IMG/VR virus record: IMGVR_UViG_3300027797_000037
Span: 1 to 54,113 of that record
Length of the DNA stretch: 54,113 nt
Strand: one strand, 5' to 3'
Source of the DNA: a virus
Under the pieces are notes generated by a model. That model was given only the letters and a program-made list of their open reading frames with translations, did not search any database and was not told the origin of the DNA. A program made the translations under genes and the position numbers. Below are positions 1 through 54,113 of this stretch, piece after piece. Position 1 is the stretch's first letter. Every line of letters starts with the position of its first letter.

Positions 1-432
1 GTGTGGTGCTGGAGTAAGGTCTATTTGTGGAGCGCTTCTTTCGCTTTGGTAAACAACCCCACCATTAATGTTTACACGCTGTGCTTTCATTTGGCGTTGA
101 ATGCCCATCATTGGGTTGATCCCTTCAGGCCAGTAATACATAGATGGCTCAATACGCTCACCCTTGTGCACACCGCGTTGATACGCTTTTTGATTGACAC
201 GATTTTTGATACTATCCAGTAAACGGTCATCTCGACGTGAACGGATAGTACCGAGGTATCCATCAGGGTATTCCGCTGAAGGTACCCGCCCCACTCCAAT
301 ACGGAGTGAATCTAAAGTATCGCGTGCTACTGGAGTTCCTGCACCACCTTGGTTGTTGTAACCTGCAAGCCCGCCACCACCAAGTGATTGCCAGTTTTGA
401 GATGGAGAAAAATTATTAGCACCACTAGGCAT
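1..432 (-). CDS. Hypothetical protein (partial, C-terminus outside window)
   Basis: The frame is open from an ATG at 432 to the window edge, giving 144 residues with no stop. It overlaps the end of the upstream gene by 8 bp, as expected for coupled phage genes. The N-terminus is rich in Gly, Asn and Gln, followed by a basic stretch (about residues 60-90) and a segment with Tyr, Trp and Pro. I do not recognise the family. The string of four unknown genes here could encode minor virion or packaging-linked proteins, but nothing in the sequence proves it. Confidence 0.7.
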   Translation of the reverse strand, partial: MPSGANNFSPSQNWQSLGGGGLAGYNNQGGAGTPVARDTLDSLRIGVGRVPSAEYPDGYLGTIRSRRDDRLLDSIKNRVNQKAYQRGVHKGERIEPSMYYWPEGINPMMGIQRQMKAQRVNINGGVVYQSERSAPQIDLTPAPH

Positions 433-1156
433 TTGGTTTACCTAGCATTCTTGCATGAGCCTTTGCTGCCTCTAATAGAGCAGTGTGGAACTCAGCCCTG
501 CGTCCAATAGGGGTAATTAATTGTGCAGTAGGAAGTGTTGCTACCTTTTGCTCAACAAAACCACCAGGATTTGATCCATAATTGATTGCGCTGTTCTGTC
601 CACGAGTCTCTGTTGCCATCGCTGGACGTGCTCTTGGGGTAAACATTGTAACGTGACTACGGAAGGCAGCCTCTTCACCGTGTGGGTCAAACCCACGACC
701 TGTTGCAGCATGACCAAAATAGTCATGGACTGCACGGAACATATCATTCTCATCGTCACTAAAGTATGGGTGACCACCAGTAGTCTTTGTTGATAGTACT
801 TTAAACTTACCAGCACTTGCATCCGCCATCATGTCACGGGCACGTTTGTATGGGTCGTTCTGAGTTACTGAGACATCGACACCTAATCCGCCACGGTGTA
901 CAGGGCGCGTTAGAAAATCATATTGCCTCTTTGTTTCTTCTGCCATTGTTTTGTAATGCAACGCAGCAACAGGATCAAACGATGGTGCGGCTTCGTACTC
1001 ATTTGCAATACGCTTACCTTGAGATAAATTTACCATTACGTTATCAAAACGGGTAGGACGATCAAAGCCCATCTCTCCCGCAAAACGTGCAGCACCTGCT
1101 GCAGCCTGTGGAACAGGCGAAGTAATACCAATGCTAAATTCTTCTCTTCTTGGCAT
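425..1156 (-). CDS. Phage protein with HDYFGH and ETRGQNS motifs, function unknown
   Basis: This 243-residue protein has a central conserved-looking core. It contains a RAVHDYFGHA motif (about residues 142-151), a GEEAAFRSH segment and an ETRGQNS motif (about 183-189). The clustered His, Asp, Glu and Arg residues suggest an enzyme active site. I recall similar cores in large phage and polyvalent proteins but cannot name the family with certainty. The start overlaps the upstream stop (ATGA type). It lies in a run of four unknown genes downstream of the SpoVS homologue. Function is unassigned. Confidence 0.75.
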   Translation of the reverse strand: MPRREEFSIGITSPVPQAAAGAARFAGEMGFDRPTRFDNVMVNLSQGKRIANEYEAAPSFDPVAALHYKTMAEETKRQYDFLTRPVHRGGLGVDVSVTQNDPYKRARDMMADASAGKFKVLSTKTTGGHPYFSDDENDMFRAVHDYFGHAATGRGFDPHGEEAAFRSHVTMFTPRARPAMATETRGQNSAINYGSNPGGFVEQKVATLPTAQLITPIGRRAEFHTALLEAAKAHARMLGKPNA

Positions 1157-1392
1157 TACTCCTCGTTTCTTCCGACGCCCTTATCAGACTTAGGAATAGG
1201 AGAGTCAGATTCATTTGAATCGTCAAAGTTTAATGTGCTACCTGCGTTACGCGAACCGTAAGGCGCACCTGCTGGACTTCTCCAAGTTGTTGACTTAGAA
1301 AGGGTGGTTGAAGTTCCCTTGCTGTAAGACATCGGTGACTCGTAGTTTTCGGTATAACCCTGAAACTGCGGAGAAGAAACTGGTGATCCCAT
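1156..1392 (-). CDS. Hypothetical small polar protein
   Basis: A 78-residue protein very rich in Ser, Thr, Gly and Asn, with an acidic and charged C-terminus. It has no hydrophobic core and looks intrinsically disordered. It overlaps the next gene by an ATGA-type junction and starts 1 bp after the previous gene ends, so it is almost certainly translated with its neighbours. No family was recognised. Confidence 0.6.
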   Translation of the reverse strand: MGSPVSSPQFQGYTENYESPMSYSKGTSTTLSKSTTWRSPAGAPYGSRNAGSTLNFDDSNESDSPIPKSDKGVGRNEE

Positions 1393-1393
1393 T

Positions 1394-1849
1394 TTAGTAG
1401 GAGCCGTTTATCCCATTATTAAAGTCAGGTGATTGACGTCCTGCTACAGACGGAATCATGCGTGCGTTTGACATGTTTGCACCAAGTTCTGATTGATGTA
1501 CTGCTGGAAATGACGCACCAATTACGTAACGGGCTCCCATACGCTCTGATTGTGCAGCGTTATTAACAAGAATGTTCTTTTTATTACCCTTGTTCATAAT
1601 TGTTGGGTCCCCTGCTTGTACACTCTTCTTTGGGATAAGTGTCCCGCGAAGAGGTGTTGCGCTCATATCTGCAACGCCTGTTACCTGACCAACATAACGA
1701 CGTGCGCTATTAGCGTGCTCTGCAGAAGCAATAACTTCTTCTGGTGTCATGTGTTCTTTGTTCATATTGTTACCTGCCGCTTCGTGGTGGTTAGAAGGTG
1801 CGCCCATGCGACGCCGCATGGCGTGTCCTACGTCTGTCCATCTTGCCAT
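1394..1849 (-). CDS. Hypothetical protein
   Basis: A 151-residue protein with a basic N-terminus (ARWTDVGHAMRRR) and many Asn, Ala and Met residues. The start is supported by an AAGGAG Shine-Dalgarno sequence a few bases upstream of the ATG. It is the first of four closely spaced unknown genes running to the left edge. No catalytic motif, membrane segment or signal peptide is visible. Confidence 0.65.
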   Translation of the reverse strand: MARWTDVGHAMRRRMGAPSNHHEAAGNNMNKEHMTPEEVIASAEHANSARRYVGQVTGVADMSATPLRGTLIPKKSVQAGDPTIMNKGNKKNILVNNAAQSERMGARYVIGASFPAVHQSELGANMSNARMIPSVAGRQSPDFNNGINGSY

Positions 1850-1886
1850 AGTGACTCCTTAATCTTGATACAAGGATACGTCTGAA

Positions 1887-2177
1887 TTAACTTGCTGTAA
1901 TGGCAAAAACAATGGCGCTGATTTCGCCATCACGAGACTCAATAGTGGTAAATCCTGGCTTACATACAAGGTCTAGACCACGAGGAGCCACATAGCCTCT
2001 GGCAATTGCCATAGCCTTGACCGCTTGGTTTACTGCCCCTGCTCCTACAGCACGCATTTTGACTTCATGCTTGTCATAGATCGCATGAGCAATTGCTGAG
2101 GCAACACTTTGTGGGTTTGAAGAAGCGCTAACGCGTAAAAACTGCTCTTCAGAAGATTTTTCAGAGTTGTTATTCAA
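1887..2177 (-). CDS. spoVS: SpoVS-family (Alba-like) protein
   Basis: The 96-residue protein matches stage V sporulation protein S along nearly its whole length. It has LRVSASSNPQSVASAIA near the N-terminus, then a VGAGAVNQAVKAMAIARGYV core (residues 45-64), then a C-terminal segment with a hydrophobic strand. SpoVS is a small Alba-fold protein of Firmicutes, Deinococcus-Thermus and some Actinobacteria, thought to bind nucleic acid. In a phage it could act in nucleoid or RNA binding, or alter host developmental regulation; both are inference. About 20 extra N-terminal residues, polar and acidic, precede the family core. Confidence 0.88.
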   Translation of the reverse strand: MNNNSEKSSEEQFLRVSASSNPQSVASAIAHAIYDKHEVKMRAVGAGAVNQAVKAMAIARGYVAPRGLDLVCKPGFTTIESRDGEISAIVFAITAS

Positions 2178-2230
2178 TTTTTAGTCCTTTAGTTTCGTGT
2201 GATGCGCCGCTCCTGGACTAAATGGTACGG

Positions 2231-2833
2231 CTAAAGTCTGGCTTGGTCTCTGTATTTAGGGTCTTCAATTTGTTTGGCTACTGCTTCCTCAATTTTATCA
2301 ATCGCAGTTTTTCCAGCAAGCCTTCCTAAAGCGTAGGAATCTGCGGCGTTATCATCGTTAAACTCAATGCCCCAACGCTTGTAGATTTGCATCAACATCT
2401 CTTGTTTTTTGGCGTTTCCTTTACCTGCTGCATACTTTTTAAGTGTCATTGGTGGAACTTTGAGAGGATATCGACAGATATCATTTTCACCAAAATAATC
2501 ATAAATAGCCATCTTTACTACTGCAGCCAATTCACCAAGAACTAAGGCTGCATGACTGGCAAGAACAGACCCCTCCATTGCTATATCTGTAATCTCATGT
2601 TCTTCTGAAACATAGTCAAAGGTGTCTATCAACCATTGACGAATATCGGCTAGTCGTTCAATACCAAAGTAAGGTGATTTGTATACCCACGTAGTATGTT
2701 TTGCAGGTTCGTCAATACTTACTGCAGACAAAGCAAACCCCGTTAGCGATTGATCGATACCAATCGCAACAAGGGTTTGTTTTTTTGTTAATCCACCGTC
2801 AAACAGTTTTGTTGGCACGGAGGTTTCTTTCAT
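2231..2833 (-). CDS. RuvC-like Holliday junction resolvase
   Basis: The 200-residue protein begins its core with an IGIDQSLTGFA strand-loop, where D27 fits the first catalytic Asp of the RuvC/RNase H fold. E87 in an IAMEGS strand fits the second acid. The C-terminal DDNAADSYALG motif (D161 and D165) fits the last ones. Lysines around 131-145 match the DNA-contacting region. It should cleave branched recombination or replication intermediates before packaging. It overlaps the end of the DUF6378-like gene. A second nuclease of resolvase type lies at 5600-5920. Confidence 0.85.
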   Translation of the reverse strand: MKETSVPTKLFDGGLTKKQTLVAIGIDQSLTGFALSAVSIDEPAKHTTWVYKSPYFGIERLADIRQWLIDTFDYVSEEHEITDIAMEGSVLASHAALVLGELAAVVKMAIYDYFGENDICRYPLKVPPMTLKKYAAGKGNAKKQEMLMQIYKRWGIEFNDDNAADSYALGRLAGKTAIDKIEEAVAKQIEDPKYRDQARL

Positions 2834-3092
2834 CTATGACCATTTCAATGGTCCCAAGATAACCTGCCCCGTCCGTCAAGTTATCTCGCTTATGCATGTA
2901 GGCCTCTCTTGCAATCTTTACCCATGCCATTGCTAATCCCACTTGTTCTTCAGTAATGTCAATACCAAAAATAACTTCCCAACCTTTTTTAATACGGTTG
3001 AAGTTGTCAAGTGGATGATCGTAGGTGTAGTTACGATCGCCATGGATAAGTTCCTCTGCTTCTTGAAGAATAGACTTAAGGGAGTCTGACAT
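2799..3092 (-). CDS. DUF6378-like phage protein
   Basis: The start is placed at the internal ATG (3092), which has AGGA just upstream and minimises overlap with the protease gene; a longer form from 3125 is possible. The protein contains EELIHGDRNYTYDHPLDNFNR, a Trp-containing helix, then a segment ending in KRDNLTDGAGYLGTIEMV. This pattern fits the DUF6378 family of small helical phage proteins often found near nucleotide and DNA metabolism genes. Catalytic function is unknown. The family name is from memory of the motif, not from a search. Confidence 0.75.
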   Translation of the reverse strand: MSDSLKSILQEAEELIHGDRNYTYDHPLDNFNRIKKGWEVIFGIDITEEQVGLAMAWVKIAREAYMHKRDNLTDGAGYLGTIEMVIDERNLRANKTV

Positions 3093-3966
3093 ATTTTCCT
3101 GTCTGAAACTCATTCTTAGTATCAATAGTTGTAGCCATTAATGCTTTAAAGGTTTCGTCAAAAGTTGTTTTTTTATTTAGTAACCACCATCCAGCAAACG
3201 CTGCAGCAGCATTTGAGGTGCCCGTAGTAAACTTTGTTGTTCCATTTAATTGTTTAGCATTCCAACGACCATTTAAAAAGAAGTCAGTCTGTCCCTGTGC
3301 GCCGTTGCTGTACCGAGCAATATATGGGGCAGCATTTGAATCGTATTCAATAGGTTCTGAACCTGGCCACGGATTGTCTGTTGCTCCAACTGACACTGCA
3401 TCAGGCAAACACGCTGGTGAAAACACCCCAGTTCGGTTTCTATCGTTACCTACTGCAGTAATTACTGGGACATGTGCTGTTTTAAGTTTTGCAATACTTT
3501 CAGCCATTCCTTTTGGAACTTGACAGTTTGGGAACACTGCACCCTGTGCAAGGCTTACAACTGCAATATTGTGCTTTACTTGATTGGCAACAATCCAATT
3601 AAAAGCGTTCTGTACATCTTCCATAGAGTAAAACCCTGGAGTACCTGCTGGAGATATTCCCACAATACGAATAGGAATAATCTTGGCTGATGGGTTAAAA
3701 CGAAGAACTAAAGAGATCATTTGAGTGCCGTGGTTTAGGGCTTTGTTTGTAGATACTGGAATATTGGCTGCGCCTTTTCCTTCCATTGTTAACTTCCCAT
3801 TAGGACACGTAAATGAGGTCAATAAACAAACCTCGTAAGCAATATTGTCTTTAAACAAGGAAGTGTTGGTACCTGTATCGATAACAACAATAGTTGGCGG
3901 CGTATTGGCGTGTGCTGGGTGTACTGAGGCTAAAAGCAGCCCTAAAACAAGTAATAATTTTTTCAT
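3076..3966 (-). CDS. Secreted subtilisin-like serine protease (S8 family)
   Basis: Residues 1-20 form a classic signal peptide: two lysines, a leucine-rich core and an AHA cleavage site. The catalytic triad is complete: D30 in VVIDTG, H79 in NHGTQ and S251 in GTSNAAAA. N174 in AVGND fits the oxyanion-hole Asn. Four or more Cys could form disulfides after export. There is no obvious prodomain, and the mature enzyme starts almost at the catalytic Asp strand. The gene lies in the recombination region, not in the tail module, so it is probably made during infection and exported. Targets are unknown. Confidence 0.9.
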   Translation of the reverse strand: MKKLLLVLGLLLASVHPAHANTPPTIVVIDTGTNTSLFKDNIAYEVCLLTSFTCPNGKLTMEGKGAANIPVSTNKALNHGTQMISLVLRFNPSAKIIPIRIVGISPAGTPGFYSMEDVQNAFNWIVANQVKHNIAVVSLAQGAVFPNCQVPKGMAESIAKLKTAHVPVITAVGNDRNRTGVFSPACLPDAVSVGATDNPWPGSEPIEYDSNAAPYIARYSNGAQGQTDFFLNGRWNAKQLNGTTKFTTGTSNAAAAFAGWWLLNKKTTFDETFKALMATTIDTKNEFQTGKYVRLP

Positions 3967-4418
3967 AATATAAATGAATCCCTCCGACCCATAGTTTGTG
4001 ATCTACGGCTAATTTCTCGTGAAACTAACGTGATGTCCCGTTCTTGGTTGTTTAACATCATTTCTAAGATCTTTCGATAAGCATACTTCTCTTCGTACTT
4101 ATCCCGCAAATCCTGGATATCTGGGTCAATATCAATTTGAGCCTTTATTAACGAAACTGTAGTCCCTTTAGGGGCCCCTGTAGTTAACCTCACAAGCGCT
4201 TTGCTTTCGACAAACTCAGACTTACGCAGGGCATCGCGTTCGGCCAACTGAGCCTGCACCAATTGGCTAGACATATAGTCGGCCCAACCTGTAAGGACAG
4301 TAAACATCTCTGCAAGTTGCTCACTATTTAGTTCTGTTATGTCTGGTGGAAGTACTGCTTGATCATAGGCTGGTTTTGGAAGGTCCAACCCTCCCCGCAT
4401 CATTGGGCTTAGTTCCAT
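3963..4418 (-). CDS. Hypothetical protein with coiled-coil character
   Basis: A 151-residue protein, mostly charged and predicted helical, with heptad-like segments from about residue 30 to 75 and again from 95 to 140. The C-terminal half is rich in Arg and Glu. It overlaps the protease start (ATGA type) and begins 2 bp after the Cas4-like nuclease gene ends. That position suggests a partner in recombination. No family was recognised. Confidence 0.65.
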   Translation of the reverse strand: MELSPMMRGGLDLPKPAYDQAVLPPDITELNSEQLAEMFTVLTGWADYMSSQLVQAQLAERDALRKSEFVESKALVRLTTGAPKGTTVSLIKAQIDIDPDIQDLRDKYEEKYAYRKILEMMLNNQERDITLVSREISRRSQTMGRRDSFIL

Positions 4419-4420
4419 AC

Positions 4421-5266
4421 TTACTCCTCAATTAAATCGCACTGCTTACAACCACTGGAATCAATATTACACTTAAGTAGAACACCAGCGTCAACCGCGT
4501 CATTAATCTGCTTTGCTTTGTAGAAAATCCTATCAACGACATCGTAATCCGCCTTTACTGTGAACTCCTTGTAGTCTTGATCCATCTTCAACTCATATAA
4601 AAATACAATTTCTTTTGGCGCTTCTTCGCCAAACATACGACGAGCCAGTTCTAAGTACATTTGACCCTGCAACAAGTGCCCACGAAATGGTCGACGTATG
4701 TTGCGCCAAGCCTTTTTTAAATCATAATCAGCATCACGAAGTAACTCTGGTGCTTCAAAACGAAGTGTTCCTTCTCCAATTGATTTAATCTCAATAAGGA
4801 AGTCCTCACCAAGACCCTTAACCCAACCATCTGTGTGGCCTGCAATACGAAGTGTTGGATCAACAACTTTTACTTCATCATAAACAAGTGTGGTTGAGTT
4901 GCAGTGCTCACAGGTCTGAGGAGAAAGTCCTGAAGTAGTCTTATTACAACTTTGGCATTTAAAATCTCCCCACATATTACCCATTTCATATATGCGGTTT
5001 TGCCATTTAGCGTGAATAAAATGTCCTTCATCAAAAATGTTTTGCAGTCTAAGATTTGGGTTATCTTGTTTTTTCTTACCTCCCATTAAAAGGTAAGCAG
5101 AATAACGGTAACAAAAATCAGCCTTAATCATTTCTGATGGGTGTAAAACGGTTGTATTACGATCTCCTGGAGCCTTACGCATTAGATGACGCTCAATAGG
5201 ACCAAGAAGGCGTGTTTCTGTTTTCTTGGTATCTAAAAACTTTTGAAGATCGTTTTTTACTACCAT
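4421..5266 (-). CDS. Cas4/RecB-like PD-(D/E)XK exonuclease with inserted zinc ribbon
   Basis: The core motifs of a RecB/Cas4 nuclease are present: H85 in GHFIH, then D146 in GHTDG, E159 and K161 in IEIKS, and Q200 to Y204 in the QxxxY helix. C52 plus C266, C273 and C276 fit the four-Cys iron-sulfur cluster of Cas4/AddB enzymes. Between the first Cys and the catalytic Asp sits an extra CxxC...CxxC pair (C104, C107, C119, C122), most likely a zinc ribbon. It probably resects DNA ends for RecA-dependent recombination. It lies just downstream of the whiB gene. Confidence 0.85.
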   Translation of the reverse strand: MVVKNDLQKFLDTKKTETRLLGPIERHLMRKAPGDRNTTVLHPSEMIKADFCYRYSAYLLMGGKKKQDNPNLRLQNIFDEGHFIHAKWQNRIYEMGNMWGDFKCQSCNKTTSGLSPQTCEHCNSTTLVYDEVKVVDPTLRIAGHTDGWVKGLGEDFLIEIKSIGEGTLRFEAPELLRDADYDLKKAWRNIRRPFRGHLLQGQMYLELARRMFGEEAPKEIVFLYELKMDQDYKEFTVKADYDVVDRIFYKAKQINDAVDAGVLLKCNIDSSGCKQCDLIEE

Positions 5267-5269
5267 GTT

Positions 5270-5599
5270 TTAGTCCTTATCTATGTTAGATATAAACTCT
5301 TTAAGAGTCATTTTTTTCTTAAACTTCTTTTGCCACTTACGAACTAAAGCGTTTCTTTCTCTGTGCGAGAGTCCTCCCCAAATTCCGTGGGGTTCATCAC
5401 GGGACACCGCATCCCAGAGGCACTCGGTTCTGACTGGACAAGGGTTTTTACCTGTTTCTCCAAAACAGAAACCTTTCGCTTGAGTCGCCAAACTTTTATA
5501 GAGGTCCTTGTCGCGAGGAGGGTAAAAGATAAGAGTTGTTTCATCTTTACCTTTGCAACGGGCTTTGTAGCGCCAGACGTAATCGGGCTCTTCTTCCAT
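5270..5599 (-). CDS. whiB: WhiB-family transcriptional regulator
   Basis: The 109-residue protein has the WhiB hallmarks: four Cys (C15, C45, C54, C60) for a 4Fe-4S cluster, the CPVRTECL segment, the GIWGG turn at 72-76 and a basic C-terminal tail. WhiB proteins bind the primary sigma factor and alter promoter choice. They are restricted to Actinobacteria and their phages, so this gene is the best host indicator. The second and third Cys are separated by eight residues instead of the usual two, an odd insertion (CFGETGKNPC). Confidence 0.92.
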   Translation of the reverse strand: MEEEPDYVWRYKARCKGKDETTLIFYPPRDKDLYKSLATQAKGFCFGETGKNPCPVRTECLWDAVSRDEPHGIWGGLSHRERNALVRKWQKKFKKKMTLKEFISNIDKD

Positions 5600-5920
5600 T
5601 TAGTGGTCATCCTTTAGTTTCTCCCTCATCTCGATGAAATCATCTTCGACTAATATTACATAATTCTTGTTGTTTAGGCTAATCCCAAACACAGGTGTTC
5701 TACCGTCAATGATTGCTTCTGTGGTTATTTTTTCTAGTTCTTCTGCTTTAATAGTTTTAGTTTTTTTACCAGTCCATTTATGTTCTATAAGTAAATCGTC
5801 TGATCTAACATCGCCTTTTCTAGACCAAAAAGCCCCAGAAGCCGCTGTTGTTGATCCTCCCACTAATTTAGCCAATCTTTTTTCATGCTTTTGGGACTGT
5901 TTTTGCCCCTCACTCTTCAA
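5600..5920 (-). CDS. Hjc-like PD-(D/E)XK nuclease (putative)
   Basis: A 106-residue protein with an N-terminal basic helix, a GS-rich loop, and a GDV...DDLLIEHKWT core. D37, D41 or D42, E46 and K48 fit the acid...ExK active site of small PD-(D/E)XK enzymes such as archaeal-type Hjc resolvases. A later IDGRTPVFGISL strand-helix fits the same fold. It sits between whiB and recA. It could be a junction resolvase or another structure-specific nuclease; the assignment rests on motif order only. Confidence 0.65.
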   Translation of the reverse strand: MKSEGQKQSQKHEKRLAKLVGGSTTAASGAFWSRKGDVRSDDLLIEHKWTGKKTKTIKAEELEKITTEAIIDGRTPVFGISLNNKNYVILVEDDFIEMREKLKDDH

Positions 5921-6158
5921 GAAGTTCTATCTTTCCTTCGTTGTACCCTTTGAGCAAACGAGGTACAAGGTAAAAGAGTGCTTCACGCCAAAAACACTCT
6001 GCGCAACCGCAAAAAAGTTCTTTAGATAAAGTTTCAGGAATTTCATCTTCTGACCCTTCATACACGGCTTCAAACAACATGTCTGTATAGTCAGCAACAC
6101 CTGTCTCTAACTCATGCGCCCAATCACCATCATTAACAATAAACTCTCTATTCGTCAT
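5910..6158 (-). CDS. Hypothetical small acidic protein
   Basis: An 82-residue acidic protein with a CGCAEC cluster near residue 50 and aromatic residues in the C-terminal helix. It overlaps the RecA stop and the next gene's start, so it is part of the same translational unit. No family was recognised. The closely spaced Cys could bind metal. Confidence 0.6.
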   Translation of the reverse strand: MTNREFIVNDGDWAHELETGVADYTDMLFEAVYEGSEDEIPETLSKELFCGCAECFWREALFYLVPRLLKGYNEGKIELLEE

Positions 6159-7194
6159 CTAAAACTCCCATTGGTAAATCGCTAGTTTCAAACACTGCTT
6201 TTTGAACTTCTTCTTTAAAATCAATTTCTGCACGAAGGCTATCTATAACAGGTTCAATACCTTGCCATTTGCGGTCTCCAAAGTAATACCATCCACCTTT
6301 ACGATCAATTATTCCTTTTACAACCGCAAGGGACGCAATTTCTTTAGCAAAGTCATACTCACCTGGATTACATTCTCCACCTTCAGCAAAATAAAAATCA
6401 AAGTAGGCTATACGTTGTGGTGGAGCAGTTTTATTTTTTAATACCCGTACTTTTATACGTTGACCAATGCGGTTTTTGTTTCCGCTAGGGCCAATCTCAA
6501 TCCACTCATCACGCTTTACTTCACAACGAGTAAAAAACGCATAATCTTTACCTTGTCCACCAGGAGTGGTACGTGGATCACCGTGCATTACCCCGATCTT
6601 CATACGGTACTGGTTAATAATAAGGCCAAGAATAGGTCGTTCATTTTCAGTTAGGCTTCGTTTCATTGCTGCACCCACTACACGAAAAAACTTATTAGTA
6701 AGAAGGGCGCCACGACCAACGGTCATTTCATCCATATCTTTTGCCATTTCAGGGGCTGGAGATAACGCTGGTAATGAATCAAGAACAATTGCATCTACTG
6801 ATTGTGACTCAGCAAATTGAATAACTGCTTGGTATGCCTCTTCCATAACTGTTGTTTCAATAACAATTACTCGGTTTGAATCAACCCCGCACATTGCTGC
6901 GTACTCTGGTACCCATTGTTCGGCGGCAACCCACACAGTTGTAAACTCTGGGTCTTTTGCTTGGTTAGCAGCAATAGTTTTTAATGCCACCGCTGTTTTG
7001 CCGTGAGATGGTTCTCCAATTAATTCGTTCCACTGGTTTCCAGGAAATCCTCCTCCAAGGACGTAATCCAACGTAGTAGAACCAGAGGTAAAACGAGGCA
7101 TAATATCGGAACGAATGTCACTAGCGACCACAACAACACCCGCACCAAACTTTTTGTTGAGTTGAGCAACGATCTTTTTGGCTTCATCATTCAC
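6148..7194 (-). CDS. recA: RecA/UvsX-like recombinase
   Basis: The 348-residue protein is close to standard RecA length. The Walker A loop GEPSHGKTA is at residues 60-68 and the Walker B strand ends in IVLDS with D139. MAKDMDEMTVGRGALLTNKFF and the following INQYRMK region fit the RecA catalytic and L1/L2 loop neighbourhood, with a PGGQ segment near the ssDNA-binding loops. It should form filaments on ssDNA and drive strand exchange. It lies beside the nuclease, SSB and polymerase genes, making a compact recombination-replication set. Confidence 0.93.
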   Translation of the reverse strand: MNDEAKKIVAQLNKKFGAGVVVVASDIRSDIMPRFTSGSTTLDYVLGGGFPGNQWNELIGEPSHGKTAVALKTIAANQAKDPEFTTVWVAAEQWVPEYAAMCGVDSNRVIVIETTVMEEAYQAVIQFAESQSVDAIVLDSLPALSPAPEMAKDMDEMTVGRGALLTNKFFRVVGAAMKRSLTENERPILGLIINQYRMKIGVMHGDPRTTPGGQGKDYAFFTRCEVKRDEWIEIGPSGNKNRIGQRIKVRVLKNKTAPPQRIAYFDFYFAEGGECNPGEYDFAKEIASLAVVKGIIDRKGGWYYFGDRKWQGIEPVIDSLRAEIDFKEEVQKAVFETSDLPMGVLDDE

Positions 7195-7568
7195 TAGTTA
7201 ATCCTTCCAATGATTCCTTGTGGGTTCCAGTTACTTGCAACATCATTACCAGCAGCAGATTTAGTTCCGCCTTCTACTTTTGCACCAGTCAATGCTCCAT
7301 ATCGGCTTCCTGATTGGTTAATGGGGTAGCCGCAGTCATAACAACGAGGAGCCGCGTTTTGTATTGCCATGTAGTTAGTTCCACCACACTCAGGGCATGA
7401 AGCGGTTTGACTTGCACTGCCAATTCGTAATGAAGGTGTTTGTGGTTGCGGTGCTTGGTACGGTGTCATCGGTTGCTGTGAGGGAGGCATTGGAACATCT
7501 GTTGGCCTTGCCTGTGGCTGCACTGGTTGTGTGCCTAGTTGTTTAGCCCACCAATCTGCATTACTCAT
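7194..7568 (-). CDS. Zinc-ribbon protein with Pro/Gln-rich linker
   Basis: The start at 7568 is chosen because its ATG forms an ATGA overlap with the polymerase stop and has GGGGAGA upstream; an in-frame ATG at 7583 would add five residues. Residues 10-50 are rich in Pro and Gln and likely disordered. Then CPECGG and CYDCGY form a two-CxxC zinc ribbon. The C-terminus is Gly/Asn-rich. It lies between polA and recA, so it may tether replication or recombination proteins on DNA. No specific family is claimed. Confidence 0.75.
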   Translation of the reverse strand: MSNADWWAKQLGTQPVQPQARPTDVPMPPSQQPMTPYQAPQPQTPSLRIGSASQTASCPECGGTNYMAIQNAAPRCYDCGYPINQSGSRYGALTGAKVEGGTKSAAGNDVASNWNPQGIIGRIN

Positions 7569-9565
7569 TTTGCTTCTCCCCATTTGTTAACTATTTTTAC
7601 CTCGGCAATAAGAGGAACTGTAATCTCTGGAAGTTTGATGCCTTCCATAGACTCACGAATTGCTTCCGCAACCTCTTCTGCAAGATCTTCACGAGCAACT
7701 GTAACGAGTTCGTCGTGCACAGTCAAAATAACATTAGCCCCTGGCTCATCAACAAAACAGGAATGGGCTCTTACCATTGCTAATTTCATTAAATCTGCTG
7801 CAGATCCTTGAATTACCGTGTTAAACGCCTGTCGATCTGCTCTAGCCTTTAACCCACGCTCACGGCTCTTAAGTTCAGGGATGTAACGGCGTCGACCAAA
7901 GATAGTCTCAACATAAGGTATTGGAGCCTTTGCAGAGGCTTGGCGTATCACCTTTGCCTTGTACTTAGCAATGTCGTTAAACTGAGCCTCAAAACGGTTT
8001 AGAAGGTCTTTAGCAGCCGTTACAGAACACCCAATGCTTTGAGCAATCTTTTCAGGACCAACTCCGTACGCAATAGACAGCACAAGTACTTTACCTGCTT
8101 TACGGTCTACTCCCATAGTGTCACCAATAGTTGTGTAGATATCTCCACCGCTACGGTAATTCTCAACCATAATTGGGTCGTTTGAAAAAGAAGCAATAAT
8201 TCTAGGTTCAATCTGTGAGTAGTCTGCCATGATCAACTTATGCCCTGGTGGTGCAACAAATAGATTACGAATTAACTTTCCATACTGTCCACTACTAGGG
8301 ATGTTTTGAAGGTTTGGATCACTACTGGAGAAACGACCTGTCTCTGCTCCGTGCGCTTTAAAATTTGTATGCACTTTGCCACTAATCATAAGGCTTTTTT
8401 TATCAACAATTTTTTCTTTACCCATTGTTGTCCGAGTGATCTCACCGCCAAGATAAGGCATAACGTAAGTAGTCATCAACTTGTTTAAGTCTTGATACTC
8501 CAAGATTGCATCTACTAGTTCATCTTTAGATCGGTAAAACTCTAAAGCATCTGACGATACAGAAAAGTGCTTTATACCCAATGCTTCAGGATTATTTGCA
8601 GCAACTTCTTGCCCTTTTACCGTTAGAGCAACGCGAATACGAAGATTAGGTTTGATTCCACGACCTTCAGGTGCGGGAGAAAACAACAACTCTTGTTTTT
8701 CTTTAACTGAATTCATTAAAAATGGTTTGCCAGTTAACTTCCAAGCCTTTGCTTTTGCCGCATCAATATCAATATCAAGTCGTGCTTTAAGTGCCTTTAA
8801 CTCTTCAACATCGATCGTTGCCCCAGTCAACTCCATATCGCAAAGAGCAGCCACCACATCCATCTCTAAAGCCCATACACGCTTTAAAGATCCCTCAAGG
8901 CGAGGCTCTAAAGCCTTGTATAACTTCCAAGTGACCTCGGCGTCAAAACCAGAATAATGAGCAACGTCACTAAAAGAGTGAACCTCGACCATAGCACCAA
9001 TACCTTTTTCAACTTTAATTCCTAAAACTTTTTCAGCACAGGCTGCAAGACCTAAAGCATTACGGTTTCTATTGTCAATAACAAACATTGCCATCAACGT
9101 GTCAAAAAATGGTTTAGTAGGGACTACACCACGGTAATACTTTGCAATCGACTTTAAATCAAACTTTACATTGTGACCAATTTTTAACTTGTTACTAAAA
9201 AATAATGGTTTTACTGCTTTAAACACGTCTCCAGGAAGAAGTTGCACAGGTGGCTCACCAAACACTGGTGTCCACTTGGCTTGATTCTTTGAGTAATCTG
9301 CGTCCGTTAATGTTTTGCCTGCATCAGATTTACGTTGACCACTTAAAAGAAGTTCTTTATCCCAATGCAAAAAATCACCGTTGGGATGTCCCATAGGTAT
9401 AACATCTGTGCGGCCCTCTGTTGCAAACGAGATCCACATAACGTCGTTGACAACTGGTTGGATTCGATTCTCACCAACTGTTTCAACGTCAAAAGCAAAC
9501 GCATCAACCTTGGAGTAAAACTCAACAAGGTCTTCTAACTGTTCTTTAGTCGTAATAATATTCAT
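7565..9565 (-). CDS. polA: Family A DNA polymerase with 3'-5' exonuclease
   Basis: The 666-residue protein lacks a 5' nuclease domain, as in many phages. The proofreading domain shows FDVET (D26, E28), then GHNVKFD and YSGFDAEVTW. Polymerase motif A is ADYSQIEPR (D448), motif B includes RQAFNTVIQGSAAD (from R578), and motif C is VHDE (617-619). In the O-helix, R488, K492 and Y500 are conserved. The residue equivalent to E. coli Phe762 is Leu496. It is the main replicative polymerase of the phage. Confidence 0.95.
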   Translation of the reverse strand: MNIITTKEQLEDLVEFYSKVDAFAFDVETVGENRIQPVVNDVMWISFATEGRTDVIPMGHPNGDFLHWDKELLLSGQRKSDAGKTLTDADYSKNQAKWTPVFGEPPVQLLPGDVFKAVKPLFFSNKLKIGHNVKFDLKSIAKYYRGVVPTKPFFDTLMAMFVIDNRNRNALGLAACAEKVLGIKVEKGIGAMVEVHSFSDVAHYSGFDAEVTWKLYKALEPRLEGSLKRVWALEMDVVAALCDMELTGATIDVEELKALKARLDIDIDAAKAKAWKLTGKPFLMNSVKEKQELLFSPAPEGRGIKPNLRIRVALTVKGQEVAANNPEALGIKHFSVSSDALEFYRSKDELVDAILEYQDLNKLMTTYVMPYLGGEITRTTMGKEKIVDKKSLMISGKVHTNFKAHGAETGRFSSSDPNLQNIPSSGQYGKLIRNLFVAPPGHKLIMADYSQIEPRIIASFSNDPIMVENYRSGGDIYTTIGDTMGVDRKAGKVLVLSIAYGVGPEKIAQSIGCSVTAAKDLLNRFEAQFNDIAKYKAKVIRQASAKAPIPYVETIFGRRRYIPELKSRERGLKARADRQAFNTVIQGSAADLMKLAMVRAHSCFVDEPGANVILTVHDELVTVAREDLAEEVAEAIRESMEGIKLPEITVPLIAEVKIVNKWGEAK

Positions 9566-9575
9566 TTAAATCCCC

Positions 9576-9625
9576 TCAAAAAGTGTAATGTGAGAGAGCC
9601 TGTCCCTAGTAGTGAACAGACTCTC
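9576..9625 (-). terminator. Hairpin upstream of polA (possible attenuator)
   Basis: Arms at 9594-9605 and 9614-9625 pair over 12 positions with two G-U pairs, closing an 8-base loop. On the minus strand the hairpin is followed, after a 12-base spacer, by five T residues. It lies in the 77-base gap between the SSB gene and polA. It could end part of the transcript or control polA expression. Confidence 0.5.
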
Positions 9626-9642
9626 CCACGGTGGAAGTGTGC

Positions 9643-10290
9643 TTACGCTACAGAGCGAGCAACCTCAAGCATTTCGGAGCGAGGGGTCTCTCGAATAACT
9701 TCTGCTGTGAACGGTACAGCGGCTACTACTAACTCTTGAACAGCGTCGCTACTCAACTTCCATTCCTCAGCCAGGTCACGCCCACGAACAAAGTTGAGGG
9801 TGTACTGTGTTGTTGGTCCTGAACCTAGGCGAGAAACTTCCCAGAACTCCTTTGAAAGAGGTCCTTTACGCTCATCGTCATGCGCCTTCTTAATCTGGCG
9901 TGCAAGTGATGGTGGTGCTGTAAGGATTTGAACTCCTTGTACATCCCCTGAAAGTACAAGTACGTTGAATGAGAACTTGCCACGTGGCTTGTCTCCAATG
10001 ATGTCGCACATTGGGCATGTATCCCCAATGCAAACAAAGGACTTCTTACCCTTTGGGCGTTCAATCCAGTGTTGTTCGTATGAAGCAAATGGCTGATCTT
10101 CAAGAAACTTTACAAGTTGTGGTTCATCGCTGAACTTGAAGTCAGTTGGGAACTCAGAAGAGTTCTCTTGTACGAGTGAGTCGAAAGCATCCCAGCCTTG
10201 CTGGACTGTTGTTCCGACCTTGGGCATTGCATCTTCGGTATCTTCAGACAGATACGCATCTGCCTCTACCGTTGGTTTTGTGATGGGCAT
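9643..10290 (-). CDS. gp32-like single-stranded DNA-binding protein
   Basis: The 215-residue protein has an acidic N-terminus and a zinc-site pattern H74-x12-C87-x4-C92-x2-C95. This closely resembles the H-x12-C-x8-C-x2-C site of T4 gp32. Surrounding aromatic and basic residues (YEQHWIERPKGKKSFVCIG) fit the family's OB-fold. Positions between a polymerase and regulatory genes fit an SSB role: coating ssDNA for replication and RecA loading. Unlike gp32, the acidic stretch is N-terminal, not C-terminal. The fold is inferred from this motif. Confidence 0.75.
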   Translation of the reverse strand: MPITKPTVEADAYLSEDTEDAMPKVGTTVQQGWDAFDSLVQENSSEFPTDFKFSDEPQLVKFLEDQPFASYEQHWIERPKGKKSFVCIGDTCPMCDIIGDKPRGKFSFNVLVLSGDVQGVQILTAPPSLARQIKKAHDDERKGPLSKEFWEVSRLGSGPTTQYTLNFVRGRDLAEEWKLSSDAVQELVVAAVPFTAEVIRETPRSEMLEVARSVA

Positions 10291-10312
10291 TTGTTTCCTT
10301 TGGTAATGAGAC

Positions 10313-10789
10313 CTATTGGCTCTCGGTGGATGTGATGACTTTCCAGTTTTTTACTAAAGTTTCTGTAAGGTCATCGTGTTGGCTCCACTCTACACGAGCG
10401 GCGCCTAGTAAGCCTCTACGATTAAACTCTTCAATCGTAGATTCAATGAGCGCTCTGGTGTACACACGATTGCCACCAGTCTTTTGACCCTTTAAGGTTT
10501 TAGACCGAAGACGATACGGTGCACGTGGGATATACCCTTTGCGCTCCCATAAACGGATCGTAACAATTGTCTTTTCTAAAGCCAACGCAAGTGCGCCGAT
10601 AGTAAAGACTTCTGTTTCTTCTCCATTTAACGTTTTAATAATTGGGTTTGCATCCCAACCATTACTCTCACCGCTTTTACGGCGAGAAACTTTTAGATCT
10701 AAATCACGACGTTTGCGTTTTGACCCAGGAACATACTCAAGGTCAGCGAATGCTGCCTCGATCTCATCCTGCCCACGCAACCCCGCCAT
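10313..10789 (-). CDS. MerR-like helix-turn-helix DNA-binding protein
   Basis: In this 158-residue protein, residues 62-95 (FTIGALALALEKTIVTIRLWERKGYIPRAP) match the winged helix of MerR-type regulators. They are followed by a basic wing with NRVYTRALIE. The N-terminal 50 residues are highly basic. There is no effector domain. It may regulate phage or host promoters, or act as an accessory replication or excision factor. It ends 22 bp before the SSB gene. Confidence 0.78.
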   Translation of the reverse strand: MAGLRGQDEIEAAFADLEYVPGSKRKRRDLDLKVSRRKSGESNGWDANPIIKTLNGEETEVFTIGALALALEKTIVTIRLWERKGYIPRAPYRLRSKTLKGQKTGGNRVYTRALIESTIEEFNRRGLLGAARVEWSQHDDLTETLVKNWKVITSTESQ

Positions 10790-10792
10790 TGA

Positions 10793-11233
10793 TTATCTCT
10801 TCTTCATTACTAATGCCCACACTACGCTCTGTGGGTACATCTCTTCAATTTCTTCCTCAGTAAGTTCGTCGCTATACAAAGCGGCCATAAGCGCATCTTC
10901 ATCAACAATTTCCTTAGTTACAATGAGAGTGTCACGCAAACCCTTTTTTTCAATAAGTGCAAAGGCACGTGTTTCATCAATCTTACGACTTACTCTGCGT
11001 TGTTTTACAACAGCAACAATGCCGTCAATGTCTTCTGATAATTCAATTACAATATTTCCAGATGAATCAGGTTCTCCGTCAACATCAAGTTTTTCAAACA
11101 ACTTTTCTTTGGCTTCTTTTTGTTGCTTTTCCCAATATTCAAGTTGTCGCTTAATAAAAGCATAGTTTTTTGCTTGTGCTGAAAAATCATCTGCATCAGC
11201 ACTTCGTGGTTCTGTTGGTTTTACTCTTGCCAT
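10793..11233 (-). CDS. Hypothetical protein with coiled coil
   Basis: A 146-residue, highly charged protein. Residues 25-50 form a likely coiled coil (repeated Lys/Glu/Gln with Leu spacing). They are followed by a strand-rich segment and an acidic C-terminal half. It lies between the SNF2 helicase and the MerR-like gene. No family was recognised. Confidence 0.65.
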   Translation of the reverse strand: MARVKPTEPRSADADDFSAQAKNYAFIKRQLEYWEKQQKEAKEKLFEKLDVDGEPDSSGNIVIELSEDIDGIVAVVKQRRVSRKIDETRAFALIEKKGLRDTLIVTKEIVDEDALMAALYSDELTEEEIEEMYPQSVVWALVMKKR

Positions 11234-11242
11234 ATTTCCCCC

Positions 11243-12799
11243 TTACGGTCTTTCCTTCTGTAAGAACCCTATCAGGCTTCCAACAGTCAGGTCAACTCCT
11301 CCTTTGGAGTTAATTCCTTGCCCATCCATCACTGCGTCCGCTACAGCGTTCTTCTGCTGGAGCATATCATGTTGACGTTCTTCTATTGAATTCCCAACAA
11401 TGATGTCTTGAATAGTAATACTAGGCCAACGGCTTGAGGCTCGTTTGATGCGCCCATTGCGTTGTACCGCTAATCCCGCTGACCAGGGCAGATCGTAATT
11501 TACTAATAAGTTTGCGTTGGGCAAATCAACCCCGTATCCACCCGCGTCTGAAGATATAAACACACGGCAATCTGGATCAGTCAAGAACTTCTCTTTGCTG
11601 GCTTCTTTTTCTTTGGCGTTCATACTGCCTGTGTAAAGGGTCCCACCTAACTCTGCGTGTATTAATTCCAACATACCTACCCACGATGTAAACACAACAA
11701 CTTTTGCGTCTGGGTCTGTGTCTAGGTGATCAGTTACATATGTTTTTAATTCTTGCAGTTTCTGAGATTTAACTACCCCTTCTAACAATCCTCGTGCTTT
11801 TAAACTTGACGCATAAGCGCTTCCATTTCCTTGCTGTTCCTCAAATAATTTAGCGCTACTTTCCAGTAGTTGTGGGTGATCACAGAGCATACGTAAGGCA
11901 GTGATTTTAGACATAATTGATCCACGCATCATATCTGCAGGACTTCCTATTTTATTTTCGTGGCCGTAGTGAGCAAACAATGAAAACGATGCACCAAGAA
12001 GTTGTTGCGCCTCAATTAATTCATTACTTAATTCATCAGCAATAAAGTTATAGAGAGAAGCGGTTTTTTTATCTAAAGCAATAGTTATTGGATCTCGGTA
12101 TAGGGTGTCTGGAAGATACGGCGCTACGTCTGGATCAGTTTGAATCTTTCTTACCGATGCTTGTTTCATTTTTTCGTGGAATACATTTAAATTGCGATAA
12201 CGCTGAACTCCACCAAAATGATTGCGTACAATAAACGTTTGATCGAATAGATCAAAACGACCCAGAAGAGTGTCATCAACAAATTGCATAATGCTATAGA
12301 CCTCTTCTGGCCTGCCATTTTCAATCGGAGTGCCAGTTAACGCAAACCTAATAGGTACTTTCGATGCCAGTTTTTTTACAGCCTTTGAACGCTTAGACCT
12401 AAATCCTTTAATTGCTGTTGCTTCGTCACAAATAACTGCGCCCCATTCGTAGTCTTTAATAAGGTCCCAATCAGCAACAATTGTTTCGTAATTACAAATT
12501 AAATAGTTGGTTGATTCTGCCCAACTTTTAACCCTAGAAGTTTTAGACCCATCAATTACCGTGGTTGTTGCGTTAGAAAATTTATTTATTTCTTTTTGCC
12601 ACTGGTACTTAAGACTAGATAATGCAATTACTAGTACTGGTTTGGTAATAGCGCCGTTATTTTTTAATTTTTCTACAGCAGCAATAGTCATACAAGTTTT
12701 ACCAAGACCCATCTCATAAGCAACCAACATCTTTTTACGTAACACCATACGGTCAACTGCTTCAACCTGGTATGGTTTTAAAGTCCCATTAAATGTCAT
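11243..12799 (-). CDS. SNF2-like superfamily 2 helicase/translocase
   Basis: I place the start at ATG 12799, which overlaps the small upstream gene by 11 bp. A GTG at 12835 with GGAG upstream is an alternative and adds 12 residues. From this start, LKPYQVEAV (7-15) is the Q-motif region and GLGKT (31-35) is Walker A. DEAT (125-128) is the DExx box and TGTP (155-158) is motif III. The C-terminal lobe has VVFTSW, a SSDAGGYGVDL motif and QRNGRIKR. The protein likely translocates on duplex DNA to remodel replication or recombination complexes. Confidence 0.88.
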   Translation of the reverse strand: MTFNGTLKPYQVEAVDRMVLRKKMLVAYEMGLGKTCMTIAAVEKLKNNGAITKPVLVIALSSLKYQWQKEINKFSNATTTVIDGSKTSRVKSWAESTNYLICNYETIVADWDLIKDYEWGAVICDEATAIKGFRSKRSKAVKKLASKVPIRFALTGTPIENGRPEEVYSIMQFVDDTLLGRFDLFDQTFIVRNHFGGVQRYRNLNVFHEKMKQASVRKIQTDPDVAPYLPDTLYRDPITIALDKKTASLYNFIADELSNELIEAQQLLGASFSLFAHYGHENKIGSPADMMRGSIMSKITALRMLCDHPQLLESSAKLFEEQQGNGSAYASSLKARGLLEGVVKSQKLQELKTYVTDHLDTDPDAKVVVFTSWVGMLELIHAELGGTLYTGSMNAKEKEASKEKFLTDPDCRVFISSDAGGYGVDLPNANLLVNYDLPWSAGLAVQRNGRIKRASSRWPSITIQDIIVGNSIEERQHDMLQQKNAVADAVMDGQGINSKGGVDLTVGSLIGFLQKERP

Positions 12800-12965
12800 T
12801 GTCAATAGGGGTTGGTGCAGTCGCCAGGGCCCCACAAAGATGACACTCCATATCTAACATATAAAGTGAAATTTCTCCGTCCTCAAACATTGCTTTTATA
12901 TTCCAAAGTGTAGAACCACAAATACACACGTGTAAGGGGCGGTCTCTGTCTCTTAGGTCCATCAT
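12789..12965 (-). CDS. Small zinc-ribbon protein (58 aa)
   Basis: A short gene found by reading the gap between primase and helicase. The start ATG (12965) overlaps the primase stop in an ATGA arrangement. The 58-residue product carries VCICGS (C14, C16) and CHLCG (C41, C44), a plausible zinc knuckle. Its stop lies 11 bp inside the helicase gene. Size, coupling and paired Cys all support a real gene. Function is unknown. Confidence 0.7.
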   Translation of the reverse strand: MMDLRDRDRPLHVCICGSTLWNIKAMFEDGEISLYMLDMECHLCGALATAPTPIDNDI

Positions 12966-13894
12966 AGATAAGCAGCCTTCCCTAAAATAGAAGTCTTTGC
13001 AGTCTTAATTCCATGCTCAATCTCTGCTTCGGTCATATCGCCCACGTCTTTGACGTCAATACCCTTGTAATTAAAATAATAAAGATCCATACCGTACTTC
13101 CGAGCAAATACACGTAGTTGTTCATTGGCGGTGTAACCAGCCTTGTCATTGTCAAAAGCAGCAATAACCTTTGAAGCACGTCGTAGGATCTTTGCTTGCT
13201 CTTCGCTCATAATTGCACCAAAGGTAGATACTGAGTTGTGCCCAAGACCCGTTAACCGAACTGAGTCTAAAGGTGACTCGACAACAATGAGGTCGTGTTC
13301 TGAACTCATCACCTGAACACCGAAGACAGTTTTAGATTTTTTTACTCCTGCTGGTTGGTTCTTAAAGAACCGTCCTCTTGCTCCCTTTTCTTGCCACCCT
13401 AGCAACGCCCCACTGTCTGCGTCTCTAATTGGCAAAATCCATGCTTCGTTTTTTGTATCCCAAAGAACGCCGTGCACAGTAACTGCTCCTCGTTTTAAAA
13501 ATCTTTTCTTAAGTTCAATATCTGGTGGATCGGTGTAAACGGCCAATCGAGCCTCTGACATCGCGATCGTCTCTTCTGGTTGCACATACTGTGGGAGATC
13601 TTTAATTCGGCGCATAAGGGAATCTAGAGGGACTTCTGCACCCTCCCCTATGTAATCCTGTGCATCAAAATAAGATATCCCCTTAACGTCAGCAACAAGG
13701 GTGTAGATGTTTCCCTTGTAACCACAAGAAAAACAAATGTGTGCTCCGCTTTCAGAGTTTATCCACCACGAAGGGAAGTGGTCTTCTTTTCCTGTGCGCT
13801 TTTTGTGCATAGGGCAAAGTCCGTTGACCTCTGCTCCACGTTGGGCGTAAAGAGATAGATCTAAATTAAAAAGGATCTTCTCAACATCGATCAC
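12962..13894 (-). CDS. DnaG-like primase (CHC2 zinc finger and TOPRIM)
   Basis: The GTG start at 13894 is chosen because it makes a GTGA overlap with the helicase stop and has GGAG six bases upstream; an upstream GTG (13924) is less likely. C27, H30, C54 and C57 form a CHC2-type zinc finger with the PSWWIN substrate loop between them. The TOPRIM part shows DLIVVESPLDSVRL and AAFDNDKAG. At 310 residues it is shorter than bacterial DnaG and lacks the helicase-binding C-terminal domain. It makes primers for lagging-strand synthesis with the adjacent DnaB-like helicase. Confidence 0.9.
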   Translation of the reverse strand: MIDVEKILFNLDLSLYAQRGAEVNGLCPMHKKRTGKEDHFPSWWINSESGAHICFSCGYKGNIYTLVADVKGISYFDAQDYIGEGAEVPLDSLMRRIKDLPQYVQPEETIAMSEARLAVYTDPPDIELKKRFLKRGAVTVHGVLWDTKNEAWILPIRDADSGALLGWQEKGARGRFFKNQPAGVKKSKTVFGVQVMSSEHDLIVVESPLDSVRLTGLGHNSVSTFGAIMSEEQAKILRRASKVIAAFDNDKAGYTANEQLRVFARKYGMDLYYFNYKGIDVKDVGDMTEAEIEHGIKTAKTSILGKAAYL

Positions 13895-15141
13895 CGCCGA
13901 CTCCAGTCGGAGCAGTACTTGCACTTAAACACTTCGTCTTCGTCGTGGAAACACCCAGTCTCCCAACGCCATGTCAAAGCGGTTTCCGTAGGACCACAGT
14001 TACGGCTTGCAACTACCTTTAAGTTACGTAGTTCTTCATCCTCTTCAATTGGTTCAAGTCCCAATATGACGTCCGAGTCTTGGAAGAAAGAAGATGAGTA
14101 ACCAATAGAATCTGCAGTAACTTTTCCAGCACGCATTTTCCAAAGCAAAGTTTGTGTAGTAATAACAACTGGTTTATGAATCTTTTGAGCCAACCGTTTA
14201 AGGGCACGAGTAATGTTGGTAATTGCTTGTGGAGTATTCATTTCCCCTGTAATTTCATCAAGCATCAAATAAACACCATCAACAAACACAATGTCTGGTT
14301 TGGTTTGCTCAATCTTGGCAGCCAATGCAGAGACAGTAATTCCATTAACAGCATCCACAAGGTGAAAAGAATGCTCTTTTTCCATCTCATTTAGAACATC
14401 AATGTAACGCGCTTCTTCTGCAGGAAGTAACTTTCCACGACGTAAACGTCCGTGAGAAATGTTTGATCTCATCGCATCGTGTCGTTGTTGCTGCTCATGG
14501 TTGTTCATCTCAAAAGATTGAAACATAGGGATCTTTCCCTGACGGTGAATATTAATAGCCATCTTTAATGCAATCTGAGATTTACCTGTCTTAGGAGGAG
14601 CAATAATCGTAACTAATTGGCCTCCCTGCAAACCAGCAGTGGCCTCATCAATCTTTGCAAAACCAGTAGGTATACCTAAAAATTCTGAGTTCTGCAATGA
14701 TTGATAATCTTTGTAACGTTCTTCAGTGTTCTTAGTTAAATCAATTTCGTGAGTGCCAAGTACGCCTTGCTCGTTAACTCTAGTAATAGTTGCTTCCATA
14801 GCAAGAAGCGCTGACTCATGGTTGTTTTCCTGCAGTTGCTCTACAGCAGTTTCAAGACCCTGCCGTGTAAGCATTCGACGACGAAACTCAACCATCGTGT
14901 CAAGTAAATACTCAATGTTGTCTTGTACATCTAACACTTTGTAATTTGGGTAGTGATCTTTAACAGTTACGGCAGTTGGGACCTCGCTATATTCAGCGTA
15001 ATGCTTTCGTACAAAAGCCCAAACCCTTTTGTTATCGTCGTCAAGAAACCAAGAATCGGTAATGCCACGTTGTAGGGCAGGAGTGATTTCGCGGTCACGG
15101 ATAACTTTACTGACTAACCGCGCTTCGTTATCTGCCGCCAT
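13891..15141 (-). CDS. DnaB-like replicative helicase
   Basis: A 416-residue protein with an N-terminal helical domain and a RecA-type motor. Walker A is APPKTGKS (181-188), Walker B lies near DIVFVDG (about 280-290), and a TQTLLWKMRAG segment follows. It fits the hexameric DnaB family. The last 20 residues carry C397, C407 and C410 and may bind metal, which is unusual. The gene is coupled to the primase. An AAA+ loader gene lies upstream. Confidence 0.88.
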   Translation of the reverse strand: MAADNEARLVSKVIRDREITPALQRGITDSWFLDDDNKRVWAFVRKHYAEYSEVPTAVTVKDHYPNYKVLDVQDNIEYLLDTMVEFRRRMLTRQGLETAVEQLQENNHESALLAMEATITRVNEQGVLGTHEIDLTKNTEERYKDYQSLQNSEFLGIPTGFAKIDEATAGLQGGQLVTIIAPPKTGKSQIALKMAINIHRQGKIPMFQSFEMNNHEQQQRHDAMRSNISHGRLRRGKLLPAEEARYIDVLNEMEKEHSFHLVDAVNGITVSALAAKIEQTKPDIVFVDGVYLMLDEITGEMNTPQAITNITRALKRLAQKIHKPVVITTQTLLWKMRAGKVTADSIGYSSSFFQDSDVILGLEPIEEDEELRNLKVVASRNCGPTETALTWRWETGCFHDEDEVFKCKYCSDWSRR

Positions 15142-15159
15142 GTGCCCTCCCTCAAGGGA

Positions 15160-15576
15160 TTAGATGTTGTCTATTTGTACACCAGCAGAGCCGTATCGTG
15201 CAACTCTGTTAGGGATATCTAGTACTGCTTTTAAATTAGGACGGTACGGTAACCCAACAATTAACTCATCAACATCTTCGTAAAGTTGCCAATAATTAAA
15301 TGGATTAACTACCCGTCGTTCAAGCGTGTCAAACGCCTTGTCTAACAATTCCTCAGTCCAACCTTCGGATTCAAAACCAGCAAGTTCAAGTGATATCTCG
15401 TATTTGTTAGACATAATCCACAACTTGTTTGCGTTTTGCGCATCTATCTTTCCTATTTTAAAGGAAATTTTTTTAGATAAAAATGTTTTAGTCTCTACTT
15501 CTGCAAGTCCAATAACAAGATCTGTCACACACACAATTTGCGGTGAGGAGACGTTTGAAATGTCCCCGTTTTTCAT
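15160..15576 (-). CDS. Hypothetical protein in replication cluster
   Basis: A 138-residue protein with a strand-rich N-terminal half and a helical middle. The C-terminus has a YRPNLKAVLDIPNRVARYGSAG segment that may be a conserved functional loop. It starts inside the end of the SWIM gene (ATGA-like coupling) and precedes the helicase by 18 bp. I do not recognise a family. Its place suggests a replisome accessory. Confidence 0.65.
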   Translation of the reverse strand: MKNGDISNVSSPQIVCVTDLVIGLAEVETKTFLSKKISFKIGKIDAQNANKLWIMSNKYEISLELAGFESEGWTEELLDKAFDTLERRVVNPFNYWQLYEDVDELIVGLPYRPNLKAVLDIPNRVARYGSAGVQIDNI

Positions 15577-15881
15577 AGCACTTCAACTTTAGCGTACCTT
15601 ACCACGAAGTCTCTAAACTTCTTAGGATCCTCGTTTGCTTCAACAGCGACGCTCTCAGGTACCTCATTAGGGACTGATATGGAGTAATGCCCTTGGTTTA
15701 ACTTCATCTTTGTATTGACAAAAATAGTGTGTTTACAAGAAAACAACTTCTTCCAAACAGGGCAACTGCATCGAGTACTTTTTGTGTCAGTATCAACTTC
15801 AACTTCAAAAATTCCAGCACCTTGAGAAGAAAGAAACAGTTGAACAGTTCTCCATGGACTTTCCATATTCTTCCTTTTCAT
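15573..15881 (-). CDS. SWIM zinc-finger-like protein
   Basis: The 102-residue protein contains C38-x-C40-x8-C49-x-H51, the CxCxnCxH signature of SWIM domains. A preceding FEVEVDTDTKSTRC strand also fits the family. SWIM domains bind DNA or proteins; in bacteria and archaea they accompany SNF2 helicases and recombination factors. Here the gene overlaps the AAA+ loader and lies upstream of the replicative helicase. It may work with the SNF2-like protein at 11243-12799, which is inference. Confidence 0.78.
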   Translation of the reverse strand: MKRKNMESPWRTVQLFLSSQGAGIFEVEVDTDTKSTRCSCPVWKKLFSCKHTIFVNTKMKLNQGHYSISVPNEVPESVAVEANEDPKKFRDFVVRYAKVEVL

Positions 15882-16600
15882 TGCGCTGCTCGCAGATCCG
15901 ACCCGACTATAGGAACCCGCACAAAGGCTTCGTTAGCAAAAGATGCCATTGCTTCTTTGTACACTGCTTCCCAATTCTCAAGTCTAACATTTGTAGTAAC
16001 AATTGTGGGCAAAGCCTTGTCGTATCTTAAACGCAAAATCTCATCAAAAGAAGAGTCGTTGTACTCAGATCCGTACTCTTTACCAAGATCATCGATAACA
16101 AGGACACGTACGTTAAGCCAGTCAAACTTAGAACGACCATGAAAACCGTCTAGTTCGTACATAGCCTCTCGCTTGTCTTCGGGAACAGCATCAAAAGTAG
16201 CCTTCTTACGAGACAAGAATTCGGGATATGTCATGTAGTAAATTGGCTTAAAATTTAAACCGTAATCTTTAGGATTAGTTCCCAAGACCTTGCATGCCTC
16301 TGCGTCGTAATCAGGTAACTGACGTAGAAACTCCATAGCAGCAACAACGGCGTGCGTTGTTTTTCCGATGCCTGGCCCCCCGTCAAAGAGAAGCCCAACA
16401 CCGTTAATGCCAATGTTACCAATTTGCTTTATAACGTGACCTTTAGAAGCATCATCAATCCAAGTCGATACTTCTTCTGGAAAATAACCTGCACGATCAA
16501 TTATGTCCTGTGGCTCTAAACCAAAGAACCTACGCGGAATATTCGAAGTACGTGTTAACCAATGCCGTTTTAACGACGACAACCCATTTATGTCGTACAT
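15878..16600 (-). CDS. DnaC-like AAA+ ATPase (helicase loader)
   Basis: The 240-residue protein has Walker A GGPGIGKTT (74-82) and a Walker B strand LNVRVLVIDDLGKE. A sensor-1 region with TTNV follows, and an Arg-containing C-terminus. This matches the DnaC/DnaI/IstB group. It would load the DnaB-like helicase, whose gene lies two genes downstream. It overlaps the SWIM gene by 4 bp. Confidence 0.87.
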   Translation of the reverse strand: MYDINGLSSLKRHWLTRTSNIPRRFFGLEPQDIIDRAGYFPEEVSTWIDDASKGHVIKQIGNIGINGVGLLFDGGPGIGKTTHAVVAAMEFLRQLPDYDAEACKVLGTNPKDYGLNFKPIYYMTYPEFLSRKKATFDAVPEDKREAMYELDGFHGRSKFDWLNVRVLVIDDLGKEYGSEYNDSSFDEILRLRYDKALPTIVTTNVRLENWEAVYKEAMASFANEAFVRVPIVGSDLRAAQ

Positions 16601-16618
16601 GTTTCCCCCAATTGTGTT

Positions 16619-16903
16619 CTATGCTTTGTAAAAAAGTTCCCCTGTAAAAGAAACTGGCTTACCCTTAACGTCAAGAGTTTCTCCAGCAACCATCTTTACT
16701 GACTTACGTGGGGTGTGTGCCAATACCTGTGCTTTAATCCAACGCTTGGCAGCACTGGCGTTCTTCCATGCTGAAATGCTCTCACGAACTACAGTGACAC
16801 TATCGTCACCGATAATTGAGAACTTTGTTAACCACGCTGATGCTTTTTCTGAAGGGTCTACTGAAATTGATGCTTCAACTTTAAATGTGTACTTCTTAGC
16901 CAT
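16619..16903 (-). CDS. Hypothetical small basic protein
   Basis: A 94-residue protein with alternating strands and one helix containing a WIKAQVLAHTPRKSV segment. It is basic overall. It overlaps the small membrane-protein gene by 8 bp and precedes the helicase loader by 18 bp. No family was recognised. Charge and context are compatible with nucleic-acid binding. Confidence 0.6.
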   Translation of the reverse strand: MAKKYTFKVEASISVDPSEKASAWLTKFSIIGDDSVTVVRESISAWKNASAAKRWIKAQVLAHTPRKSVKMVAGETLDVKGKPVSFTGELFYKA

Positions 16904-17039
16904 TGTTCTTCTCTTTCTCCTGTAGGTGTTTTATAGTATTACGTAGTTCCATGTTATCGCGCATAAATATCAAGATCAGAGTACCTGAACCAGCAAGTGC
17001 GATCATAATTGCAAGGAGTATTCCTGTATCTAAAATCAT
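16896..17039 (-). CDS. Small single-pass membrane protein (47 aa)
   Basis: The gene fills an otherwise empty gap. Its ATG (17039) overlaps the stop of the winged-helix gene as ATGA, and its end overlaps the next start by 8 bp. The product has one hydrophobic segment at about residues 7-25 (LLAIMIALAGSGTLILIF), then a charged helical tail with Lys and Glu. It could be a superinfection or holin-related peptide, or an anchor for replication proteins. Confidence 0.65.
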   Translation of the reverse strand: MILDTGILLAIMIALAGSGTLILIFMRDNMELRNTIKHLQEKEKNNG

Positions 17040-18007
17040 TGAGTTGCTCCTATTCGTTTTTCATAACGCTCTAATTGTGCACGACCAGAGAGCGAATTCT
17101 GGAACACACGACCGTCGCTGGCTGTGAGAGTGCCTGTCTTGACCGAAGTGTCTACTGGTGCGTTTACCTTTGTCAAACCAAGATTTTCACGAGCCTGATT
17201 CATCTTCTTGCCAAATGAGGCTAAATACTTTTTGTAAAGGAAAGGAGCCTCATCACCGATCTGCTCAAAATTTCTTTCATCCGCCAAAAACAAGCGAAGC
17301 AACTCAAGTTCGATTAAGGCTGTGGTTTGGTATTGCTTGCGGAACTTGCTGAGTGCCCCCGACAACTGTCGCACGTTAACGGTTCCTGGCAGGAGCGGGT
17401 AGCGTTTACCAACTCGATATGAGAATTCAGCAGCGACGTCCATTGGAGTCCACTCGTGCTCTGGTCGCTTTCCACGGGTCTTGGGGTCGTTTTTACGAAC
17501 CCTAGTCTGCGGAGCATCCCTTTCCTCAACAAGTCCGAAACCTGCAAGATTGTCACTGTCATCCTCGTATCTTCTCATAGGAACCTTTATCTCTTTCATT
17601 GAAACGGTTACGTTTCTAATATCTTTTAATTGATTACTATCTTGGCTATTAGGTACTAATGGCTTATTGGCTATATGGCTACGTAACTTATAGTCACGTG
17701 AGGTGTGGACATTTGAGGCCCCAATCTCTTGGGCTTCTGCAGGCCCACTTGGGCTTGTAATGTCCAGCACATCTTTGCCATGGTATCCATTGGCTCTTTT
17801 GGTCTTAGATCTCTTAATAAACCCAGCCTCTTCCAAGGCTAGGAGGCCTCTACGGACCGTCTTCTCGGTCACGTTGCCAGTCTGAGTACCCAACAAGGTA
17901 TTTGTGGTCTCTAAACGGCCTTCAGAGCCCGCTAAATGGCATATGGTGGCCAAGAGTCGGAACTGAAAATCGGTTAAATTGGAAGAATACGCCTCTGGAG
18001 GCATCAT
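17036..18007 (-). CDS. Winged-helix protein, candidate replication initiator
   Basis: The 323-residue protein starts with a winged helix-turn-helix: LTDFQFRLLATICHL, then TEKTVRRGLLALEEAGFIKR (about 48-67). The middle is charged and low in complexity. The C-terminal 120 residues are helical, with YPLLPGTVNVRQLSGALSKFRKQYQ. This layout resembles DnaD- or RepO-like initiators that bind an origin and recruit a helicase loader. It is the first gene of the loader-helicase-primase run. Alternatively it is a transcription factor. Confidence 0.7.
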   Translation of the reverse strand: MMPPEAYSSNLTDFQFRLLATICHLAGSEGRLETTNTLLGTQTGNVTEKTVRRGLLALEEAGFIKRSKTKRANGYHGKDVLDITSPSGPAEAQEIGASNVHTSRDYKLRSHIANKPLVPNSQDSNQLKDIRNVTVSMKEIKVPMRRYEDDSDNLAGFGLVEERDAPQTRVRKNDPKTRGKRPEHEWTPMDVAAEFSYRVGKRYPLLPGTVNVRQLSGALSKFRKQYQTTALIELELLRLFLADERNFEQIGDEAPFLYKKYLASFGKKMNQARENLGLTKVNAPVDTSVKTGTLTASDGRVFQNSLSGRAQLERYEKRIGATQ

Positions 18008-18588
18008 GGGCTGTCGTCAAAAGGTGAGATGTCTTTTGAGTCCCTGTCCTCCTCTAAGCGTTCACGTATAGTCTCAGTCAAGATGTCCATAACCGCAGAG
18101 GTTACATAGGCAGTGATGCTCTCAGCAAATAGCGCCAGACTGTTGACCATTACCACGTGAAGGTCTTCTGTCCTAAAATCATCGTCTTCATAGTCAATCT
18201 CAATCAGATCAAGTCCGTCACTAATGTCCCACGTGTCTAACCCGTAGTCTTCAAGTGAGTGCAGGACTGTGTGAATTTCGTCGCTGTCATCCCAAACAAC
18301 TCCTAATACGTCCCCAACATTTACTTTCCTTATTACTTCCTTTATTGGGTTTGTGCAAAAAGTTACGTCGTCGTGGTCGCTGGCATACTCGTCATATCCA
18401 GCCTCTTCTGAGAAAAAGAGTTGATAATTTCCAGTGCCCAAAACTGCGTGCATCGCTGACTTTGCAAACATCCCATACTCAAGGATTGGTATTAAAAATT
18501 CTGATCCTGGGTACTTAACCTGTAACTCTTTTATGGCTTTTGTTACATCAACTTCCGCGTTAAAACTTACAAGAATAATCTTCTTCAT
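18004..18588 (-). CDS. Hypothetical acidic protein
   Basis: A 194-residue protein with strongly acidic patches. It starts with a KKIILVSFNAEVD strand, and around residue 95 has VLGVVWDDSDEIHTVLHSLEDYGLDTWDISDGLDLIEID. The alternating strand and helix pattern suggests a Rossmann-like fold. It overlaps the winged-helix gene by 4 bp. I do not recognise the family. Confidence 0.6.
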   Translation of the reverse strand: MKKIILVSFNAEVDVTKAIKELQVKYPGSEFLIPILEYGMFAKSAMHAVLGTGNYQLFFSEEAGYDEYASDHDDVTFCTNPIKEVIRKVNVGDVLGVVWDDSDEIHTVLHSLEDYGLDTWDISDGLDLIEIDYEDDDFRTEDLHVVMVNSLALFAESITAYVTSAVMDILTETIRERLEEDRDSKDISPFDDSP

Positions 18589-18860
18589 TACAAGCCCCCT
18601 AAACGAGGGACTCTTGTAACGGTAGGCTTATTCAAGTACTTACTGATAAGTATTGAAACTAATGTGGCAGCAGGTACAACGACTAATAATTTAATGTCGT
18701 CTACACCCAACAAATATAGGGCACCAGTATTTAACGGTAATGTGAGGAATTTGTTTAAAACAGAGATTCCAAAAAAATCTATTGTGATTAAGTTTATAAA
18801 CTCAACCAAATATCCAACAGCGGCTCCTGCAATGATTATCGATATAAGTAGGTCAGTCAT
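18588..18860 (-). CDS. Membrane protein, possible holin
   Basis: The ATG at 18860 is preferred; a TTG at 18896 would run into the upstream gene. The 90-residue product has a hydrophobic segment at residues 3-25, a second hydrophobic region at about 40-80, and a basic tail. Directly following the tail module, it is a candidate holin or other host-membrane effector. No recognisable holin family motif is present. Confidence 0.55.
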   Translation of the reverse strand: MTDLLISIIIAGAAVGYLVEFINLITIDFFGISVLNKFLTLPLNTGALYLLGVDDIKLLVVVPAATLVSILISKYLNKPTVTRVPRLGGL

Positions 18861-18870
18861 GACCCAGATA

Positions 18871-20865
18871 CTACACCTGGTTGCTTGTGTACTCAACTTC
18901 TTCTAGGCTTCTAATTCTCCACACAGAGTTCATTGGAAGCCAAGAAATTAGGGTGTCTGCCAATCGTGCAATTTTGGTTGGCTTGTTGTAGTACATGTGG
19001 GTAAACGATGCGCTTGGTGTTCCTTCCCAAAAAGCCCCGATGTCTACAGGAAGATCTCCGTCAAAATACTCTGTGCCTTTTAACCCAATAACGCCAAATT
19101 CTTCAAGGTCTGTAGCAGGGTTTACTGAGGGGCCATACACAGCAACCCCTCCTTTTTCAAATTGAACACAGTCAATAAACACACTAGTAGAAGTTCCTTG
19201 AATAGAAAATGATGGGGTTACTGTTATGTCTGTCAAGTCGTTAGGAAGTACTTTGCTGACGTAACAACGTTGCCACTCACCCTCAGTTGAGGGAAACGTC
19301 GAGTAAGTGACTGATGTCCCAGACGTTATTGTGACTGTAACGTCAACGTCAGAGTTTACGTACGCAGACAAGGTGTAATACTTTCCTGGAACTAACCCAT
19401 CTTCAATTGTCAAAGGGTTTGCTTCTAAAACCCAATCTGTACCTGAGATTTTTGCAGAGTATGCGCCAGTATGGGCATCGTCTGGGATATTTGGATCTCT
19501 TGTCAATGTTCCATCAGTTAAAGTCCAGTTAGTTGCATCCTCTTCAAATGAAGGATTTAAAACAAAATTAGTTTTATTAGGGGTAAGAAATACGTCGACT
19601 GCTCGTGCCTCATCAAACGCAGCAACTGTTCCTGGTTGAAAACATATTTGGTCAATGTAGTAGGTGCCTGATGCAGAGTAACTAATCTCTAGGGAAGCAT
19701 AAGCCGACAATAACGGAGAAGTAACAGCAAAGTCACTTCTACTCCAAACAGATCCCGCAGTTGCTGGAGTTGAAGTACTGGTTGAAATTAATACGCCTTT
19801 TATATTAAACCATTTAATCACAATTCCAATAGTGCCATCACTTCCAGGAGATTTTTTCTGTAAGGAGACAACGTAATCTGTGTCTTCTTTTACTGGAACT
19901 CCTCTGCGAATCGGGTTTGTAGTTCCATTTACCATTTTGCCAGCACCAGAACTACCTACAATTTTACAAGCATGCGTAGTATCTACAGCGTTCACATGTG
20001 GTTCAGGAACCTGCTCTATTGAAGAAGATAAAGTTGCGGTTGAAGATACCCAGTTTCCTACTCCTCTGTAAAAAGTAGAGTCTTGAAAAGTAAGCATAAG
20101 ATTTGTGGACACAGTGATAACTGGTGCATAACTTGTTAGTGACTCTACGTACGTGGACAATCCAATTGGGATTCCTTTATTTTTGTACAAAAACAATGCT
20201 TCTCTAACAAGTACTTTTTGATTTTTAATTGGTATTCCTGATTCTGAAGGTAAACCTAACGCACGTGTTTGATTTCGTAGCAGTGAAAAAGGAATTTCAT
20301 CTTGTGACCGTTGCGGCAACATTGCGTCTGCATAGGTTAACAATTGTTCGTGCGTAAAAGAAAACCCATCTAAAAATAATGCTAAATCAGAGTCTGTGTT
20401 TACAGTTCCAAGTGGGCTTTGCTCGTCGCTTGTATAAACTCTAGGAAGTATATCTAACAACTTTTTTTGAGTCTCATGGTTACTTGGAATTAGATCATTA
20501 ACTTCACCTGCTTTTACCCAAATATTTTGATCAGTAAACAACCACATAGTGTAGTAAACCTGTTTACCTGACATTAAAGGAATTGAATCAGGGTTTTCAA
20601 ACCCATCATCAAACTCTTGTTTAAAAACTGTTCCTTCTGTTGCATACTTTTCCCATACAATAACCCCGTCTTCAGAATTTTCAGAAAAACCATTTTGATT
20701 TCTGGTTAATCTAATCCTAGTAAATTCTCCAGCAGGATCTTGCCAAGTTACCGCAACTTCTGTAAACGAGACAACAGTTGAACGCATTGGTTCAACAGAG
20801 TAAGAAAGTTTTGGTGCATCACCGTACGTGTTTGTACTATAGATAAAATTGCCGTATTTAGCCAT
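18871..20865 (-). CDS. gpI-like baseplate/tail protein with carbohydrate-binding-like domains
   Basis: Residues about 130-270 (LLDILPRVYTSDEQSPLG through the FLYKNKGIPIGLSTYVESLTSY segment) fit the phage tail protein I family of baseplate-fibre connectors. Residues about 285-420 and 440-575 form two similar beta-sandwich domains with GNW, SYSASGTYYIDQICFQPG and FIDCVQFEKGG motifs. These resemble carbohydrate-binding module family 4/9 repeats. The protein likely joins the baseplate to cell-surface glycans. It ends the tail module. Confidence 0.75.
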   Translation of the reverse strand: MAKYGNFIYSTNTYGDAPKLSYSVEPMRSTVVSFTEVAVTWQDPAGEFTRIRLTRNQNGFSENSEDGVIVWEKYATEGTVFKQEFDDGFENPDSIPLMSGKQVYYTMWLFTDQNIWVKAGEVNDLIPSNHETQKKLLDILPRVYTSDEQSPLGTVNTDSDLALFLDGFSFTHEQLLTYADAMLPQRSQDEIPFSLLRNQTRALGLPSESGIPIKNQKVLVREALFLYKNKGIPIGLSTYVESLTSYAPVITVSTNLMLTFQDSTFYRGVGNWVSSTATLSSSIEQVPEPHVNAVDTTHACKIVGSSGAGKMVNGTTNPIRRGVPVKEDTDYVVSLQKKSPGSDGTIGIVIKWFNIKGVLISTSTSTPATAGSVWSRSDFAVTSPLLSAYASLEISYSASGTYYIDQICFQPGTVAAFDEARAVDVFLTPNKTNFVLNPSFEEDATNWTLTDGTLTRDPNIPDDAHTGAYSAKISGTDWVLEANPLTIEDGLVPGKYYTLSAYVNSDVDVTVTITSGTSVTYSTFPSTEGEWQRCYVSKVLPNDLTDITVTPSFSIQGTSTSVFIDCVQFEKGGVAVYGPSVNPATDLEEFGVIGLKGTEYFDGDLPVDIGAFWEGTPSASFTHMYYNKPTKIARLADTLISWLPMNSVWRIRSLEEVEYTSNQV

Positions 20866-20878
20866 TTGTTACTACTCC

Positions 20879-21268
20879 TTATGATGCAGCAAGATCGCCT
20901 GTAAGTGCCCATTCATTAGCAGCGATTTTAATGAGTGAAACTTCAGCGTATTGTCCTGAGATCTTTACGTAACTTGATCTAGACCTCAAGGTTACTCCAA
21001 CAGCAGCAGTAACTGATACTGCGCCTGATCCTTTTTGAAAAAGAACAAAGGTTTGACCAATTGTAAAGTTGTAAGTAGTTTCTGCAGGTACTGTTACCGT
21101 TACAGCAGATCCGCTTGTAAAAACAACTTCTTTTCCAGCGTCTGCTTCTGCCAAGGTGTACGACGTTCCTGAGACTGTTTGAATACCTCGTTGACTAGAT
21201 CCTGCAACAGAAACTGCTAAATCAACCCATTCTGATCCTGTATAAACTTGCGCTGATTTATAAGCCAT
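20879..21268 (-). CDS. Beta-rich virion protein, paralogue of the protein at 37880
   Basis: A 129-residue protein composed largely of Val, Thr, Ser and Ala. Its C-terminal half (FTIGQTFVLFQKGSGAVSVT, a VTLRS segment, ending in WALTGDLAAS) aligns with the C-terminus of the gene at 37880-38245. Such modules are common in phage fibre and decoration proteins. It lies between a fibre gene and the gpI-like gene. Confidence 0.7.
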   Translation of the reverse strand: MAYKSAQVYTGSEWVDLAVSVAGSSQRGIQTVSGTSYTLAEADAGKEVVFTSGSAVTVTVPAETTYNFTIGQTFVLFQKGSGAVSVTAAVGVTLRSRSSYVKISGQYAEVSLIKIAANEWALTGDLAAS

Positions 21269-22020
21269 TACATTCCTCCTAAAAGAAAGGGACTAAGAAG
21301 GTCAGTTACTGAGTCAACAGGTACTGAGATAGAAACATTTGCAGAGCCATCAAAAGATGTTCCGTTAATAGTTCTTGCAGTGGCTAATTTTGTAGCAGTG
21401 GCAGCATTGCCTGGAATATCAGAAGACCAAGTTGTTGCATAGTTGGTTCCAGAACTTTTTGCTAAAACTTGACCAGTTGTACCGCCTGCAGGGACAGTAG
21501 CAGCCTCAGCAATAACTCCAGGGGTAGAGGTAGAGTTAACCCAAATTGTTCCAGCGGGAACAGAAGATGGCTGAGTAGACGCGTAGACTACGGGTACTAC
21601 TTGCTTACCACTTGTGTACAAGTTTCCAGCAGCGTCCACTTTAGAAACCACTGTTCCAGCAGATGTTTGAAACTCAACGAGTGAGGCTGTTTGGCTACTA
21701 ACTGCCTTAACTATTAGGCTAGTAGAGGTAGTGGCGGTACTTTGGATCGTGCTTCCGCCATCAGCCTGGACGTAGTTAGCATAAACTTCGCCTAAACCAA
21801 ATTCAATGTTTTCTAAACGGTCTTTTAACGAGTTCCAAACGGTCACTGTTTGATCAAACTCACCGTTCCAGTCACTGCTTGTACTGATATAGGTTCCCAA
21901 GTTTACTTCAAGTGCAAGAACTTCAGTTTGAAGAGTGTTGATGTGCTCTGCCACAACTGTGTCAGTAAAGTCAATTTTATCAATTAACAAATTTGCTGGT
22001 GGGGTGCCTGGATAACCCAT
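21268..22020 (-). CDS. Short tail fibre protein
   Basis: The 250-residue protein has an N-terminal coiled region, a beta-rich shaft, and a fibre-type C-terminal motif: NAATATKLATARTINGTSFD followed by SANVSISV. This sequence recurs in many phage tail fibres near the receptor-binding tip. A GGTTGQVLAKSSGTNYATTW segment is also typical. It starts after AAAGGAAG and precedes the beta-rich small protein. Confidence 0.8.
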   Translation of the reverse strand: MGYPGTPPANLLIDKIDFTDTVVAEHINTLQTEVLALEVNLGTYISTSSDWNGEFDQTVTVWNSLKDRLENIEFGLGEVYANYVQADGGSTIQSTATTSTSLIVKAVSSQTASLVEFQTSAGTVVSKVDAAGNLYTSGKQVVPVVYASTQPSSVPAGTIWVNSTSTPGVIAEAATVPAGGTTGQVLAKSSGTNYATTWSSDIPGNAATATKLATARTINGTSFDGSANVSISVPVDSVTDLLSPFLLGGM

Positions 22021-22080
22021 GTGTGACTTCCTTTCAAACCGTAATGCTCTATTTTCGTTGGTTTACGCTTTAATTACTTG

Positions 22081-22557
22081 CTAAACCCCGTGGGTATGTC
22101 CAATTGCTGCTTTTCCAGGCATTTGTGACTCTAAAGATGTGATGCGCTCTTCGTGATTTTTAAGTTTGTTTGCCATTAATAGGAGAGTGTCAGTCAGGTC
22201 AACTTCCATAGTTCCATCAGGCATTGCATTTATTTTTAAATACGGAGTTAGAGCAGTAATAACTATTGAGTTTTGTAATGGTTTTACATAAATCTGTTTG
22301 TTATCCCCTTGATTTTTTCCAAAAACCCCAAGCCACATAGGGTAGTCAGGATCCCCACCAATATAGATAACCCAAACACCTTGACCAATTACGGGGGGCT
22401 CTGTGTGGATACTGGAAGGTTCGGAAGGCCAAACCCACCCTGTAACTTCGTTTCCAGTAGTTTGTACTTGAAGCCTTAACCTACGAAGGTTTTCAGGGTC
22501 TTTATTGTCCCTAACAGTGGCTCTGTATATTCCAGTAAACTTTTTAGAGTCATCCAC
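22081..22557 (-). CDS. Baseplate spike / gpV-like OB-fold protein
   Basis: A 158-residue protein with an N-terminal OB-fold region (DPENLRRLRLQVQ, a WVWPSEP segment and PVIGQGVWVIYIGGD) typical of gp5/gpV spike proteins. A short beta shaft follows. The C-terminus ends in IGHTHGV (152-158), matching the HxH metal-binding tip of P2 gpV-like spikes. It would form the trimeric membrane-puncturing tip. It follows the baseplate J gene. Confidence 0.82.
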   Translation of the reverse strand: MDDSKKFTGIYRATVRDNKDPENLRRLRLQVQTTGNEVTGWVWPSEPSSIHTEPPVIGQGVWVIYIGGDPDYPMWLGVFGKNQGDNKQIYVKPLQNSIVITALTPYLKINAMPDGTMEVDLTDTLLLMANKLKNHEERITSLESQMPGKAAIGHTHGV

Positions 22558-24137
22558 TACACAGCGCCAATGTTTACGTTTGCTTCTTGAAAACGAAATA
22601 TTTCTCCTGGCAAACCTTCTAAGGTCAATACCCCTGATCCTCCTTCGCGGTGAAGGTCTACCACACGAACATTTTTTACGCCCCTAGCAGTTTGCAAAGT
22701 TGCTTCAATGTGTTGTGGGGGTATGGTCTGTTCAAAAAACATTCCTGAATAACCATAAACGTCTAAAAGTTTTCTTTTAATATTGGCAGTAACTTCAGTA
22801 GCAGTATATTGTCTTTGTTTTTCAAATAAAATACTGATTATCGCATCAACGTATGTTGGGGGTGCAACAGTTACAGTTGTACCTATTAGTAATTTACTTG
22901 TTTCAGGTGACCCATTTAAAAAGTCTTCTAAGTCTTCTTTTAAATTAAGCCATCCAATTGTAGGTTCTCCTTCTGAATCTAACCCAGGAGCCAAGTCTTG
23001 GTCATCCGCATCTACGTTTGGTGCGATGTACAAGGTAACGGAAGTCCAAACGTCTGCAGTTGCGTTTGCTTTAGATACTCCGTTTCCACTTGTTGGAACT
23101 CCTAATGCTAAATCTGCATAATCTTGTAAAGTAACCGCTCTATTATTTGCCCGTAGATTTAATGGCGCATTAAAACGGATCTGCTCTGTTGATTCAGGGC
23201 TAGACCCTCCAACACCTACAGCAGAGTTTGTTACTGTAATGCTTGATTGAATTGCTGTTGTTTCGGCATCACTTAATCCTGGTATGTAAACAATTTCGTT
23301 TAAAACGTTTACTTTTACGTTTCCAATATTTCCGCCACCAATAGTGTACTTTGCACGTATTTCTGAATACAGGGTAGGAATTGAACCCGATACTCCGTCT
23401 CCAAAATTTACGTAAACAATGTCGTCTTCGTCAGTAAAAGATGAAAACACTAAATCATTTGGGCCGTAATCAAAGAGGTGCTGTACACCTTCCCATTTAA
23501 CAAACTCAGTTCCTTCTTGCACATAGATTTCGATACTTCCATTGATAACAGGTACTTCCCCAAGTTCAAACAACATATTAGGTATTCCTGCTGACGTACC
23601 AATTAATTCTCCGTCGCTAGTTGCGTTGTCTGCAACATGCACTACTGACCGACCATGTAAACCTAAGACAGTGGCAGTACCTGGAATACCATCTTCTTGA
23701 GCGTAAATGTACGCATCACCTGATGTTGTAAACATTACTGTTTGAACGGTATCACCAATCTTTATTTCTCCAGAGACAATAGTGCCGTCTGGTATTGTTA
23801 CATTTGTTGTAGAACTGTTTGAAAAAGTTAAAGTAGTTGTACTTTGACTGTAACCTGCTGGGGAATAACCAAAAGTTTGAGCAAGATTTAAAACGCTACG
23901 TCTTTGAGTAGCGGTTCCAATAAATGCCTCGTTAGCCGTACGATCAATGTAATACGCCATTAGATCGCCAAGATAAGCAAATGCCTCTATTAACGCTACG
24001 CCAAAATCAGCGGCGTCGTCCCCAGTCCAATCGGGTATGCGAGCCTTAACACGTGCAATTAGATCTTCTCTAATTGAGTAAAAATCTTTACTTGTGTAGT
24101 CTACTGAAATTGGAATTGACGATGCTGCAGATGTCAT
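22557..24137 (-). CDS. Baseplate wedge protein J (gp47-like)
   Basis: The 526-residue protein starts with an IPISVDYTSKDFYSIREDL segment and a GDLMAYYIDRTANEAFIGTATQRRSV region, both characteristic of baseplate J/gp47 family N-termini. Later NNRAVTLQDYADLALG and repeated beta-strand domains continue the match. It forms baseplate wedges that trigger sheath contraction. It overlaps the gp25-like gene at its start. Confidence 0.92.
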   Translation of the reverse strand: MTSAASSIPISVDYTSKDFYSIREDLIARVKARIPDWTGDDAADFGVALIEAFAYLGDLMAYYIDRTANEAFIGTATQRRSVLNLAQTFGYSPAGYSQSTTTLTFSNSSTTNVTIPDGTIVSGEIKIGDTVQTVMFTTSGDAYIYAQEDGIPGTATVLGLHGRSVVHVADNATSDGELIGTSAGIPNMLFELGEVPVINGSIEIYVQEGTEFVKWEGVQHLFDYGPNDLVFSSFTDEDDIVYVNFGDGVSGSIPTLYSEIRAKYTIGGGNIGNVKVNVLNEIVYIPGLSDAETTAIQSSITVTNSAVGVGGSSPESTEQIRFNAPLNLRANNRAVTLQDYADLALGVPTSGNGVSKANATADVWTSVTLYIAPNVDADDQDLAPGLDSEGEPTIGWLNLKEDLEDFLNGSPETSKLLIGTTVTVAPPTYVDAIISILFEKQRQYTATEVTANIKRKLLDVYGYSGMFFEQTIPPQHIEATLQTARGVKNVRVVDLHREGGSGVLTLEGLPGEIFRFQEANVNIGAV

Positions 24138-24541
24138 GATGAGATCTCCTCATAAAATGGGTTAGTTGAATCTATGATTAAAAATCCTATTTCCGTGTTT
24201 ACTTCTTTTTTGTCTGGAAGCGAATAGGTTATTAGAACCTTTATCTCTCCTGAAACATCGTCAGGTGTTACTGTAACATCCCCCAGTTCTAACGCCGAAA
24301 GCCATTCAGGAAATGCTTGTTCTATAGTGTTTTGTATTTCTACGCTTGCGATATCTTGGTTATTAAATATAGTAAAAGGAATGTTAGTACCAAAGTCTGG
24401 CTGCATTACGCGCTCTCGAAGAGCGGTTCCAATAACCGACCTAACCCGATCTCCCCAAAATTTTTGTGGCGTCTCTGCTTTGGCAATATTTCCAAAAGAG
24501 TCAAGTGAAAAGGGTAAAGAAATTGCCGATTGTGTGTTCAT
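24134..24541 (-). CDS. Baseplate wedge protein gp25/W-like
   Basis: The ATG at 24541 forms ATGA with the hub-gene stop and has AAGGTGG upstream; a GTG at 24553 is also in frame. The protein of about 135 residues carries ALRERVMQPDFGTNIPFTIFNN and an IEQAFPEWL helix. These are hallmark segments of the gp25/gpW wedge family, including the conserved E-P-x-FG-like motif. It anchors the first sheath ring to the baseplate. Confidence 0.9.
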   Translation of the reverse strand: MNTQSAISLPFSLDSFGNIAKAETPQKFWGDRVRSVIGTALRERVMQPDFGTNIPFTIFNNQDIASVEIQNTIEQAFPEWLSALELGDVTVTPDDVSGEIKVLITYSLPDKKEVNTEIGFLIIDSTNPFYEEISS

Positions 24542-25788
24542 CTGTTTACCCACCTTCTTGGAGTTACGTTAAACCCAGAGTCTGTTTGAGAAATCATGGC
24601 TGCTTGTGCTGTTAGTTTAGTATAACTTGCTCTGGTTGTGGTCCCTGTCCCTTCATCCGATAGGTCCATGGTTGGAATTAACGCCGCCTTGCTTGGTCTC
24701 ATACTGCTGGCTTTGTTTCCATGCGTACCATCTGTCATGCAAGTAAACTCAACGCTGTAACGACCATCAAAACTAACAAAATGAATTACCTTTTTAATAA
24801 CCCAAAAACCATCTGAGTTTCCTTTAGTTCCAGAGACATGGACAGTTCTGTAGGGAGCCATACGTGGGTCCCCTTGCCCGTTCCCTTGAGCCTCCATAGA
24901 AAATCTAGATAGTTCTGCTTTGGCTTTTGCAATCAATTCGGCAGCATTTTTATTTCCAGAGTTTGTTGTTGGTAAAGTTTCAGAAAAAAGTGGATCTTTT
25001 GTTTTGTTGCGTAGTTGTTTACCCGTTTTAGTTGCAGAGGAAGTACTTGAGTATTGTTTTCCAGTTACAGGATCAATACCATTTATAGTTTTATAATTTC
25101 TAGAATTTGAGTCTGTATCAAAATGATCTCCAATTTTTGGTACAAAAAGGTCTAATGTTTGTGAATCAGGGTTATTGTACTGTGTAGTGTAGTTATTGTT
25201 TATAGAAAGAATTGGAATAGCAGACATATGTTTATTAATCATAATATCTAAAGGATGAAAATGTAACTCTGTACCGTGTACTTGACAAACATAACCTACT
25301 TTTGAAGCAAGTTCTTGTAATTTTTCCCAATAAGTATGGCCCGACAAAGATTGTTGACTAAAACGTAATGGGTGATTTGTAACTACTGGTTTTAGTCTAA
25401 ACTTTTTTGCAATTTCAATTGCAATTTCAGATGCAGTTTTATTTACCCATATTTTAGATCCGCCCTCTTTCAAAGGAAAAGAAGCACCAACAACTGTAAT
25501 TACAACAAAGTTTTCTAAAGCCTGACTTGAACGCATAGAAACGCTGTGAACGTAGCCAAAAAACTTTCCTTTTGTTTTATCGTTGTTCCATATAATTGAA
25601 ACTGGAGTTCCAGTTTTTAAGGCTTTAAAATAAAAGTCTCTTCCTTGAGCGTACCTAAGTTCCACAACGTCGTGTTTTCCAACCTCTTGATGAAGTTTAA
25701 AGTTGTAAACAGGAACATTAAAACTTGGAAAATCTGGATACGTTACTGAAATAGATGAGGTTATTCTGTTTTGGGTTTGTCTAATCAC
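24538..25788 (-). CDS. Baseplate hub protein (gp27/gpD-like)
   Basis: The 416-residue protein has an N-terminal beta domain (FNVPVYNFKLHQEVGKHDVVEL, then GKFFGYVHSVS). This is followed by a TASEIAIEIAKKFRL and SLSGHTYWEKLQELASKVGYV segment. The order fits the gpD/VgrG-like hub fold. A disordered Ser/Thr/Lys linker lies near residues 240-290. It forms the trimeric hub between tube and spike. It precedes the gp25-like gene. Confidence 0.82.
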   Translation of the reverse strand: MIRQTQNRITSSISVTYPDFPSFNVPVYNFKLHQEVGKHDVVELRYAQGRDFYFKALKTGTPVSIIWNNDKTKGKFFGYVHSVSMRSSQALENFVVITVVGASFPLKEGGSKIWVNKTASEIAIEIAKKFRLKPVVTNHPLRFSQQSLSGHTYWEKLQELASKVGYVCQVHGTELHFHPLDIMINKHMSAIPILSINNNYTTQYNNPDSQTLDLFVPKIGDHFDTDSNSRNYKTINGIDPVTGKQYSSTSSATKTGKQLRNKTKDPLFSETLPTTNSGNKNAAELIAKAKAELSRFSMEAQGNGQGDPRMAPYRTVHVSGTKGNSDGFWVIKKVIHFVSFDGRYSVEFTCMTDGTHGNKASSMRPSKAALIPTMDLSDEGTGTTTRASYTKLTAQAAMISQTDSGFNVTPRRWVNR

Positions 25789-26065
25789 GAGGAATCCTAA
25801 TCTTTGTTCCTATTGAAATATTAAATGGGTCAAGAATGTCTGGATTTATATCCATAAGATTCCACCATAAATCCGCACGCCCCATGTATTCTAAAGCCAC
25901 AAGATCAATGCGGTCTGTTTCTACCCAGGTGTGATAAGTAAAAGGAGTACTGTAAGAAGGCCATTGACGAAAAACAGTTTTTTTGTACTTACCATCACGA
26001 GCATCATAAGCAGTAAAGCGAACACTTCCATCTTCAGCGTATCTGCTGTCATAAAAAATAGTCAT
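25781..26065 (-). CDS. Tail protein X / LysM-like baseplate protein
   Basis: A 94-residue protein whose second half (TDRIDLVALEYMGRADLWWNLMDINPDILDPFNISIGTKIRIP) has the LysM-like pattern of tail protein X and T4 gp53. It probably stabilises the hub or anchors to peptidoglycan. It lies between the CIS-tube-like protein and the hub gene, as in many contractile injection systems. Confidence 0.85.
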   Translation of the reverse strand: MTIFYDSRYAEDGSVRFTAYDARDGKYKKTVFRQWPSYSTPFTYHTWVETDRIDLVALEYMGRADLWWNLMDINPDILDPFNISIGTKIRIPRD

Positions 26066-26073
26066 AACATCCT

Positions 26074-27489
26074 CTACGTGTCTTTTGGTTTAGGAAAGTC
26101 GTTAAATCGTCGAACAGTCATATTTACTGTTGACAGTATCGGTACCATTCGAGAGTTAAAGACAGCGTGGTTTATTGAAAGTTCTTGAATTTGAACTTTG
26201 TATCGCATACCTGCACCAAGGTGTAGTTCTACAACGGTTGGACGGATCCAACCTCTATCCGCTGTCATTCCGTTTATATTAGACCTAAAATCACCGTTTG
26301 GACCCATAATTGTGCGAAACAGATATTCAAGGTCGTACATAGTTCCACGTTCGTAAATCATTTTTCGGTCTTCTTCACTTACGGGCGTTGGATATGCGCC
26401 TAAAACTGTATTCATTGGATTTGGGTTATTTAGTGTGTCTGTTAATTTTTTATCACCTGGACTTGTGTATTTTCCATTTTCATCTATATTGTTAAAATCT
26501 TCAATACGATTTAACATAAGACTAAACGAAACGGTACTAGCCATAAGACCGACAGACATTGGAAAAGACTTATCGGCTCCACTTGCCTCAAAAGAAGGAA
26601 CGGTTTGGCTCACTTGGCCCCAGGCTAAACCTACAGAGGTTGGGTTGTACAAAAATCTAAATCCATATAAGTTATTGTCAAATTTCCTATACGTTTTATC
26701 TTTTGCTTTTTTCGCAGCCGCTGCTCTGTCGGATTCTGCAATTTTAGTTGGAGCCATCATCTGGGCAAATTCGTAATTCATTTGAATAGTTCCAATGCCT
26801 CCAACCACACCTTTCCAAGCATTGTTTGCATCTGTAAATTTAAAACGATCCATAGTTGTTCCAGATTGTAACTTATCCTGAATACCACTAAAAGAAAAGT
26901 ATGCTTCTTTTACCATAGGGGCGTTGTACTTATATTTGCCTACTGTCATCTGTACTGGTGGGGCCACTTCTTCTGTGCCGTCTTCCGTACCTTTAGGAGG
27001 TACATAAGGTGTGGTGTCATTTTTGTCGTCAGGTTTTGTAACTACTGGCGGACCGCTCCAAGAAGAGCCGTGTCCTGATGGCAATCGAAGTTTTGCCTTT
27101 TCTTGACTTCTTTTGATTTCAGCGGCTTTCTTTAATTCTTGTGTCTTTTTAAGGCTTGCAATAGCAGAATCTAAAATTTTTTGTTGGGCATTAACAGCGC
27201 GTACTCGCCTGTCAAACTCAACACCCTCTTCATATGACCGTGGAATTGGATGATCGGAGTTGTACGAAGTTACCATAAATTTAAGTGCTGTTAACGTGTT
27301 TGTTTCAGCAGTAATTAGACCAGTGAGAGATTCAACTTTTTTCTGATATACAAAAATTTCAGTGTCAAGTTTTTTAATTCTTTCATTAGTCTTTTTTCTT
27401 TCAACCTCGCGGTCGTGTTGTGTTTGAGCCTTAGTGTCATTTTTGTCCGCTGTTACTGCGTCATCGTAGGCATCAGCCTGTGTTGCCAT
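26074..27489 (-). CDS. CIS-tube-like tail tube/hub adaptor protein
   Basis: Residues 1-140 of 471 are highly charged and coiled-coil forming. A Pro-rich linker follows (about 145-185). The C-terminal half contains NNLYGFRFLYNPTSVGLAWGQVS and ends in an RYKVQIQELSINHAVFNSRMVPIL segment. This resembles the CIS-tube domain that caps the tail tube next to LysM proteins. It lies between the tape measure and the LysM protein, as expected. The family name is inferred from motif and position. Confidence 0.72.
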   Translation of the reverse strand: MATQADAYDDAVTADKNDTKAQTQHDREVERKKTNERIKKLDTEIFVYQKKVESLTGLITAETNTLTALKFMVTSYNSDHPIPRSYEEGVEFDRRVRAVNAQQKILDSAIASLKKTQELKKAAEIKRSQEKAKLRLPSGHGSSWSGPPVVTKPDDKNDTTPYVPPKGTEDGTEEVAPPVQMTVGKYKYNAPMVKEAYFSFSGIQDKLQSGTTMDRFKFTDANNAWKGVVGGIGTIQMNYEFAQMMAPTKIAESDRAAAAKKAKDKTYRKFDNNLYGFRFLYNPTSVGLAWGQVSQTVPSFEASGADKSFPMSVGLMASTVSFSLMLNRIEDFNNIDENGKYTSPGDKKLTDTLNNPNPMNTVLGAYPTPVSEEDRKMIYERGTMYDLEYLFRTIMGPNGDFRSNINGMTADRGWIRPTVVELHLGAGMRYKVQIQELSINHAVFNSRMVPILSTVNMTVRRFNDFPKPKDT

Positions 27490-30035
27490 TATCTACTTCC
27501 CATCGCTGAAATTGTCGAATCGTTGTGCAGGTACTCTTTTACTTTTTTAGCAAAACGAGCCGCTTCTTCATCTGAAGCCTTGTCAATTTTAAGGGTAATA
27601 TTAATAGTTGTATTGCCTTGTGGCCCTACCGCTGCGGCTGCAATTGAAGCGCCAAACCCAGATGAACCTCCACCGCCAGGTATTTCTAGCGCACCTAAAC
27701 CTCGATTAAATCTTTTAGTAGCGGCCTCATCAGATTGATCTTTTGGTCGCTCAAAGATTCTCATAAACGCCGCTGTTGCGTCGTACCTGCTTGCCTCTGG
27801 GTTTGTTAAAATCCCCATTAAATCTTTGTAACCTTTGTGGTTTAACTCTTTCATTAAGAACATTTTTTGTGCTTCTAAGGTTGATGGATCTAACCCTTGT
27901 TCTGCAGAAAACTTTTTTAAGTTATCCCAACGACCTTTGTGCCATTGAGCAATTCCATAGGAAGTGCCTTTGTCACCAAGTGCATTAGTACGCATATTAG
28001 ACTCGGCCATAAGGTTTGCTACAACGCCAAAAGCACCATTAGGACTTAAACCTTGTGTAACAAGCCAATCCCGCATTTCTTTTGCAACTTCGTGAGGCTT
28101 TCCTGTAGGGGATCCAGTTGGAGATGTAGAACTTTGACTATCGTTAGAATCATACCAAGCAAATGCTTGGTTCAAAGAAAGAAGTCCTTGAGTTCCTAGA
28201 CTTGCCATTGTGGTAGACAATTTTGCTGGAGAGTTTGAACGAGCAGCGCCGCTTAACTCGCTAGGGTTAACAGGGTTGTTCTTTCCTCTACGCACTTCGT
28301 AGTGAAGGTGAGGGCCTGTAGTGTTACCAGATTTTCCAGATTTACCAATTATTTGTCCAGCAGAAACGCTTGCGCCAAGTTGTACATCGCGGGAACTTAA
28401 GTGTCCGTACAATGTTTGGTAACCATTTGCGTGATCAATAACTACGGCTGTTCCGTAGTCTGCGCCAGGGCTGATACTGGAAACAACACCGTCCATATAA
28501 CTCTTTACTGGAGTTCCAACTGGTACTGCATAATCAACACCTGTGTGAGTGCCGTTAGTAGAGGACCAAATTCCGCTGTTATTTTTTTCTCCAAAGCCTG
28601 CACTTATTGCGCCATTAACAGGTGCGCCTCCGCCAATTGCAGCACCGTAACCAGAGGATGCTCCACCAAGACCGCGAGCACCGTAACCTGAAGAACCTCC
28701 ACCAGGCACCAGAAGTGATGCAGCCGTCATAAAGTCTGCAGCAGCGGCGGCAAAGATAGGCGCTGCATCCATAATTCCCCTACCAATGTTTGACCCGTAG
28801 TAACCGTCTGCATAACCCTTCAATCGCCCTAATGCTGGAGCAGTCAGTTCAAGTGCTTCGTTTAAAATATTAATTTGTACGGCGGCGTCGTGGAACCCCG
28901 CAACCATCGACCCAGTTGCTGCTTGCATTAGTTCAGTTTCAGACTCATTCATTATTCCAACTGCGTCAAGTGATGTATTTTTGTTATCTCCTACTGACTC
29001 TGCTTTAGCAAGATCTGGATCTCTTCCACCTGCAATATCAATAAACATCTGTGAAAAGATTGCTTGTTGCGCATCAGTAAATCCCATAGTTTTTAAGTTG
29101 GCACCTGCGTTACCCATAAGGAGTGCGTTTTGTACATCTTTTTCAGTAGCGCCCTTTTGAAACATTTGGTTAAAAAGTTCTTTAGCAATTTGTCCTGTTG
29201 ACTTTTGTTCTCCTGAAGCAGCGTCGTAAGTGTCAATGCCATATTGATAGAGGTTAGCCCCGCTTTGTCCAGAGTGAAGTCCAGCAATTGCTTGTGCTGC
29301 TGGAGCGTTTTCCATTCCTAAATACCTAAACGCTCCACCAACTTCAGAGGCTGCTTGTTTAAAACTTGCACTTCCTGGAATATAACCAGCACTTGCAAGA
29401 AGCGGTGCAACCATTCCATCTGCACCAACGCTTGAAAGTCCTCCATGACCCATTGCCTTTAAAGTAGATCGTTGCAGATCTCCTCTACTAATACCAGGTG
29501 CACGAAGGGCTGCTTGGTAGTAACCGATGTCTCTTTGTATAGTGAGCGCAGTATCAGGCATTTGCCCCATTGATTGTACGGCCAGTGCAGCGGCTGTCTT
29601 TATTGCACCAAGTCCTCCGCGATACGCAGCCTCAAGGGGAGAAATACCCAACGAAATTCCCGCAAACTCCACGTTTTGACCACCGCCACCTTGTGGGCTG
29701 ACGGTGCTCAGTGCTTGAGCGTGTGCAACGCGTCGTTCTGATCCTTGGTGCTGTCCAGAAAAATCTGCCATAGAGTTTTCTAAGAAGTTTTGTCCATTGG
29801 ATCCTTGGGCAACAGGGTACGAGAAACCTGCCATTGATGGCATCTGGGAGTTTCCACTATTACCGAGCCCGTACTGACCACCCATTGATTGGATGGAACC
29901 ACGGACATCGGTAATAGCAGATGCTGCAACACCTTTTACACGTGCAACAGCCTCATAGAGTTCATTAACTTTTTTAGTTAAGGTGTCAACGCCGTCGGTC
30001 AGGCCTTGAAGGTTATTAACCATCTCGTTAGCCAT
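27489..30035 (-). CDS. Tape measure protein with M23 peptidase and tail lysozyme domains
   Basis: The 848-residue protein has an N-terminal coiled region (about 1-50) and a Gly/Ala-rich helical part to about 450. Residues 470-600 are an M23 endopeptidase with H497, D501, H576 and H578 in HTGVDY and GPHLHYE. Residues 648-785 fit the phage tail lysozyme family, with probable catalytic E678 in LMAESN. It sets tail length and likely cleaves both peptide and glycan bonds during entry. It follows the chaperone genes. Confidence 0.92.
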   Translation of the reverse strand: MANEMVNNLQGLTDGVDTLTKKVNELYEAVARVKGVAASAITDVRGSIQSMGGQYGLGNSGNSQMPSMAGFSYPVAQGSNGQNFLENSMADFSGQHQGSERRVAHAQALSTVSPQGGGGQNVEFAGISLGISPLEAAYRGGLGAIKTAAALAVQSMGQMPDTALTIQRDIGYYQAALRAPGISRGDLQRSTLKAMGHGGLSSVGADGMVAPLLASAGYIPGSASFKQAASEVGGAFRYLGMENAPAAQAIAGLHSGQSGANLYQYGIDTYDAASGEQKSTGQIAKELFNQMFQKGATEKDVQNALLMGNAGANLKTMGFTDAQQAIFSQMFIDIAGGRDPDLAKAESVGDNKNTSLDAVGIMNESETELMQAATGSMVAGFHDAAVQINILNEALELTAPALGRLKGYADGYYGSNIGRGIMDAAPIFAAAAADFMTAASLLVPGGGSSGYGARGLGGASSGYGAAIGGGAPVNGAISAGFGEKNNSGIWSSTNGTHTGVDYAVPVGTPVKSYMDGVVSSISPGADYGTAVVIDHANGYQTLYGHLSSRDVQLGASVSAGQIIGKSGKSGNTTGPHLHYEVRRGKNNPVNPSELSGAARSNSPAKLSTTMASLGTQGLLSLNQAFAWYDSNDSQSSTSPTGSPTGKPHEVAKEMRDWLVTQGLSPNGAFGVVANLMAESNMRTNALGDKGTSYGIAQWHKGRWDNLKKFSAEQGLDPSTLEAQKMFLMKELNHKGYKDLMGILTNPEASRYDATAAFMRIFERPKDQSDEAATKRFNRGLGALEIPGGGGSSGFGASIAAAAVGPQGNTTINITLKIDKASDEEAARFAKKVKEYLHNDSTISAMGSR

Positions 30036-30036
30036 G

Positions 30037-31000
30037 CTAGTCCCTTCTAGACGTTACCCTGGCTATTTCTATCCAGTTTTTTCTTTCTCTTGGAGATAAC
30101 TTTTGTATCTCTGATAATGTCCACCCTTTAAACGAATGAGTCAAGGTTGACCACTCTCTTATAAGGAGGTTGTACGAGTTAAAGTTAAAAGCGAAACAAG
30201 TTGCCAAAATTAATTGGAACCCGTACCTCGCTCTCACAATCGGGGCAAGTAACCGAAACATCTTCTAACTTTGGCCCTGGAACACGTTTCATAATTTCGG
30301 CGCTTACTAAGCGGCGATCTGCAAGGCTCAATTTTTGAACCTGTAGTTTGCTAACTACTGGCATGTCGTTAATCTCTAAAATAGTCTTTTCAAGAAGAAC
30401 GGTACTAAGTTCTGCTGGTGTTTTGTCCGCATTGTTAATGAGTTCTCTTTGTGCTACTCCTGTAGGAAGTTGAACTTTAATTACTGTGTTCTTTCCTTCT
30501 ACCATAAAAATAGTTTCATTAATTGGATCTGTTAACACCTTGCTTTTGATGTCGGTGTTTAGATCAACACTTACTTCTTTAACAACAGAACACCCTGTGC
30601 AATACGCGGGGATTGTAGTTGTTGAACCAAATGTGGCTTTAATGATCCCAATGACAAGAGCGTCTCTGTCTCCTGCCAACATGCTGTCTAAGAGTTCTTC
30701 TGTAGCCTTTTCACGACCAACACTTACAGTGCCGCGATTGAGGACGGTAAGCATTGCTTTTCCAATTGTAGTTGCTTTAGAAATTGCTTCTTCATCAGAG
30801 CCGTTTAATTCTCTAACCTCTGCCTCCGTGATGACCTCCCCAGCGTCATTAATGTAGCCGCCAGGGAGGATCACCAAGGTGTCTGAAGGAGAAGTAATTT
30901 TTACGTCACCATCTATAGACTTAGGTTGTTCTTGAAGAGCCTGTTGAATCAGGTTGTTTGCCAATGCGGGGTTATTCGCTGAACTAATTGTATTCGTCAT
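30037..31000 (-). CDS. Tail assembly chaperone, long form (programmed +1 frameshift)
   Basis: The short chaperone frame ends at TTT TAA (30190-30185). In the +1 frame the next codon AAC opens 49 further residues to the stop at 30037. These include WTLSEIQKLSPRERKNWIEIARV, a motif typical of the T part of tail chaperone G/GT pairs just before the tape measure. Phe-tRNA can re-pair perfectly after slipping from TTT to TTT, with a stop codon waiting in the A site, as in prfB. The long product would be about 320 residues. A separate start at ATG 30261 is less likely, having no good ribosome-binding site. Confidence 0.65.
30184..30190 (-). other. Putative +1 frameshift site TTT_TAA_C
   Basis: On the minus strand the bases read TTTTAAC. 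The P-site codon TTT can slip by one base onto TTT, and the A-site is a TAA stop, which slows decoding. This is the same logic as the CTT TGA C site of release factor 2 genes. There is no obvious strong Shine-Dalgarno stimulator directly upstream. Slippage would join the frame ending at 30185 to the frame ending at 30037. Confidence 0.6.
30185..31000 (-). CDS. Tail assembly chaperone, short form (gp26-like)
   Basis: A 271-residue protein with a disordered N-terminus and a beta-rich domain. Two CxxC pairs are present: CTGC (about residue 135) and CPDC near the C-terminus (about 255), which can form a zinc ribbon. The helical segment AQRELINNADKTPAEL and the KRVPGPKLEDVSVTCPDC region fit T4 gp26-like hub assembly proteins. 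It lies between the tube gene and tape measure, the usual chaperone position. Confidence 0.78.
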   Translation of the reverse strand: MTNTISSANNPALANNLIQQALQEQPKSIDGDVKITSPSDTLVILPGGYINDAGEVITEAEVRELNGSDEEAISKATTIGKAMLTVLNRGTVSVGREKATEELLDSMLAGDRDALVIGIIKATFGSTTTIPAYCTGCSVVKEVSVDLNTDIKSKVLTDPINETIFMVEGKNTVIKVQLPTGVAQRELINNADKTPAELSTVLLEKTILEINDMPVVSKLQVQKLSLADRRLVSAEIMKRVPGPKLEDVSVTCPDCESEVRVPINFGNLFRF

Positions 31001-31012
31001 TTTATTCCTTTT

Positions 31013-31672
31013 TTAGGTTGCAGGGATTGCTGTGGCGTCTGTGCCAATGGTTGTTCCAATTGAGATGTCAAATCCTTCATGAATTAGAGTCATCTGCTCA
31101 ACAAGAAGAGCGTTATCTCCAGCATTTAGATCTGAGTAAGCAATTGCAGTTGGCCATGCGTTGTAAACTTTAAAACGCATTCCAACAGTATCAGTAGAGT
31201 TGTTTGTCTTTGTAACATCTTTTCCTGCAGTGTCTTTAACGGTAGTTGCCGTACCGTCTTCTTCACCTGCAGCAGGGGTTGGGTGTGCCAGTACTTGGAT
31301 GTCAAGATCGCAACGGAAGTTTTGTCCAACAGTACGGAGAGTTCCTCCAGCGTTCATTGTTGAGAAGATGTTACGCATCCACTTCCAGTGACGATCAGCG
31401 TTTGCACCAAGCATTACACCACGTTGTAGTGTAATTGGGGTAAACGTTGACTGACCAGGAATCTGGTGTACGGTTGTGTTATATCCACCTTCACGGTAAG
31501 GAATAGAGTCTGTAGCAATAGAAAGACCTGATACAGATGTAAACCCAAACTTTACAGACTTGAGGGCTGCAATAGTACTGTTAGTAGAGTCTTGCGGATT
31601 AAACGTAACCAAGAATCGGAAGTTACGTAGAGGATCTGTTTCCATAGATCCTCTGTTATTGATAAAAGCCAT
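31013..31672 (-). CDS. Tail tube protein (gp19-like)
   Basis: The 219-residue protein starts with DPLRNFRFLVTF and has a FTSVSGLSIATDSIPYREGG motif and an ITLQRGVMLGANADRHWKWM segment. These are diagnostic of gp19/FII-type tubes. The GVM...W pair is highly conserved in T4-like tubes. It polymerises into the inner tube through which DNA passes. It follows the sheath gene, as in nearly all myoviruses. Confidence 0.95.
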   Translation of the reverse strand: MAFINNRGSMETDPLRNFRFLVTFNPQDSTNSTIAALKSVKFGFTSVSGLSIATDSIPYREGGYNTTVHQIPGQSTFTPITLQRGVMLGANADRHWKWMRNIFSTMNAGGTLRTVGQNFRCDLDIQVLAHPTPAAGEEDGTATTVKDTAGKDVTKTNNSTDTVGMRFKVYNAWPTAIAYSDLNAGDNALLVEQMTLIHEGFDISIGTTIGTDATAIPAT

Positions 31673-31692
31673 TTGTAATTTCTCCTTCGGGG

Positions 31693-33195
31693 TTAGTTAA
31701 TTGACTTTTGGCTGAGGTCAATGACGATGAACTCTGCAGGGTATTGAAGAGCAACACCGACTTGAATGTGTACTTCACCATTTTGGATCTGTACAGCGGT
31801 GTTATTTTCTGCATCACACTTTACAAAGAAAGCCTGGGCAGGGGTAGCACCACGAAGACCGCCTTGATTGCGGTATTGGTTTAGGAACACAGCGACCACA
31901 GTAGTGATCTGTGCCCAAAGACGCTCATCGTTGTTTTCAAAGATAGCGAATTCAGTAATGTTCTTTAGCGTCTTTCGGATGTAAATTAAAGAACGACGCA
32001 TGTTGACATACTTGTTTGCTGTACCGTCTTGCATCAGTGTACGAGCACCCATAACAACTAAACCTGCTCCAGGCACTGCACGGATTGGGTTTACAGGGGA
32101 TGTGCTTGAGTTCATTGTGTCAAGTTCTGTTGAGGTAAATCCCTTTTCAACTGAAACGACGCCACGGACTGCCATAGAAAGTCCTGCAGGAGCCTTAAAC
32201 ACACCTGTCTTAGCATCAGTATCAAGGTACAAACCTGCTATTGAACCTGAAGGACCAATCTTACGAAGAGCACTTGAAGAACGTCCAATTGGATCTGCAA
32301 TAAGAAGGTTAGGGTAATAAACAGCGCCGTGGCTTGAATCTGTAAGGCTTCCAGCAAATGAGATTGCTTGAGCAACAGTTCTATTAGGTGCTGTATCAAT
32401 TACAACAAATCCTTCGTTGCTTTCTGCCCAAGAAGTTGCAGCATCAATAACTCCAGGAACGTTAGAAGCAAGTGAGTGCACTGCTGGTAAAAAGAACACA
32501 AGAGGGCGGTTAATTGTAGAGAAGTCTTCAAACACAGAAACATCTGATCCCTTGTAGTCAAGGTAATCTGCTGCAACTGGAGTTGAACCGTCTCCTCCTC
32601 CTGTGAGGGGGTAGGTGTTGGCTACAGGAGTGCCTGATCCGCTGTAACTAATTTCAATTGTTGAAGAGACAAGGTTTACTACTGTTTCTGCAAAACTTGT
32701 TGATGTCTCGTCATCAAACACGATGTTCTCATAACGTTCTAAAAGAATATCGTCGGTGCGGTCACCTGCTACACCTGATTCTTTGTAGACTGAAAGGGTG
32801 TAGTGACTTGCAATAGATCCTGCAGTGATTTTAACACGAAGGTTGTTTCCGTCTACTCCTGCGTTTTTTGCGACAACTGTAGCAACAACTGCACTTGCTG
32901 AAGTCAAAATATTTACATCAGCCTTTCCTGCATCTGATGCAAGGAGGCGCTTAACATAAAGTTCGCGTCCACCGTTTGAGAAGAATGCTCCCACTTGAAA
33001 TGTTGCTGGGTAAGAAGCGTTGTATCCACCAAAGGTGTTTACAAATTGGTACCAAGATGAAACAAAAGTCACAATTTCTGGACCTTCAGCAAAAGGCGCA
33101 ACAACTGCACCTGCTGCATCAGCATTTGCCCCCGTATTGACTGGGGCGGAAAGTAGGCGTTCACTTAGGTAAACACCTGGGCGGCTATAAGCCAT
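31693..33195 (-). CDS. Contractile tail sheath protein
   Basis: The 500-residue protein begins with the RPGVYLSERL motif and has AFFSNGGRELYVKRL and a C-terminal NMRRSLIYIRKTLKNITEFAIFENNDERLW segment, all conserved in T4 gp18-like sheaths. The C-terminal PAEFIVIDL strand contributes to the inter-subunit mesh. This gene fixes the phage as a myovirus. It lies directly upstream of the tube gene. Confidence 0.96.
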   Translation of the reverse strand: MAYSRPGVYLSERLLSAPVNTGANADAAGAVVAPFAEGPEIVTFVSSWYQFVNTFGGYNASYPATFQVGAFFSNGGRELYVKRLLASDAGKADVNILTSASAVVATVVAKNAGVDGNNLRVKITAGSIASHYTLSVYKESGVAGDRTDDILLERYENIVFDDETSTSFAETVVNLVSSTIEISYSGSGTPVANTYPLTGGGDGSTPVAADYLDYKGSDVSVFEDFSTINRPLVFFLPAVHSLASNVPGVIDAATSWAESNEGFVVIDTAPNRTVAQAISFAGSLTDSSHGAVYYPNLLIADPIGRSSSALRKIGPSGSIAGLYLDTDAKTGVFKAPAGLSMAVRGVVSVEKGFTSTELDTMNSSTSPVNPIRAVPGAGLVVMGARTLMQDGTANKYVNMRRSLIYIRKTLKNITEFAIFENNDERLWAQITTVVAVFLNQYRNQGGLRGATPAQAFFVKCDAENNTAVQIQNGEVHIQVGVALQYPAEFIVIDLSQKSIN

Positions 33196-33231
33196 TGTTT
33201 TCTCCTAACTAGTTGGGTAAGGGGTTCCGAA

Positions 33232-33894
33232 TTATTCTGGGAGTGTAAACGACTCAACAGCCTCAAACGGATACCTTGTACTGCCTTGAGTAAAGGTTCC
33301 GAGTGTGCCTGTAAGGTTAACTTGCGACACTTTATGAAATACTCGAAATACAGATGGCTGTACTTCGCTTGAAACACGTACGGTAATAGCGTTTACAAAT
33401 AAACGCTTTCCCGACTCTGTAATGTCTCTTTTTGAAACATCCAAAACATCCAGACGACGATAGGTTCCATCATCTGTATCCAAAACGGCAAACCGCAATG
33501 GAATCTTTGTTCCTAGTAACTGCGCTAGGATTGAACGATCATGCCGTGGTTGGCGTGAATACACAGTAATTTGATAATCAATATTTACTGGGATTGGGTA
33601 ATCAACTTCCCAAGTTCCGTCTTGGTTTGCATTTTGCACACCTAGTGGAGGAGCCATGTAGTGGGGTTGCGCTTTTCCACGCATGGCTCGCATAACGTCT
33701 TCAGCAATGTCAATCATATCTATTGTGATGTAGGGGTACATCTGAGTAGTAATTTCTTGATCAGGTTGGCCAAACCACACCTTTACAGGACGAGTAGTTA
33801 TTTGAGTAGAACCAGCCTTTTGGTCAGTAACGGTCATACCTGTCAGAAGGGTTTTTAGCGCTTGATCTTCGCTGAGAAGAAAGTTTATTGTCAT
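33232..33894 (-). CDS. Tail terminator-like protein
   Basis: The 220-residue protein has an N-terminal helix, a VWFGQPDQEITTQMYPYITIDMI strand region, and a central YPIPVNIDYQITVYSRQPRHDRSIL segment. It resembles neck or tail-terminator proteins that cap the tail tube and sheath. Its position just before the sheath gene supports this. Exact family membership is not certain. Confidence 0.62.
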   Translation of the reverse strand: MTINFLLSEDQALKTLLTGMTVTDQKAGSTQITTRPVKVWFGQPDQEITTQMYPYITIDMIDIAEDVMRAMRGKAQPHYMAPPLGVQNANQDGTWEVDYPIPVNIDYQITVYSRQPRHDRSILAQLLGTKIPLRFAVLDTDDGTYRRLDVLDVSKRDITESGKRLFVNAITVRVSSEVQPSVFRVFHKVSQVNLTGTLGTFTQGSTRYPFEAVESFTLPE

Positions 33895-34211
33895 AATGAT
33901 TTCTCCACGTACTTGAAAAGACGTTTTGAAATAAATTTTTCTGCTTCATTTGTGCGGTTAGCAAACCTGCGGATGGTCGCTGTTGGAGAGTTTCCAGGGG
34001 TTCCGTACTCTAGGTCCAAGGCTTTTGCTTTGTGGCTCTCGTGGACGTGGGCTGAAAATCCTTGGCTCTTTTTGTAGCCAACTCCCATACCGCGTACAAC
34101 TTCGCTGGGCCAGTTACTTTTGCGTGCTTCATTACGCAAGTGGGCACCCATCATTCGGGTTGCGTCAATGCTTGCTTTGTGGATTGCTGATTCGAAAGTT
34201 TTTTGATTCAC
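33891..34211 (-). CDS. Neck / head-tail joining protein (HK97 gp10-like)
   Basis: The 106-residue protein begins at a GTG that overlaps the stop of the preceding small gene (GTGA). It shows an N-terminal helix, then an ALDLEYGTPGNSPTATIRRFAN segment. This YGT and P...R pattern is typical of HK97-gp10-like tail completion proteins. It overlaps the terminator gene by 4 bp, matching the usual order of neck proteins. Confidence 0.75.
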   Translation of the reverse strand: MNQKTFESAIHKASIDATRMMGAHLRNEARKSNWPSEVVRGMGVGYKKSQGFSAHVHESHKAKALDLEYGTPGNSPTATIRRFANRTNEAEKFISKRLFKYVEKSL

Positions 34212-34384
34212 TTCTTTTTAATGGCCTTCGCAGCAACTTTGCCACCAACGTAGCCTGCGATAAGACCAGTAAAGAGTGCACTGTTTCTTTTGGGTTGGCT
34301 AACGTATACGCCCTTCATGAACTCTTCAACGTCTTCTCGACCGTTCAGTTCAGCGGCACGCTCATACCAAGGCTTCCAAGCCAT
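34208..34384 (-). CDS. Small hypothetical protein with C-terminal hydrophobic segment (58 aa)
   Basis: A gene found by reading the gap upstream of the gp10-like neck gene. The ATG at 34384 opens 58 codons that end in TGA at 34208, overlapping the GTG of the neck gene. The N-terminal half is amphipathic with Trp (AWKPWYERAAELNGREDVEE). The C-terminal half (LFTGLIAGYVGGKVAAKAIKKK) is a short hydrophobic stretch with a basic tail. Function is unknown. Confidence 0.72.
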   Translation of the reverse strand: MAWKPWYERAAELNGREDVEEFMKGVYVSQPKRNSALFTGLIAGYVGGKVAAKAIKKK

Positions 34385-34462
34385 AATAAACCCCTTTATC
34401 GCAAGTAGTGGGAACTACACAGGGCACGCATGTGATCCTGATACTGCAATGATAAAGAAGAA

Positions 34463-34480
34463 AGGCCCCTTTCGGGGCCT
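34463..34480 (-). terminator. Strong intrinsic terminator
   Basis: A perfect 7-bp G/C-rich stem (34463-34469 with 34474-34480) with a 4-base loop. On the minus strand it is followed by TTTCTTCTTT. It lies 20 bp after the stop of the 51-aa gene and 79 bp before the 58-aa gene. It probably separates neck small-gene transcripts from the tail module. Confidence 0.8.
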
Positions 34481-34499
34481 AACTACTTACTTCTTTTTT

Positions 34500-34655
34500 C
34501 TACATGCCCCTTTTTTGCTTCATACCCATCTTAGGAACTTTACCCTTTTTAAGTGCTTTAAAGTCAGCGCCAGTGATTTTGGTTGTAGGTTTTGCAGCCC
34601 CAGCAATCTTTATCTGCTTAGGGGTTAATGGTTTAGGTTTTGATGACTTGGCCAT
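34500..34655 (-). CDS. Small basic protein (51 aa)
   Basis: The ATG at 34655 shares a base with the preceding stop (TAATG). The 51-residue product is about one quarter Lys, with Pro-Lys repeats and a Met/Gly-rich tail. It is likely disordered and could bind nucleic acid. It is the last gene of a five-gene run of tiny basic proteins before the terminator at 34463. Confidence 0.65.
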   Translation of the reverse strand: MAKSSKPKPLTPKQIKIAGAAKPTTKITGADFKALKKGKVPKMGMKQKRGM

Positions 34656-34777
34656 TACTTCTTGTCCTTCTTTTTAGTTGGTTTACTTTTGGTTTTTGCA
34701 AACTTCTTATTAGCAGAAGCAAGGGTCTTCATCCCATGTTTATCTTTAGGCTTCATGCAGCCACAGGTGGCACACAT
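34655..34777 (-). CDS. Small Cys/Lys-rich protein (40 aa)
   Basis: Forty residues beginning MCATCGCMKPKDKHGMK, with Cys at 2, 5 and 7, and ending in a lysine-rich tail. Both ends use TAATG overlaps with neighbours, so translation is reinitiated along the chain. Its N-terminus is clearly related to the next small gene. It may bind metal and nucleic acid. Confidence 0.68.
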   Translation of the reverse strand: MCATCGCMKPKDKHGMKTLASANKKFAKTKSKPTKKKDKK

Positions 34778-34896
34778 TACTTCTTCTTTCCCTTACAGGC
34801 CTTGCAAGTACCGCAAGTACAAGCCTTCTTTGACTTTGGGCCCTTGCCAAAACCTGGCTCGCCCTTTTTCTTACCACATCCACATGCTGCACACAT
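34777..34896 (-). CDS. Small Cys-rich protein (39 aa)
   Basis: Thirty-nine residues starting MCAACGCGKKKG and containing a second cluster ACTCGTCKAC. Seven Cys in total could bind one or two zinc ions. Lysine is abundant. The start of the downstream paralogue overlaps its stop (TAATG). Small Cys-rich proteins with MCxxCGCG starts occur in many phage genomes near head genes; function is unknown. Confidence 0.7.
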   Translation of the reverse strand: MCAACGCGKKKGEPGFGKGPKSKKACTCGTCKACKGKKK

Positions 34897-35037
34897 CTAC
34901 TTGCTCACTTTCTTCTTAGGTTTGGATTTTGCAACTCCTTTTGCAGGGACACAATTTGGAACTTTCTTGCCATTCTTCATCTTCATGCCTACCTGAGTGT
35001 AGCCATCCCAACATGGATCTGTCTTCTTAGTTGCCAT
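34897..35037 (-). CDS. Small phage protein with GMKxKNGKKVPNCVP motif (46 aa)
   Basis: The 46-residue product contains DPCWDGYTQVGMKMKNGKKV followed by PNCVP. This pattern is widespread as a short element in marine and cyanophage structural proteins. Two Cys flank the core. The C-terminus is lysine-rich. It ends 1 bp before the Cys-rich gene start and begins where the DUF6321-like gene ends. Confidence 0.75.
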   Translation of the reverse strand: MATKKTDPCWDGYTQVGMKMKNGKKVPNCVPAKGVAKSKPKKKVSK

Positions 35038-35300
35038 TAGCAATCCCATTTTCTACGTGCTTTGTTTAGTCTACTGTTTGGATCTTTTGCTGCTTTTGGA
35101 AAATCTTTTGCCTGTCCAGCAGAACGTGCACAGTAACTCTTGCGACGTGCTGCAGACTTGGGAGACTTCTTTGCCTGCTCTTTGCTTACAGGAGGCTTAA
35201 GGTTATGGCCTTCTTTTTTAGCAGAAGCGCGACCTTTGGCGTTCAGCCCACCTTCTTTGTTCTGTCCCTCTTTGCGTTGCCACGCCGCTGTCTTAGCCAT
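35037..35300 (-). CDS. DUF6321-like basic phage protein
   Basis: The 87-residue protein begins AKTAAWQRKEGQNKEGGLNAKGRAS, followed by NLKPPV and RRKSYCARSAG, and ends in KDPNSRLNKARRKWDC. The GGLNAKGR...LKPPV pattern matches the DUF6321 family of small basic phage proteins, common in aquatic phages. Function is unknown; the strong positive charge suggests contact with DNA or packaged nucleoprotein. The family name is from memory. Confidence 0.78.
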   Translation of the reverse strand: MAKTAAWQRKEGQNKEGGLNAKGRASAKKEGHNLKPPVSKEQAKKSPKSAARRKSYCARSAGQAKDFPKAAKDPNSRLNKARRKWDC

Positions 35301-35493
35301 TTTTACCTGCCATGGTTGGGCTTGTCATGTTCCCCACTCCAGGTAAAGAGGCCATAGATTTGCTTTGCATCTGAGCGTTTGTGCCCATAATTTTAAGCGC
35401 ACCACTCATTGAACTTCTAAACCGTCCAAACGCTTCTCCTGCAGGAGTGTCTGTATTAAATAGGCTTTTAAATTGGCTATTGCTTATGCTCAT
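35293..35493 (-). CDS. Small hypothetical protein (66 aa)
   Basis: A 66-residue protein rich in Ser, Met, Gly and Ala. An FNTDTPAGEAFGRFRSSMSG segment could form a short amphipathic helix. It overlaps both neighbours by a few bases. It belongs to the small-gene run between the stopper-like protein and the terminator. No family was recognised. Confidence 0.6.
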   Translation of the reverse strand: MSISNSQFKSLFNTDTPAGEAFGRFRSSMSGALKIMGTNAQMQSKSMASLPGVGNMTSPTMAGKNG

Positions 35494-35708
35494 TTTTTAA
35501 CCGCCTTCTGTGGCTTTGGTTTATTTGTTTGAGCATGTTTCTCTGTTAATTTTGCTAGTTCTACTTCGTGCTTTTTTTGCAAAGCCTCTACTTCTAACTT
35601 TTGGGACTTAGGTGCTCTTGCCATTGCTTTAAGTCCTCCCCCGTTTGGGTACGCTAGTGGTGCTGCTTTTAATTTTGTAGAACTGTGGTTTTCCACGTTA
35701 GTCTTCAT
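35490..35708 (-). CDS. Small basic helical protein (72 aa)
   Basis: The ATG at 35708 is preferred; longer frames need a TTG start. The product has an N-terminal Ser/Asn stretch and a charged helix (LEVEALQKKHEVELAKLTEKHA) of coiled-coil type. It ends in a Lys/Pro tail. It overlaps the acidic 34-aa gene by 11 bp. Function is unknown. Confidence 0.58.
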   Translation of the reverse strand: MKTNVENHSSTKLKAAPLAYPNGGGLKAMARAPKSQKLEVEALQKKHEVELAKLTEKHAQTNKPKPQKAVKK

Positions 35709-35802
35709 CCTCGTCGTAAAGATCTTCAAGATCAAGATCTTCTAATTCTACATCTTCGTCTTCAAAGAGCGAAGGGTCAATCTCAACTTCAAAATTATCC
35801 AC
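35698..35802 (-). CDS. Very acidic mini-protein (34 aa)
   Basis: A GTG at 35802 with AGGAGA six bases upstream opens 34 codons. Over half of the residues are Asp or Glu. It directly precedes a chain of basic mini-proteins, so it could bind or chaperone them, but this is speculation. The good ribosome-binding site and tight spacing make it likely to be translated. Confidence 0.6.
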   Translation of the reverse strand: MDNFEVEIDPSLFEDEDVELEDLDLEDLYDEDED

Positions 35803-35811
35803 AATTGTCTC

Positions 35812-36345
35812 CTAGTTTGAATACGCCTGGAACTGAGGGTCGTTGACGAGTTCTTCGGCATTGACCTGGTTACAGTCTATAGTGACTACAGAATACCGCT
35901 CTTTATAAAGTCCACGAGGTAAAACACGGGTTGGAACAAAGACTAAATTGCGGAAGATAATTCTGTCTTTTATATGCTGGGTAGGGTTTATGACCACATC
36001 AGGAAGAAGCCTATTTAAATCATCAACTGCAATTACTAGGCGCAAGGTATCGGTCACATAAAAACCACGTTCGTTCATGACGTTGGTAGAACGAAGTTGT
36101 TGAGCCATAATGACTGGCAGATCAAAGGGGTCATTCCATCGGCGCCCTTGGCCTTCTTCTGCACTGGAGACATCGTAAATTGGGTCAACAAAGGTCTCGT
36201 AGTCCGCTGCCAAAGCATTGGGGTCCCAAGTCCACCAAGCAACTTTGGTGCCTACAGGGTCACGGAGTTCATCAACGATGCCCTCATCCATAGACATTGT
36301 TTCAAAGTCGATCTTGAATCGTCCTTGTACTTTATTACCACGCAT
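35812..36345 (-). CDS. Head-tail connector (stopper-like) protein
   Basis: A 177-residue protein with an N-terminal helical part containing WWTWDPNALAADYETFVDPIY. The C-terminal beta region contains RGFYVTDTLRLVIAVDDLNRLL and LPRGLYKERYSVVTIDCNQVN. Size, beta content and position before the neck genes suggest a head-closure or stopper protein. No specific motif proves it. Confidence 0.6.
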   Translation of the reverse strand: MRGNKVQGRFKIDFETMSMDEGIVDELRDPVGTKVAWWTWDPNALAADYETFVDPIYDVSSAEEGQGRRWNDPFDLPVIMAQQLRSTNVMNERGFYVTDTLRLVIAVDDLNRLLPDVVINPTQHIKDRIIFRNLVFVPTRVLPRGLYKERYSVVTIDCNQVNAEELVNDPQFQAYSN

Positions 36346-36383
36346 GGTCAGGATTATCCTCTATCGTTACTAGAAAAAAAGTA

Positions 36384-36611
36384 TTAAGGGGCGGACTCTT
36401 CGGTTGAGTGAACAAACTGGCCATCTACATAGCCATCGTTTAGGTGCACCTGGATCTCTTGTCCTTCTTCTGGGGTTACATCCACTACTACAGGATTACT
36501 AAGCCAAATTGCAGCAAAGCGTTCATCAGTATGGATAATGTCAACTACTTTTTCATCCAAAATAAAAGCCAGTTTAATAGGTGGCATTTCTTGTGGTGGG
36601 GTTGGGGTCAT
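36384..36611 (-). CDS. Small phage protein (75 aa)
   Basis: A 75-residue acidic protein starting with a Pro-rich segment. Then follow IKLAFILDEKVVDIIHTDERFAAIWLSNP and a DGYVDGQFV end. Two strands and a helix are likely. The ATG overlaps the stop of the zinc-ribbon gene (ATGA). I have seen this general pattern in aquatic phages but know no function. Confidence 0.62.
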   Translation of the reverse strand: MTPTPPQEMPPIKLAFILDEKVVDIIHTDERFAAIWLSNPVVVDVTPEEGQEIQVHLNDGYVDGQFVHSTEESAP

Positions 36612-36856
36612 TTTGTTTCCTCCTTATATGAGACTTTCACGATGCCCCATTTGCCGAGTGGACAAGAGGCGTTAGGTAGTTTTGTTTTGGCTGTCATTAA
36701 ACATCCGCATTCTTTACATTGGTTAATTGTCTGAATCAACTCAGGGCATTGTTTACAGACACTCATTCTTTCTTCTGCTACTTCTGTTTCAACTCTTCCT
36801 AAATTTTTGTTAAAAAAATCCCAAGGACGGGCTGGCCTATCATATGGACTAGACAT
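36608..36856 (-). CDS. Zinc-ribbon phage protein (DUF6171-like)
   Basis: The 82-residue protein contains RPWDFFNKN, then CKQCPE, CKECGC and CPLGKWG. This pattern of three Cys groups resembles a recurring family of phage zinc proteins, which I associate with DUF6171. It is likely a structural zinc-binding protein. It follows the Cys-rich virion protein by 8 bp and is coupled to the next gene. Confidence 0.75.
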   Translation of the reverse strand: MSSPYDRPARPWDFFNKNLGRVETEVAEERMSVCKQCPELIQTINQCKECGCLMTAKTKLPNASCPLGKWGIVKVSYKEETK

Positions 36857-36864
36857 TGGTTCTC

Positions 36865-37878
36865 CTATGTTGTAGCGTTGAAGTTATCAAGGGTTGATCC
36901 TTGATTACCAGTTGTCGGAGCCTTAATAATACCAATACTTGTACCCCTTACTGGTGAAGCAGGTGTGCTTGTTATGGTGCTTCCTAATTGCGTTGTTTGC
37001 CCAGCATTTGAGTACCCTTTAACGGTAATAGTTGTACCACTTGTATTGACCTGCATAGAGGCGATATTGGGGTAACTACTTGTACTGGTAGCCAATGTAG
37101 TTGTTGAATTTGTCGACACAGTTCCTGATACAGAACTAATAATACGAGCAGCAGAGGTATAGGTGGTTGTTGTTTCATTAGTAGCAGAAGAACGTGTGTA
37201 AGTTGTCACAGTTGTATTTTGAGTACGTGTGTATTCAGTATATCCTGCAAAAAAACAACAATAACGTCCTGGTGTTGAGGAGCAACTACCAGGTGTTCCT
37301 AGAGTACCGCAGAAAGAACAAGCAACGCTTGTGGCGTTAGTTAAATCTGAACAAGGCGTGTCGTTTTCTGCATAAAAACTAGAGTAAACTATAGAAGACA
37401 CACTTACTGTTCCGCAACCTCCAGGGCTGCATGTGTTTGTGGTGTCTGAACAAGAAACCGTGGGACCTGTACAACTTGATCCAGTTGATTCTGAAATTGC
37501 TCCACAACTATTAGCAGGAGTACAACCTGCTGAGTAACAATATGCTGTAGCACCAGTGCAATCGGTACTGCTAGAAGACGAATAGTGAGGAAACGCTCCC
37601 CACCAAGACCCAGAGTCTGTAATCCAAAACGATGGTCCACAGCCTCCAGTAGTATCAACATCAATAGTGACACTTTCATTTAAAGAAATAGAAGCAATAG
37701 CGTAATCGGTTGCAGTGTTGTTGCTTTGCGCTGCAGACCCATTAGCAAACCATGTTCCACGAAGAGCAGTCCACACTTGCCCTGTATTGGCAGTTCCCAA
37801 TGATCCAGAAACCGTGCGAGTGAAAGTATCGGTAATCTTCTTGAGAACACCAGATGCAATAATGCCCAGTATCCTCAT
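36865..37878 (-). CDS. Cysteine-rich, Ser/Thr-rich virion protein
   Basis: The N-terminal domain (residues 13-70; DTFTRTVSGSLGTANTGQVW and later DYAIASISL) resembles beta-sandwich phage surface domains. Residues about 78-215 contain 15 Cys with many Ser, Thr and Gly, an arrangement unlike cytosolic proteins. The C-terminal half is Ser/Thr-rich and beta-forming. It likely sits on the particle surface, with disulfides forming after lysis. No family was recognised. Confidence 0.7.
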   Translation of the reverse strand: MRILGIIASGVLKKITDTFTRTVSGSLGTANTGQVWTALRGTWFANGSAAQSNNTATDYAIASISLNESVTIDVDTTGGCGPSFWITDSGSWWGAFPHYSSSSSTDCTGATAYCYSAGCTPANSCGAISESTGSSCTGPTVSCSDTTNTCSPGGCGTVSVSSIVYSSFYAENDTPCSDLTNATSVACSFCGTLGTPGSCSSTPGRYCCFFAGYTEYTRTQNTTVTTYTRSSATNETTTTYTSAARIISSVSGTVSTNSTTTLATSTSSYPNIASMQVNTSGTTITVKGYSNAGQTTQLGSTITSTPASPVRGTSIGIIKAPTTGNQGSTLDNFNATT

Positions 37879-37879
37879 G

Positions 37880-38245
37880 TTAAGCGCTCAAATCGCCAAA
37901 AGCCACCCATACGTCGGTGTCAAGTTTTACAAGCGTTGCTGATGACCAGGTTGTACGAAGTTTTAATCCTGAAGAAGTATTGACAGTAACTCCTGCAGTT
38001 GGGGTAAAAGTAATCTGCCCTGACCCTGATTGGGTGACGTTTAGTTGTGAACCAATCGGAAATGGCACAGTGGCATTAAGGGGAATAGTAAAAGTTCCCG
38101 CAGTGCTTCCATTGCTAAGACGAAGAAACTTGTCTACATCGGCAAGAACAGCAGTGTAATTATTGCTGGAAAAAGTAGGTGCAGCAGGTACGTTAAGTGG
38201 CGGGATTCCTACGTACCCAGTATCGCCGTTGGTACGAATCGCCAT
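37880..38245 (-). CDS. Beta-rich virion protein, paralogue of the protein at 20879
   Basis: A 121-residue protein with PPLNVPAAPTFSSNNYTAVL and a C-terminal GVTVNTSSGLKLRTTWSSAT segment followed by WVAFGDLSA. The second half aligns with the gene at 20879-21268. It ends 2 bp before the Cys-rich protein. It is probably a fibre-base or decoration protein. Confidence 0.68.
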   Translation of the reverse strand: MAIRTNGDTGYVGIPPLNVPAAPTFSSNNYTAVLADVDKFLRLSNGSTAGTFTIPLNATVPFPIGSQLNVTQSGSGQITFTPTAGVTVNTSSGLKLRTTWSSATLVKLDTDVWVAFGDLSA

Positions 38246-38248
38246 CTG

Positions 38249-38581
38249 TTACTGCTCGCTTCCGTAAGCCTGAAATCCTACTGAGGTAGATGACGCAGAG
38301 ACACGGATAAACTTGCTTGCTTGAAGAGTCAGGCCCAAAGTGTATGTTGTTGTTGTATTAGGCTGGATTAAAACACTTGCTGCCAGAAGAGTTGCGTCAG
38401 GCACTGTTGGGCTTGTTTCTGAACCAGCAATTGCAATACTGTAAGTAGCAGGGGTTGTGCCCTGGTTTGAAACAACAAGAGTTGAAACTACAGCACTAAC
38501 AGCCGTAGTGGTGTACAGGGTGCTGTATGCACTTGCTGCTGTTGCTAATGCTTGACCCAAAACTTTATATGCAGTTGCCAT
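38249..38581 (-). CDS. Beta-rich virion protein, related to the protein at 47077
   Basis: A 110-residue protein of Thr, Ser, Ala and Val, with LYTTTAVSAVVSTLVVSNQG near the N-terminus and a TTYTLGLTLQASKFIRV segment. It shares layout and motifs with the 111-residue protein at 47077-47412. The pair flanks the modification cassette. It starts after AAGGAG. It is likely a small decoration or fibre-associated protein. Confidence 0.66.
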   Translation of the reverse strand: MATAYKVLGQALATAASAYSTLYTTTAVSAVVSTLVVSNQGTTPATYSIAIAGSETSPTVPDATLLAASVLIQPNTTTTYTLGLTLQASKFIRVSASSTSVGFQAYGSEQ

Positions 38582-38602
38582 GAGACTCCTTAATGGTAAT
38601 TT

Positions 38603-38626
38603 TTAAATTATCCCTTCATATAAGGG
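38603..38626 (-). terminator. Weak intrinsic terminator
   Basis: A 5-bp stem (38612-38616 with 38622-38626) with a 5-base loop is followed on the minus strand by an AT-rich stretch with short T runs. It lies between the TPR gene and the small virion gene, at the end of the modification cassette. Confidence 0.35.
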
Positions 38627-38646
38627 CTTTGTATCGGTAAACCCTT

Positions 38647-39210
38647 TTAACCTATCTTTTCTAAGTTATTGATTACTGACGCTTTGTACAGGGGGGCAAT
38701 ATCCTTAGTTAACAAGTCTTTAAAGATATCTCGTGCCTCATCTTGCCGCCCTACCCACCAGCCGCTTACAGCCTTTTCAAATAGAAGGACGTATTCACCC
38801 AAATAACCAATATCTACAGGAAGAGGGTTAATACGGCTCTTGGAAAAGAACAGTCCAACTTCAGCCGCAGCATAAGATTCTTGCCATTTCTTCGAGCCTT
38901 CGTAATACCTAGACAAGAAGAACCAGCCTTCTGGTCGATTAGGCATGTAAGCAATTGCTTTTAAAATCAAATTCAATACGGTGGCTTCACGATTTTTTTG
39001 ACTTGAAAAACAAGTAGATGACTTTAGAAGAGATGAGTACACGTAGTCAGGATGAGTGGTGTATCCGTACTCCGCTGCTCTAAGGTAGAACGAGACTGCC
39101 GATGCGGTTTGCCCCTCTGCTTCATATGCTTTAGCAATTTCCAAACTTAGTACGGGATTAAAAGGATCTTTAGAGATATCCACGATCAAGGTATTGATTG
39201 TCTCAAACAT
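38647..39210 (-). CDS. TPR-like repeat protein
   Basis: The ATG at 39210 overlaps the stop of the beta-propeller gene; an in-frame ATG at 39240 is an alternative. The 187 residues contain helical pairs typical of tetratricopeptide repeats: FNPVLSLEIAKAYEAEGQTASAVSFYLRAAEYG and RPEGWFFLSRYYEGSKKWQESYAAAEVGLFF. TPR proteins scaffold complexes, and in phage glycan loci they often accompany glycosyltransferases. Here it follows the epimerase and glycosidase-like genes. Confidence 0.75.
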   Translation of the reverse strand: MFETINTLIVDISKDPFNPVLSLEIAKAYEAEGQTASAVSFYLRAAEYGYTTHPDYVYSSLLKSSTCFSSQKNREATVLNLILKAIAYMPNRPEGWFFLSRYYEGSKKWQESYAAAEVGLFFSKSRINPLPVDIGYLGEYVLLFEKAVSGWWVGRQDEARDIFKDLLTKDIAPLYKASVINNLEKIG

Positions 39211-40207
39211 TAGTGCCCATCGCTTCCTGGATAAGTTCATCTACAATTTCTTTTGGAACCTCTAATGCAAAGGCTGCATTGTCTTGGAACCCAAACCCAA
39301 GAATTAAGTTGTCATTTACAACTGCCGCTCCAGCACAAAATTCAATCTGTCCATCTAGGAAAGACCAGTTAGTCGGTGAGATTCCAACTAACTTAAAGTT
39401 GTCATCCCATACACATAGTCGATGACGATAAGTTCCGTCCTTTTGTCCTAGATAGTTCTTGAAGAGAACAACTTCATGAGTGATTGCAATGTAGTGTAAT
39501 CCCCATCGTATTACCTGTGATCCACCACGTTGGTCTTCATCGGCTTTCTCTCCCTGTATGACAGAAAGTTGAAGGCTGTTACCATTTACAGGATCTGCTT
39601 TTACAAGTTCTGTGGGAGCGGTCCACTTAACATACTGAAATGGTCGGTCTAAAACAGGCATCCAGTTTTTCTCGCAGTAAGAGTCTTTGTTTATTGGAGG
39701 ATCTATACGCACACGAGAAACTTCTTTTGCAGTCCATGCATCTTTGTCAATCTCTAACTGAGACAGTTCCATACGACCAACACCATTTGTTGTGGTATCA
39801 CGACGAACTCCTGTGGCGTAGTACTTGCCATACCACTTAACAAGACGCGCATCTTCTTCTCCTACAAAAGTCCAAATAGGTGTTACATCTAAAGTTGTAG
39901 TGTCTATCAATGTGTGGTTAACAATGTTGAGGTCAGAGTCAAGGCGGCATAAAAAGTTTTGTGTTACTAACCGCTGGTCTTGTTCAGGATGAAGATACGA
40001 CAGGGGTCCCCAGATACTAGGAAAACGTTGATTATTTTCAGCGTGATAAAGGGTGTAGTTAATGTGACGCAGTATGCAGAGGATGTCTCCATCATCATCT
40101 AGAAACAATGAGGGGTTCATCAAGCCTGTCCCATTAGTTATTGAAGAAGGGATTATTAAGGGCTTTAGTTTTCCGCCTCTAGAAGTTACCTTTTGCACCA
40201 AGTTCAT
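39203..40207 (-). CDS. GH130-like beta-propeller protein
   Basis: The 334-residue protein has blade-like repeats. They include NPSLFLDDDGDILCILRHINYTLYH, GEEDARLVKWYGKYYATG, NWMPVLDRPFQYVKW and EFCAGAAVVNDNLILGFG. The EDAR element is close to the EDPR motif of GH130 phosphorylases and related five-bladed propellers (GH43, GH32). It could cleave, phosphorolyse or bind a glycan linked to the cassette. Catalytic activity is unproven. It overlaps the epimerase gene. Confidence 0.7.
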   Translation of the reverse strand: MNLVQKVTSRGGKLKPLIIPSSITNGTGLMNPSLFLDDDGDILCILRHINYTLYHAENNQRFPSIWGPLSYLHPEQDQRLVTQNFLCRLDSDLNIVNHTLIDTTTLDVTPIWTFVGEEDARLVKWYGKYYATGVRRDTTTNGVGRMELSQLEIDKDAWTAKEVSRVRIDPPINKDSYCEKNWMPVLDRPFQYVKWTAPTELVKADPVNGNSLQLSVIQGEKADEDQRGGSQVIRWGLHYIAITHEVVLFKNYLGQKDGTYRHRLCVWDDNFKLVGISPTNWSFLDGQIEFCAGAAVVNDNLILGFGFQDNAAFALEVPKEIVDELIQEAMGTNV

Positions 40208-41018
40208 GTTTTAAACCTTCTACTTCAGATTGGACAATGTTATTAAACGGTTGAATGGGAACCCATCCTATTGTGCTTACTTCTTTTACAGTGGGGTAAA
40301 CGGTAGTGTCTTTTGTGTCTCCATACAGTACCAGAACGTCTACACCGTTAGCAGCGTACTGCTCAAGTATTTGCGGAACAGTATGCTGTGTTCCACTGTA
40401 GACATCTGTAAGGATTGAAGTCCCACCCTTGAGCAGGTATGAAACCGCACAAAGATTTGCCTTAGCAATGTCTTCTACATGCGTGTAGTCACGGGTAGAG
40501 GTAGGGTCATTAACAGTGAAAGTCTTCTTCCCTGTAACGGCTCGGTTGATAACTCCAAAGATGTTTACTGATCTCAAGTCAATAGAGCCATTGGATTGCC
40601 CTCCGATGTTGAAGTATCGAAGGATAACGTTCTTGGGAACTCTTTTAATAATCTGTTCTTCTATCTTCTTGGCTTTAGCGTATGGGTTAGTTGGCTCATA
40701 AACAGATGCTGAAGAAGAAAACACAATGGGCGTTTTAAATGCCCACGATAAGAAAGCCACAACCAAGGTAGAAAGGACATTGTTGTAGTAGTAAGAGACA
40801 GGGTGCTTTAGGGATTCACCGATACTCTTCTTAGCAGACAGGTGAACCACTGCCACAGGACGATACTTAGCGTAGGTCTTTGACATGGCTAAGAGATCCT
40901 TAGTGTCATTCCCAGACACCTGGTCAACAATGACACAGGTAAACCCCTGGCTTTCTAGCAGGGCTACAGTAGATCTCCCAATGTAACCGAGGCCTCCAGT
41001 AACAAGAATATTAGGCAT
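40179..41018 (-). CDS. NAD-dependent sugar epimerase/dehydratase (GalE-like)
   Basis: The 279-residue protein has the NAD-binding GGLGYIG motif (8-14), a FSSSASVYE segment with catalytic Ser near 102, and Y113/K117 in a YAKAK motif. RDYTHVEDIAKANL matches the extended SDR epimerase family. It is about 60 residues shorter than typical GalE. It likely makes a UDP-sugar for the nearby glycosyltransferase, for example interconverting UDP-GlcNAc and UDP-GalNAc; substrate choice is inference. Confidence 0.87.
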   Translation of the reverse strand: MPNILVTGGLGYIGRSTVALLESQGFTCVIVDQVSGNDTKDLLAMSKTYAKYRPVAVVHLSAKKSIGESLKHPVSYYYNNVLSTLVVAFLSWAFKTPIVFSSSASVYEPTNPYAKAKKIEEQIIKRVPKNVILRYFNIGGQSNGSIDLRSVNIFGVINRAVTGKKTFTVNDPTSTRDYTHVEDIAKANLCAVSYLLKGGTSILTDVYSGTQHTVPQILEQYAANGVDVLVLYGDTKDTTVYPTVKEVSTIGWVPIQPFNNIVQSEVEGLKHELGAKGNF

Positions 41019-41071
41019 ACCATTAGCCTAACAAACTTTTAATAATCTACAGCCTAGTGTAAGATGTTTTT
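41019..41071 (+). promoter_or_regulatory. Divergent promoter region with leaderless-type promoter
   Basis: This 53-bp gap separates two divergent genes. On the plus strand TAAGAT (41060-41065) lies six bases before the ATG, so transcription would begin at or next to the start codon and give a leaderless mRNA, common in Actinobacteria. A weak TTTAAT sits 16 bases upstream. On the minus strand a TAGGCT lies six bases before the epimerase ATG. No Shine-Dalgarno is visible before the plus-strand gene. Confidence 0.5.
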
Positions 41072-41539
41072 ATGACACGTGACTTATTGGCTATTTTAAA
41101 TACTAAGTCTTGTTCAGGGTGCACAAAGTGCTGTGAAGGTTACCTTTCAACAAATATCAAAGGGCATAATGTGTCTTTAGGTAACCCCTGTCCTTTTGTT
41201 ATTAAAGACGTTGGATGCAATGACTATAAAAACCGTCCACTAGAGCCTTGCGTTACATTTGAATGTGAATGGCGTCGTAACCCATATTTTGATGAGTGGT
41301 TAAGCCCCGCCAATTCACAAGCATTGTTTACTAGACAAGTAGTAGAAGGAATTTTTTACGTACTCTTAACAGAAGCAGGAAAACCTTTAGACACAAAAGT
41401 TTTAACTTGGGGAATTGAATACGCACAAACTCACCAAGTAAATCTTTCTTGGAACATAGATGGTCATCAGTCTTGGGTTGGAACACCTGAGTTTTGTAAA
41501 ACTATGGAGGGTAAGTACAAAAACCAACCTGCTTTATAG
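41072..41539 (+). CDS. YkgJ-like cysteine-cluster protein, only plus-strand gene
   Basis: The 155-residue protein begins with a CSGCTKCCEG cluster (C14, C17, C20, C21), then NPCPF, GCNDYKNRP and PCVTFEC (C40, C49, C60, C65). This order matches YkgJ-type putative iron-sulfur or zinc proteins. It faces all other genes, has its own likely leaderless promoter, and converges with the oxygenase gene 1 bp away. Such an isolated gene inside a modification cassette may be a cargo gene. YkgJ-like clusters often accompany enzymes that modify proteins or glycans. Confidence 0.82.
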   Translation: MTRDLLAILNTKSCSGCTKCCEGYLSTNIKGHNVSLGNPCPFVIKDVGCNDYKNRPLEPCVTFECEWRRNPYFDEWLSPANSQALFTRQVVEGIFYVLLTEAGKPLDTKVLTWGIEYAQTHQVNLSWNIDGHQSWVGTPEFCKTMEGKYKNQPAL

Positions 41540-41540
41540 G

Positions 41541-42146
41541 TTAAATTTTTCCCATAATCTTTGCAATTTGGTGCAATGCCTCTGGTCGAACACCGCTAGG
41601 AAGATCGTTCATCCAACTTACAAGAACAAACTTTTCTCCCTCTGTCACAGGAGTTGCAGAATGTATGTACGCATAGTTTGCTGGAAATATAACAATCGCA
41701 GGTTTTGTTGGTTTTACCAACAAGTCAAAATTCCTAAAATGTGTTCCGCCACCCTCGTACTCATGTGGGTTTAAGTAAACAAGAATAGAGGCTGTTCTGT
41801 AGATGTCCCAGTTAGTATCTACATGGTAATCATACTTCTGAGTTATCCCATAACGAAGCATGTTAAAACCTTCATCTTGTGTTATAGAGATTTCGTTTTT
41901 GCTTGAGTAATGGTTAATTGCAGGTGTGGTGTGTTTTCGAATCTCATCATCCCAAAAAGGAAATACCTCTGGAAAACGTAACCCTCTACTGGTACGAATT
42001 TCTTGCTCAGGGTGCTCTCCGTGACCTACGTCGCTTTTTTTCCACGGTAATTCAGTACTTTGTCGGCACATGTCTACAATGTTTTTGGCTAAAATTTCTG
42101 GCAAATCGTATTGATATACTCCAATACCAAGTTCCGTATGCTCCAT
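41541..42146 (-). CDS. Prolyl-4-hydroxylase-like 2OG-Fe(II) oxygenase
   Basis: The 201-residue protein shows the iron-binding triad H108 and D110 (YHVD) and H162 (YIHSATPV), plus K172 (EGEKFVLVSW) for 2-oxoglutarate. The GGGTHFRNFDLLVKPTKPAIVIFP segment is typical of prolyl 4-hydroxylase-type dioxygenases. It would hydroxylate Pro or another residue in a protein. It lies three genes downstream of a GlcNAc-transferase gene and near fibre genes; see findings. Confidence 0.87.
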   Translation of the reverse strand: MEHTELGIGVYQYDLPEILAKNIVDMCRQSTELPWKKSDVGHGEHPEQEIRTSRGLRFPEVFPFWDDEIRKHTTPAINHYSSKNEISITQDEGFNMLRYGITQKYDYHVDTNWDIYRTASILVYLNPHEYEGGGTHFRNFDLLVKPTKPAIVIFPANYAYIHSATPVTEGEKFVLVSWMNDLPSGVRPEALHQIAKIMGKI

Positions 42147-42863
42147 TTACTGTACCTTTCGTTTAAATAGTTTTCTAGTCCAAAGTTTTTTTTGGTAATA
42201 CCTATCTATGCTTTGTATGTTTTCTTGGGTAATCTGATCTAACTTTGAGTCTATCTTATTGTACCCTATTTCCCAAGCACTTCTAACAAAAGGAATGATT
42301 TGTGCTAAAGGAGTTCCCGCAGCAATCTTTACCTCTCTGGTGTACTCAAAAGGCTTAATTGTAAACAGCACATTTAAAGGTGTGTAGAACTTGTCTGTGT
42401 CAATTATTCCTGGCATAACCTCTGTCTTTAGGTCAGGCCTGTACGGAGGCTGGATCATCATGATGCTTGTATTTTTTGAGGTCTTTACTTTGTAAGGAAG
42501 AACAACTTTTTCTACACCAAACTTCTGCATAGAAACGGCTGCGTCTGGGTACATACCTAGTTGCACTTGAGGATGAGAACTAAATAACCCCTCTCGGTTA
42601 TCGTCTCGTGTTCTTTTAACAAAGAGTTTGTTGTTCTCATCTCTAGTGATTGTTACATCAAAAGGCCAAACAACCATATAGCCAGAAGTCATAATGTCAT
42701 ATAAACCACGACAAGTTTTAGCGGTCTTCATTGTGTCGTTAGTCGTTAACCCTTTAAACCATTCAGGAAGATGTTCTTCTGCTGGAGTTGGTTTATACTC
42801 GTTTATGTGGTGCTCTGGTCCCAGGTCATGGCTGGGAGAGTCTATGTTAATTGTAAATTTCAT
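42147..42863 (-). CDS. Unknown protein, paralogue of the next upstream gene (copy A)
   Basis: The 238-residue protein aligns with the adjacent protein (42860-43582) in several blocks. These are PAEEHLPEWFKGL, CRGLYDIMTSGYMVVWPFDV, MPGIIDTDKFY and an AAGTPLAQIIPFVRSAWE segment. Strand-rich character suggests a beta-sandwich or cupin-like fold. I associate the pattern with phage proteins of the DUF6065 type, with low certainty. It may act as a companion of the oxygenase. Confidence 0.72.
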   Translation of the reverse strand: MKFTINIDSPSHDLGPEHHINEYKPTPAEEHLPEWFKGLTTNDTMKTAKTCRGLYDIMTSGYMVVWPFDVTITRDENNKLFVKRTRDDNREGLFSSHPQVQLGMYPDAAVSMQKFGVEKVVLPYKVKTSKNTSIMMIQPPYRPDLKTEVMPGIIDTDKFYTPLNVLFTIKPFEYTREVKIAAGTPLAQIIPFVRSAWEIGYNKIDSKLDQITQENIQSIDRYYQKKLWTRKLFKRKVQ

Positions 42864-43582
42864 TTAAACACCTTCTTATTCCAAAAAGTTTTCTTGTATC
42901 GATTTTCAAATAAAACAGAGTGAGCCTCTAAGTTTTTTGTTTTTTGTCCTGATTCAAGAGAAGAGTACTCTGCCGTCCACTCAGCCCGCTTAAATGGGAT
43001 GATCTGAGCCACAGGAGTTCCCGCAGGGATAACGCCTTCAAATCCTGCTTGAAGTAAAAAAGGAAACTGTACAGACAATTTAAAGTGATCGGCGTCTACA
43101 ATCCCAGGAAGAATAGAAAAAGGCAAATCATCTCTATGCATTGGCTGTGTAAATAGAACGCTCCAACCATCTGGAACTTTTACAATCCATGGGTTAAACC
43201 ACTTAAGAAACTCTGGCCCATATCCTTTAGGGATATTGAGGGTCGAAGCCTGTTCGTGAGTATGAGATGTGACCATTTTAGTTTGAATTGGCCAAGTAAA
43301 TGAAGGAGCCCCCTGAGCATCACGAGACACAAATACATCACAAGGTAGAGTAATAATGTACCCCGCTGTCATAGCATCAAATACAGGCATGCATTTTTTT
43401 ACAGTTTGATTGGCTCCACTCTCTTGGTAGATTCTTTGATTGTTTACGTGTGTCGGTAGTTTTTTGTACCAATCAGGTATGTGTTTACTGGCGGGTGATG
43501 GTTGTGGAAAATAATCTAAGTCTTTTTCCTCACAGATAAACTGTATGACTTGATTAGTTTCTTCCTTCGTTTTGTTTAACAT
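42860..43582 (-). CDS. Unknown protein, paralogue of the adjacent downstream gene (copy B)
   Basis: The ATG at 43582 is chosen; longer frames would overlap the glycosyltransferase further. The protein of about 240 residues shares the HIPDWYKKL, CMPVFDAMTAGYIITLPCDV, LPGIVDADHF and PAGTPVAQIIPFKRAEW blocks with copy A. The repeat of this gene, between the glycosyltransferase and the oxygenase, suggests both copies have a role in protein modification. No catalytic motif is clear. Confidence 0.72.
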   Translation of the reverse strand: MLNKTKEETNQVIQFICEEKDLDYFPQPSPASKHIPDWYKKLPTHVNNQRIYQESGANQTVKKCMPVFDAMTAGYIITLPCDVFVSRDAQGAPSFTWPIQTKMVTSHTHEQASTLNIPKGYGPEFLKWFNPWIVKVPDGWSVLFTQPMHRDDLPFSILPGIVDADHFKLSVQFPFLLQAGFEGVIPAGTPVAQIIPFKRAEWTAEYSSLESGQKTKNLEAHSVLFENRYKKTFWNKKVFK

Positions 43583-44786
43583 CTTCAAACCAGTCATAAT
43601 CCGCATCGTACATCCAATCAATATAGTCGTTAATTGAATACGTATAAATTTCAGTTGAAAAATTTATAGCCTCAGTAATCTTATTGTGCAGCATTTTGTC
43701 TACAGGTGCAAGTAATTGCCTATTGTCGTAGTCAACACCAGCAAACTGTTCGTAGTCAGTAAATGATCTTGGTGTTTTCTTTAACTTTTTTAACTCCTCA
43801 AAAATCTTTAAACTACCTTTTTCTTTGTTTCTATAACCGTGAGTTGCATACGTTTCAGGAAAGTCGTCAATTGGGTGGTTTCTACTTTGTATAAGAACTT
43901 GTTTATTTGCCTCACTGTAGTAATGCATAACACCCGTTACACGAGGAACATAGAAGTTGTACCCTTTCATATAAGCCAAAATTGAATAGTACTGCTCTTC
44001 TTCAAGGAACCTAATGTCACGATTTGCAGGCACTTCACTAACAAAAGACCCTGCTGTAAAAATTTGTGCAGGAGATACCGCACATGCAAAAGCAATAGTC
44101 TCAAATAAAGTAAAGTGACGATCTCCGTGTCGTGGAAAACCTATCTCTTTAAAAAATTGTGCAGGACCTAAACCTATACGAAAACAAGGGACATTGTTAT
44201 GCCCCCTACGCTGTCTAAAGTAAACTTCTTTAGACATCGGGTTGTAGTAAGGGTAAGCGCCATCAACACTAGGAAAAATATCTGGAGCATAGGCTCGTGG
44301 ATAACCTGTTATAAGAGGCTTTGGCTCTCCTAAAGCAACGAGGTTTTGATAATGGTGAATAAGTAAATCATCCCAATGCATGTCAAAACGCATATGAGCA
44401 TCAATTTGTAAAAAGTAATCTTCGTTGTTAAACATAAGCAGTGCGTCTGCACGCTGATTTCCAAGCCCTACATTTTTTGGTAGCGCTTCTTTAGCAAGAA
44501 TCTTTACGTTTTTGTACTTCTTTTGGATAGCAGTCCAATAATCTACATCTTCTTTTTTGTAAACAAGACCAACGCCGATAAAAACACGCTCAGGATTTTT
44601 AGCGTTTAAATACACGCTATCAATAGTTGCTACAAGTTCTTCGTCTCTATAACAAGGTATAGCAATAAAAATTGTTTTAGAATCACGATCTTCAGACTTT
44701 GTATCAAAAAGTGATTTGTAACGATACTCATTTTCTAGTTCATTTAAGATTACTCTATCAGCATTTTTCATCACATGATAAGCCAT
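43554..44786 (-). CDS. GlcNAc-transferase-like glycosyltransferase (GT60 type)
   Basis: The 410-residue protein has the IFIAIPCYRDEELVATIDSV N-terminus and the EDYFLQIDAHMRFDMHWD segment with a DAH metal-binding motif. These are characteristic of the GlcNAc glycosyltransferase family of Skp1-type (GT60) enzymes. EANK and Arg-rich stretches later agree. In Dictyostelium this family adds GlcNAc to hydroxyproline on Skp1. Here it is followed in the same operon by a prolyl-hydroxylase-like gene. Substrate and donor are inferred. Confidence 0.82.
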   Translation of the reverse strand: MAYHVMKNADRVILNELENEYRYKSLFDTKSEDRDSKTIFIAIPCYRDEELVATIDSVYLNAKNPERVFIGVGLVYKKEDVDYWTAIQKKYKNVKILAKEALPKNVGLGNQRADALLMFNNEDYFLQIDAHMRFDMHWDDLLIHHYQNLVALGEPKPLITGYPRAYAPDIFPSVDGAYPYYNPMSKEVYFRQRRGHNNVPCFRIGLGPAQFFKEIGFPRHGDRHFTLFETIAFACAVSPAQIFTAGSFVSEVPANRDIRFLEEEQYYSILAYMKGYNFYVPRVTGVMHYYSEANKQVLIQSRNHPIDDFPETYATHGYRNKEKGSLKIFEELKKLKKTPRSFTDYEQFAGVDYDNRQLLAPVDKMLHNKITEAINFSTEIYTYSINDYIDWMYDADYDWFEDVKQNEGRN

Positions 44787-44795
44787 TACTATCTC

Positions 44796-45470
44796 CTATA
44801 CGACGAATTCCTTTGCGGTTCCAGAAGCATACCCAGAAACATCTAAATCAACAGCATTTGTTCGTGTAGCCTGTGAGACATACACGATAACTCCGCCACC
44901 TGTGACATACGAACCACCAGTGTAGCCCGTTGCATAAATCGTACCATAACCCGATACCTTGCGAGCACAGACAACTACAACTCCACCACCATAGTTAGTG
45001 TTATTACCAGCACCGCCACGTAAAAAGAGAGGAGTTGTTTGAGAGGCAGAAAGGATGTATCCAGCAACTGCATGACGTGCTAATGAGAAGTACTCTGCAG
45101 GAGAGGGTGCAGTCGCTGTGTATGAAGCGCTGGCTCCTCCCAGACTTGTGGTAACGGAAGCAAGTCCTCCGCTAGAGACTGTTCCTACTGCAGATGATCC
45201 ATTCTTTAACCCAATACTTGTGGTTGCTTTGTTACCAACAGCAGTAGAAAAAGATAAAGAGTTACGAACAAACACACGGTATCCCGCAGTATTGAGATGG
45301 ATTCCATCTGCAATAGTTAAATTGCTATAATACATGTCACGAGTGAGTGTGGTGTTTGTGCTAATAGTTACATTGCCATCTTTTCCAGAGCCATAGATTT
45401 CATCTGGAACAGCAATAAAACTTGAGGTTGAGGTAGAAGACCCTACACTTGACACGCCGTAGTTACCCAT
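44796..45470 (-). CDS. Gly/Ser-rich virion protein, short relative of the next gene
   Basis: The 224-residue protein contains a GNVTISTNTTLTRDMYYSNL segment and an AGYRVFVRNSLSF strand, shared with residues 26-66 of the gene at 45485-47077. The C-terminal half is Gly-rich. Both likely descend from one duplicated beta-structured fibre base. It is the last virion gene before the glycosyltransferase. Confidence 0.72.
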   Translation of the reverse strand: MGNYGVSSVGSSTSTSSFIAVPDEIYGSGKDGNVTISTNTTLTRDMYYSNLTIADGIHLNTAGYRVFVRNSLSFSTAVGNKATTSIGLKNGSSAVGTVSSGGLASVTTSLGGASASYTATAPSPAEYFSLARHAVAGYILSASQTTPLFLRGGAGNNTNYGGGVVVVCARKVSGYGTIYATGYTGGSYVTGGGVIVYVSQATRTNAVDLDVSGYASGTAKEFVV

Positions 45471-45484
45471 AAGATCCTCGTTTC

Positions 45485-47077
45485 TTAGATTACTTCATGA
45501 TTAATAAGGACAATTGTACCCGCAGAAGAAGTTCCTGACTGCCCTGTAGCACCAGGTGCTGCACTAGTTGTTAACCCAACTGGGAGTGTGCTGGTGGACA
45601 TTACAAACAAAACTCCACCTCCACCAACAAATCCAGAACTTCCTGTTGCACCTGTTCCTCCAGATGTGGCTGTTCCTCCCGCACCTCCCGCACCTCCTGG
45701 ATAGGTAAGGGGCGTGTTATACGTAGATGCATTCCCTGCGACCGTGTTATAGGTAAGTCCAGTACCTGCAGTAAAAGTGTATGTAGGTACGTTGTTTGCA
45801 TTTACAGTTGATCCAGTACCTGCGGTGTAAGTATACGTTGGTGAGTTGTTAGGGTTTGTTGTTGCGCCACTACCTGGGCTATAACTGTATGAAGGTGGAT
45901 TATTTGCATTTGTTGTTGCGCCACTACCTGGGCTATATGTATACGAAGCAGCATTAGTGTTTCCTGGACTAAAACTATAAGTGGGAGCATTCCATTTATT
46001 CGCACTAACCTGGTTACCAAAACCTTCTAAAACTGAACCAGGTGGGTTTGTATTACCTGCTGTGTAAGTATAAGAAGGTGGATTATTTGCATTTGTAAAT
46101 GCGCCACTACCTGGGCTATAACTGTATGAAGGTGGATTATTTGCATTTGTTGTTGCGCCAGTACCTGCAGTAAAAGTATACTTAGGTGCGTTGTTAGCAT
46201 TTGAAAATGATCCACTACCTGCGGTATATGTATACTTTGGTGCGTTATACGTTGCTACAGGAGTTGTTGGAGAGTTATACACAGAGGCATTACCACTTAA
46301 GTATAAAGTTGGAGCAGGAGCACCTGCTGTACCAGCAGTTCCTGCATTACCTGGAGCACCTGCAGAACCTGCAGAACCTGCTACACCGTTTACTGCAATG
46401 ACACCATCACCAACAATAGTCTTAGCAAGAACTATAACTACTCCGCCACCTGCCCCACCCAAACCTCCAGCACCGCCTGCTCCTCCAGTACCTGCAGTAC
46501 CTGCAGTACCTGTTGCTCCTTTCCCACCTGCCTCACCAACTGAGTTTGCACTTGGTGGGTAACTTCCTGCAGAGCCTGCAGATCCAGAGTTAGAAGTTCC
46601 TGCATTACCTGTCGCACCTGCTGCTCCAGTTGATCCGCCTGCTCCACCAGAAATAGCAGATACATCACCTGTAGTTGCATCGATGTATAGGGTTGAAATT
46701 AAACTTGTAATGTTGTAGTAAAACTCTTTTCCTGCAGCAATCTGTGTTGCAGTTGTGTCACCACTATTGCCGCCTAAAGAACTAGAGGCGTTATTTCCAA
46801 CAGTTGCTCCTCCACCAATAGTTCCAACAGCAGTTGTATTAGTAAGACGAGAAATTTTAGAGGTGCCATCAACAAAGGTCAAAGTGCTTTTGACAAAAAT
46901 ACGGTAGCCAGCAGGATCAAGATTGACACCTGAGTTAATCGTCAGATTGTTGTAATACATGTCTCTAGTAAGAGTCGTATTAACCGTCAGGGTCACATTT
47001 CCGTCTGAACCATTACCGTATGCAAACAACCCGCCTAAGCGGGTGTTGACCACGATAGGTACGGATGAAAGGGACAT
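45485..47077 (-). CDS. Repetitive extensin-like fibre protein
   Basis: Residues 1-140 of 530 share the TLTRDMYYNNLTI base with the next gene. Residues 143-215 are Gly/Ala-rich. Residues 281-445 hold 18-residue repeats of the type SYSYSPGSGATTNANNPP. Seven are well kept and two are degenerate. These Tyr/Ser/Pro/Asn repeats resemble hydroxyproline-rich wall proteins. A Gly-rich C-terminus follows. The protein probably forms a surface fibre. It is the best candidate substrate for the nearby hydroxylase and glycosyltransferase. Confidence 0.78.
   Translation of the reverse strand: MSLSSVPIVVNTRLGGLFAYGNGSDGNVTLTVNTTLTRDMYYNNLTINSGVNLDPAGYRIFVKSTLTFVDGTSKISRLTNTTAVGTIGGGATVGNNASSSLGGNSGDTTATQIAAGKEFYYNITSLISTLYIDATTGDVSAISGGAGGSTGAAGATGNAGTSNSGSAGSAGSYPPSANSVGEAGGKGATGTAGTAGTGGAGGAGGLGGAGGGVVIVLAKTIVGDGVIAVNGVAGSAGSAGAPGNAGTAGTAGAPAPTLYLSGNASVYNSPTTPVATYNAPKYTYTAGSGSFSNANNAPKYTFTAGTGATTNANNPPSYSYSPGSGAFTNANNPPSYTYTAGNTNPPGSVLEGFGNQVSANKWNAPTYSFSPGNTNAASYTYSPGSGATTNANNPPSYSYSPGSGATTNPNNSPTYTYTAGTGSTVNANNVPTYTFTAGTGLTYNTVAGNASTYNTPLTYPGGAGGAGGTATSGGTGATGSSGFVGGGGVLFVMSTSTLPVGLTTSAAPGATGQSGTSSAGTIVLINHEVI
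45743..46237 (-). repeat. 54-bp tandem repeat array (18-aa units)
   Basis: The DNA repeats with a period of 54 bp. Units alternate TATACATAT-like and GCGCCACTACCTGG-like stretches on the plus strand, and each unit codes for 18 residues. About seven recognisable units and two partial units are present. Near-identical units could change number by slippage or recombination. Confidence 0.85.
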
Positions 47078-47412
47078 TATGAAATTTCTACTCCAGATAT
47101 GTGAACGTTGATGGAACTGGTTGCAGAGGCAAGACCATGGATGGAGGCACCTGTAGGGATAACAATAGCAGTATCAATCTGTAGTGTGGTATTAGCCGAA
47201 ACTAAAACTTCACCATAAACTTTATTTGCAGCAGAAGCAGAACCAGCACTAGGAACAATGTGAAGAGTCGCACGAGCATCAACAGCGCTGTAATTAGCCA
47301 AAAGAATGGTCTTTACTGTTGTGGTTGTGGACGCAGGGACAGTGTACAAGGAAGCAGCGCTGGCTGTGAGAGTAGCGGCTGCTTTGAGTTCCTTAGTTGT
47401 ATATGTAGCCAT
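47077..47412 (-). CDS. Beta-rich virion protein, related to the protein at 38249
   Basis: A 111-residue protein with SLYTVPASTTTTVKTILLANYS near the N-terminus and a TLQIDTAIVIPTGASIHGLASATSS segment. Its size, order of strands and composition resemble the protein at 38249-38581. It lies between the collagen-like gene and the extensin-like gene. It is likely a fibre-associated or decoration protein. Confidence 0.66.
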   Translation of the reverse strand: MATYTTKELKAAATLTASAASLYTVPASTTTTVKTILLANYSAVDARATLHIVPSAGSASAANKVYGEVLVSANTTLQIDTAIVIPTGASIHGLASATSSINVHISGVEIS

Positions 47413-47427
47413 TTTTATCCTTTTCTT

Positions 47428-48678
47428 TTAGAAGACTAGAGCGTAATACCAAGAATCATCAGGAGAAATTGTACCAGTAGTTCCTTGGGTTCCTGTAGCA
47501 CCTTGGGCTCCAGTTGTACCTTGTGTACCTGTCGTTCCTTGAGCACCTGTTGTTCCTTGAGCACCAGTGGTTCCTTGGGCACCAGTATCACCTTGATCAC
47601 CAGTACGAGCAAAAGTGATAATTATGTCTTCTAGGTTTGCAAAAGATCCGTTACCAGATACATAAGAACAGTTGACTGTAAACCATCCCGTATTGTTAGT
47701 AAGAGAAGTTATTGTATAAAGCGCAAATACTGAAGCATCAAACTTTTTAGAAACTCTGAAGTGACCCTTAACGGTAGATGTAGAGTCATCAATAGTGTTT
47801 AAGAAAGATGAGATATCGGTGCTTTCATCGTTAGATGAGTCAATGTACAAAACCGTTGCAGATGATAAAGTTGCATTGTTAAATTGAATCTTTCCAACAC
47901 CTGGGTCTGTTGCAGTTACAGTTGTACTATATGTATAGTCAAATGTAGCGCCACCAAAGTTACCGTTTTGTCCTGTAATTCCCTGGGTACCAGTAGTTCC
48001 TTGAGTACCCGTAGTTCCCTGGGTACCATCGGTACCTTGAATTCCCTGGGTGCCAGTCGTACCTTGGGTTCCTGTAGTACCTTGGGTACCTGTTGTACCC
48101 TGAGCACCGATTGCGCCCTGTAACCCAGTCTCTCCCTGTGTTCCTGTAGCACCTTGGGCTCCAGTTGTACCTGTTGCTCCCTGTGTACCAGTCGTACCCT
48201 GTGTACCAGTCGTGCCCTGTGTACCTGTTGTTCCCTGGGTACCGTCGGTACCCTGTGTACCTGTAGCGCCCTGTGTACCTGTGGTTCCCTGTGTACCAGT
48301 GGTTCCCTGAGAACCTATAGTTCCTTGAACTCCTTGGGTACCTGCGGGTCCTTCTACTCCTTGTAATCCAGTTCCACCGATTGTTCCTTGGGCGCCTGTT
48401 GTTCCCTGGGTACCATCGGTACCTTGAATTCCCTGGGTGCCTGTAGTGCCTTGGGTACCAGTGGTTCCAGTAGTTCCTTGAGTACCCGTAGTTCCCTGTG
48501 TTCCAGTGGTTCCTTGAACTCCTGTGAAGTAGTCAAGTGAATTCCATGCTGTGTTTCCATCACCAATTTTAAATTGATTGTTGGTAGTGTTATAACCAAT
48601 TTCACCCACGCTTAAAGTTGGGTTAGCATTTGTCCACTGTGTCCCAGTACCACGACGCACTTGAATCTTTGTTGCCAT
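47428..48678 (-). CDS. Collagen-like tail fibre protein (416 aa)
   Basis: Residues 1-50 (IQVRRGTGTQWTNANPTLSVGEIGYNTTNNQFKIGDG) are a fibre attachment domain seen in many phages. Residues 53-238 are Gly-X-Y repeats, mainly GTQ and GTT, interrupted once or twice. Residues 239-359 form a beta domain. A second collagen segment fills 360-402. Proline occurs only once in the repeats. The beta domain is shared with the 942-residue fibre. It likely forms a trimeric fibre. Confidence 0.9.
   Translation of the reverse strand: MATKIQVRRGTGTQWTNANPTLSVGEIGYNTTNNQFKIGDGNTAWNSLDYFTGVQGTTGTQGTTGTQGTTGTTGTQGTTGTQGIQGTDGTQGTTGAQGTIGGTGLQGVEGPAGTQGVQGTIGSQGTTGTQGTTGTQGATGTQGTDGTQGTTGTQGTTGTQGTTGTQGATGTTGAQGATGTQGETGLQGAIGAQGTTGTQGTTGTQGTTGTQGIQGTDGTQGTTGTQGTTGTQGITGQNGNFGGATFDYTYSTTVTATDPGVGKIQFNNATLSSATVLYIDSSNDESTDISSFLNTIDDSTSTVKGHFRVSKKFDASVFALYTITSLTNNTGWFTVNCSYVSGNGSFANLEDIIITFARTGDQGDTGAQGTTGAQGTTGAQGTTGTQGTTGAQGATGTQGTTGTISPDDSWYYALVF
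47473..48522 (-). repeat. Collagen-type triplet repeat DNA (two blocks)
   Basis: Nine-base and longer DNA repeats (such as GGTACCCAGGG- and GGTACACAGGG-like units on the coding strand) fill 47473-47601 and 47965-48522. They code for Gly-X-Y triplets. The blocks flank a non-repetitive beta domain. Confidence 0.88.
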
Positions 48679-48893
48679 TATGGTGTACCTCCATCAAGTT
48701 CAATTAAATATGTCTCAGACGGAGTTCCGCCATTAATATTTATAACACTGTCACCTACAGAGTTCCACATTGCACCATCATAAGTCTTAATTGTGTTATA
48801 TGTGGTGTTGTAATAAGTATCACCAGCAGTCTGGCCCGTAGGATCGTTGGCAGCAGGCAAAAGGCCTAGTGGTACAACAAACTTACGGGCCAT
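48678..48893 (-). CDS. Short virion protein related to fibre N-termini
   Basis: A 71-residue protein beginning ARKFVVPLGLLPAAND and containing GDTYYNTTYNTIKTYDGAMW. This matches the N-terminal 56 residues of the long fibre (ARKFLTPIDL, then GQIYYDTNDKVVKTWNGTAW). It lacks repeats. It may be an isolated attachment domain or cap. It overlaps the next gene by 1 bp. Confidence 0.72.
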   Translation of the reverse strand: MARKFVVPLGLLPAANDPTGQTAGDTYYNTTYNTIKTYDGAMWNSVGDSVININGGTPSETYLIELDGGTP

Positions 48894-48911
48894 ACTAGTT
48901 AACTCCTTTTA

Positions 48912-51740
48912 TTACGCTTGGACTACTACTCGGTAAGTTTCTCCTGAAGCAGGAGCAACTGCAAACCCGATAGTCACTGTTGTGTCAGTAATGTATGTAA
49001 CATCTGTTACAACTTCCATTGCGCTAGAGACTTCATAGATTTTGACCTGAATGTCTGTTGTTCCCAAAGCGTGGGTCAACGTCCATTGAGTTTGAGAGTA
49101 TGGAGATGCTGGTGTAATGGTAGATGCGTACTTGCGTACAACAACTGCTGTGTCAATCTTAAGACCATTTGCAGACTTAGAAAGTCCAGAAGCGGTATCA
49201 AGTTTTGCACTAAATGTTGAACCAGTTAAATCAATACCGTCCCCAGCCAGATACGTTCCAGCCCCTGAGAACTGTGAGAATGTAAGTGCTGTAGTGTCAA
49301 GTGTTATTGCATCGTCTGTTGTAAGAACCCAACCAGTGTTTCCATTGGTTGTACCCTCTGATACGAAGGTAAATAGGCCAGCGGTAACTTCTGCGCTTAG
49401 ATTTGCATCTTCTGCGCGAGTAGGCGCACCTGTTGAATTTACGGTATAGATACCGTTTTCTGAGCCAGTTGCCTGATTCTTAATAAGGATTCTGTTGCCA
49501 GTAGCAAGCGTTACTCCATCTACCACATCGCCATTTTCAAACGATGTTGCAAGAGTTCCAGCCACTGCAGTTGCTACACGAACTGATGCTTTAACATCTA
49601 GTCCGCTTGCAGTTGCATCAACATATGCCTTTGTAGCAATAGTTGTGGTATCAACTGTGAGTGCTCCACCACCTGAAAGTGATAGACCAGAACCTACAGA
49701 GAGGATTCCAGCATTCTCACCTTGGATACCTTGGGCGCCTGTTGTTCCCTGGGCGCCAGTTGTACCTTGTGAGCCTGTAGTTCCTTGTGAACCTGTGGTT
49801 CCCTGAGTTCCAGTGGTTCCCTGGGTACCAGTCTCACCTTGAGCACCAATGGTGCCCTGTGCTCCTGTGTAACCCTGTAGACCTTGCTCGCCTTGCAAGC
49901 CTGTCGTACCTTGGGCTCCAATTGTACCTTGGGCTCCTGTCTGTCCTTGAAGTCCTGTCTCGCCCTGAGCACCTGTAGTGCCTTGAGAGCCTGTAGTTCC
50001 CTGGGTGCCAGTCGTACCTTGAGTACCTGTTGTACCCTGGGTGCCTGTTGTACCTTGGGCGCCAGCAGTACCTTGAGCACCAGTCGTACCCTGTACACCT
50101 GTAGCACCGTCAAGGTTGATTGACCATGCAGCGTAAGTTCCTGAACCAACAATGTCGTTAACATTTACAACAAGAGTGTCAGTTCCTGATGTGTAACTGA
50201 CTACAGTTGCAGACATGTGGTTGTTTGCATCGTAAGCAACTACTACGTCTTGTCCTACAGAATAAGAAAGAGCAGCATCAGCAAGTACAAACGAAACGTT
50301 GTTTGCTACCGCAATTGTACGTGAAGTAGTAGAGGTTGTCTTATAACGATCTGAGTGGCCTTGTACACCCTGTGAACCTGTAGTTCCCTGGGAGCCTGTT
50401 GTACCTTGGGCTCCCGTGGTTCCTTGTGTACCAGTCTCACCTTGAGTACCAGTAGTTCCCTGAGATCCAGTAGTTCCCTGTGCACCAGTTTGACCTTGTA
50501 GACCAGTTTCTCCTTGCGTACCTGTGGTTCCCTGGGTACCAGTAGTTCCCTGTGCACCAGTTTGACCTTGTAGACCAGTTTCTCCCTGAGATCCAGTAGT
50601 TCCCTGTGAACCTGTAGTGCCCTGGGCTCCAGTTTGACCTTGTAGACCTTCAGCACCCTGAAGTCCTGTTTCTCCTTGAGTACCTGTAGTACCTTGCGTA
50701 CCAGTTTCACCCTGGGTACCAGTGGTTCCTTGGGCACCAACAGTACCTTGTGTACCAGTCTCTCCCTGTGCACCTGTAGTTCCTTGGGCACCGACATCAC
50801 CAGTACGAGCAAAGGTAAGTAGTGTCTCATCGTTGTCAGCAAAAGATCCGTTACCAGATACATACTCAACGGTTACATCGTGGTAGGAAGCGGCTCCTGG
50901 ACCCACATGTGTTAGCCCAGAGATTGTAAATAGTGCAAATGTTGATGCATCGAACTTCTTAGAAATCTTAACGTGACCCTTGATTGTAGAAGTTGAGTCA
51001 TCGATTGTGCTTAAGAATGGTGTTAAATCAAAGTTTCCATCAAGTGGATTGTCATCAATTACTAAGTGTGTTGCACTTGAAAGTGTTGCGTTGTTAAACT
51101 TTACGTAGTTATCGCCTGGGTCGGCAACAGTGTAACTAGTAGTATCAATGTAGTACTGAACAGTTACGCCACCAAATGAACCTGCAACACCAGTCTCACC
51201 CTGGGTACCAGTAATACCTTGTGTACCTGTTTCACCTTGGGTTCCTGTTGTACCCTGTGCGCCATCAGTACCTTGAGCACCTTCAGTACCTTGAGCACCT
51301 GTAGTGCCCTGTGTACCTGTAGTGCCCTGTGTACCTGTAGTACCTTGCGCTCCTTCAATTCCTTGTGTACCTGTTTCGCCCTGCGCTCCTGTTGTTCCCT
51401 GAGCACCGTTAGAGCCGTTTGTTCCTTGTGTACCTGTAGTGCCTTGGGCACCTTCAGTTCCTTGGGTTCCTGTAGTGCCCTGTGTACCAGTAGTGCCTTG
51501 GGTACCAGTAGTGCCTTGGGTACCAGTGGTTCCTTGCGCTCCTGTAGTGCCTTGGGTACCTTGGCTTGCGTTGATCCAAGCAGTACCGTTCCAGGTCTTT
51601 ACTACCTTGTCGTTAGTGTCATAGTAAATCTGACCTTCGACTGGTGATGCTGGTGCCGATACTGATGCTAGGTTTTGAATACGAGCATTCTGTAGTTCAA
51701 GTTTTCCTAGATCAATCGGTGTTAAAAATTTACGGGCCAC
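48912..51740 (-). CDS. Long collagen-like tail fibre protein (942 aa)
   Basis: The GTG start at 51740 follows AAGGAG. Residues 1-60 are an attachment domain. Collagen-type segments fill 61-187, 314-461 and 545-676, about 135 triplets. They are separated by two beta domains (188-313 and 462-544). The C-terminal 265 residues form a fibre head, with TTIATKAYVDATASGLDVKASVR and TGSENGIYTVNSTGAPTRAEDA motifs known from phage receptor-binding fibres. The final 60 residues resemble the end of the 184-residue protein. It is likely the main host-recognition fibre. Confidence 0.92.
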   Translation of the reverse strand: MARKFLTPIDLGKLELQNARIQNLASVSAPASPVEGQIYYDTNDKVVKTWNGTAWINASQGTQGTTGAQGTTGTQGTTGTQGTTGTQGTTGTQGTEGAQGTTGTQGTNGSNGAQGTTGAQGETGTQGIEGAQGTTGTQGTTGTQGTTGAQGTEGAQGTDGAQGTTGTQGETGTQGITGTQGETGVAGSFGGVTVQYYIDTTSYTVADPGDNYVKFNNATLSSATHLVIDDNPLDGNFDLTPFLSTIDDSTSTIKGHVKISKKFDASTFALFTISGLTHVGPGAASYHDVTVEYVSGNGSFADNDETLLTFARTGDVGAQGTTGAQGETGTQGTVGAQGTTGTQGETGTQGTTGTQGETGLQGAEGLQGQTGAQGTTGSQGTTGSQGETGLQGQTGAQGTTGTQGTTGTQGETGLQGQTGAQGTTGSQGTTGTQGETGTQGTTGAQGTTGSQGTTGSQGVQGHSDRYKTTSTTSRTIAVANNVSFVLADAALSYSVGQDVVVAYDANNHMSATVVSYTSGTDTLVVNVNDIVGSGTYAAWSINLDGATGVQGTTGAQGTAGAQGTTGTQGTTGTQGTTGTQGTTGSQGTTGAQGETGLQGQTGAQGTIGAQGTTGLQGEQGLQGYTGAQGTIGAQGETGTQGTTGTQGTTGSQGTTGSQGTTGAQGTTGAQGIQGENAGILSVGSGLSLSGGGALTVDTTTIATKAYVDATASGLDVKASVRVATAVAGTLATSFENGDVVDGVTLATGNRILIKNQATGSENGIYTVNSTGAPTRAEDANLSAEVTAGLFTFVSEGTTNGNTGWVLTTDDAITLDTTALTFSQFSGAGTYLAGDGIDLTGSTFSAKLDTASGLSKSANGLKIDTAVVVRKYASTITPASPYSQTQWTLTHALGTTDIQVKIYEVSSAMEVVTDVTYITDTTVTIGFAVAPASGETYRVVVQA
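49713..51560 (-). repeat. Collagen-type triplet repeat DNA (three blocks)
   Basis: Three blocks of Gly-X-Y coding DNA lie at 49713-50108, 50358-50801 and 51180-51560. The units are near-identical at the DNA level and also resemble those of the neighbouring collagen-like genes, giving a chance for gene-to-gene recombination. Confidence 0.88.
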
Positions 51741-51751
51741 GGTCTATCTCC

Positions 51752-52306
51752 TTAAGATATGTAGGCTTTACCTGAGAAAGCGGAAGAAAAAGAGACCGTT
51801 AATGAGTTCGAATTAGTATACGCAATTTCACCTTCAACTATGTTACCAGCAGAGTCTACAACTGTAACGTTAGGCTTGAAGCCTAAATTATGAGCAATTA
51901 CCCAAGAGTCGCTGGTGACCCCTTGAGTGTGTTCGTACGATACCCGTCCAATTGTAAAGTACTTATTTGTAACGCCTTCTGTAAGATCATCTGTATTGTC
52001 CAATGTAGCGCCAGAAATACCTTGGAGACCTGCAGTACCTGCAGTGCCTTGAGCACCTGTTGCACCTTGAGTACCAAGACCTTGAGTACCTTGTACGCCC
52101 TGTGTACCTTGAGTACCAGTTGTGCCCTGACGACCCTGAACGCCTTGAGTACCTTGGGCTCCTGTTGTTGCGCCTCCACCAGAACAACTTCCACAACCGC
52201 AACCTGATGCGTGGACAGTTCCTTCTGGAGTAGTAATGAGGACAACGTTATTGACCGCAATAGGAACAGTGTCAGATCCTGGGCGGGTGTATTGATTTGG
52301 ACTCAT
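51752..52306 (-). CDS. Short collagen-like fibre protein with Cys knot (184 aa)
   Basis: Residues 1-33 are a short base. Residues 34-45 carry CGCGSC (C36, C38, C41), followed by collagen triplets at 49-99 with one break (GLG). The C-terminal domain (VIAHNLGFKPNVTVVDSAGN) is a small fibre head related to the end of the 942-residue fibre. The Cys may link three chains at the start of the helix, as Cys knots do in collagens. Confidence 0.88.
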   Translation of the reverse strand: MSPNQYTRPGSDTVPIAVNNVVLITTPEGTVHASGCGCGSCSGGGATTGAQGTQGVQGRQGTTGTQGTQGVQGTQGLGTQGATGAQGTAGTAGLQGISGATLDNTDDLTEGVTNKYFTIGRVSYEHTQGVTSDSWVIAHNLGFKPNVTVVDSAGNIVEGEIAYTNSNSLTVSFSSAFSGKAYIS

Positions 52307-53361
52307 TGGCTCACCTCTGGTGTTTTAATAATTAATCCAGAAACGTACGTGTGGGTAACGCCTTCTGCGTCTGTTAATTGTACGTCATAATAAGATTTTC
52401 CAGGCAGTATACGTGTTTGATCACCTGTAAGAGAAAGAACTAATGTGCGCTTATTATCGCCATCTTCAGTAGTATCTGGTTTTGTCACAGTAAAATCAGT
52501 GATTGCAAAAGAAGCGCCTGGTAGTACCCTAATTTGCGCCAGTGGAGTTAACAAGTCAACTTCAAAATCTAAACGAATAGAAAATTCGTATGCATCTCCT
52601 GAATACACATTTAGATCTTGAACAACAGTTGTTGGAACAGGCTTAACATTTCCATAGGTTGGGATAGGCAGACGAACTCTAGTCTTAGTTGATTTATCAT
52701 CAATTTCTTGTGGTTGATAAATAGGGACATACTCGTTGGTAGTTTTTGAAATCCGACGCAAAGTAAACACATCAATTTTGTACAGACCAATACTTAGTTG
52801 AGAACAAAGTTCCTTGTATTGATTTTTACGTACTTCAATCATCTGCATTAATTGACGGTAGCGTTCAGAGCGGGGGATCATCACGCCATCTGGGGCTGTA
52901 ATATCAATGTCAAATGAGGCATCCGTAGCCAGCGTATACATTGCTAGAGTAGATGCGTAAATAACTACTGGGTATTCTTCTATTGTGGGTAACGTTGTAA
53001 TGCTCATTGTACGGCCGTAATTGTCAGTGTGAAAAGCAGTGTGCTGGTCAAATGCGTCTGCAACGTACTGGCAAACTTCAACAGGTGTAAAATACTTGTA
53101 GTAGTTTCCAGCAACAATAATGACGTCGCCTGCATCAGGGGTTTCGTCAAGGACGATATGGCCCGTGGCCTCTTCAACCTCTGCATCAGTTGAGACGTCG
53201 ACCCCCTCTCGATTAATAACTAAATTAACGCCATCAAGGGGAGAGTAAGGGATTAAAAAACGGTTTGTAGTTCCATCAGCAATAAATTGATGAACAAACG
53301 ATCGACCAATGTCACCAAGTTCGTAACGTAGGCGATCTGCCAATCCTGCTGTTGTAGCCAC
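52303..53361 (-). CDS. Head-tail connector-like structural protein
   Basis: The 352-residue protein begins with GLADRLRYELGDIGRSFVHQF and a GTTNRFLIPYSPLDGVNLVINREG segment, resembling neck or adaptor protein N-termini. A helical middle and a beta C-terminal domain (DQTRILPGKSYYDVQLTDAEG) follow. It lies between head genes and fibre genes. It may also be a fibre-attachment collar protein. The ATG overlaps the short collagen gene. Confidence 0.62.
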   Translation of the reverse strand: MATTAGLADRLRYELGDIGRSFVHQFIADGTTNRFLIPYSPLDGVNLVINREGVDVSTDAEVEEATGHIVLDETPDAGDVIIVAGNYYKYFTPVEVCQYVADAFDQHTAFHTDNYGRTMSITTLPTIEEYPVVIYASTLAMYTLATDASFDIDITAPDGVMIPRSERYRQLMQMIEVRKNQYKELCSQLSIGLYKIDVFTLRRISKTTNEYVPIYQPQEIDDKSTKTRVRLPIPTYGNVKPVPTTVVQDLNVYSGDAYEFSIRLDFEVDLLTPLAQIRVLPGASFAITDFTVTKPDTTEDGDNKRTLVLSLTGDQTRILPGKSYYDVQLTDAEGVTHTYVSGLIIKTPEVSQ

Positions 53362-53419
53362 ATAACCTCCGTAAAATTACTGTGCTCATCATCTCGTGTA
53401 ATCAATATTTACACAGTGC

Positions 53420-53468
53420 AAAAAGGGTCCAACCCCCAACTGGGAGGAGGGCGGGAACCAGTTGAGGG
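53420..53468 (-). terminator. Intrinsic terminator after head genes
   Basis: Arms at 53433-53443 and 53458-53468 pair over 11 bp with one G-U pair and a 14-base loop. On the minus strand a run CCCTTTTT follows. It lies in the 134-base gap between the small head gene and the connector-like gene, so it limits read-through from the capsid transcript. Confidence 0.8.
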
Positions 53469-53495
53469 TCGAACTACTTGAGACGTGCTAACTTT

Positions 53496-53867
53496 TTAGT
53501 TAGGGCGCCAAATGTAACCTAGTTGTTCTAGGTACGAAGCGAGTGCTGCAGGAACGCGGTACTTAACGCCAGCCTTAAAGGAGTAAGAGTTACCTACTCC
53601 ATAAGTCATGTCATCAATGTCGGTAATGGTACGAATAACGACCATATCACCTGCTGTAGATACGCCTACGTTTTCGATCTCGTCTAGAACTAGCGGAGCA
53701 TCTGGATGTTTAGGATCAAAAATATCCTTTTCCAAACTTTCTGCCTCAACTTGTGCCGCAATAGAAATTTCGTCTTTGCGCTTTCTTAATTGTTCAGCAT
53801 TTTTCTTTGCTGCTGTTTCCGCTGCTTTGCCTGTTGCATCAAGCGGACTTGTTGGTGTATTTGCCAC
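53496..53867 (-). CDS. Small head protein next to capsid gene
   Basis: The 123-residue protein has a charged helical N-terminus (KAAETAAKKNAEQLRKRKDE). Its C-terminal part contains DDMTYGVGNSYSFKAGVKYRVPAALASYLEQLGYIW, a pattern I associate with small proteins encoded beside phage capsid genes. It could be a head decoration or head-completion protein. It begins about 85 bp after the capsid stop. Confidence 0.68.
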   Translation of the reverse strand: MANTPTSPLDATGKAAETAAKKNAEQLRKRKDEISIAAQVEAESLEKDIFDPKHPDAPLVLDEIENVGVSTAGDMVVIRTITDIDDMTYGVGNSYSFKAGVKYRVPAALASYLEQLGYIWRPN

Positions 53868-53952
53868 GGTGTGTATTCTCCTAAGTTAGTTTTGTGTTGT
53901 GATGTGCCTGGGGGCCCAGGAAGGAGTAGAGCCCCCAGACGACATCGGTGTC

Positions 53953-54113
53953 TTAGTTTGTGTAAACCTTGACGATAGCCTGGTCGGTGATTACACCGAG
54001 ACCCCAGATTGCGTACCATGCAAGAGCGTGCTCACGACCGAAGTCAAGAACGCCACCGTCACGTAGTTCAACTGGAAGGCTGATTGCGTGACCAAATGCG
54101 TTGTCACCAATCA
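53953..54113 (-). CDS. Major capsid protein (partial, C-terminus only)
   Basis: The final 53 codons read to a TAA at 53953. The segment VELRDGGVLDFGREHALAWY, then AIWGLG and IVKVYTN, matches the C-terminus of HK97-fold capsid proteins of actinophages. The N-terminus is beyond the right edge. It is followed by the small head gene, which fits the usual order. Assignment rests on this short segment. Confidence 0.75.
   Translation of the reverse strand, partial: IGDNAFGHAISLPVELRDGGVLDFGREHALAWYAIWGLGVITDQAIVKVYTN

Follow-up and report, generated by a model that had tools for sequence, protein, structure and literature searches.

The DNA analyzed here, hereafter called the window, is the IMG/VR virus record IMGVR_UViG_3300027797_000037, which is 54,113 bases long with a G+C content of 42.8%. 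In the region discussed below, the minus strand carries structural genes of a contractile-tailed phage. The tail cluster in this region includes genes for a tail sheath, a gp19-like tail tube, a tail assembly chaperone, a tape measure, more tail proteins and a baseplate wedge protein. The tail tube gene (31672..31013; PF06841, E 2.5e-26; phrog_4542) lies directly upstream of the chaperone gene (31000..30185), which is followed right away by the tape measure gene (30035..27489). A tape measure directly after the chaperone is the typical position of a G/GT-type gene. The tape measure protein contains two enzyme domains, an M23 peptidase (496-591) and a phage lysozyme (650-770). Several small lysine-rich open reading frames, some with CxxC motifs, stand in a row among the structural genes at 34500-35300. 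No tRNA genes that might account for slippage were found in the window. A scan of genome contigs for a link to a host gave one weak match only, without the frame arrangement described below.

By standard decoding, the chaperone gene encodes a protein of 271 aa, the short form of a gp26-type tail assembly chaperone. It matches the profile PF12322 (T4_baseplate) with 36.9 bits, above the curated cut-off of 24.5, and phrog_150 (baseplate hub). The short form and the C-terminal extension described below were modelled by AlphaFold2 as two separate parts. The model of the short form has a pLDDT of 86.5, and a Foldseek search with it matched numerous BFVD models of baseplate hub assembly proteins of the T4-like type, with E values down to 6e-19. 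The highest-probability match in the PDB is the HK97 tail assembly chaperone 2ob9 (probability 0.80), with an E value of 0.53, which is not significant, and a TMt of 0.48. T4 gp26 and T4 gp51 both match PF12322 and belong to the same protein family as the window chaperone. T4 gp51 consists of the PF12322 domain plus a C-terminal extension, which fits the report that gp51 of cyanophages and vibriophages lacks the first ~200 residues (PMC3037559); no solved structure of T4 gp51 was found by sequence. For T4-like phages, a short and a long form of the chaperone have been described, in some cases encoded by separate genes (Vladimirov, Gautam & Davidson 2022, as cited in PMC10274946 and PMC12846349), and gp26 and gp51 as the short and long forms are already published and are not new here.

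The zero frame of the chaperone gene ends ...GGC AAC TTG TTT CGC TTT TAA, with the stop codon at 30187..30185. A preliminary description of this DNA had stated that the first frame stops at TAA after TTT and that the +1 frame continues for 49 residues, and this arrangement was confirmed in the window. The +1 frame is already open long before the zero-frame stop and spans 75 codons from stop to stop. Its product, NFNSYNLLIREWSTLTHSFKGWTLSEIQKLSPRERKNWIEIARVTSRRD, continues for 49 codons past the zero-frame stop and ends at a TAG (30039..30037) just 5' of the tape measure ATG (30035). The -1 frame had been said to close after a few codons, and at the junction in the window it does so after 9; it is usually short in the relatives as well. 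These relatives comprise 75 sequences from viral contigs (IMG/VR) and six phage-collection records, which represent five Streptomyces phages of the BRock/GiJojo group, with BRock present twice. After deduplication, the window family contained 45 sequences for counts at the slip site and 44 for analyses of selection and start codons. The +1 frame continues straight past the stop in 75/75 contig relatives and 5/5 Streptomyces phages, which excludes a sequencing error. The continuation is 46-76 codons long, with the exception of locus L022, where it runs for 33 codons to the end of the available sequence. The junction was identical in two further contigs from sister samples.

The extension is conserved and is coding sequence. 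The pattern Y..L..EW..L......GW.L.EI..L..RER.NW is kept among the relatives, with L, W, R.R and NW as invariant columns. Among the 44 deduplicated relatives, the +1 frame of the extension has a pN/pS of 0.39, a median dN/dS of 0.23 and no stops. The other two frames show pN/pS values of 1.0 and 1.6, median dN/dS values of about 1.0 and 1.9, and thousands of stop cells. These values indicate purifying selection on the extension in the +1 frame, and in that frame only. Counted from the slip site proposed below, the extension comprises 51 codons (30192..30040, stop at 30039-30037). Modelled alone, it forms three helices with a pLDDT of 83.5, and its designation as a T-like C-terminal extension in the preliminary description is upheld; we regard it as a T-like or gp51-like helical domain.

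We examined where the ribosome is likely to change frame. The preliminary description had placed the shift at the stop itself, TTT_TAA_C (30190..30184), by a stop-assisted mechanism like that of prfB. The prfB gene for release factor 2 shifts +1 at CUU_UGA_C and requires an A-site stop codon as well as a Shine-Dalgarno (SD) sequence 3 nt upstream. In the window, the sequence TTTT at the stop does provide perfect re-pairing for tRNA-Phe while a stop codon occupies the A site, as had been pointed out, and TTTT at the stop is common to 7/45 relatives. The same part of the description fails for the other relatives. The final sense codon is TTC in 27, TTT in 7, CTC in 5, ATC in 4 and ATA in 2 of the 45 sequences, so that 38 of them have junctions such as TTC_TAG or ATC_TAA that re-pair poorly in the +1 frame, yet the extension is conserved. 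The stop varies as well, with TAG in 23 and TAA in 22 of the 45, and TGA or TAA in the BRock-type phages. There is no SD-like element 3 nt upstream, unlike in prfB. A conserved slippery codon right before the stop with an SD just upstream, the hallmarks of a prfB-type site, are both missing here.

What is invariant lies upstream of the stop. The tetranucleotide TTT_C (30196..30193, in the context TTG_TTT_CGC), two codons ahead of the stop, is present in 45/45 members of the window family. Among the Phe codon columns of the chaperone gene, this one alone is fully invariant and never TTC, whereas the other well-conserved ones have TTC in 19-31%. The codon after TTT is CGN in 39/45 and CAA in 6/45 sequences; in the window the site reads UUU_CGC. 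Arginine codons of the AGR type are never used after TTT, though they account for 28% of Arg codons elsewhere. Since the codon switches between Arg (CGN) and Gln (CAA/CAG) and is never AGR, it is the nucleotide C after TTT that is retained through a change of amino acid. In 10/45 relatives the shift is confined to six codons by a stop in the +1 frame located 11 nt 5' of TTT; among these codons, only TTT_C is both invariant and capable of perfect re-pairing. The BRock-type phages, sampled as 15 further contigs plus isolates and with a protein 37% identical, also have an invariant TTT_C, with the stop one codon further away (TTT CGC GAA CTC TGA), and thus separate the slip site from the stop. 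Since TTT_C stands two codons earlier in the window family and three before the stop in the BRock type, the stop would not be in the A site at the likeliest shift. These comparisons suggest that the slip most likely occurs at UUU_C upstream of the stop and that P-site slippage at UUU_C(GN) accounts for the mechanism better than a stop-assisted shift at TTT_TAA, an in-frame UUU_C(GN) site of this type being conserved across the relatives. A shift at the stop as the main event is therefore improbable, but a second, minor slip there is possible in the window and the six other relatives with TTTT. The TTT_C at 30196..30193 is the sole in-frame TTT_C word in the window gene. Elsewhere in the chaperone genes, an in-frame TTT is followed by C in 9/187 cases versus 18% expected from the frequency of first bases, a difference that comes from few independent columns and perhaps reflects avoidance of spurious slippage. 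A -2 shift was rejected because the -2 codon at TTG_TTT would be UGU, which tRNA-Phe cannot pair with.

The extension could instead be a separate small gene that ribosomes translate after the stop, by re-initiating or through translational coupling, and it is annotated as such in GiJojo, LuckySocke, Alone3 and BRock; nothing is annotated in pSt2308. The extension loci in these Streptomyces phages are L002 3755-3952, L003 3818-3973, L006 3818-3973, L005 3752-3934 and L004. The submitters of these genomes picked downstream starts (TTG or ATG), and in cyanophages and KVP40 an ATG immediately follows the stop. However, the starts chosen in related phages are discordant (LVDAYKW... vs MTIRER...), and conserved residues of the extension precede any start. 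Start codons are scattered in the 44 deduplicated relatives: ATG is absent from the extension in 22 and no ATG, GTG or TTG occurs within the first 25 codons in 16. A separate gene would also leave the invariant TTT_C unexplained. Internal initiation in the +1 frame upstream of the slip is likewise excluded for at least 24 relatives, where +1-frame stops lie 11 or 29 nt 5' of it. No homologues consisting of two separate genes with good start sites were found among the relatives. By these comparisons the extension is coding sequence without conserved initiation rather than a separate gene, and we consider re-initiation even less probable than a shift at the stop. Transcriptional slippage could in principle give the same protein outcome, but the site has no homopolymer of more than 4 and TTT_C is not a run, and an assembly error is contradicted by the repetition of the arrangement in about 80 records; neither merits serious weight. 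The overlap expected of a G/GT chaperone gene was found by sequence comparison, namely an open +1 frame, no conserved start and purifying selection. Together with the gene family and position, the conserved and selected extension supports the programmed +1 frameshift in the tail chaperone that had first been suggested from the window alone.

RNA elements around the slip site were examined by RNAalifold. No downstream stimulatory structure was found, and a hairpin was predicted upstream. This putative stimulatory hairpin (30219..30202) lies directly 5' of the slip, pairs positions -23..-18 with -11..-6 and has the loop UUAAUU. An SD-like GAGGU (30229..30225) stands upstream of it and may instead pair with the slip region. 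Although the relatedness of the sequences weakens all counts for these two elements, the hairpin with its outer stem is paired in 94.2% of cells versus 88.9% in shuffles, and its covariation of 0.297 exceeds both that of the shuffles (0.203; 0/500) and the values obtained on sliding the structure, which reach no more than 0.096. The pair -19/-10, both at third codon positions, is seen as GC, UA, AU and CG, and most of the C-C exceptions there form a shifted yet intact stem. Against synonymous recoding the hairpin has mean z values of -1.46 and -1.65, compared to -0.26 (sd 0.41) for control segments; this signal is partly explained by conserved Pro and Gly codons. BRock-type phages and those of the L085 type have different hairpins in the same location. 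The outer stem, in which GAGGUR would pair with the slip region, is 98% paired with no two-sided change and was set aside as mostly conservation. The Glu codon within GAGGU is GAG in 91% of sequences, as compared to 9-48% in most other Glu columns and 97% in one other, and the Val codon that follows is always GTR. These observations support selection at the RNA level on the hairpin and GAGGU, with a putative role as stimulators. With the hairpin folded, the distance between GAGGU and the slip codon would shrink to about 10 nt; across three families it would be 10-13 nt.

Distant relatives with PF12322 also have out-of-frame extensions, either +1 or -1. UUU_Y sites for +1 are found in GXN1 (TTT_CGT), SP-15 (TTT_CAC), LR756508 (TTT_CTA) and contigs L108-L121 (TTT_TGG), and also in Mel-JY01 and LIS04. 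The +1 extensions after gp26-type genes are unannotated or misannotated in Streptococcus phage GXN1 (L086 3700-4010), Bacillus phage SP-15 (L087 3525-3765), Listeria phage LIS04 (L140 2190-2450) and a 484-kb uncultured phage (L085 3650-3945). Candidate -1 sites of the form U_UUU_UUY occur in KVP40, P-SSM2, Bellamy, Atu_ph07, PA5oct, SCTP-2 and cyanophage-like contigs. The gp26 genes of cyanophages and vibriophages end with U_UUU_UUC or U_UUU_UUU, after which the -1 frame is the annotated gp51 (L145, L146, L147, L128-L137, L148-L227). The heptamer U_UUU_UUY is kept in 35/35 deduplicated P-SSM2-like contigs, where a start codon right after the stop is present too; in contigs L128-L137 there is no start codon ahead of the conserved -1 residues. 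On this comparison, the gene family appears to shift +1 at UUU_Y in some phages, while for others a -1 shift at U_UUU_UUY is probable. The direction of the shift was reported to be conserved among orthologues in one survey (PMC3711429), to which gp26-type chaperones look like an exception. In profile comparisons of the extension, the window matches BRock with a probability of 98%, BRock matches cyanophage gp51 with 53% and cyanophage gp51 matches T4 gp51 with 61%. Compared directly, the window extension and T4 gp51 match weakly, at 1% (8% for the whole chain, though collinear), and the link between the two is made through PF12322 and the intermediate families. The phrog_150 alignment of the fusion reaches into the extension (residues 79-307).

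The arrangement has parallels in several known systems. T4 has two genes for the two forms, whereas the window has one gene with a +1 frameshift. Lambda gpG/gpGT and other tail assembly chaperones are products of programmed frameshifting (Xu, Hendrix & Duda 2004, as cited in PMC5009743). The shift in lambda-type G/GT chaperones is usually -1 (-2 in Mu), in contrast to the +1 of the window gene, and the G part in the window is of the gp26/PF12322 family with two CxxC motifs, unlike lambda-type G. For the tail assembly chaperone of the haloarchaeal myoviruses HF1, HF2 and HSTV-2, a TTT-CGC motif was proposed in six genomes in which a +1 shift is needed (PMC7230728). We checked the HF2 sequence, which reads AAG TTT CGC AGA TAG with the +1 frame open. 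The HF1 group has TTT-CGC near the stop and the same gene position as the window, but these are archaeal viruses and their first protein of 156 aa has no CxxC motifs and no evident similarity to the window protein. Slippage at UUU_C with CGN in the A site is backed by peptide and mutation data for influenza A PA-X (PMC3498833), and UUU_CGN +1 shifting was inferred for plant amalgaviruses (PMC5052127). The movement of P-site tRNA-Phe from UUU to UUC at UUU_CGN in these viruses is the one proposed for the window. They use eukaryotic ribosomes, however, and in the window family the A-site codon can also be CAA/CAG and a hairpin may lie 5' of the slip. The prfB gene shares with the window a +1 shift in bacteria, but its A-site stop and SD are absent at the conserved window site.

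We propose that most ribosomes would stop at TAA and produce the 271-aa short form, which is G-like and resembles T4 gp26. A minority would pause when UUU occupies the P site and the A-site codon is CGN or CAR; tRNA-Phe could then move from UUU to UUC with perfect re-pairing and shift the frame by +1. In Streptomyces CGC is not among the rare codons, which makes a pause at a hungry codon doubtful. The shift would yield a 320-aa long form, GT-like and equivalent to T4 gp51, with a three-helix C-terminal domain. By analogy to lambda gpGT, the long form would be expected to serve as a bridge between the tape measure and the tail tube in tail assembly, and the 5' hairpin with the GAGGU before it may stimulate the shift. 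Comparative analysis establishes the +1 coding extension, the lack of conserved initiation, the conserved UUU_C, the gene family and the position; from there we infer the tRNA movement at UUU, the efficiency of the shift, the role of the hairpin and the function of the long form. We assign a probability of about 0.85 to the reading that one gene encodes the short and long gp26-type chaperone forms through a +1 slip at UUU_C. A broader proposal is more tentative, and we hold it to be possible but short of probable: gp26-type chaperones may represent an unrecognized class of bacterial +1 signal (UUU_Y, 5' hairpin and GAGGU), with the direction switched between +1 UUU_Y and -1 U_UUU_UUY at the same Phe codons of a single orthologous gene that continues to give both forms.

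Most known bacterial +1 cases rely on stop codons or CCC. There is no agreed general motif for bacterial +1 frameshifting (PMC10274946), and the UUU_C signal is best known from influenza virus and has been proposed only once for tailed viruses. The site described here is conserved in some 60 distinct genes of aquatic and Streptomyces phages, and related UUU_Y sites are present in phages with Bacillus, Listeria, Streptococcus or Microcystis as the recorded source. Together they form a clean natural collection on which UUU_Y slippage by bacterial ribosomes could be measured. A motif of eukaryotic viruses would also fit a bacterial setting. The analysis pinpoints wrongly split or missing genes in the published phages GiJojo, LuckySocke, Alone3, BRock, pSt2308, SP-15, LIS04 and GXN1. 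It also adds lineages for contrast, with two genes in T4 versus relatives that probably frameshift. The interest of the system would rise further if the 5' hairpin and GAGGU stimulator and the switch between +1 and -1 in one gene family proved true.

Follow-up and report, generated by a model that had tools for sequence, protein, structure and literature searches.

A phage locus with prolyl-hydroxylase-like, GT60-type glycosyltransferase and proline/tyrosine-repeat genes: a candidate system for fiber modification

Results

Gene content and order

We analyzed the freshwater bacteriophage record IMGVR_UViG_3300027797_000037 over its whole stretch of 54,113 nucleotides (hereafter, the window), in which genes for a prolyl-4-hydroxylase (P4H)-like oxygenase, a GT60-type glycosyltransferase and a Pro/Tyr repeat protein are clustered. 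The host of this virus is perhaps actinobacterial. All three genes had been named in an initial annotation of the DNA, and each proved to be an open reading frame on the minus strand with unchanged coordinates. Absent from that annotation were two DUF6065-like genes between the P4H and the glycosyltransferase, and a repeat-less paralog of the repeat protein. The features of the locus were:

40179–41018, minus strand: NAD-dependent nucleotide-sugar epimerase (PF01370, E 3.9e-25)
41072–41539, plus strand: CxxCxxxCC cluster protein (phrog_9155, E 1.3e-22)
41541–42146, minus strand: prolyl-4-hydroxylase-like 2OG-Fe(II) oxygenase, 201 aa (PF13640, phmmer, profile and residues)
42147–42863, minus strand: DUF6065-like protein, paralog B, 238 aa (phrog_7084, E 3.2e-34; aligned with paralog A)
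42860–43621, minus strand: DUF6065-like protein, paralog A, 253 aa (phrog_7084, E 1.8e-60)
43554–44786, minus strand: GT60-type (PF11397) peptide glycosyltransferase, 410 aa (PF11397, D-x-H motif, AF2 model)
44796–45470, minus strand: repeat-less paralog of the repeat protein, 224 aa (aligns with its N-terminal part)
45485–47077, minus strand: Pro/Tyr repeat protein, 530 aa (ORF and homologue alignment)
45764–46246, minus strand: repeat insert, residues 278–438, the proposed modification site (nine units, TRF arrays; coordinates calculated from residue numbers)

The order repeat protein, paralog, GT60, DUF, DUF, P4H was common to loci L002–L006, across which glycosyltransferase identity was 54–100%; in L002, both GT60 and P4H were identical to those of the window. 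Homologues of the repeat-less paralog were present in L003, L004, L005 and L006. Loci L044 and L046 contained a P4H of the window's type (61%) at a contig edge, and were uninformative on GT60. By eye, an epimerase-like gene appeared in the ORF lists of L003, L004 and L005, and a CxxCxxxCC-type gene lay near the cassette in the same three loci. The epimerase could possibly supply a UDP-sugar. The CxxCxxxCC protein matched no Pfam family, and a metal-related role would be a guess. DUF6065-like paralog A was listed with a TTG start, its true start being uncertain, and scored below the cut-off against PF19541 (DUF6065, E 4.3e-4); its AF2 model (pLDDT 91.5) gave dUTPases as best Foldseek matches (E 4.6e-4).

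The two enzymes

The 41541–42146 product matched PF13640 (E 4.4e-12, 47.3 bits, cut-off 27). Residues H108, D110, H162 and K172, earlier read as those of a 2OG-Fe(II) oxygenase, were invariant in a four-phage alignment and form the H-x-D...H iron triad plus the basic 2OG residue, bearing out that reading. A search with the single protein returned P4H-type enzymes as its best three PDB sequences, and procollagen-proline dioxygenase 5iax was matched at E 4e-08 (phmmer). When a profile built from 20 phage relatives was used instead, the nine best PDB sequences included eight named prolyl 4-hydroxylase or procollagen-proline dioxygenase, the ninth (3gze) being listed as 'Predicted protein'; 5iax and 2jig were matched at 3.6e-28 and 1.7e-20. 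Hydroxylation of peptidyl proline is the predicted activity of this P4H-like oxygenase.

The 43554–44786 product matched PF11397 (E 2.6e-28, 100 bits, cut-off 21), which we take to be CAZy family GT60, the Skp1-type GlcNAc-transferases. This family was matched at E<=0.01 by 23 of 26 aligned members (window counted). The GT60-type I-D-A-H motif described in the initial annotation was confirmed, and D129 and H131 of this metal motif (D-x-H, of the D-x-D/H type) were invariant in a 20-member alignment. The AF2 model was of moderate quality only (pLDDT 66.6). Its best PDB matches by Foldseek were polypeptide GalNAc-transferases (best E 5.4e-8), with TMq values of 0.33–0.48 among the best 50 matches listed. 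The model resembles polypeptide O-glycosyltransferases, in agreement with a GT-A-like fold; the GlcNAc donor and the Hyp or Thr acceptor are putative.

Searches of 50,697 phage records with the GT60 proteins of the window, L030 and L071 gave no match. A scan of viral records with the L216 GT60 recovered only its source contig and an identical copy (L234), and the GT25 of L005, used as a control query, recovered its own contig alone. We rejected as GT60, and left out of the GT60 counts, a group of 270–295 aa 'GT' calls beside DUF+P4H (L050, L051, L059, L067, L071 and others) that had entered via an iterated profile; those that were aligned lacked the D-x-H motif, and two scanned alone (L071 and L050) fell under the Pfam cut-off or had no match.

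The repeat protein

The repeat protein consists of a conserved N-terminal domain, a Gly-rich stretch, the repeat insert and a Gly-rich C-terminal end, and is 70–72% identical to its L004 and L005 homologues. The records of the window, L002, L004 and L005 share its N-terminal domain, which none of the 21 tail-sheath relatives searched contained. The insert contains nine units of the form N-x-P-x-Y-x-[YF]-x-x-G, with Pro in eight of the nine, and TRF detected 54-bp arrays at 45813–45948 and 46054–46235. Codons for the N, P, Y and G of the repeat change mostly at the third position, showing that the repeat is maintained at the protein level. Asn, Tyr and Gly were more constant than Pro, and in the L006 repeat only one of four units has Pro at the conserved position. 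Ser and Thr together make up 24–33% of the repeat regions.

The protein had been described as extensin-like. Y-x-Y, the extensin cross-link motif, occurs in six of the nine units (Y-x-F in the other three) and supports that description as an analogy only; the Ser-Pro(3–5) motif was absent from the window's repeat protein, in which the longest Pro run is two (by eye). Collagen-type Gly-X-Y was also absent from the insert. The product had further been called a fiber. Its repeats stood up to analysis, but for the fiber assignment we found no Pfam family, and in PHROGs only phrog_13336, of unknown function. A search of the 50,697 phage records with the repeat protein gave no match. We infer that it is a fiber from its position among collagen-like tail-fiber genes: those at 47428–48678 and 48912–51740 adjoin it, beginning ~0.35 kb upstream.

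Survey of GT60 loci

The reported co-occurrence of enzymes and proline repeats extended beyond the window: close relatives carry all three genes, and in distant phages P4H and GT60 were found together with other proline repeats. The lack of co-occurrence in relatives that would have spoken against the initial proposal was therefore not seen. For counting, an ORF was classed as P-repeat when it was 100 aa or longer and a single P-containing tripeptide occurred in it six or more times. Repeats of the window, L002, L003 and L006 fail this rule; those of L002, L003 and L006 are visible. Second fetches (L042, L043, L045 and L127, of L002, L005, L004 and L005, respectively) were left out of the locus counts, as were L208–L216 and later loci.

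Results showed a P-repeat ORF in the fetched flanks of 35 of 43 GT60 loci. When the phage GT60 proteins were clustered at 40% identity, six of the nine clusters, counting that of the window, had such an ORF, compared with an expected ~10% of clusters. The ORFs of the six clusters were of very different kinds. A P4H-like gene was present in 22 of the 43 loci and four of the nine clusters, all four with P-repeats, and was missing from the loci of the other five clusters. PF13640 was absent from 15 of 27 GT60 phage records searched, including contigs of 150 and 164 kb. GT60 is therefore not always dependent on hydroxyproline. Conversely, P4H beside DUF6065 without GT60 was common in other phages, and such loci had a P-repeat ORF in three of 28 cases; L217 (G012) contained a P4H and no P-repeat ORF.

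The background was estimated from 15 of 20 GT60-less sheath records, whole or partial, in which ORFs cut by a border may be missed. These tail-sheath relatives without PF11397 held four P-repeat ORFs in 777,105 bases, or a chance of ~9.8% per 20 kb, which gives a binomial p of 5.7e-5 for six of nine clusters. The ORFs fell in three of the 15 records, where the PTP/PAP proteins have signal-peptide-like starts. Record G004 ends before the expected cassette position, and its sheath is the same as that of the window. Because this record probably represents a fragment of the same virus, the test was repeated without it and without the window's cluster (five of eight clusters, p 5.2e-4); these corrections weaken the enrichment. 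An earlier control, in which L188 was the one positive among 80 tail-sheath loci (Fisher p 5.3e-6), was set aside as too lenient, because its 10 kb flank may fall short of the fiber genes. In 15 loci the gene-rank distance from GT60 to the P-repeat was 30, versus 63.6 expected, and none of 2000 permutations gave a value as small. For the first 200 aa of the L029 P-repeat ORF, the one match was to a podovirus record and spanned just 49 residues, and no such enzyme is in the annotation of that stretch.

Locus L188/L216 has a tail sheath 68% identical to the window's, and it holds together a 53-Pro ORF, a P4H (18%), a GT60 (26%) and a DUF6065-like gene. In this comparison, the enzymes and the repeat are replaced together. 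The best 60-aa segment of its P-repeat ORF (211 aa) has one Thr and no Ser, with many elsewhere.

In L038 and L040, a homologue of hydroxyproline O-arabinosyltransferase (HPAT, PF23452) that scored over the cut-off lies between P4H and GT60; HPAT was not found in the window record. Among bacteria, a GT60-AhpC-P4H fusion occurred in one cyanobacterial-phylum genome, and two MAG contigs of Planctomycetaceae carried a GT60-HPAT fusion, which in one of them adjoins DUF6065 and a (TP)n ORF. In 17 cyanobacterial-phylum GT60 regions (GT60 ORF called in 16), P4H was fused or adjacent in two and a P-repeat ORF was present in four. The position of HPAT and the two kinds of fusion favor a hydroxyproline acceptor.

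Discussion

On balance, we think it probable that the P4H hydroxylates prolines of the repeat fiber and that the GT60-type enzyme then glycosylates them. The oxygenase would act on the prolines conserved in the N-x-P-x-Y-x-[YF] repeats, turning them into hydroxyproline in the infected cell, ahead of assembly; these residues would then receive a sugar, probably GlcNAc, from the GT60-type enzyme, which might also glycosylate neighboring Thr or Ser. The repeat, an insert in a tail-fiber-region protein with a repeat-less paralog, is presumably surface-exposed, so that the cassette would yield a modified virion fiber. We can only guess that the fiber is made stiffer, protease-resistant or receptor-tuned. 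Support for a modified fiber comes from the enzyme families and their catalytic residues and from genomic linkage, namely the conserved block, the recurrent pairing with different proline repeats in other phages and the HPAT homologue in two such phage records. The initial annotation had proposed that the phage may hydroxylate and glycosylate its own fiber, to stabilize it or to disguise it from host defenses, and for the modification itself gene co-occurrence, HPAT and the fusions agree with this; because GT60 enzymes also glycosylate Thr, and because more than half of the GT60 records searched lack PF13640, hydroxylation followed by glycosylation is likely rather than proven.

The chief rival is a Thr/Ser acceptor: GT60 would add GlcNAc directly to Thr or Ser of the repeat, as on mucins, and the P4H would work separately from it, whether on that protein or on a different one. 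We consider this unlikely, although the available text of PMC9472816 describes a GT60 enzyme of T. cruzi, TcOGNT1, that makes GlcNAc-alpha-O-Thr on mucin-like molecules. The Ser and Thr content of the repeats, the five clusters and many records without P4H, and the pairing of P4H-negative clusters with ORFs rich in Thr, of the (TPT)n and (TLPPVTISATT)n kinds, all fit such a route, but the pairing of P4H and GT60 with a pure 53-residue Pro run in L188/L216, an HPAT adjoining GT60, and the GT60-P4H and GT60-HPAT fusions speak against it. Still less probable, in our view, is that the enzymes mainly modify a host protein or the collagen-like fibers (GTQGTTG), the P/Y repeat being a mere neighbor. 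P4H-like genes are widespread in phages, 25 of 28 GT60-less DUF+P4H loci have no Pro repeat nearby, and the collagen-like genes lie close upstream; however, proline is very scarce in the window's collagen-like repeats (by eye), wholly different Pro-repeat proteins of other phages are still near GT60, and L188/L216 points to joint replacement. That unlinked genes gathered by chance in a variable tail-fiber region is very improbable: P-repeats do occur in three of 15 control records and in only four of 17 bacterial GT60 regions, but their enrichment exceeds background, they are close to GT60 in gene rank, and replacement in L188/L216 is coupled.

Returning to hydroxylation followed by glycosylation, several known systems are comparable. 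In Dictyostelium, Skp1 undergoes prolyl hydroxylation and then GlcNAcylation by PhyA and Gnt1 (GT60); the enzyme pair of prolyl 4-hydroxylase and PF11397/GT60 transferase is alike, whereas the phage pair would act on a protein of the phage that carries repeats and not on Skp1. P4H and Hyp O-arabinosyltransferases serve in making the Hyp-rich glycoproteins of plants, extensins among them. These glycoprotein systems share with our loci the Pro/Tyr repeats with Y-x-Y, the P4H and, in two related phage cassettes, an HPAT-family homologue, but the window belongs to a bacterial virus and lacks Ser-Pro(3–5) and HPAT. We know of no GT60 partner for the P4H of chlorovirus PBCV-1. That virus also encodes a P4H, and the title of Eriksson (1999) announces evidence for 4-hydroxyproline in viral proteins, but its host is a eukaryotic alga. 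Mimivirus, too, adds hydroxyl groups and sugars to a repeat protein of its own, although this is a eukaryotic virus and the protein a collagen with Gly-X-Y repeats (available text of PMC8968730). Mycobacteriophages carry sugars on structural proteins (Freeman 2023, cited in PMC12619734), but these are on capsid and tail tube C-termini, and the available text of PMC12619734 mentions no prolyl hydroxylase. The T. cruzi alpha-GlcNAc-transferases likewise are GT60 enzymes acting on abundant mucin-like surface proteins, with Thr as acceptor and no hydroxylase mentioned in the available text of PMC9472816. Our searches of an open-access literature library turned up no phage system pairing P4H, GT60 and a repeat protein.

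Prolyl-hydroxylase-like genes are frequent in marine phages, according to the available text of PMC12774648. The loci described here offer a testable P4H substrate, an adjoining proline-repeat protein, along with a partner glycosyltransferase. If our reading is true, these enzymes would be a compact bacterial source for Hyp-glycoprotein production.

Hydroxyproline-linked glycosylation is regarded as a eukaryotic trait. Its presence in bacteriophages, if true, would affect fiber stability, host range and recognition. More tentatively, Hyp O-glycosylation may be recurrent in prokaryotes and phages, with swappable modules of proline repeat, P4H and GT60 (with or without HPAT), carried by several phage groups that are only distantly related, building glycosylated fibers like those of plant cell walls, and the eukaryotic Skp1- and extensin-type enzymes may share this ancestry; we see that as possible, though somewhat short of an even chance. 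By analogy, the relatives suggest that such viruses decorate proline-rich proteins of their own in much the same way as plants do those of the cell wall.

Gene order in the candidate cassette

The window, a virus record of 54,113 bases, carries genes for a tail sheath, a tape-measure/peptidase, a baseplate, DNA polymerase, helicase and primase; by its gene content the virus is a contractile-tailed phage. When the tail sheath was compared with those of isolates, Streptomyces phage BRock was listed first (35.8%), and Synechococcus phages were the most numerous by records, at lower coverage. BRock's first place in this list and the WhiB gene of a related phage locus (L005) point tentatively to an actinobacterial host. 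The initial annotation had proposed that this phage may hydroxylate and glycosylate its own Pro/Tyr repeat fibre. The genes concerned are arranged as follows, in transcriptional order:

51740-47428, minus strand: collagen-like fibre genes, first in the order
47412-47077, minus strand: small protein, after the collagen-like fibre genes
47077-45485, minus strand: Pro/Tyr repeat protein
45470-44796, minus strand: repeat-less paralog of the repeat protein
44786-43554, minus strand: PF11397 transferase (GT60-type; GT60 below)
43621-42147, minus strand: two DUF6065-like paralogs
42146-41541, minus strand: PF13640 oxygenase (prolyl-4-hydroxylase-like; P4H below), last in the order

On the opposite strand, a CxxCxxxCC protein (41072-41539, plus strand) adjoins the Fe(II) oxygenase, and is also near the oxygenase in loci L003-L005; our guess is an iron-related role. 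Counterparts of the window gene at 38647-39240 in L003 (9061-10326) and L004 (9291-10559) have an extra FkbM methyltransferase domain, seen by Pfam in L003 and by eye in L004, which is absent from the window gene.

Enzymes and candidate substrate

The iron- and 2OG-binding residues of P4H (H108, D110, H162, K172) did not vary in an alignment of four phages. A P4H profile built from 20 phage relatives matched best, among PDB entries, 5iax and two more of that kind (3.6e-28 to 3.8e-28), which we take to be Bacillus P4H. Next came 5c5t (3.8e-22), presumably the PBCV-1 viral enzyme, then 2jig and 3gze (1.7e-20), which we take to be Chlamydomonas P4H, 3gze with a Ser-Pro peptide. In GT60, D129-x-H131 was constant across 20 aligned members. 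The best fold matches of its predicted model, which was of moderate quality (pLDDT 66.6), were polypeptide GalNAc-transferases, consistent with a peptide as acceptor. For the DUF6065-like protein the model was good (pLDDT 91.5), with weak likeness to dUTPase (E 4.6e-4). In many phages that lack GT60, DUF6065-like genes of family phrog_7084 directly precede one for a P4H-like protein; haloarchaeal viruses also encode a DUF6065-like gene. By eye, the P4H of L029, L030, L038, L040 and L041 seemingly has two tandem oxygenase domains. The GT60 proteins of L026-L037 and L041 are extended at the C-terminus, and L030 gave a weak match to PF04488 (DXD sugar-transferase).

The window repeat protein has nine units (e.g. 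NAPKYTYTAG, NPPSYSYSPG), eight of them with Pro; the corresponding counts were 10 of 14 in L004, 16 of 20 in L005 and 5 of 8 in L003. In L006 one of the four units has Pro at this position, and the remaining three carry it one residue earlier. Variation within the N, P, Y and G codons of the window repeat is mostly at the third position. The number of units differs among phages, and the insert is absent from the paralog. Gene position suggests that the repeat protein is part of the virion.

Co-occurrence across phages

The cassette block was also found in L002 to L006 (transferase identity 54-100%); L002 matches the window exactly, and the short contigs L003 and L006 end inside the repeat gene. 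Widening the search yielded 40 loci, and the addition of L079, L084 and L188 made 43 GT60 loci in nine clusters at 40% identity. Under a fixed rule (an ORF of at least 100 aa with one P-containing tripeptide in at least six copies), a P-repeat ORF was present in the fetched flanks of 35 of the 43 loci and in six of the nine clusters; within the window's own cluster, two of five members had one. Repeat kinds differed among loci (PTPSP, TPAP, TPT, TLPPVTISATT, polyproline, NAPTY). The clusters lacking a P-repeat ORF were L024 and L079/L084 (all contigs or pieces <6 kb), and L025, where it was truly absent within the 17 kb seen.

P4H was present in 22 of the 43 loci and in four clusters. The five clusters without P4H favour, for those phages, the chief rival explanation, in which GT60 glycosylates Thr/Ser as in T. 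cruzi mucins (excerpt of PMC9472816) and P4H acts separately; for the cassette as a whole we consider this route unlikely.

Tail-sheath relatives served as controls. PF11397 was found in 1 of the 21 searched (record G017, which is L188), and complete or partial sequences of 15 of the other 20 (777,105 bases in all) formed the control set. Four P-repeat ORFs were detected, within 3 of the 15 records, a background chance of ~9.8% per 20 kb (p = 5.7e-5 for six of nine clusters; p = 5.2e-4 for five of eight without the window's cluster and record G004). One of these four, a (TPPV)n ORF in G018, itself adjoins a P4H. Summed over 15 loci, the gene-rank distance from GT60 to the P-repeat ORF was 30 against 63.6 expected, and 0 of 2000 permutations were as low; this test overstates independence because some of its loci share a cluster. 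The repeat protein's own domain occurred in 0 of 21 sheath relatives, and GT60 in the four carriers of that domain counts as no evidence because GT60 presence was the criterion for choosing them.

PF13640 was found in four of the 21 relatives: G017 carries a Pro-run ORF along with GT60, the matching records G018 and G019 have the (TPPV)n ORF, and G012 has neither GT60 nor a P-repeat ORF. Beside the (TPPV)n ORF and P4H of G018 (L218 7880-9137) lie two further proteins, oxygenase-like by eye, with no Pfam match. Sheath-relative records without PF11397 contained long PTP/PAP-repeat ORFs whose starts, by eye, resemble signal peptides (L311 10448, L318 15626, L288 7433).

Coupled replacement, and hydroxyproline as the probable acceptor

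The L188/L216 phage also has a DUF6065-like gene, and its set lies, by eye, at a different place relative to the fibre genes than in the window. Because its tail sheath is 68% identical to the window's but its P4H and GT60 are only 18% and 26% identical and its repeat is another one, the enzymes were replaced together with the repeat. The ORF at L216 12337-12969 has an uninterrupted run of 53 prolines encoded by a mixture of codons (CCT 35, CCA 15, CCG 3), and the same run occurs in two records (L216, L234). Translating such a run should stall ribosomes unless helped. Because the run offers hardly any Ser/Thr, hydroxyproline would be the natural acceptor here; Ser and Thr are present elsewhere in the ORF.

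Loci L038 and L040 have the order P-repeat ORF, P4H, GDSL protein, HPAT-family (hydroxyproline O-arabinosyltransferase, PF23452) protein and GT60, with HPAT scores of 46.9 and 39.4 bits (cut-off 23.9). HPAT was found in 2 of the 50 records of this profile search, and not in the window record; a scan of viral contigs added solely the contig of L039, which nearly duplicates L038. GT60 and HPAT share one frame in two Planctomycetaceae MAG contigs, L226 (7025-8809) and L227, of 9.8 and 6.0 kb, for which misbinning is possible; L226 also has a full DUF6065 (3.8e-83), a JmjC/cupin oxygenase, FkbM and a (TP)n ORF. In one genome of the cyanobacterial phylum, GT60, AhpC/TSA and P4H form a single 752-aa frame (L280 6912-9167), and P4H adjoins GT60 in another. 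Across 17 GT60 regions of that phylum (GT60 ORF called in 16), P4H was present in only 2 and a P-repeat ORF in 4, which stands against a simple rule. GT60 was rare: one search found it in 19 of 386 genomes, another in 3 of 170.

Among the papers listed in searches of open-access literature, none dealt with a P4H-GT60 or HPAT cassette in phages, and HPAT with phage gave no match at all. Excerpts of published work describe 2OG oxygenases resembling EGLN3 as widespread among marine phages (PMC12774648), mention collagen hydroxylation and glycosylation in Mimivirus (PMC8968730), and cite work on glycosylation of mycobacteriophage virions (within PMC12619734) and on PBCV-1 prolyl 4-hydroxylase (within PMC9301287). 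We hold with moderate confidence, as the most likely reading, that prolines in the repeat insert of the fibre-region protein would first be hydroxylated and that GT60 would then glycosylate the resulting hydroxyproline.
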